The notes beneath the pieces are model-generated. The model made no database searches and had not been told where the DNA came from. It saw only the letters and a list, made by a program, of their open reading frames with translations. This document shows positions 1-25,150 of a stretch of 25,150 nucleotides of DNA, piece by piece. Numbering within the stretch: position 1 is the stretch's first letter; every line of letters starts with the position of its first letter. Both the position numbers and the translations under genes were made by a program. The DNA is from a virus, in the IMG/VR virus record IMGVR_UViG_3300006735_000227, positions 1 through 25,150 of that record; one strand, 5' to 3'.

Positions 1-17
1 AAAATATCTTCCCACAT
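1..17 (-). CDS. Start of a truncated gene, first five codons only
   Basis: Only the ATG at 15-17 and the codons for MWEDI lie in the window; the rest runs off the left edge. The start sits 5 bases after the stop codon of the 59-aa gene and is preceded by GTGAT, a match to the Shine-Dalgarno core used elsewhere here. Its first 17 bases match the first 17 bases of the 123-aa gene (559-575) at 16 positions, so the two proteins may share an N-terminal motif or be paralogues. No function can be assigned from five codons. Confidence 0.5.
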
Positions 18-22
18 AGTAA

Positions 23-202
23 TCACTTCTTTTTAGATTTATTACCCCAATTAGCCGCACCAACTTTGCGACATTGAACCAAAGCACCTGAAGCGTATGC
101 GGACGGCCATTTTTTATAGCGCGACCTGACCTTGTGATAACAAGCATCCTTCTTGGTTTTTTTCTTCTTTCTTTTGAGAACTCCGGTCCAATCATCAACC
201 AT
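23..202 (-). CDS. Small basic protein of a family widespread in phages (59 aa)
   Basis: A 59-residue, lysine/arginine-rich protein. Residues 1-18 are very basic (a run of K and R at 10-18), followed by a conserved core containing CYHKVRSRYKKWPSAYAS and LVQCRKVGAANWGNKS. I recognise this core from small proteins of unknown function common in marine phages and some large DNA viruses. The two cysteines (21 and 44) and the aromatic/basic pattern suggest a compact nucleic-acid- or metal-binding fold, which is inference. The start is 1 base after the stop of the 123-aa gene and is preceded by GGTGAT, so the two are translationally linked. The gene lies at the end of the second capsid transcription unit, suggesting a late virion or packaging accessory. 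Confidence 0.85.
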   Translation of the reverse strand: MVDDWTGVLKRKKKKTKKDACYHKVRSRYKKWPSAYASGALVQCRKVGAANWGNKSKKK

Positions 203-203
203 C

Positions 204-575
204 TTACATCACCATCGTCGCCTGAATAGCCTTAATTTTATTCTTAGTCTCTTCAGATATTTTATTATTTCCGAAAAGACTTAGAGACAATTTATCTAGA
301 TATAATTTAAACCTTTTACAATCCATATTATTGATTAGTTTTATTTCATCATCAATAGAACTACTAGCACCCATCGGAACAAATGCTCCTGTAAGCATTG
401 ATTCCATAATTTTTATCAACTCTTCTTTAGCTTTGTCGCAACGCTCTTTATATGAAGATGTCTCGAATTCGTTTGTAGAAACCTCATACGGGTCTGTTCG
501 GTCTATTGCTATATTCTGTTCATCACCAAATATACGAACCGGCGTAACTCTATTTTTTAAAATATCTTTCCACAT
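204..575 (-). CDS. Hypothetical protein in the neck/tail gene block (123 aa)
   Basis: I do not recognise this protein. It starts MWKDILKNRV, then has a polar stretch with DRTDPYEVSTNEFE and a helical C-terminal half (KERCDKAKEELIKIMESM, then KRFKLYLDKLSLSLFG). It has no signal peptide or transmembrane segment. The start is supported by GAGGTG beginning in the TGA stop of the connector gene (TGAGGTGCAAGTATG). It sits directly downstream of a probable head-tail connector, so a neck, tail or head-completion role is the simplest contextual guess. Its first bases are nearly repeated at the start of the truncated gene at the left edge. Confidence 0.75.
   Translation of the reverse strand: MWKDILKNRVTPVRIFGDEQNIAIDRTDPYEVSTNEFETSSYKERCDKAKEELIKIMESMLTGAFVPMGASSSIDDEIKLINNMDCKRFKLYLDKLSLSLFGNNKISEETKNKIKAIQATMVM
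559..575 (-). repeat. Gene-start repeat, second copy at 1-17
   Basis: These 17 bases, encoding MWKDI, match bases 1-17, encoding MWEDI, at 16 of 17 positions. Both copies are at gene starts. The match ends at the window edge, so its true length is unknown. Confidence 0.5.
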
Positions 576-584
576 ACTTGCACC

Positions 585-1670
585 TCAGTTTCCATCAAGA
601 TAATACATTATACGTTTGTTCATCTTTAAAATCTTATCTACATCAGCTTTGTAAGAATCAAATTTACTCTTTAAATCAATACCTGCTTGTGAACCACCGG
701 AGTCTAATAAAACATATGAGTCATCCGAGGCAATCATTTCACAACAAACTAACTTAGTAGCAGCGTCTTCAATAGTAGCGGGAACACGGGGATTACCATA
801 TGTATACGTTACCTTTAATGCGTGTTTTTTATGTACCGGGAAATCGGAAACAAAGAAAATGTCTCCACTATCGCGTATATCCCACCAATTACCATTACGG
901 TCGTAAGTCTCCCTATCAGTAAAAGAACCGGCAGAAATGCCTGTTCCAGAGGTTGTAATGGTGCAAGAAGAACCATCGCTACCCGGTAGAAGAGAAACAA
1001 TGGTTACTGTATCATCTTCTTCAACGGCGGCATAGAAAAAATCAGAAATAGGAAGATTACCAGCAGAATCGTTTAGTGCCTTAGATGAAGTAGCACCCGT
1101 AAAGGGGGCAGTAACAGCAGGTGCTTGCTCATTAATTAAATAACATAATTCCTGTGCCGTAGTTCTAATACCAAATGATTTGTTAAATTTATCATCATGG
1201 GCATTTGTAGCGGCAAGGAGGTCCCAATGTAGGGAACCAACATCTAACCTAATTGATGTAATATTACTAATATCAGAAATAGTAACCTTACATGTAGCAG
1301 ATGCTAAATCTTTGTAATTCCCACCTTCCCAAGATTGTATACGAATAATCTTGCGAACGTGTTCGTTTTCTAATCGAACCTTACCCGCGTAATCTGCATA
1401 GGTATAGAGATATCTATCAAATAATTCAAAGTCATGAAACTCATTTTCAACTAGATTCTCTCTCCAAGAATCATTTGCAGCATGGTCAATGTAGTCCTCA
1501 CAACGTCGAATGAGGTCGCCCACTTCTGCAAGTGTGGGAGATGTGGAGGAAGAAAAGTCTGAAATGCCTAATAGTGCAGCAACCTTTACTGCTGTAGTAT
1601 AGGAACCTACACCATTGGTATAATTTGTTGCGTTTAAAGATGCATCTGACGGTGAAACTATTCTTACCAT
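585..1670 (-). CDS. Probable head-tail connector (adaptor) protein with a beta-rich insertion
   Basis: The first 75 or so residues are helical (VKVAALLGISDF, then LAEVGDLIRRCEDYIDHAAN). They resemble the N-terminal helices of gp6-like phage connectors, which form a ring below the portal. The C-terminal part (TIEDAATKLVCCEMIAS and a final long helix ending KRIMYYLDG) also fits such adaptors. Between them lies a long beta-rich region (about 100-255, with many S, T, G and D) not present in the minimal family, making this 361-aa protein much longer than typical connectors of about 100-200 aa. The start overlaps the stop of the upstream gene by one base (TAATG). Position after capsid genes supports the call. 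Alternative: another neck or tail-completion protein. Confidence 0.5.
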   Translation of the reverse strand: MVRIVSPSDASLNATNYTNGVGSYTTAVKVAALLGISDFSSSTSPTLAEVGDLIRRCEDYIDHAANDSWRENLVENEFHDFELFDRYLYTYADYAGKVRLENEHVRKIIRIQSWEGGNYKDLASATCKVTISDISNITSIRLDVGSLHWDLLAATNAHDDKFNKSFGIRTTAQELCYLINEQAPAVTAPFTGATSSKALNDSAGNLPISDFFYAAVEEDDTVTIVSLLPGSDGSSCTITTSGTGISAGSFTDRETYDRNGNWWDIRDSGDIFFVSDFPVHKKHALKVTYTYGNPRVPATIEDAATKLVCCEMIASDDSYVLLDSGGSQAGIDLKSKFDSYKADVDKILKMNKRIMYYLDGN

Positions 1671-3469
1671 TACTCTTCCTCCTGATATAATGAACTCGTT
1701 AACAAAGCGTCTAAAGCTGCTAGCCTTGTTCTAGTTATGTTAATCATAGAAATTAAGGCAGGTTCTAAAATTTCATTTCTAGCACCACGACCTGCAAGAC
1801 GAGTACTAAATCCTTGCATAAGTTTTTCTCTAGCTCTTTCATCTACAGTCTGTCGTCTAATATTTCTACTAAGAGTAGGTTCAATCTCTTGAGGTGCAAT
1901 TAGTTTTAAATTAAATTTAGTCATAGTCTCATTCATGTTAATTATTAATTCACCAACATATCTAGGATTGAGAGCAGGGCTTTCTAAAAGTTTAACCAAT
2001 ATTTTATTTTTAAACTTGGGGTCTTCCATCGCTTCTTCAACATAATTTTCAAGGAAATAATCAATCTTCTTTTTATTAGCATCTGTGGGAGCACTACGTA
2101 GGTCTTCTAATAAAGCATTGTATTCATCAAAGCCCGGAACTTCCATCTCTTCATCATCAACTTCTAGAGTATCTAGATTACCAAGACGACGCCTTAAGCC
2201 TCTAATTGTACTAGAAATATAATTTACATTTTCATCGGCGTCTTCAATATCTTCGATAATATCTTCTGTTTCGTCCCCTAACTCTAAAAGCTTACGAGAA
2301 AGTTCTCCTTGATAATTACCGGACTTAAACATATCTTGAACTTCCTTTCTTTTTTGTTGGTATAGTTCAATTAAAAGGTCAACGTATTCTAAAAGAGAGT
2401 TAGGTATTTTTTCTCTTCTTTGTAATAAACTACTAGCACGGCCCTCAAAATATTGAATTTTAGAGGCTATATTATTAGAGTATTTTTTCATATTAATTTT
2501 TGCTCGCCCCGCTAGTGGTAAAATATCACCAAGAATAATAGAATCATTGACTACCATATTATTTTCTCTTTCTAATAATGTATGTCCGGGGTAGTATATT
2601 TTACCAATATCCCACGGGTCAATTGTAAGGACGCCCTTAAATCTAAGATTATTCGTTTTATCCTTTAACCATTCTTCTACTGTTGCGGATTTGTTTCCAT
2701 CCGTAATCTGTAGTTTTTCATCGGGTTTCATAGTAGGTGTGTCTACCATTGTTCTACGACGCGCAACTGCACTTCTTGGGTCAGACCCTTCTTCTGTTCT
2801 TCCAGCGGGTGGTAAAGCGATTTTTTCGTCATATAGACCGGTCCTAGGTACGCTATACCTCCTCTTATAATCTTCATCAAGAGGGTCAAAGGAAGCATAT
2901 AATTTCCTAGCCTTATTATCTAGAATATCTTCAAAGGTAATATTTTTTTGGTCTGCATCGGCATTTTTAGCAGCGTCCTTTAGGTCTTGCGCTGAACCCT
3001 CAATAATTTCTTGAATCTTAGTATCTCTAAAATATTTTAATTCATCAATTTGCTCAAGAACCCTTTCCTTCTCATCACCTTCGAGACTACTAGCCTGACG
3101 GTTAAGTTCATTTATCTTAGTTGTAAACTTAAACCCTTGCTCTTCTTCTATTTCAGAAACAACCTTTCTTTCTAGAGAAGATAAGTTTTCCTGACTTAGA
3201 GTCTTAGCAGCCTTTGTAAAATCAAAGTGGTCTAGGAATTTCATGCGAAGAACCTTACCAAAGGTTTCTACATTGATTCTATCAAACTCAGAATCGTCAA
3301 AATCCCTTACATCATGCTCGCTTGAAAGCCAATTGATATACCTTCTAAGAAAAGGTCCCCTTTCTGTATTAGGGTTAATGTATTGTAACATTAGCCTTGC
3401 GGCCTGCTTTTCATCATAGGGTAGGTTGGGTTTTAAATCCGCACCTTCTAGGTCTTCAACACGGGTCAT
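1670..3469 (-). CDS. Large hypothetical, mostly helical protein in the capsid block (599 aa)
   Basis: Not recognised. The protein is strongly charged and mainly helical. Long predicted helices lie at about 105-175 (KTLSQENLSSLERKVVSEIE onward) and 340-445 (heptad-like leucines, LLIELYQQKRKEVQDMF). A proline/arginine-rich linker sits near 200-240. There is no signal peptide or membrane segment. The start is set by TGAGGTG overlapping the stop of the 96-aa gene, seven bases before the ATG. It lies between a small beta-rich structural protein and the probable connector and is likely co-transcribed from the promoter at 3802. A virion structural, internal-core or tail role is plausible from position only. 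It is one of five unassigned proteins of more than 400 aa in the window. Confidence 0.75.
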   Translation of the reverse strand: MTRVEDLEGADLKPNLPYDEKQAARLMLQYINPNTERGPFLRRYINWLSSEHDVRDFDDSEFDRINVETFGKVLRMKFLDHFDFTKAAKTLSQENLSSLERKVVSEIEEEQGFKFTTKINELNRQASSLEGDEKERVLEQIDELKYFRDTKIQEIIEGSAQDLKDAAKNADADQKNITFEDILDNKARKLYASFDPLDEDYKRRYSVPRTGLYDEKIALPPAGRTEEGSDPRSAVARRRTMVDTPTMKPDEKLQITDGNKSATVEEWLKDKTNNLRFKGVLTIDPWDIGKIYYPGHTLLERENNMVVNDSIILGDILPLAGRAKINMKKYSNNIASKIQYFEGRASSLLQRREKIPNSLLEYVDLLIELYQQKRKEVQDMFKSGNYQGELSRKLLELGDETEDIIEDIEDADENVNYISSTIRGLRRRLGNLDTLEVDDEEMEVPGFDEYNALLEDLRSAPTDANKKKIDYFLENYVEEAMEDPKFKNKILVKLLESPALNPRYVGELIINMNETMTKFNLKLIAPQEIEPTLSRNIRRQTVDERAREKLMQGFSTRLAGRGARNEILEPALISMINITRTRLAALDALLTSSLYQEEE

Positions 3470-3478
3470 TTACACACC

Positions 3479-3769
3479 TCAGTTATAGAGGACGTAAACT
3501 TCTAAACCTGACCAATTGTCAGCCTTTACGGTAATACCGACCTTGCAAACGATTTCAAAGCCGCGCTTATCATCACCATTAGGAGGTGCGGCGGTTGTGT
3601 GAATTTTAGCAATTTGGGGTGAAGGTGAAGTGGTTGTATCATCATCGAAAATATCAATGTAGGTATTGGGAGTTAAAGCCCCACCGCCGTACCAAATAAT
3701 ACCGTGGAATGTTCCACCTGCGGTCGAAATAACTGTGTCATCTGTAATCTTAACTGAACGTACTGGCAT
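3479..3769 (-). CDS. Small beta-rich structural protein, decoration-like (96 aa)
   Basis: A compact, beta-strand-rich protein with glycine turns (TAGGTFHGIIWYGGGA, then YIDIFDDDTTTSPSPQIAK) and a C-terminal strand GLEVYVLYN. This pattern is typical of small jelly-roll-like or decoration-like proteins found near phage capsid genes. The assignment rests on pattern and place, not on a specific family match. I place the start at the ATG at 3767-3769 because GGTGAT precedes it at normal spacing; a TTG six codons upstream keeps the frame but lacks such a site. Its own TATA box at 3802-3809 would give a leader of about ten bases, as expected for a strongly expressed late structural gene. Confidence 0.7.
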   Translation of the reverse strand: MPVRSVKITDDTVISTAGGTFHGIIWYGGGALTPNTYIDIFDDDTTTSPSPQIAKIHTTAAPPNGDDKRGFEIVCKVGITVKADNWSGLEVYVLYN

Positions 3770-3801
3770 AATATCACCTATCAACAAATAGTAATAGCAA
3801 G

Positions 3802-3809
3802 TATTTAAA
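3802..3809 (-). promoter_or_regulatory. Archaeal-type TATA box, second late promoter
   Basis: The minus strand reads TTTAAATA, a perfect match to the archaeal box A consensus TTTAWATA. It starts two bases after the TAA stop of the 107-aa gene. Its 3' end is 33 bases from the ATG of the 96-aa gene, so initiation about 25 bases downstream would give a very short leader carrying AGGTGAT. The layout mirrors the promoter before the protease gene. The purine-rich BRE upstream of the box is weak. Confidence 0.65.
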
Positions 3810-3810
3810 C

Positions 3811-4134
3811 TTACTCTTCCTCACCAAGAGCCAATGCTAAGAGAGTGGCCTTAGAATCAGAGAACTTGTAACTGATACCAAGACCCTTCAAGTGTGATTG
3901 AAGTTCTTTCTTAGTCATTGACTCAAGGTTTAGGGAAGGTTCTGAAGAGGCTTCCTCAACTTCGACAGTCTCTTCGACTACCGGAGAAGATTCCACCTCT
4001 TCAGATACCAACACAAATTTGTTGCGAAGATATAATGAGACATTATCTTCGGCCACATCAATTTCTTGATTGCCTAAGATATCTCTACCAAGAACGGTTT
4101 TTGTACCGCCCGATTTGTTAATCATTCGCACCAT
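3811..4134 (-). CDS. Acidic protein with C-terminal HeH/SAP-like motif (107 aa)
   Basis: The N-terminal half (about 1-45) is small and beta-rich. A very acidic linker of E, V and S follows (about 46-66). The C-terminus SMTKKELQSHLKGLGISYKF plus the following helix resembles HeH/SAP/Rho-N-like helix-extended loop-helix modules, which often bind DNA or protein and often occur in short proteins beside phage capsid and connector genes. The start uses GAGGTGAT, which begins inside the TGA stop of the 199-aa gene, with slightly longer spacing than its neighbours. It sits downstream of the capsid gene. A head-completion or DNA-end-binding role is possible but is inference. Confidence 0.65.
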   Translation of the reverse strand: MVRMINKSGGTKTVLGRDILGNQEIDVAEDNVSLYLRNKFVLVSEEVESSPVVEETVEVEEASSEPSLNLESMTKKELQSHLKGLGISYKFSDSKATLLALALGEEE

Positions 4135-4145
4135 ACCTAATCACC

Positions 4146-4745
4146 TCAGAGTAAACCGTATGCTCTAATTCTAAAGGTTCCAATGTCACCGTTCACAACC
4201 GCACCCGTTGAAAGAGTAGATGGTTCAAGAACCAAATATTCTCCGTTAGCGGCAAGTGAAGCCGTTTCTTGGAACAAAGCACCTGCGGTAGTTAACTTGG
4301 TATTTAATTTTACCAAGTTATTTTCCTGCCCTAAAACTTCAATATGACTAATTTGGGAAAGACCCAAATCCGATGCAAGTAGGGAAAGGTTATTTCCTAC
4401 AATCGTAATTTCGTCATTTGTAGCATCAGCAGAAACGGCTGAAACAACCATAGTATCAGCACCATCAATGCTAACAATTGTAACCTCACCATCGTTACTA
4501 CCGGTAGCAGAAGAACCTAGAGTAATGGTACTTCCTACCGAATAGGTTGTAGATGCGTTAAGAGCAGTTCCGCTTTGACGAGTAATCGTGTTTGTAGCGG
4601 CTACATAATTTACTGTTGTTGTTACAGACGCGGTAGCACCCTTTGTCACATTAAGGATAAAGTCCACATAGTAATAGTGCCCTTGAACCTTAGGAGCAGA
4701 AACCCCCGTATGGTCAGCGATAAATGTAATTGCATTCAATCCCAT
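4146..4745 (-). CDS. Beta-rich virion protein next to the major capsid gene (199 aa)
   Basis: The sequence is dominated by T, S, A, G and V with alternating hydrophobics, for example VTTTVNYVAATNTITRQSG and VTIVSIDGADTMVVSAV. That pattern indicates a beta-sandwich or Ig-like structural protein. There is no signal peptide, membrane helix or catalytic motif. It begins 9 bases after the capsid gene stop with the fused junction TGAGGTGATTAAATG, so it is translated with the capsid protein and likely at high level. Candidates are a head decoration protein, a head fibre, or a minor tail protein. The sequence does not decide among them; the neighbour favours decoration. Confidence 0.65.
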   Translation of the reverse strand: MGLNAITFIADHTGVSAPKVQGHYYYVDFILNVTKGATASVTTTVNYVAATNTITRQSGTALNASTTYSVGSTITLGSSATGSNDGEVTIVSIDGADTMVVSAVSADATNDEITIVGNNLSLLASDLGLSQISHIEVLGQENNLVKLNTKLTTAGALFQETASLAANGEYLVLEPSTLSTGAVVNGDIGTFRIRAYGLL

Positions 4746-4754
4746 TTAATCACC

Positions 4755-5993
4755 TCATTGAAGGTCCAAAATCTTGCCTTGTCCACGGAAGTAGGTACAC
4801 ATGGTTTCCGCAACGGTGCGGTAAAGTCCACGGTGTCCGAGTTTGCCGTGACCGAACACGTCAGCGTTAATACCGCCTTCGAAATACTCGGTTGGCTTAA
4901 GGGTACAAAGGAACAAGTGGTCAGTATCTAGAATAAGCATATCGCTTAGACCTGCACCACCGTTCGGCATATCCTTAACGGGGATAATCGGAATATCGTG
5001 GTATGTAGCAACACGGAAACCAACTTCGCGGCCTGCAACGCCCTTAATACCCGAATGGGTGGGGACGATTTCAGTACGACCCATGAAACGCTCTTGGGCC
5101 TGTAGAAGTTCACCAAGAGTTTGAATGGTGTCGTAGCCGGTTAGAATAACCTTCGGGTCACCACCGCGAGCCATAAGTTGACGTAGGGTGGTGTTTAGAA
5201 TGTTAACGGTTAGATTACGTTCTGTACCGGAGTTAGAATCAACGAATGCTTCTAGGAATGCAGTAGCAGAAGTACCGTCACGGGTTTGTCCGTAAAGGTC
5301 GTTCTTGTTAGCATAGTTAGACATAGCGTTGGTTTCAGCGTGGGTAGCAACAATCTTGTAAAGAGAAGTCAACATTTGGTCGGGTGTAGTTAAGGAACCG
5401 TGGTCAAGACCAACACCAGCGGTTGTGGTAAGGTCTTGGAGAACCATAGCGTTCATAACTTCAGCGTGAGTAATACCGACTTCTTCACGGTAGTTCTGCA
5501 TAAGGTCGCCAATACCGTCGTCAATACCACCCATCAACTGTGCAATCTCCGAAACTTCGAAGGTGTGTGCAACAGTCTTGGGGGTAATGCTGAGCACGTC
5601 GTAATCTGGCTTAACGTTAGTAATGCTAGAAAGAGCAACGTTTTCAGCAACGCCACCAAGTTGGTCAGCGTCACCGCTATCTGCGGTAGCATCGAATGTA
5701 TCGAGAGCACCACCAATTGCACGGCTCTTTAAGATACGCCAGCCAGAAGACTTCCACGGCTTCTTGGGAAGCATGGAAAGTGCGTTAATTTCTCGGTTAA
5801 TCATTGACCAAACTTTTTGTCCGTATACAATGTTGTATAGGGCGGTTGTTTGTGCGTCACCGGACGCACCTGTAGAAAAGTGGCGTCCTTCAATACCGGT
5901 GGTTGCGCCTGTTGACTTAAGTAGTCGGTCGCCGCCAAATGCACCGTATGTTGCTCGTTCTAAATCTTGAATTGTTTTATAATATCCTGTCAT
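4755..5993 (-). CDS. HK97-fold major capsid protein
   Basis: The 412-aa product has the layout of HK97-fold major capsid proteins: an N-terminal arm (TIQDLERATYGAFGG), an extended-loop-like region (LPKKPWKSSGWRILKSRA), a long spine-helix region (about 155-195) and mixed alpha/beta P and A domains ending in FEGGINADVFG and a C-terminal strand. It directly follows a prohead protease with scaffold, the canonical order. I choose the ATG at 5991-5993 because GAGG lies eight bases upstream; the in-frame GTG three codons earlier is part of that ribosome-binding site. There is no cleavable delta domain of the HK97 type, consistent with a scaffold supplied by the neighbouring gene. Codon use here looks richer in C and G than in the large unknown genes, as expected of a highly expressed gene. 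Confidence 0.85.
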   Translation of the reverse strand: MTGYYKTIQDLERATYGAFGGDRLLKSTGATTGIEGRHFSTGASGDAQTTALYNIVYGQKVWSMINREINALSMLPKKPWKSSGWRILKSRAIGGALDTFDATADSGDADQLGGVAENVALSSITNVKPDYDVLSITPKTVAHTFEVSEIAQLMGGIDDGIGDLMQNYREEVGITHAEVMNAMVLQDLTTTAGVGLDHGSLTTPDQMLTSLYKIVATHAETNAMSNYANKNDLYGQTRDGTSATAFLEAFVDSNSGTERNLTVNILNTTLRQLMARGGDPKVILTGYDTIQTLGELLQAQERFMGRTEIVPTHSGIKGVAGREVGFRVATYHDIPIIPVKDMPNGGAGLSDMLILDTDHLFLCTLKPTEYFEGGINADVFGHGKLGHRGLYRTVAETMCTYFRGQGKILDLQ

Positions 5994-6003
5994 CTTTTTC
6001 ACC

Positions 6004-6588
6004 TCAGTTTAATTTGTTAAATAAGTCGTGAGCCTCGCTCCACGACATTTCGTTCACACGGGAAAGGTCTTCTGTAATTTCAGCGTGGGCCTCAACCGAT
6101 TTTGCGATAGTAGCGTCACCCTCTTCTAAGGACTTGCGGAGAGCCATAAACTCATCCTTAAGTTGAGCAACTGCGTCAGCAGCGTCAAAGTCTTCCTTAG
6201 CAACACGGGCCTTCTCGGTTTCGAGTTCAGCGGTGTAGCGGGCTTCGAATTGTGCCTTAACTAAGTCATAGGCACGCTCTTCTTCACGCTCGGCACGGAA
6301 GGCTTCGTAGGCCTTCTCGATGTTAGCGGGAGAAAGGTCGAGTGTTTCAGCGTTAAGAGACTTCATCTCTTTTTCTTCACTATAGTCACCGGCTTCGTAG
6401 TCTTCAGACATATAGTCTGCGCTCTCTACTTCTTCGTCTTCCATCATCATTTCGTCTTTGTCATCTTGAGCGGTAGGCATGGATGAATCCATAGATTCTA
6501 CATCCTCTTCTTCTTTTACAAGAAGTTCCTTACGCAACTCAGTCATGACTTCGTTAAATTCTTCTAATGCTTTTTCAATTTCTGTCAT
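6004..6588 (-). CDS. Nested scaffold protein from internal start (194 aa)
   Basis: Within the protease gene and in the same frame, the minus strand carries AAAGGAGGATAAAACAATG. This is a full GGAGG Shine-Dalgarno eight bases before an ATG (codon 180). The site lies exactly at the junction between the protease domain and the acidic coiled-coil scaffold domain. It is stronger than the site at the gene's own start. The product would be scaffold without protease, the same strategy as lambda Nu3 inside gene C. The arrangement allows many scaffold copies per protease copy. That translation occurs here is inference from the sequence. Confidence 0.65.
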   Translation of the reverse strand: MTEIEKALEEFNEVMTELRKELLVKEEEDVESMDSSMPTAQDDKDEMMMEDEEVESADYMSEDYEAGDYSEEKEMKSLNAETLDLSPANIEKAYEAFRAEREEERAYDLVKAQFEARYTAELETEKARVAKEDFDAADAVAQLKDEFMALRKSLEEGDATIAKSVEAHAEITEDLSRVNEMSWSEAHDLFNKLN

Positions 6589-7125
6589 TGTTTTATCCTC
6601 CTTTACGATATCAAATTTGGCTTCGGGGTTAATGCCCTCTTCACAAATTGTGATTTCATGCAATTCAAGTTTATCAATTTCCTTGAATGTGCCTACATCA
6701 CTATCATGCTTGTTGGTCTTACTTAACGCCTGTCCACCGATTGAAAATGAACGTAGTCTACCCTTTCTTACATCTCGGGCAACTTCTCGTGCTTTCTCAA
6801 TATCATTTCTTAACTTTATCACTACAAAAAAACCTGTATCATCAACGCCTGTTTTTAGGACTTTTCCTTTGGAATTTGTATACTCATCGAGAACTTCACC
6901 AACTTGAACGTTAGAATGTGTAATCATAACGTTGCGGTATCGCTCCTCCTTCATAAATTTCTGAGCCGCTTCTTGAATAGCGGACAGAGTGATTTTATCA
7001 TTTTGCTTGTCTACTACATCTACTGATGCATATCCAGCGATAACTAAATCGTTATCTTCTTTTAGAATTACGAACTCACCACCATCGGTAAGTTCGGAAC
7101 CAAACATGGGAGTTTCTATCTGCAT
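6004..7125 (-). CDS. Prohead protease fused to scaffold domain
   Basis: Residues 1-175 form an HK97-type (S78/herpesvirus assemblin-like) prohead protease. Candidate catalytic residues are His70 in MITHSNVQVGEV and Ser126/Ser128 in GRLRSFSIGG, with His156 in ELHEITICEEGINPEA near the place of a third residue. Residues 180-373 are acidic, methionine-rich and coiled-coil, ending EMSWSEAHDLFNKLN, as expected for a scaffold with a capsid-binding tail. The protease would mature the capsid by cutting scaffold and possibly capsid arms. The start has only GAGG at short spacing (three bases), but a TATA box at 7162-7169 would put transcription start about 13-16 bases before it. A strong internal ribosome-binding site at codon 180 can make the scaffold alone. 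Confidence 0.8.
   Translation of the reverse strand: MQIETPMFGSELTDGGEFVILKEDNDLVIAGYASVDVVDKQNDKITLSAIQEAAQKFMKEERYRNVMITHSNVQVGEVLDEYTNSKGKVLKTGVDDTGFFVVIKLRNDIEKAREVARDVRKGRLRSFSIGGQALSKTNKHDSDVGTFKEIDKLELHEITICEEGINPEAKFDIVKEDKTMTEIEKALEEFNEVMTELRKELLVKEEEDVESMDSSMPTAQDDKDEMMMEDEEVESADYMSEDYEAGDYSEEKEMKSLNAETLDLSPANIEKAYEAFRAEREEERAYDLVKAQFEARYTAELETEKARVAKEDFDAADAVAQLKDEFMALRKSLEEGDATIAKSVEAHAEITEDLSRVNEMSWSEAHDLFNKLN
6597..6604 (-). promoter_or_regulatory. Internal ribosome-binding site for the nested scaffold
   Basis: The minus strand reads AAAGGAGG here, eight bases before the ATG at 6586-6588. It matches the 16S rRNA 3' end better than any other site in the capsid block. In the full-length protease it encodes VKED, a sequence that does not itself require this codon choice. 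Confidence 0.65.
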
Positions 7126-7161
7126 AATCCTCGCCTGTGCTATAGTGTCTCGTCAAAAGAC

Positions 7162-7169
7162 TATATAAA
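7162..7169 (-). promoter_or_regulatory. Archaeal-type TATA box, first late promoter
   Basis: The minus strand reads TTTATATA, a perfect archaeal box A. It lies in the 46-base gap between the ligase stop and the protease ATG, the largest intergenic gap in the window. Its 3' end is 37 bases from the ATG, so transcription would start near 7138-7141 and leave a short leader with GAGG. It probably drives the protease, scaffold, capsid, 199-aa and 107-aa genes. I saw no poly-T terminator for the ligase transcript in the gap. Confidence 0.65.
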
Positions 7170-7171
7170 GG

Positions 7172-10003
7172 TTACTTGGATTTCTGTTGAAGTAGGCGGT
7201 ATAATGTGGCGGGTAAATCAATGTCAAATTTTTCATAGTAATTAACTTCCTTTTCATATTTTGCTGGAAAATTTTGTTGGAGGGTAGATACTATTTTAAA
7301 AATCTCTTTATAATTTGTTTCTAAATTTCTCAATATTTTATTTCTCATTTTTGCAAAATGTTGCTTGGTCATAAAACCTGACAATTTCCTACCTTTTTTA
7401 TTAGAATAGCTTTGTACTTCCTGTCCGGGTTTTACAAACGGAGTAAATGTTTCACCTGTTAAAAGATTTCTTACCGACACAAGTTTTTCACCATTAAGGT
7501 CAACTATGGGTTTTCCATAAGATAGTGATGTTAAAACAGAACCTAAAGTTCGAGCACCCATTTTTCTCATTAACTTATCGTAGCTCCCTTTAGTAATAGT
7601 CTTACTCCACGTCTTGGGTAAGGGAATATGGAAGGTTCTTTTTATATCACCAAAGGTTACGTTTCTTTGACCGATAGGAGTTCCCCCTCCTCGGCTAGTT
7701 TCACCTACTTTATTATCAGTTATAATACCTTCTTCATTTAATTTTTTTATAAATGTAAAGAAATCTTTTTCTAAATATTCAAGAACGTCGTCTGAGTTAA
7801 ATACTTCTTTACCATCCTTTAATATTCTATAAACTGCTAATTGTACTAAACCATGTGCCCTAAGAGCCTTTTTTCTAATATCCATATCATCAGCATATTT
7901 TTTAATATCCGTATCATCAGCAAACTTGTCCTCGTAAATATTTACCAAGCCCTCATCTGAATCTTCAGGTGCGGGTTCTTGCTTATAGCCTGTAAAGGCA
8001 ATCCACATTTTTTGGTCATCAAACGCCTCAACATAGCGGAAGTGTATCTTACTTTTTACCTCTTCCCCGCTTAGAATATACTCATGATATCCATGACGTT
8101 GTGCGCCGATAATTAATTGTCCCTTATCAAATAACTTATCCTTACTTGCACTATCAATAATACTACATGGGTATTTACCAGACTCACCTAAGAAGTCGTA
8201 AATTTCTTCCTCATCACCGACTTCTATTTCCCATACGTATTCCTTCCCCTGATATTCAACTATGAAGTGTAGGAAACCTTCATCGGTTAACCACATTGTA
8301 AACATACCTCTACGAGCCTTAGACTTTGCTAATGTATCGTCATCGTAGGAAAACTTACCATTATTATATTCAATACCATAAGCCTCCCCACCCTTCATTA
8401 AACGCTGCTTCATCTGTTTCACCGAGTTCTTACCGGAGAATAGTCGCGCTATAATATCCGGGTCTTGTTCCATGCAAATTTTATGTAACCGTTCAATAGT
8501 CATAGGGGCATGACCGTCCATAATTTGTTGACACATAACAAAAAACTTACCGTTATCCTTATTGTAGGCCAAGCGAATTTGTTTCATCCACATATCCTTA
8601 TCTGCCCAAGCATTCTTACCCATGAGATTACTACCCTTAAATCCGTGTAGCAATAATCCTTCGGTATCTAACTCAAGGTCCATCTTTACAATACCATGAA
8701 CATTGTCTGTAAGATAGTATGATTTCTTTAACGCTTCTACTTGATAATCTCCAAGTGATTTGCGTCCACCTTCTGTTAGTAACTCTAATGTAATTACCTT
8801 ATCAGGATATTCTACCTCGGGTATTTCATGAACCATAGCACCATTTAGGGTAAAACCCTTTTCCTTAGTGCCTACAATATCGTCTACCTTTACACGAATA
8901 ATAGAACCCACTTCTAACTTTTCTGAATAATTACCGGCACGACCTACGTTCATGTAAGTCTCACCATTCATTTCTTTAGATTTAGGACCACCTTCGACGG
9001 GTCCAATTCCCATAAGATATGAATATGTTTTGTTTTTATTTTCTCTAGCTTCGAGAATAATTACATCTAGGTCAACAAATTTTTTCCACTTAACCCACTT
9101 TGGATTTTTCTTTTTACCAACAACGTAGGAAGACTTGGCGTCCTTAATAACAACACCTTCGGATGCGGGGTTGTCCATAATTTCCTTCGCGTATTCTTCC
9201 AACTCTTCTAATGAATCTGCTTCGCGTGTATTTTTCTTATTGGGAAACTCTACCTTTTCATTAGCCTTGGCCGAAAAATTATTCATAAGTACGACCATTC
9301 TATCTTCTAGTTTTTCTTTATACACTTCTTCTCCATCATAATGCATAATGTCAAAAATGTGTAGGCGAATATCTCCCTCACTACCGACCTTTTTATTTAA
9401 GAAACCTATTGTATCAGACCTAACCAATGGGTCATCATCCTGATATAGAACCGCCTCACCGTCAAGAATTAAATCTTTCAAGTCTTTATCTTCAAAAAAC
9501 TTTACACAGTCTCCCATCTTATCCGTAATATCTCTACCACGATTAGTATAAATAGAAACCTTGTCGTTAAACTTATGAACCTGAATGCGAACACCGTCGT
9601 ACTTTTCTTGAATTATAAAATACCCCGTAAACCCATTAATTTCTTCTAAGTCATTAATTTCGAAAATACGATACATTGGTTTATTAGGTAAAATAAACTT
9701 TTCCGGTTTATCTTGCTTAGTCATTATCATAGGTATTGCTGCGCGAGATTGGTCGTAAATTGCAACCGCCTCTTGGCTTCTAACATCTAAGGATAAATCA
9801 GAAAATAAAACGCTATGTTCAATGTTGGGTATAGCATCCTTAATAGCCGGGTCGCGCACGGCGCGGCGAAGTTCGATAACTAATTTTTCCCAATCCTTAC
9901 CATAAGCCTTTGGGTTTTCTTTACCCGACAAAAACTTAGCGGCAATAATATTTTTGTATGAAACTTGATTTTTAACCAAGTCTTCGCCGGGGATAGTAAA
10001 CAT
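7172..10003 (-). CDS. ATP-dependent DNA ligase with a large C-terminal extension
   Basis: Seals nicks using ATP. All nucleotidyltransferase motifs are visible: I EKYDG with Lys134, Ia TNRGRDIT (153-160), III LDGEAVL (180-186), IIIa FDIMHYDG (217-224), IV SEGVVIKD (281-288) and V PKWVKWKK (301-308). An OB-fold follows to about 400. The N-terminal part is too short for a full ligase I DNA-binding domain. The remaining 540 or so residues are not a known ligase part. Residues about 566-676 faintly recall the LigD 3'-phosphoesterase barrel (LHFIVEYQGKEYVWEI), but its catalytic histidines are not evident. At 943 aa it is far longer than usual archaeal ligases of about 560-600 aa. I choose the ATG at 10001-10003, five bases after the upstream stop and preceded by GAGATGAT; an in-frame TTG/ATG pair about 14 codons upstream lacks such a site. 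It lies between portal and protease genes. Confidence 0.85.
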   Translation of the reverse strand: MFTIPGEDLVKNQVSYKNIIAAKFLSGKENPKAYGKDWEKLVIELRRAVRDPAIKDAIPNIEHSVLFSDLSLDVRSQEAVAIYDQSRAAIPMIMTKQDKPEKFILPNKPMYRIFEINDLEEINGFTGYFIIQEKYDGVRIQVHKFNDKVSIYTNRGRDITDKMGDCVKFFEDKDLKDLILDGEAVLYQDDDPLVRSDTIGFLNKKVGSEGDIRLHIFDIMHYDGEEVYKEKLEDRMVVLMNNFSAKANEKVEFPNKKNTREADSLEELEEYAKEIMDNPASEGVVIKDAKSSYVVGKKKNPKWVKWKKFVDLDVIILEARENKNKTYSYLMGIGPVEGGPKSKEMNGETYMNVGRAGNYSEKLEVGSIIRVKVDDIVGTKEKGFTLNGAMVHEIPEVEYPDKVITLELLTEGGRKSLGDYQVEALKKSYYLTDNVHGIVKMDLELDTEGLLLHGFKGSNLMGKNAWADKDMWMKQIRLAYNKDNGKFFVMCQQIMDGHAPMTIERLHKICMEQDPDIIARLFSGKNSVKQMKQRLMKGGEAYGIEYNNGKFSYDDDTLAKSKARRGMFTMWLTDEGFLHFIVEYQGKEYVWEIEVGDEEEIYDFLGESGKYPCSIIDSASKDKLFDKGQLIIGAQRHGYHEYILSGEEVKSKIHFRYVEAFDDQKMWIAFTGYKQEPAPEDSDEGLVNIYEDKFADDTDIKKYADDMDIRKKALRAHGLVQLAVYRILKDGKEVFNSDDVLEYLEKDFFTFIKKLNEEGIITDNKVGETSRGGGTPIGQRNVTFGDIKRTFHIPLPKTWSKTITKGSYDKLMRKMGARTLGSVLTSLSYGKPIVDLNGEKLVSVRNLLTGETFTPFVKPGQEVQSYSNKKGRKLSGFMTKQHFAKMRNKILRNLETNYKEIFKIVSTLQQNFPAKYEKEVNYYEKFDIDLPATLYRLLQQKSK

Positions 10004-10007
10004 ACTA

Positions 10008-10430
10008 TCATCTCTGGGTTGGTTGCATAGCATCTGCTGCATCAATAGAGTGAGTATACTTTAATTTTTCTAACTGTCTTAATGCATCTTCAAGAGCAGA
10101 AGCTACTTCTTTTTCCTGTCCGTCCTGTGGTTCTTCGACCGGCTCAACAGGTGGGTCTTCTCCCTCATCTAATGCGGGTGCTTTGTATAACATATTATTA
10201 GGCATCAATTTACCTTTCTTTACAGCGGTAAATTTTTCGGGCATACCCGTTGTATAAGGCTTTGCAGCCAATCGCTCGACATCAACTTTCTGTGGCTTGG
10301 GTATTTTGTTATCCCTAATTTCCACACTTTCGGTAAGTGCGCCGAGTGCATTTGTAATAATAGTTTCTAATTCATTGAGTTGAGTTAGAAGTGTTTGTCT
10401 CCTCTCGCTCATATCTGTTCCTTCGGTCAT
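10008..10430 (-). CDS. Hypothetical protein with coiled coil and acidic Pro-rich region (140 aa)
   Basis: Not recognised. A short N-terminal helix (RRQTLLTQLNELETIITNAL) precedes a basic middle part, then an acidic proline-rich linker (EGEDPPVEPVEEPQDGQEKE) and a final helix. Nothing indicates an enzyme or a membrane protein. The start overlaps the stop of the 76-aa gene by ATGA and has GGAGG seven bases upstream, so both initiation and coupling are well supported. It ends just before the ligase start. The disordered-linker architecture fits a small virion or assembly accessory protein, which is inference. Confidence 0.75.
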   Translation of the reverse strand: MTEGTDMSERRQTLLTQLNELETIITNALGALTESVEIRDNKIPKPQKVDVERLAAKPYTTGMPEKFTAVKKGKLMPNNMLYKAPALDEGEDPPVEPVEEPQDGQEKEVASALEDALRQLEKLKYTHSIDAADAMQPTQR

Positions 10431-10657
10431 AGTGTTCCCTCCATTTGTTCTACTAGGTTATCTAGGTCAGACCAAGACATTTTTGAAATGGTGTCACTAT
10501 TCGGCACATTTGACTTTACGCCACCAATTGGGCGCGGTGTATGTGCAACGAAACCGGACTTCATCAAGTTCATTTCTGACTCCATGACCTGTCTTTCTAA
10601 TTGCTTAATCCTTTCTACTAGCATTTTTAAAATTTCTAATGTATTTTCTTCGCTCAT
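10427..10657 (-). CDS. Small coiled-coil protein with a scaffold-like C-terminal tail (76 aa)
   Basis: The N-terminal 30 residues form a coiled coil (LEILKMLVERIKQLERQV), followed by a polar linker and the tail KMSWSDLDNLVEQMEGTL. The tail resembles the C-terminus of the scaffold domain of the protease gene (EMSWSEAHDLFNKLN): both have MSWS followed by an acidic/amphipathic helix. In many phages the scaffold C-terminus docks on the capsid protein, so this protein may use the same docking site. The gene is linked by ATGA overlaps at both ends and has GGAGG seven bases before its ATG. Confidence 0.75.
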   Translation of the reverse strand: MSEENTLEILKMLVERIKQLERQVMESEMNLMKSGFVAHTPRPIGGVKSNVPNSDTISKMSWSDLDNLVEQMEGTL

Positions 10658-11943
10658 TCTTCTTCCTCCTTGTTATCATATACCATATCATCTAGAGCGC
10701 GATATAGTGTTTCATATTGTTTTCTCAATCGTGCGGCTAATTTTACCATCTTTAGGTTATCTTCAGAGAGTTCAGCCAATTCCTCTTCGTCTTCTGCTTC
10801 GACAATACCCTCAAGGATATTTATAACTTTTCCTAACTTGAGATATTCCTCCCCAAAATATTCTGTTGGGTCGGCATCTTGCATGTATGTTTTAACCTTC
10901 TTACGGGTCTTGGGTGGTAAGTCTTCAACGTCCATCTTGTCTAGACGGTCCTTCGTTTCCTTTGTTTTGGTAGGCATATCAGACGGACTAACCTTTGGTT
11001 CAAAGAATGGTAGTTCATCACTTTCTCTTACTTGTACCTCCCTACCAAATACTGGTAGGTTGACACCATCCGTAGCTAGTATCGCTAACCAATAACCTAC
11101 AGGCTTACCGGCATAGTCGCCTGATTCCATAAGTTCATTCAGGGCACTAAGCGTATCTTTAGGCAATTGTTTAACTACAGAAGTTGTAAATGCCAAGCGC
11201 AGACCTTCGTTGAAATTTCTAGATATACGATTCGTATTAATTTTCTGTTTAATATATTTCCTAAGTTCGGACACTACCTTTTTATTATTTACTTCATCAG
11301 TACCAAAGGCTGGAATCTTATCACCGAGGAAAACTTTAATTAAATCACCGGCTGCAATCACTTCACTAATCTTTCCTATTACATCACCTGTAGAATAACT
11401 ATCGGGTTTGTCTGCCGTTAATTTTAATTCACTAAATAAAATAGGTAGGGCAAATTGACCGCCGGGTAGGTCTTCTAAACTAATCACAGATAAACCCATG
11501 CTAGTTCTAAACTCGTTAAGATATTCCAACGCCTTTTCGTATTCTTCGGGTTCGGTCTTCACGGAAATATCCCAAATTTTTTTAGGTATAAAGTAATTGT
11601 CGCTAGTAGCCCTTAACTTTCTACCCTGAGTAAATCCAAATCTTTTACCGCCAACTTGATATTTACCGGCTACAACATAGGGAGACATTTGACTTACGAA
11701 TGTCTTAACTTTTACATTCTTACCCATTCTTCTACTGCCTTCCTTAACTAATTGGTCAAAAAGCTCCTCGTCAAAGTCCGAGTATTTGGTTTTTAATTCA
11801 GAAACTAAGGTCGCATATTCTTCTAACTTACCACTCTCTTTATTTCTATAAGAATTTTGTAAAAGTCTAATGTCTTGGCTACTAAAACCTAATAAGTATA
11901 GGTATTGTAAATGAGAGAATAATTTTTGACCTCGGTATTCCAT
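10654..11943 (-). CDS. Hypothetical protein (429 aa)
   Basis: Not recognised. The N-terminal 100 residues are helical (HLQYLYLLGFSSQDIRLLQN). A more mixed region follows (about 100-290, with GKRFGFTQGRKLRATSD). The C-terminal third is highly charged, with a proline/lysine segment (TKTKETKDRLDKMDVEDLPP) and a terminal coiled coil ending in a run of glutamates. It has no membrane segment or catalytic signature. The start is supported by GAGGTGAT embedded in the stop of the 69-aa gene (TGAGGTGATACGATG). It is translationally tied to its downstream neighbour by ATGA. Location between portal and protease suggests a virion or assembly role. Confidence 0.75.
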   Translation of the reverse strand: MEYRGQKLFSHLQYLYLLGFSSQDIRLLQNSYRNKESGKLEEYATLVSELKTKYSDFDEELFDQLVKEGSRRMGKNVKVKTFVSQMSPYVVAGKYQVGGKRFGFTQGRKLRATSDNYFIPKKIWDISVKTEPEEYEKALEYLNEFRTSMGLSVISLEDLPGGQFALPILFSELKLTADKPDSYSTGDVIGKISEVIAAGDLIKVFLGDKIPAFGTDEVNNKKVVSELRKYIKQKINTNRISRNFNEGLRLAFTTSVVKQLPKDTLSALNELMESGDYAGKPVGYWLAILATDGVNLPVFGREVQVRESDELPFFEPKVSPSDMPTKTKETKDRLDKMDVEDLPPKTRKKVKTYMQDADPTEYFGEEYLKLGKVINILEGIVEAEDEEELAELSEDNLKMVKLAARLRKQYETLYRALDDMVYDNKEEEE

Positions 11944-11952
11944 CGTATCACC

Positions 11953-12162
11953 TCAAACTTGTTTCCACTTCTTCTTCATCTTAGGACCGGGTTCAATCAT
12001 AGCAGCAACTCGGTCCTGTGATGGTTTAATATCTGTTGGTTCAGGAATCGGAGGCATAACGCTACGGGTAGTTTTTTCTACCTTCTGTGTATCATTTAAA
12101 CCTTCCATTCTTGCAATTTCTTTTTTTGCTTCATCCAATTTTCTTCTAATAATTTCACTCAT
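11953..12162 (-). CDS. Small charged hypothetical protein (69 aa)
   Basis: A helix at the N-terminus (SEIIRRKLDEAKKEIARMEG) is followed by a proline-rich flexible part (VMPPIPEPTDIKPSQ) and a basic tail KMKKKWKQV. The open frame extends 14 codons further upstream, but I place the start at the ATG at 12160-12162. It has AGGAG upstream at normal spacing and overlaps the end of the 684-aa gene by only eight bases. Function unknown. The short-helix plus basic-tail design would suit a DNA- or protein-bridging accessory, which is a guess. Confidence 0.7.
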   Translation of the reverse strand: MSEIIRRKLDEAKKEIARMEGLNDTQKVEKTTRSVMPPIPEPTDIKPSQDRVAAMIEPGPKMKKKWKQV

Positions 12163-14209
12163 TCGTATCTCTCCTAATATTAAGGGCAACCGCCTCATCA
12201 TCATTAAATAGCATTTTATCCATATCTTCTAAGGGTATTTTTAAAATCGCCTCTGTAATTTGTTCTTTTAATTTTTGTGAAGGCGTGCCGGGATATAAAG
12301 TCGAAGCCGAAACATTTGCTAGACCACTTAATAAGTAATTTTGGGGGTCTTCTGATAAGGAATCAAGAATAACCCCAACAACGGTGCCGACACTATCACC
12401 TGTAGATAAATCAGTAGTAAGATAAATACAATTACTACCTGCTCTCGCAAGCTTTAATTCATCAATTAATTCACCGTTTCGTCCGATACCTGAAACATAA
12501 AGTTTAATCATACAAATATTTTTTGTATTATTATTTTGTTTTTTTGTTCTAATACTATCAAAACTAAGATAAGTTAAGGAATTGAGAATAGTACCTTCAC
12601 TATTAAAAACACCTAATAGCATTCCCCCGGTTATTGTTCCCAAAAGAGAATTATATTCAGGGCCTTCTATTTTAACAATATTTTTCTTAGGTATTCTAGA
12701 AACTAGTGCTCTTAGCAAATCTATTGACTTACGTTCTGGTATCTTTTTCTTACCACCAAAGGCTCTACTACTAACCTTATCTGGCCGAGTCATTTGACCT
12801 AATAGAGTAATTAAATCTCTAAGAGGGTCCTCTACGTCCAAACTAATGCTGCTAGCTATTTGTTTGAATTCAGAAGTATCTAATTCACGAGAAACATAAT
12901 TATTAGTACTATAATAAATTCTTTCTTTTACGAAATCTAAAATAAATTTAGTATACGACCGAGTTGAATCACCTTCAGCATAGGCTCTAAAACGAGCGGT
13001 AATTACTACATTTTTAAACTCCATTCTTGATTGAACCCTTACATCTGATGCAGGAATTTGTTTGCTTAAAAATAAATTTAGTTGTATTAGACTGTCGCCA
13101 TCAAGCGCCTTATAAAATGATGTCTGGGGGTCAGAATCATCATATTCCATCTGCATGTCCCTAAACAAATTTTTTGTAACGTTGGATTTAGCTACTAAGG
13201 AAGAGTCGCCCCTAAATCTATTTGCCTTAACATCGTAATGACCGATTTTATTTAAATTTTCCTTAATAGCTACATTAACAAATTGTGTAAAGATAGTTGT
13301 TAAGGACCTGTTGTATTGTTTATTGCTCATAAACTCACCAAATTCTTTCTTATCTAAAGAAGCGATTTGTCTGACAATATCTTCCCCACCCTCATTATAT
13401 AACAAATCATCTAATACTGCATGTAAGAAATCTAACTGCACCTTAGCCGTAATCGGTTGTCCACCTTTAGTCCTTCGAATAACTTTACCACCTCTAAGTA
13501 GAGGCATAATATCATCTTCAAGACTTGTCTTCATAGCATCTATTTCACCGCGCTTAGCCATTCGTCTAATTTGTTTTGAAATAACTTGTACTATATATTT
13601 AGTAAAATGTGGGGGCAAATCCCTGTATTGGTATAAAGGATTCTTAGAAGTATTAAATAATGAAAGCAGACCTTCACTGCTAGATTCTTCTTCCTTAAAT
13701 TCTTCATCAATATCTATAACCTTTCCCTTAACAGTAATTACGGGTAAGGCGTAGTCAGAACTGAGGCTTGCCCACTCTTTAACATATTTCAAGATGAGCG
13801 TCATAAGTCTGATAAACTCGGATGTATCAAATTTTCCTCTACCCATATCCCTTTCGTGTCTAACAGTCATTATAAAAGAAAGTAAATAGCTTAGCCCCAT
13901 AGGTTTGAAGGTAAAATAAGGGTCATAATAAATTCCGGTAGAAGAATCGAACCTTAGTTGAATTGATTCAAAAACCTTATTCAAATCAAATTCGTCCACA
14001 GGCTTTCCGTATTTAAATTTAGTAGTTTTAGATAATTTATAAATTTGTTCTATTAAATCTAAACATTCGACAAATATGTTAGCAACATCCGTGTCTAATT
14101 GTTTACCACTAATGGTTTTCATATCTTCATACATATCTTCACTAGCTAGCGTAAACTTAAAATTTTTAATTAACTTTAATTGACTCGTAGTGGGAACTGC
14201 TTTCTTCAT
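12155..14209 (-). CDS. Large hypothetical protein (684 aa)
   Basis: Not recognised. It is a soluble-looking, mostly helical protein (for example VANIFVECLDLIEQIYKLSK near 42-61) with a mixed alpha/beta C-terminal part (IKLYVSGIGRNGELIDELKL). A basic patch occurs near 465-485 (RAFGGKKKIPERKSIDLLRA). No transmembrane helix, signal peptide or nucleotide-binding loop is evident. The ATG has GGAGG eight bases upstream and overlaps the stop of the 31-codon gene by ATGA. It directly follows the portal region and precedes several small genes. Its size and placement would fit an ejected or internal virion protein, but this is inference from position. Confidence 0.75.
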   Translation of the reverse strand: MKKAVPTTSQLKLIKNFKFTLASEDMYEDMKTISGKQLDTDVANIFVECLDLIEQIYKLSKTTKFKYGKPVDEFDLNKVFESIQLRFDSSTGIYYDPYFTFKPMGLSYLLSFIMTVRHERDMGRGKFDTSEFIRLMTLILKYVKEWASLSSDYALPVITVKGKVIDIDEEFKEEESSSEGLLSLFNTSKNPLYQYRDLPPHFTKYIVQVISKQIRRMAKRGEIDAMKTSLEDDIMPLLRGGKVIRRTKGGQPITAKVQLDFLHAVLDDLLYNEGGEDIVRQIASLDKKEFGEFMSNKQYNRSLTTIFTQFVNVAIKENLNKIGHYDVKANRFRGDSSLVAKSNVTKNLFRDMQMEYDDSDPQTSFYKALDGDSLIQLNLFLSKQIPASDVRVQSRMEFKNVVITARFRAYAEGDSTRSYTKFILDFVKERIYYSTNNYVSRELDTSEFKQIASSISLDVEDPLRDLITLLGQMTRPDKVSSRAFGGKKKIPERKSIDLLRALVSRIPKKNIVKIEGPEYNSLLGTITGGMLLGVFNSEGTILNSLTYLSFDSIRTKKQNNNTKNICMIKLYVSGIGRNGELIDELKLARAGSNCIYLTTDLSTGDSVGTVVGVILDSLSEDPQNYLLSGLANVSASTLYPGTPSQKLKEQITEAILKIPLEDMDKMLFNDDEAVALNIRRDTNE

Positions 14210-14301
14210 CTATTAACCCTCCTTTCACTTCTTCGGTCTACGTTATTATTTCCGGCTTCTTCTGGTAAGCCACTAAATCTTTTTGGCGGCCCCACGCTCA
14301 T
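14206..14301 (-). CDS. 31-aa microprotein between portal and the 684-aa gene
   Basis: A 31-codon frame (MSVGPPKRFSGLPEEAGNNN, then a basic end rich in R) occupies the whole gap between portal and the next gene. Its ATG overlaps the portal stop as ATGA, and its TGA stop overlaps the ATG of the 684-aa gene as ATGA. These are the same coupling junctions as other gene pairs in this window. The Shine-Dalgarno site for the 684-aa gene (GGAGG) falls inside its last codons. It has no strong site of its own, so it would depend on coupling from portal. It may be a real peptide or a translated spacer that delivers ribosomes to the next gene. Confidence 0.55.
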   Translation of the reverse strand: MSVGPPKRFSGLPEEAGNNNVDRRSERRVNR

Positions 14302-15866
14302 GCGGGGCTTGTTTCTTTTCCCGGCATCTCCCCCGCAACTTGACCCTTAGTTTGTCCGGTCATTAGAGCCTGTTCCTGTAACTGTCCTAACTGTGATGCA
14401 TCAATATTTGTACCGGCATAGGGGTCAGTTTCTAATTTTTCATCTCCCTGTTTTTCATCAACATTAACATCAATCAAGTCCTTTGGTGGGAACTTCTTAA
14501 ACACAAAGTCACCCTCTTCGTTCATATCAACCTCAAAGCCCAAGTTCTTCATTTGAACTGCTAAGTTAATTTCAATCTCACGTCGTCGTAAGTGAGAGGT
14601 TTGGTCTTCTTCTTCAGAACGAAGAAGCATAATTTTCCAATCGGTAATGCCAAATTGCTTCATAAGGTATGGGAAGAGATATTTATTATAAACCGCTTGA
14701 GCCATTTCAACCGCGCGATTAGTAACTAGAATCTGCATACCCTCATTGTTCATTCCACCGGAGGTAGTCGTATCGCCCATAAATACGTCGCTTACGCCAT
14801 AGAAACCACCAATGCGCTTTCTTAGGTCATCCTTTACGGCAATATAGTCCATCTCCTTTAGGGTGTTCATGAAAGGAACCCATTGAACGTTACCGCCTGA
14901 ACCACCATCTGATTCAATACCCATAATAGGAACATAGTGAGGGTCTCGTTCAAGTTTCTCCTTTACACCTTTCCAATACTTAACTAACGATTCCATGTTG
15001 TTAGTCTGAACGGCAAGAATACCTCGTGGAGTTCTAGCCTTTGTATATGATGTGCTAATGTATTGCTCCATAGCAGATAGAGTAAAAATGTGATTAAATA
15101 GAGTCAAAACTGGTGGGTGTCCATACAGTCTAGATGGGGAATATTTACTAATGTGAATAACCTCCCCGGTGATAAAATGCTGCTCATCTCCCTGCAACGT
15201 TTTGTTTACAAACTCTACGGGATAGAGACAGGAATTACAAACTCCACACTTATCGTATTTATCCTCAGAAATAAAATCTCTATGTGTTGGACAGATATAA
15301 CGACTGTGACCTCTATCTCCATCCTCGTCGGTTTCAATATACATGGTCGTTGGGTCGGCTCGATAAACCTCGTTAATCTTTGAAAGTACAATCTTTCCCC
15401 TTTTATCTAAGTAGTAGTCTTTTACTAAAACTAGGAAAGCATCATCAATAACATTCAGGTCGGTTTCCATTTCACGAAGAATATCAGTAAAAAGCTGATT
15501 AGCATCGTTTACATATCCCTTAAAAAATTCTTCGGCATATATTTTTTGATTAAAGTCTGGGCGACGTAGATTAGTAGAGCCGCACGCACTACATTGGTCA
15601 ACCTCACGTTGGTATTCATAGCCACAATCCTCACACTTGTATTCGAATTCTTTCTTCCATTCATACCCTCGGCGGAATACTTCGGTCTTAAGTTGGATAA
15701 GACAAGTGCGAACAATGGTAGAATTTTGTGCTGTTTCGTAGAGATACTTACCCGCATAGTGATGAGGTAATTTCTTCTCCTGAATACCCATGTTATAAAT
15801 TTCTGGCTCGCGGGGAACCGGAGTTCTTCTTCTAATCAATGACCTAATATTGTCTCTCAAACCCAT
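14298..15866 (-). CDS. Portal protein with two zinc-ribbon-like insertions
   Basis: Portal rings form the DNA entry channel and bind terminase. Family features include the N-terminal YNMGIQEKKL region, the central EVIHISKYSPSRLYGHPP segment typical of phage portals, and a long clip/stem helical part (DDLRKRIGGFYGVSDVF). A Q/G-rich tail follows. Unusually, residues 78-95 hold CxxC-x10-CxxC (Cys78, 81, 92, 95). A second cluster at 192-213 has Cys192, His195, Cys207, Cys210 and Cys213. Both look like zinc ribbons or rubredoxin-like knuckles. I choose the second ATG (15864-15866), because GGAGG lies seven bases upstream; the ATG two codons earlier is one base from that site. Position after the terminase supports the call. 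Confidence 0.85.
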   Translation of the reverse strand: MGLRDNIRSLIRRRTPVPREPEIYNMGIQEKKLPHHYAGKYLYETAQNSTIVRTCLIQLKTEVFRRGYEWKKEFEYKCEDCGYEYQREVDQCSACGSTNLRRPDFNQKIYAEEFFKGYVNDANQLFTDILREMETDLNVIDDAFLVLVKDYYLDKRGKIVLSKINEVYRADPTTMYIETDEDGDRGHSRYICPTHRDFISEDKYDKCGVCNSCLYPVEFVNKTLQGDEQHFITGEVIHISKYSPSRLYGHPPVLTLFNHIFTLSAMEQYISTSYTKARTPRGILAVQTNNMESLVKYWKGVKEKLERDPHYVPIMGIESDGGSGGNVQWVPFMNTLKEMDYIAVKDDLRKRIGGFYGVSDVFMGDTTTSGGMNNEGMQILVTNRAVEMAQAVYNKYLFPYLMKQFGITDWKIMLLRSEEEDQTSHLRRREIEINLAVQMKNLGFEVDMNEEGDFVFKKFPPKDLIDVNVDEKQGDEKLETDPYAGTNIDASQLGQLQEQALMTGQTKGQVAGEMPGKETSPA

Positions 15867-15868
15867 TT

Positions 15869-17239
15869 TCATTCCTCCTTAACGATACTGTCTAACTCAT
15901 CCATGAGTTCCCACTTAGACTCCTGTTTGTATTTAGCAATATCTTCCTCAAGGATATTATACTTTTCGAATTCTGTCTTGTTACGGGCATCCTTCCAATT
16001 CTCCCACTTCATTAGTTTGAAAATTTGTCCCATACGTTCCTTAGCCCACGGCTGCTTTTTATATCTTTTCTTAATACGAATGGCCTCTTGGAGCAACCTA
16101 CCCTGTGTTTGCTTCATTCGCAAATGGGGTAGGCACTTATCCAATAGCTTAGTAATATCATCTTGTGAATAAAAATTTAAACGATGTTGGCTGCGGGAAT
16201 TTTCCCCAACCTTTTGGTCTAAGTGTAGGCGACCAATATTCAACTCTTTCTCCAATTCTGTAAAGAATGCACGGCCACGATTGCCCGTCGCAATCATGCC
16301 GACACGGGGAGAAAAGGATGGGTCCATAGTAATATATCCATCCGAATCAATGAAGCCAGCAATGTAAGAAAAGAGGTCTTTCTTAATCTCATTGCTAATA
16401 AGATAATATTCCCCTTCAACATTGGTAACGTCCAGGCGCTTTAGCATCTTAGCAATTGTCTGAGGTGAGGTTGAACGCTTGTATGAATTTGGTAGAATAG
16501 CGTGAAGGTGATTGCTCGTAATGCCGGGATTGGAACATACGGCCTTGACCAACATATCGTCGAGCTTTTTCTTACGATTAGGTCTAATAGATTGGTGATG
16601 GATATTCTTTAAAATTTTATTGATAGATGTTTTAGATGCCTTAAAGTCCTTGACTAAACTAGTATAATCTGTCCCGTAGTCTACTTCACCCTTTTTCATA
16701 TTACATTCCCACATCTTAATAAGATGCTCAATAATTTCTTGCCTTGTTTCCCCATCCTTGATGTGATTTAGTTTACTAATTTTTTCAGGGCTAGGCGTAA
16801 TTAATTTAACCGCTGACTTATATGGTGCTAGCCAATAAATGTTACTAATACAAGAGTCAAGGTGACTAGCATAAGCCTTGATAAGATGGTCAATGGAATT
16901 ACTCATTTTAATTTTCGCACTACCCTTTAGGCTCCTTCTAATTTGTCTAAGTTCCTTCACAATTTCGGGGATAGGCTTGCCATCAATTAAGGGTTCATTA
17001 GGCATTTTTGAAACTCGCTCTTGCGCTTCAGAAAGATTAATAGAATAGTAAGAAGAGATTTCTTTTAACACCTCTATTTCATCAAAGGGGCGATAATTAT
17101 ACCAATCTTCTGAGAGGTTTAAGGTGCCGCGTAATTCTTCCTTAGCAGCAGCCGCTTCTTCTTCTTCCCGCTTGGCTTCTTCTAATAGGCGCTGCGCCAT
17201 TTCATAATCAATTTCTTCTTCCTTATAGATTAATTCCAT
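15869..17239 (-). CDS. Free-standing LAGLIDADG homing endonuclease-like protein
   Basis: The C-terminal half carries a LAGLIDADG motif, YIAGFIDSDGYIT at about 292-304. The later LLDKCLPHLRMKQTQGRLL segment is typical of the family, whose enzymes cut long DNA sites and spread their own genes. Only one motif is visible, so the enzyme would act as a dimer. A winged-helix-like segment (SPQTIAKMLKRLDVTNVEGE) precedes it. The N-terminal 230 residues are unassigned and start with an acidic coiled coil. The ATG at 17237-17239 has GGAGG eight bases upstream; an in-frame GTG three codons earlier lies within that site. The gene overlaps the end of the terminase gene by 17 bases and abuts portal, a common place for endonuclease genes. 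No intein ends or intron were seen. Confidence 0.75.
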   Translation of the reverse strand: MELIYKEEEIDYEMAQRLLEEAKREEEEAAAAKEELRGTLNLSEDWYNYRPFDEIEVLKEISSYYSINLSEAQERVSKMPNEPLIDGKPIPEIVKELRQIRRSLKGSAKIKMSNSIDHLIKAYASHLDSCISNIYWLAPYKSAVKLITPSPEKISKLNHIKDGETRQEIIEHLIKMWECNMKKGEVDYGTDYTSLVKDFKASKTSINKILKNIHHQSIRPNRKKKLDDMLVKAVCSNPGITSNHLHAILPNSYKRSTSPQTIAKMLKRLDVTNVEGEYYLISNEIKKDLFSYIAGFIDSDGYITMDPSFSPRVGMIATGNRGRAFFTELEKELNIGRLHLDQKVGENSRSQHRLNFYSQDDITKLLDKCLPHLRMKQTQGRLLQEAIRIKKRYKKQPWAKERMGQIFKLMKWENWKDARNKTEFEKYNILEEDIAKYKQESKWELMDELDSIVKEE

Positions 17240-18662
17240 AAATTCCACCTCCGAAATTTTGTTGTCCGATTAACGATTGCATCGGATTGATAACGTTACC
17301 AAACATGCCTTCACTATCAATGTCAACGAAGGCATCATTAAAAGACTTTGTGGCGTAGTTTGCCAACGCTAATGCAATAACGGAATCATCGTGTGCCCCT
17401 AAACCTTCAATCTTACCGGTTGATGAGATGCCGAAGGCTTCTAATTCCTGAATGATAGCATTACTCATGATGCGTGAATTATCATCTGCATAGGGAAAGT
17501 GAATTTTGTGATTCTCTAAATTCATCTGAAGATTGAGAATAATTTCTTCTTTCTTACGGCGAGACATGGTGAACTCACGGACGGGGAAATCAGAAATGTC
17601 GCGCAGTTCCATAGCGAAAGATTTGGCGAATGTGTTGGTTTCAATCATAACCGCTTCGGGTTTAAACCGGTGACATAAATCTGTAATGCGAGTAATGTGT
17701 CCACGGAAGTCTAGATTCTTCTCCCGAACCATAGCCACGACAGTTTTATTCATATCTTCATCAACCTCTAATACGGTCATAACTGTGTAGTCCCCATCTT
17801 GACTTAATGATGGGTCATAGCCAATGAAGTATTTGTATGCCTCGGTATTACCTGTATATTTACCAGTAATTGTTCTGTCCTTAGCCTTTTCGATAAACTC
17901 CTTTTGGAACAACATAGTGTTGGATGAAATGGGAATGCAAAGATATTCGCGTGTAAATTTAGATGAGCCGATTTCACGCTTTCGGCGTTCTAGAGAATCA
18001 ATGTCCCAACGTGAGGACCATAGGGCTTCACCTGCTTGGTTGATAGCAGGGTAGCGTTTTACATCATATTCTGTATTCTCCTCAAGTTCGGCAAAAATAT
18101 CCGTGTATGTGAAGGGTGTACCAATCATGCGAAGTGATGACGTGTGGTGAAGTGTGGGAACCATGTCGCCCCAAAACCAATCTGATACACGTTGAATGGC
18201 GGCAACTGAGAATTCCTTCATAGGGTCGTCCACGATAATTTCATCAGGGTGAAGACCGCGAATCTGTGAACCTACGGAGCGTTCAATAATTGTGTTTCCA
18301 TTTGTTAGAGTCATGTAACCTACTGCCCAACCGGACTTGGGTTTATACTTTCTCAATGCTGGAATATTGGTAAACATACGGTCAATGTCTTTCATGTGAA
18401 CCATTGTCTGTTTTTGGTTAGAAGAGATGTAAAGCATCTGATAGGGTGGCTCTTGGAATATGAGTTGATGAACACACCAAGCGTGAAAGAATACGGACTT
18501 ACCGTGGTCACGGGAACAGATTGTAACCGTGCGCTTTGTGGTATTTACACGGTCTAACCATTCGCGGTGGAATGGGGCCATCTCGTAGCCGAGAACTTTG
18601 GTGAAGAAATATTCGAAGTTGCCCTTTGAGGCAGCCATGTCCATTTCGGTTAATAAATCCAT
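17223..18662 (-). CDS. terL: Terminase large subunit (TerL)
   Basis: The DNA-packaging motor: an N-terminal ATPase pumps DNA through the portal and a C-terminal RNase H-fold nuclease cuts the concatemer. ATPase motifs are the Walker A-like CSRDHGKS (49-56), Walker B IIVDDP (142-147) and the coupling motif MIGTPF (179-184). Nuclease acidic residues are Asp283 in FIGYDPSLSQDGDYTV, Glu341 in AVMIETNTF, and Asp425/426 in GAHDDSVIALALA. At 479 aa it is of normal length and looks complete. The start is set by GGTGAT, which includes the TGA stop of the GNAT-like gene. The last 17 bases overlap the endonuclease-like gene. Confidence 0.92.
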   Translation of the reverse strand: MDLLTEMDMAASKGNFEYFFTKVLGYEMAPFHREWLDRVNTTKRTVTICSRDHGKSVFFHAWCVHQLIFQEPPYQMLYISSNQKQTMVHMKDIDRMFTNIPALRKYKPKSGWAVGYMTLTNGNTIIERSVGSQIRGLHPDEIIVDDPMKEFSVAAIQRVSDWFWGDMVPTLHHTSSLRMIGTPFTYTDIFAELEENTEYDVKRYPAINQAGEALWSSRWDIDSLERRKREIGSSKFTREYLCIPISSNTMLFQKEFIEKAKDRTITGKYTGNTEAYKYFIGYDPSLSQDGDYTVMTVLEVDEDMNKTVVAMVREKNLDFRGHITRITDLCHRFKPEAVMIETNTFAKSFAMELRDISDFPVREFTMSRRKKEEIILNLQMNLENHKIHFPYADDNSRIMSNAIIQELEAFGISSTGKIEGLGAHDDSVIALALANYATKSFNDAFVDIDSEGMFGNVINPMQSLIGQQNFGGGIYGINL

Positions 18663-18666
18663 TTAA

Positions 18667-19491
18667 TCACCGAACCTTCGGCTGTATATTTCTCTCACGG
18701 ATAACATTTCTCAAAGCAATGCGCTGTTTCTGCTTGGGGTCACTACCCATAGTTTGTTGAAAAATCTGTTTATACCTTTCTACATCATCGGGACTAAAGT
18801 GATACTTCTTCCCGTCAATTACGACAACAGTTCCGATAACTCCCATTTTTAGAATATCCCAAGCCTTCGCCATCGCGTCATCTTCGTAAATCTCACCGGG
18901 CATATTATACGTAATCATCTTCCTCGGCTTACCCCTTTCTGTAATGGTCTTCTCAGCATCCATTACCAAAGATTCTGGCAACGTGGAAACCGGTGGCTCA
19001 ATGTTCCAATTCTGACTCTTAACGTAGTTAATCCACCCTTCCTTAAAATTACTCAAAAAGCCAACCGCAGGTCTATTGCGAAAAATAACTCTATCGCGCA
19101 TTTCCCATAGTTTCTTAGCAATACTCAATCCTCTATACATGGGAATAACCTTCACACCAACGGTTAGAAAAACTCCGTGTTGGCGTAGATATTTCCATCC
19201 CACGCGACCAACGGGTAATGGTTCGCCACCCAATGTATTATTGTGGTCAAAGGCAATAAAATACCCATCAGCATTTACCCGCGTTAAATCGGGAAAGAAC
19301 TCCATGTCCTCACGCTGCTTACGTTGTGGATTTACAACCTTGAATACCTTAAGCATCTCTTCCTCCTTGTAAACCTTATTGGTAATACGAATGTCTGGGG
19401 TATTTGCAGGCTTACCTTCATCATCTGTAGGAATTGGTAGGAATCTACTAGCCCCCTTACCACCTGCGTCAGCGCCTAATTCCTTCTTCAT
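18667..19491 (-). CDS. GNAT-fold acyltransferase-like protein
   Basis: Residues about 46-165 show a GNAT pattern: strands at DGYFIAFD and RVGWKYL, then motif A VKVIPMYRGLSIAKKLW (113-129) and a final FKEGWINYVKSQNW. In active enzymes motif A binds acetyl-CoA through R/QxxGxG/A. Here it reads RGLSIA, with serine at a normally glycine position, so catalysis is uncertain. Residues 200-274 form an extra C-terminal domain rich in charged helices. The start overlaps the upstream stop by ATGA but has a weak ribosome-binding site. An internal ATG at codon 46 follows AAGGAGG at five bases and could give a shorter product. It sits directly upstream of TerL. A packaging or virion-modification role is inference. 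Confidence 0.6.
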   Translation of the reverse strand: MKKELGADAGGKGASRFLPIPTDDEGKPANTPDIRITNKVYKEEEMLKVFKVVNPQRKQREDMEFFPDLTRVNADGYFIAFDHNNTLGGEPLPVGRVGWKYLRQHGVFLTVGVKVIPMYRGLSIAKKLWEMRDRVIFRNRPAVGFLSNFKEGWINYVKSQNWNIEPPVSTLPESLVMDAEKTITERGKPRKMITYNMPGEIYEDDAMAKAWDILKMGVIGTVVVIDGKKYHFSPDDVERYKQIFQQTMGSDPKQKQRIALRNVIRERNIQPKVR

Positions 19492-21848
19492 CGGAATAGC
19501 CCCTTAATTTTATACACTACTAGTGTATCAATACCGTGTGATTTTGCAATCGTGTTAAATGAGTCACCACTTTGAATAATTTTTTCAATATCAGTCATAT
19601 ACATGTCAATGCCGTCTTCATTTTTAATAATAGAAATTACTTCATCAACATCTTCAATATCGTCGGTATATAAGTGTGCTCTATAAACTGGTAAATTACG
19701 AGACTTTCTTAATGTGTCTAAGGCATCAAGGTAGGCATTTGTAAGACCACTCTTAATTAAACCATCTCTATAATACCGTGAACGTTTAATTGCATTTGTT
19801 AACTTACCAATGTCCTTCATATTATTTTGTCTGGCATAGGCGGCAAAGTCTCTATCTTTGGTAAGTAATACGATATCGTCAAGAAGTTCTTTAATCAACC
19901 CATCGCTAGGTATATCTTTATATTGAGACAATTTTTTACCCTCGAACGTTAATTCACCCTGCTCGGGCATTTCTGTAAATAGAACTGCACCCAAGAAATT
20001 TTTCAAGGACGTGTTCATTTTTCTAGTTTCCGAAATTGGTTCGTCTGCTAGAGCAACAATTTGTACTAGAGAAAGATAAAGTTTAGACGTATCATTAACA
20101 ATTTGAATAGGAGAGCGAGTTGTTCCTCGCTGGGCACCCTTAAAGAATCTAGTCAGATTTTTAATATCATCATTTTCTAAAAGGCCGGGAGCAACGGTAA
20201 GTCTTCTAAGCATACCCTCATAAAATCTACCAGATATAGATGATAGAGATTGTTGAAGGGTAGTATATTCCTCGGAATCTGTAAATTGAGGGGTATCTTT
20301 ACCATAAAAATATCGGAAATTCATAAAGTCAAAGTAAAATACTTTGATAAAATCAGCTAAATGAGATTCAGCAAAACTTCGCTTAATACTTGGCTCAATA
20401 CCCTTAGAAGGTAATGTGGCGGTTCCACCCTTATCTTGCCCTGAAGCAAAGGGCTTAAATTTACTATCGGGTAAAATTTGTGCTAGTAGTTTAAAGGCAT
20501 TAGTAGCCTTTTGATTTACCTTATCCACAAAGTCATTATAACTAGAAACTTGTATATCTCTATATTTTGGAATAAGTCTTAGGTCTCCATTTTCTACCGA
20601 AGTTTCAAAGGTTAAAACCTCTAGGCTTAAATTTTCGGTAATACTTCTTTGAAAAATACCGCGATGAACGTTATCATCCATAATGGGTAGATTGAAAACC
20701 TTACGATTAATAATGTCTGTTTTCATCGCTTGGATAATTTCTTTTACCTTATCAATAGCAATGTTTAGAATATTTGCTAGGTAAGGAGCAGACTCTACAT
20801 TGTATAACTCACTTAGTTGTTTAATGATTTTTTCTTCCATCGGTGTATCAATGAAAAAATTATTGTCTGTAGTTTGGCTTTCAATAGCTAATAGTGGGTC
20901 AACAAACTTAATTTGTTTTGTTCTCTTAAAATATTCTTCAATGTCAGAATACGGGGTAGTAAACTCTTCTACACCCATTTCACCTTGAGGATTAAAATCT
21001 GCTCGTCCGCGTGATTCAACAATACTCATGCGTGCGCCGTAGTCGGCCTTACCACCAGAAAGAATGTATCTATAATTACTATACTTATCTCGGGGGAAAA
21101 CATTGTTTAAAATTGCTTCTGAAATTACTTCGTCCTTATATTGTTTAATATCAATACTAGTAAGATTCATAACATAGTTAGGTAGTTCAATTCTCCTAAA
21201 TAACCTAGCCACATTTTCTACCTCATCTCCCACACCTTCAATTATATAATCAGTTCCTTCAAGATTAATATCTAAATCTTTCGGGGGGTCTTGGAAAAAA
21301 TCATTTGCCTCAGTCCAAAAATCATAAATTCTCTCTCTATCAACTGTAGATGAAGAGCTAAAATATTGAAAGTGTTGGTTGATATCTGAAATGCTAACCG
21401 GCTCAGACTCCACAAGTTCGGGAGTAACCTCTAATGAACCCTTTAATTTTTGAATTAATTTTTCCATCTTACTTTGATATTCGGGGTTAATGAATTCCTT
21501 TACCTTCTCATATCTTTCAGAAACTTTATCAATAAACTGTTCTGTCGTACCGCCGCCCGTTTTTGCAGTAAGAGGAATATTACCTTCGGGAAGATTGTCT
21601 AATAAGTCTCTAACCCTAACTACGCGAGAGCGAACAGAATCAACATCTCGTGGTGGTGTTGATGGGAAAGTAAATTTTTCAAATTTTGGTATTACACCAG
21701 CAATGTAGTGAAGAGCAGCGGCATCATCATAAATAGGTTGACTTTCATCCTCTCCTAAATCTTCGGGTCTATCAATATCTCCATATGTTGCTAAGTCTAA
21801 ATAAGCATCTATAGCGCCATCATCTTCGATTTTAACATAATCTTCCAA
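19488..21848 (-). CDS. Large hypothetical protein with TTG start (786 aa)
   Basis: Not recognised. It begins with an acidic segment (MEDYVKIEDDGAIDAYLDLA), continues as a long mostly helical soluble protein, and ends in SGDSFNTIAKSHGIDTLVVY, which resembles a LysM repeat or a helix-turn-helix. The start codon is TTG (21846-21848), supported by TGAGGTGATTATTTG, in which GAGGTGAT begins inside the stop of the preceding gene. No ATG is found close by. TTG may lower its expression relative to neighbours. No membrane segments or catalytic motifs are seen. Together with the 510-aa gene it fills 4 kb before the terminase. A virion role is possible from position only. Confidence 0.75.
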   Translation of the reverse strand: MEDYVKIEDDGAIDAYLDLATYGDIDRPEDLGEDESQPIYDDAAALHYIAGVIPKFEKFTFPSTPPRDVDSVRSRVVRVRDLLDNLPEGNIPLTAKTGGGTTEQFIDKVSERYEKVKEFINPEYQSKMEKLIQKLKGSLEVTPELVESEPVSISDINQHFQYFSSSSTVDRERIYDFWTEANDFFQDPPKDLDINLEGTDYIIEGVGDEVENVARLFRRIELPNYVMNLTSIDIKQYKDEVISEAILNNVFPRDKYSNYRYILSGGKADYGARMSIVESRGRADFNPQGEMGVEEFTTPYSDIEEYFKRTKQIKFVDPLLAIESQTTDNNFFIDTPMEEKIIKQLSELYNVESAPYLANILNIAIDKVKEIIQAMKTDIINRKVFNLPIMDDNVHRGIFQRSITENLSLEVLTFETSVENGDLRLIPKYRDIQVSSYNDFVDKVNQKATNAFKLLAQILPDSKFKPFASGQDKGGTATLPSKGIEPSIKRSFAESHLADFIKVFYFDFMNFRYFYGKDTPQFTDSEEYTTLQQSLSSISGRFYEGMLRRLTVAPGLLENDDIKNLTRFFKGAQRGTTRSPIQIVNDTSKLYLSLVQIVALADEPISETRKMNTSLKNFLGAVLFTEMPEQGELTFEGKKLSQYKDIPSDGLIKELLDDIVLLTKDRDFAAYARQNNMKDIGKLTNAIKRSRYYRDGLIKSGLTNAYLDALDTLRKSRNLPVYRAHLYTDDIEDVDEVISIIKNEDGIDMYMTDIEKIIQSGDSFNTIAKSHGIDTLVVYKIKGLFR

Positions 21849-21852
21849 ATAA

Positions 21853-23385
21853 TCACCTCACCAAATCATACTCTCTAAGAACGTCAATGACCTTCTTATT
21901 GTTAATTTCTTTGTATTGGGGGTTATTCAAGTCAACACTATTAAACATTTCTAAAATTTGAGAAATAACATTCCTTCTAAGGGGCCGAAGCGTGGACTGA
22001 ATTGCTGCTTCTAGGTCCGAACTAAATGATTGATTGCGTCGTGCTAATCTACGTACAATTCTTTGGATACTAGGCTTTGGTCTTTTGGCCTCGGTATTAA
22101 TTACCTTTTCACTAGCCTCGTCTTCTAATGTTTCTGTGATAAGTAGTTCAATTGGCTTCGTATCTACATCAAATGACTTTAGTAAACTAACCATGTTAAA
22201 GAAAGCAGCACCCAATGATAGTGTTTCATCTGCATCATATTCACCGTCAAAGTTTAGTTTGAAATCAGTTAACTTCGGTGCGCGACTTAACCCTTCTCCG
22301 ATAACCTCAATGTAAGGATTTTCCTCCATTTCAGTTTCGACCTCCGTTGATTTAACATAGTCATTAAATACTTTCGTAATGACTTGATTTTTACTACCTC
22401 TCAAGTCGGCAGTAATTTTTTCAATAAATTCATTTCGAGATAAGTCGGTATATTCTTCACCCAATGCATTATATTCTTGCATACTATCTCTATTATTCCA
22501 AAAATAATTTGCAAACTCCGCATTGATAGCACTATAGTCAGCACCTCTACCGAGTTCCTTTACATCTTCACCACTTTTATATCTTCTAGGTGAAACAAAA
22601 GAAATATATTTTGAAAAAATATTTGGTTCATTATTTAAAATAGATGAAAATAATTCTTGCTTATTTACAATACCCTTTGAGGTATTACCAAAAAATTGGC
22701 TGATAGAATTATCCAAATTTTCTTTCTTTACAATTTCTACAACAACATCTATAAATCTATTAAATTCCACTTCTGATAATCCCGAAATAATTCTCGGACT
22801 AAAGTTCTGCACTTTATAGGTGGCGAGTTTTCCAATACCAGCGTGGTTTCTTTTCCACCAATTTTTTACAGCATTGCTTACTTCAGTTGGTAGTGCCTTG
22901 TTAACACCTTCCGTTTTTAACTCGTCTGATACAGAATTTAAAGTAACAACAATGCGATTATTAATAAAATAACCCAGAACATTGATGAAAGCATCACCGC
23001 CCTCTAACCAATTTTTATAAAGTTTTTCTGCATTTGTATCGAACCAACCCTTAGCATCCTTCTCTAGTGGAAAGGATTCTCCAATGGTTGTCTCGGCAAA
23101 TTTTAACTCATTAATATTATCTACAAAGGGTAGAGAACCAAAATTAGTTTTTAAATAATCTGAAAATTCCTTAACGGCATTTTCTCTACCACCCGCTCTA
23201 AATATAACCTTTTCATATAACTCTTCATCAAATTCAGAACTATCTGTATCTAATTTCTTACCGTATACAAATAACGATGTTTTTTCTTTTAAAGTCCAAC
23301 CGCCCTCGGGAGTTTGAAATTTAGAAGCATCAAAACCACCGCGTCTAGTTAAAACTTCCCTAAATAACGAACGGAAGTTTAAAAT
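21853..23385 (-). CDS. Large hypothetical protein with an apparent AUU start (510 aa)
   Basis: An ATG/GTG/TTG-based search finds only a 319-aa frame from GTG at 22810-22812. The same frame stays open for 191 more codons upstream, to a TAA at 23386-23388, with a normal-looking protein sequence (LTRRGGFDASKFQTPEGG; VSNAVKNWWKRNHAGIGK). No ATG, GTG or TTG occurs in those codons. The first sense codon is ATT, placed seven bases after GAGG in TGAGGCATTTAAATT. Other junctions read TGAGGTGATTAAATG, so ATT sits exactly where ATG should be. Either AUU is used or the ATG was lost by mutation or sequence error. The protein is soluble-looking and helical, with a basic stretch near 435-455 (KRPKPSIQRIVRRLARRNQS). 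Function unknown. Confidence 0.65.
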   Translation of the reverse strand: MLNFRSLFREVLTRRGGFDASKFQTPEGGWTLKEKTSLFVYGKKLDTDSSEFDEELYEKVIFRAGGRENAVKEFSDYLKTNFGSLPFVDNINELKFAETTIGESFPLEKDAKGWFDTNAEKLYKNWLEGGDAFINVLGYFINNRIVVTLNSVSDELKTEGVNKALPTEVSNAVKNWWKRNHAGIGKLATYKVQNFSPRIISGLSEVEFNRFIDVVVEIVKKENLDNSISQFFGNTSKGIVNKQELFSSILNNEPNIFSKYISFVSPRRYKSGEDVKELGRGADYSAINAEFANYFWNNRDSMQEYNALGEEYTDLSRNEFIEKITADLRGSKNQVITKVFNDYVKSTEVETEMEENPYIEVIGEGLSRAPKLTDFKLNFDGEYDADETLSLGAAFFNMVSLLKSFDVDTKPIELLITETLEDEASEKVINTEAKRPKPSIQRIVRRLARRNQSFSSDLEAAIQSTLRPLRRNVISQILEMFNSVDLNNPQYKEINNKKVIDVLREYDLVR

Positions 23386-23392
23386 TTAAATG

Positions 23393-23396
23393 CCTC
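23393..23396 (-). promoter_or_regulatory. Shine-Dalgarno site that decides the AUU start
   Basis: GAGG on the minus strand overlaps the TGA stop of the 60-aa gene and lies seven bases before the ATT at 23383-23385. The same offset separates GAGG from ATG at 3469 and 4745. This spacing is the main evidence for the start of the 510-aa gene. Confidence 0.5.
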
Positions 23397-23577
23397 AGAC
23401 TAATATTGCACCGCTCAAAAAGCCACCTACAAGACCTAGGACAAGGGGAAGAGACTTTTGAATCATGGCCGTATATTTGGCCTCTTGCTCTTCTGTGATT
23501 AGTCCTACATCTTCTAGAATGTCTACTACGTCTTCTGCTACATCTGCTACTTTTTCTACCGTTTCTTCTTTACTCAT
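23395..23577 (-). CDS. Small tail-anchored membrane protein (60 aa)
   Basis: The first 40 residues form an acidic amphipathic helix region (EKVADVAEDVVDILEDVGL). Residues 42-60, SLPLVLGLVGGFLSGAILV, are one hydrophobic transmembrane segment that ends the protein and contains GG and small residues that favour helix packing. Orientation and function are unknown. A holin-like, membrane-remodelling or tail-tape accessory role could be imagined, but nothing in the sequence decides. It overlaps the 78-aa gene by ATGA, with GTGAT as ribosome-binding site. Its TGA stop forms part of the site for the AUU-started gene. Confidence 0.75.
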   Translation of the reverse strand: MSKEETVEKVADVAEDVVDILEDVGLITEEQEAKYTAMIQKSLPLVLGLVGGFLSGAILV

Positions 23578-23810
23578 TTAATCACATATAAGTTTTCTCT
23601 ATTGAAGGATATTTCTTTCATTACATCGTCTAGATATTCAATTATCATCGCATAAGTTTCTGAAAGGCTATACAGTTGTTCTTCTAATAAGTTCATCTGT
23701 TCCTCCGAATATTCGTCGTATCTGCTCAACAGGCTTTTAATCTTTGATGTTGATTGAACCACTTGGGATAACCTGTTAATTAAAGCCTGTGACTTTGAGC
23801 TTTTTATCAT
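23574..23810 (-). CDS. Small coiled-coil protein (78 aa)
   Basis: Nearly the whole protein is helical with heptad-like hydrophobics (INRLSQVVQSTSKIKSLLSR and QMNLLEEQLYSLSETYAMII), which suggests an oligomerising coiled coil. It has no cysteine pairs, membrane segment or catalytic motif. It is linked by ATGA overlaps to the zinc-finger gene upstream and the membrane protein downstream, so the three are likely made in similar amounts. Function unknown; it could be a partner of either neighbour. Confidence 0.7.
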   Translation of the reverse strand: MIKSSKSQALINRLSQVVQSTSKIKSLLSRYDEYSEEQMNLLEEQLYSLSETYAMIIEYLDDVMKEISFNRENLYVIK

Positions 23811-24466
23811 GCTAATCTCTCCGCCACGTTATCTCTAATTTCAGCCCATACTTCGGGGTATTGTTCAATTAACACACGTTGAATTACTTCGACCTGTTGA
23901 ACTACGACAGTTTCCTGCTTGTGTACTAATTGTCCTTTAAACTCTAACGCATATTTTAAACTTTCCCTAATTTCCTTTGATAGTTTAACTAACGAGTCAA
24001 TTGTCTTATGGTCTAAGTCCTCAGCGTCGAAAATAAACTCTTGTAATTTTGTTTGTAATAGCGTAAGATTGCTTGAAAGAACTTCAATCTCGTTAATCTC
24101 CTGTCGGGCGATTTCCATGGAAGCGGAGCGTTGTACTAAGGGCTTGAGGTGTTTTTTCATATGAAGGTTAATCATATCAACTCCTACGCCTAACATCTTA
24201 GCCACCCGTGAGGGTTTAATACTTCCATCTGTAATGGCCGCTTCTAACTCGGCTCGGTTAGGTGCAACACACATAGGGCAGGATTCATTAGAATTATCGT
24301 GATAATCTCCCAAGTGATTTTGCATATGTTTACGAGTCGTACCGCTACGCCAATCTTCAATACGGTCTAACTCGGTCGCTTGTAATTCACCGGATAGAAT
24401 CATCTCCTCTAGATGGTCCCGGTCTTCATGCTGACAGAGTGGGCAAGATTTTAATATTTTTCTCAT
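23807..24466 (-). CDS. Tandem zinc-finger/HTH protein, candidate small terminase or regulator
   Basis: Two modules of the same design lie exactly 55 residues apart: Cys8, Cys11, His47, His51 and Cys63, Cys66, His102, His106. Both are CxxC-x35-HxxxH. The second contains a clear helix-turn-helix, KPSRVAKMLGVGVDMINLHM. This module (CxxC, a helix, HTH, HxxxH) is familiar from many phage and archaeal-virus DNA-binding proteins. The first copy has a degenerate HTH region. Residues about 110-219 form a long coiled-coil part that could oligomerise. DNA binding plus oligomerisation, in a block leading to TerL, suits a small terminase, but the gene is not adjacent to terL, and a transcription regulator is equally possible. 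It overlaps its upstream neighbour by ATGA. Confidence 0.7.
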   Translation of the reverse strand: MRKILKSCPLCQHEDRDHLEEMILSGELQATELDRIEDWRSGTTRKHMQNHLGDYHDNSNESCPMCVAPNRAELEAAITDGSIKPSRVAKMLGVGVDMINLHMKKHLKPLVQRSASMEIARQEINEIEVLSSNLTLLQTKLQEFIFDAEDLDHKTIDSLVKLSKEIRESLKYALEFKGQLVHKQETVVVQQVEVIQRVLIEQYPEVWAEIRDNVAERLA

Positions 24467-25146
24467 CGTAGGCCACGCTCCCTAAACATACTAAATATAC
24501 CCATTTCGAACTCCAACTTTTGATTTGTAGTATATCTTCTACCACGAGTATTTTTAATTTCTGCAAGCATATTATATGTATTTTCTACTACTTCGTTAAC
24601 ATTAGCAGCAGGCTTGAGATATTTATTATTAAGCATATCTATTACTTCTTGCTTAATTTCAACCTCTTGTAGTAATCGAATGATGCCACCAACTAACGCA
24701 TCTTTAGAAATTTCACCACGACGACCACGTTCACCTCTTCTTGCAATAGGTGCCTGTTTACCTCGACGTGACTTATCTCTCTCCCTTCTCTTCGGAAGAG
24801 GTTTTTTACCCATCGTTGAGGTGCTAGTTTGTCTACGGCGGCGTGGCTGCGGAGCAGGTTGTTGTTCTCTTGCCTCAACTCTTTCTAATTTATCAGGTCT
24901 ATCACGGTAGTCCCTAGTATAATCTTGTTGGTTGGCAACAACACGTTGAATTATTTTTTTTGCTTCAAGACCTTTAGATGGGTCTTCCATAGCCGTCAAA
25001 GCTTTATTTTCAAATGCAGATAAGGCCCGGAAAGATGCAGCAATTGAAGAATTGAAGGAAACATTAGCAGCCCCCTCAATAAAATTAGAAGGTAATTCTG
25101 AAAGTGCGGCTCTAAGATACGTTGTCCAAGTTTCCTCGGTGTGCAT
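24463..25146 (-). CDS. Basic DNA-binding-like protein, start uncertain at window edge (227 aa or more)
   Basis: Not recognised. Residues 1-90 are helical. Residues about 98-147 are extremely basic (QPRRRRQTSTSTMGKKPLPK and later RRGERGRRG), as in DNA- or RNA-binding tails. Residues 150-227 form a helical C-terminal domain (LVGGIIRLLQEVEIKQEVID). The ATG at 25144-25146 is only four bases from the right edge, so the true start could lie outside the window and no ribosome-binding site can be judged. It is coupled to the zinc-finger gene by ATGA. A role in DNA condensation or packaging is possible by charge alone. Confidence 0.65.
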   Translation of the reverse strand: MHTEETWTTYLRAALSELPSNFIEGAANVSFNSSIAASFRALSAFENKALTAMEDPSKGLEAKKIIQRVVANQQDYTRDYRDRPDKLERVEAREQQPAPQPRRRRQTSTSTMGKKPLPKRRERDKSRRGKQAPIARRGERGRRGEISKDALVGGIIRLLQEVEIKQEVIDMLNNKYLKPAANVNEVVENTYNMLAEIKNTRGRRYTTNQKLEFEMGIFSMFRERGLR

Positions 25147-25150
25147 CTTT

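Follow-up and report, generated by a model that had tools for sequence, protein, structure and literature searches.

The window, by which we mean the whole stretch of DNA analysed here (a 25,150-base virus record, itself a fragment), carries on its minus strand three neighbouring genes for products of 60, 510 and 786 aa, followed by the gene for the terminase large subunit, TerL (Table 1). The middle gene lacks a usual start codon. As the original prediction had it, translation from 23385 to 21853 gives a stop-free frame of 510 codons and 510 residues in which the first ATG, GTG or TTG is the GTG at 22812, with none of the three among the 191 codons upstream of it. The frame opens with an ATT that is directly preceded by an in-frame TAA, and a GAGG stands 7 nt before the ATT, also as claimed. 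To a start-codon-based gene caller 582 nt (22813-23394) would appear empty; the gap that had been described is present, but is slightly larger than the 570 bases given for it. No ATG, GTG or TTG occurs in any frame within the first ~45 nt of the gene and none in frame upstream of 22812, which leaves no other start to account for the conserved N-terminus.

Table 1. Features at the locus of the 510-codon gene, in positions of the window.
Feature	Position	Strand	Evidence
60-aa gene with hydrophobic C-terminal stretch, conserved immediate upstream partner	23395..23577	-	Junctions of relatives
GAGG, weak Shine-Dalgarno match, overlapping the TGA stop of the upstream gene	23393..23396	-	Sequence and pairing energy
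ATT at the conserved start-codon position	23383..23385	-	9 nt from the upstream TGA, as for the L055 ATG
191-codon N-terminal part missed by start-codon-based calling	22813..23385	-	L055 match and coding potential
510-codon CDS, conserved and syntenic, between the 60-aa and 786-aa genes upstream of TerL	21853..23385	-	L055 homologue and ~30 syntenic genes
786-aa gene, directly downstream, synteny anchor	19488..21848	-	53 matches
TerL, anchor for fetching relatives	17223..18662	-	80 related loci gathered with it

Using codon statistics derived from the other genes of the window, the 191 upstream codons scored +0.37 bits per codon in frame; the two offset frames gave -0.76 and -1.41, and the rest of the gene scored +0.28 bits per codon. 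A terminase-anchored search gathered 80 related loci, and these contained one clear homologue of the 510-codon gene, a gene for 531 aa with an ATG start at the same position in a related contig (L055:2748-4343). The 191 residues align with this homologue with 44% identity over residues 2-182 (E=1e-43), whereas the remaining 319 residues show 19% identity over the aligned part (E=7e-5), so that the part lost to annotation is the better-conserved part. Alignment with homologues had been proposed as the check on the upstream residues, and it finds them conserved; the L055 gene and the syntenic genes of other relatives are full-length and do not begin at the GTG. The 191 residues that start-codon-based calling was said to drop are real and coding in frame, the gene call should reach 23385, and the extension to 510 codons is solid. 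The absence of start codons over so long a stretch is unusual without being exceptional, and it was not taken as evidence that AUU has long been in use: such runs turn up in about 1% of frames (4 of 419 coding-strand frames of at least 200 codons contain at least 190 consecutive codons free of start codons), and the finding had been selected for it.

The start position of the gene is conserved. The junction with the 60-aa gene reads TGA-GGCGGTTGA-ATG in L055 and TGA-GGCATTTAA-ATT in the window, and both ATG and ATT lie 9 nt past the TGA; the ATT stands exactly in the place of the L055 ATG. In the protein alignment the L055 methionine is opposite residue 2 of the window protein, with one extra window codon right after the start. 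About 30 other relatives carry a gene for 500-780 aa in this place, starting with ATG, GTG or TTG; the interval holds just one such gene wherever the 786-aa gene and the neighbour upstream of it are complete. The start was found -4 to +10 nt from the partner stop in all 17 measured relative junctions, the partner stop being TGA in every one, and the 9-nt gap is common to the window, L055, L029, L060, L065 and L067. Between the window protein and the products of the distant syntenic genes identity is 14-18%, and kinship outside L055 therefore rests on position and length, plus a weak sequence match for the L029 gene (E=4e-4). No relative shares the AUU: wherever a relative includes the start of the gene, the codon is ATG, GTG or TTG. 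The product of the 60-aa gene is acidic in its N-terminal half and hydrophobic at its C-terminus, and the gene stands beside the presumably coupled gene in ~20 relatives.

Similarity between the window and L055 is uneven. TerL is 92% identical in protein, with DNA identity of 78% over 4.5 kb (14197-18671), whereas the 786-aa and 510-aa genes (19488-23385), just upstream of TerL, are only 29-35% identical, which suggests that these two genes have undergone mosaic exchange or evolve very fast.

The window encodes TerL, portal, prohead protease, major capsid protein and an ATP-dependent DNA ligase. The major capsid protein matched archaeal viruses only (25-27% identity over 87%), the closest being the haloarchaeal tailed viruses HVTV-1 and HCTV, and TerL had no close match among phage records. 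A family-B DNA polymerase, which in a genome of 90-110 kb is a mark of magroviruses, is present in 9 of 9 related records of 87-96 kb; the window, a 25-kb fragment, is without one. Magroviruses (Magrovirales) are tailed dsDNA viruses of Poseidoniales archaea (PMC10160649, PMC12999244), and the portal, TerL, prohead protease and ATP-dependent DNA ligase described for them are also found in the window, a likeness drawn from these published descriptions. By these features, this marine virus looks like a magrovirus-like archaeal tailed virus of Poseidoniales, and the 510-codon gene belongs to its virion module.

The 510-codon protein belongs to no Pfam family and its matches to PHROGs were at chance level only. 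Its AlphaFold model is mostly helical and of low confidence (pLDDT 66, pTM 0.39), and gave no viral fold match below E=0.5. Elsewhere on the minus strand, a gene inside the virion-structure module (7172-10045) encodes a 957-aa protein in which residues 138-321 form an ATP-dependent DNA ligase domain and several hundred others have no assigned function. A 459-aa gene between TerL and portal (15869-17248) has a LAGLIDADG-like motif (YIAGFIDSDGYI) and looks like a putative homing endonuclease gene, with no Pfam match above the cut-off; in L034, a fragment of a similar protein is found behind an in-frame stop.

The Shine-Dalgarno sequence at the ATT junction consists of GAGG only and pairs with AUCACCUCCU at -5.6 kcal/mol, 16th of the 20 window genes scored. 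The likeness to neighbouring ATG junctions that the original prediction drew holds for the position and the GAGG, but the Shine-Dalgarno match is weaker than was implied, the GAGGTGATTA leaders of the compared neighbouring junctions reaching about -12 kcal/mol. E. coli infC is a bacterial gene that starts with AUU, and archaea use aIF1 where bacteria use IF3. In infC and pcnB of E. coli and cvfC1 of S. aureus, as in the window gene, the AUU occupies the start position 3' of a Shine-Dalgarno sequence; the hosts of these three genes are bacteria, whereas that of the window virus is apparently an archaeon. In S. aureus, regulatory AUU and AUA starts come with extended Shine-Dalgarno sequences and are conserved (PMC13009471). 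This is true of cvfC1, whose AUU is conserved among staphylococci (PMC13009471), whereas the AUU of the window is private to one contig and its Shine-Dalgarno match is 4 nt long. A role for the AUU in dosage control, raised in the original prediction, is thus unsupported, since the relatives with the start present use canonical codons, and comparison of their sequences gives no support for a conserved control of this kind. In S. aureus reporters the yield from a non-canonical AUU start was about 10% of that from AUG (PMC13009471), and in Sulfolobus aIF1 favours discrimination against non-canonical starts (PMC6237735). No archaeal gene started by AUU was found in the literature searched.

The claim for an AUU start, unlike the gene extension, rests on one base in one contig. 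Searches of IMG/VR with the exact DNA pattern (leaving the start codon free), the protein, a protein alignment, the 60-aa gene and the 786-aa gene found no second contig over the ATT site, and a protein-alignment search of the genome collection found no second copy. A survey for lost starts in 885 kb of related sequence (82 loci, 655 closed frames, filtered for extensions with homologues) yielded no second convincing gene of this kind on the coding strand. Of the other coding-strand hits, the one in L034 is a piece of the homing-endonuclease-like gene that follows a stop, the one in L049/L054 is apparently the tail of a longer frame, and the one in L017 is weak and short; the remaining hits are on the strand opposite TerL. 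In cellular genomes switches from AUG to AUU are very rare, at one in 61,358 reconstructed AUG starts (PMC5622118), a figure that may be too low, since AUU starts are under-annotated.

Two readings that dispense with an AUU start altogether were rejected by comparison with relatives. If the true gene were the 319-aa ORF from the GTG at 22812 it would have a canonical start codon, but the untranslated stretch upstream would then hold the best-conserved codons, the syntenic genes are full-length and no Shine-Dalgarno sequence precedes the GTG; we regard this as having a negligible chance of being right. Fusion of the 60-aa gene and the 510-codon frame by stop-codon readthrough is hardly more credible. 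The 9-nt gap does keep the two genes in register in both the window and L055, but two stops would have to be read (TGA, then TAA or TGA), the gap length is not divisible by three in L025, L023, L011 and others, and many relatives have a 4-nt overlap.

A consensus or assembly error in the third base of the start codon, with the virus having ATG and an ordinary gene, is a serious possibility that falls somewhat short of probable. A single base separates the window ATT from the L055 ATG, the ATT is unique among all relatives, the evidence is a single metagenome contig and the finding was selected for its oddness. Against an error, the genes are intact, all 340 TerL and portal columns that are invariant in relatives are kept in the window, and the contig matches L002 gap-free over 3,664 nt in one place and 746 nt in another; these observations bound the error only loosely, at roughly <4 errors per 1000 bases, and one wrong base is compatible with a clean-looking contig because this bound is far too loose. 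Alternatively, the ATT could be a real but damaging mutation, such that the sequenced genome or subpopulation makes little or no protein. Its restriction to this contig and the weak Shine-Dalgarno match would fit, but the 510-codon frame shows no decay and an assembled consensus should represent the majority allele, and we consider this unlikely. Overall, the odds appear roughly even between an AUU that is real but weak and is aided by termination-reinitiation, and a T that has replaced a G through a consensus error or a private mutation.

The reading we prefer, with a confidence that comes close to even without reaching it, is that the full-length gene starts at its conserved position with a real AUU and that full-length protein is made through termination-reinitiation. 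Ribosomes would finish the 60-aa gene, probably the source of terminating ribosomes for the 510-codon gene, at its UGA; the overlapping GAGG would hold them there, and they would reinitiate with Met-tRNAi on the AUU 9 nt downstream, giving full-length protein in lower amount. A low yield is expected from the weak Shine-Dalgarno match (-5.6 kcal/mol). The AUU would then be a private, probably recent variant and no conserved regulatory device. In Haloferax, termination-reinitiation was reduced by 60% at 13 nt and abolished at 22 nt for one gene pair, and coupling in general was substantially reduced at 13-14 nt and gone near 22 nt (PMC10666635), which places the 9-nt gap within reinitiation range and is compatible with the -4 to +10 nt of the relatives. 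Short stop-start distances go with translational coupling in Haloferax (PMC6728339, PMC10666635) and with the predicted coupling in the virus, at 9 nt in the window and -4 to +10 nt in 17 relatives. Coupling to an AUU start was not found described in the archaeal termination-reinitiation literature searched. We propose tentatively that an archaeal virus here uses AUU as a natural and functional start codon, and that this is tolerated because termination-reinitiation from the tightly coupled 60-aa gene brings the ribosome to it.

Because of a single base, automatic annotation here drops more than a third of a real 510-codon gene. A real AUU would make the junction a natural test of how strict archaeal ribosomes are about the start codon, and of whether they become less strict when the gene is coupled to one upstream.
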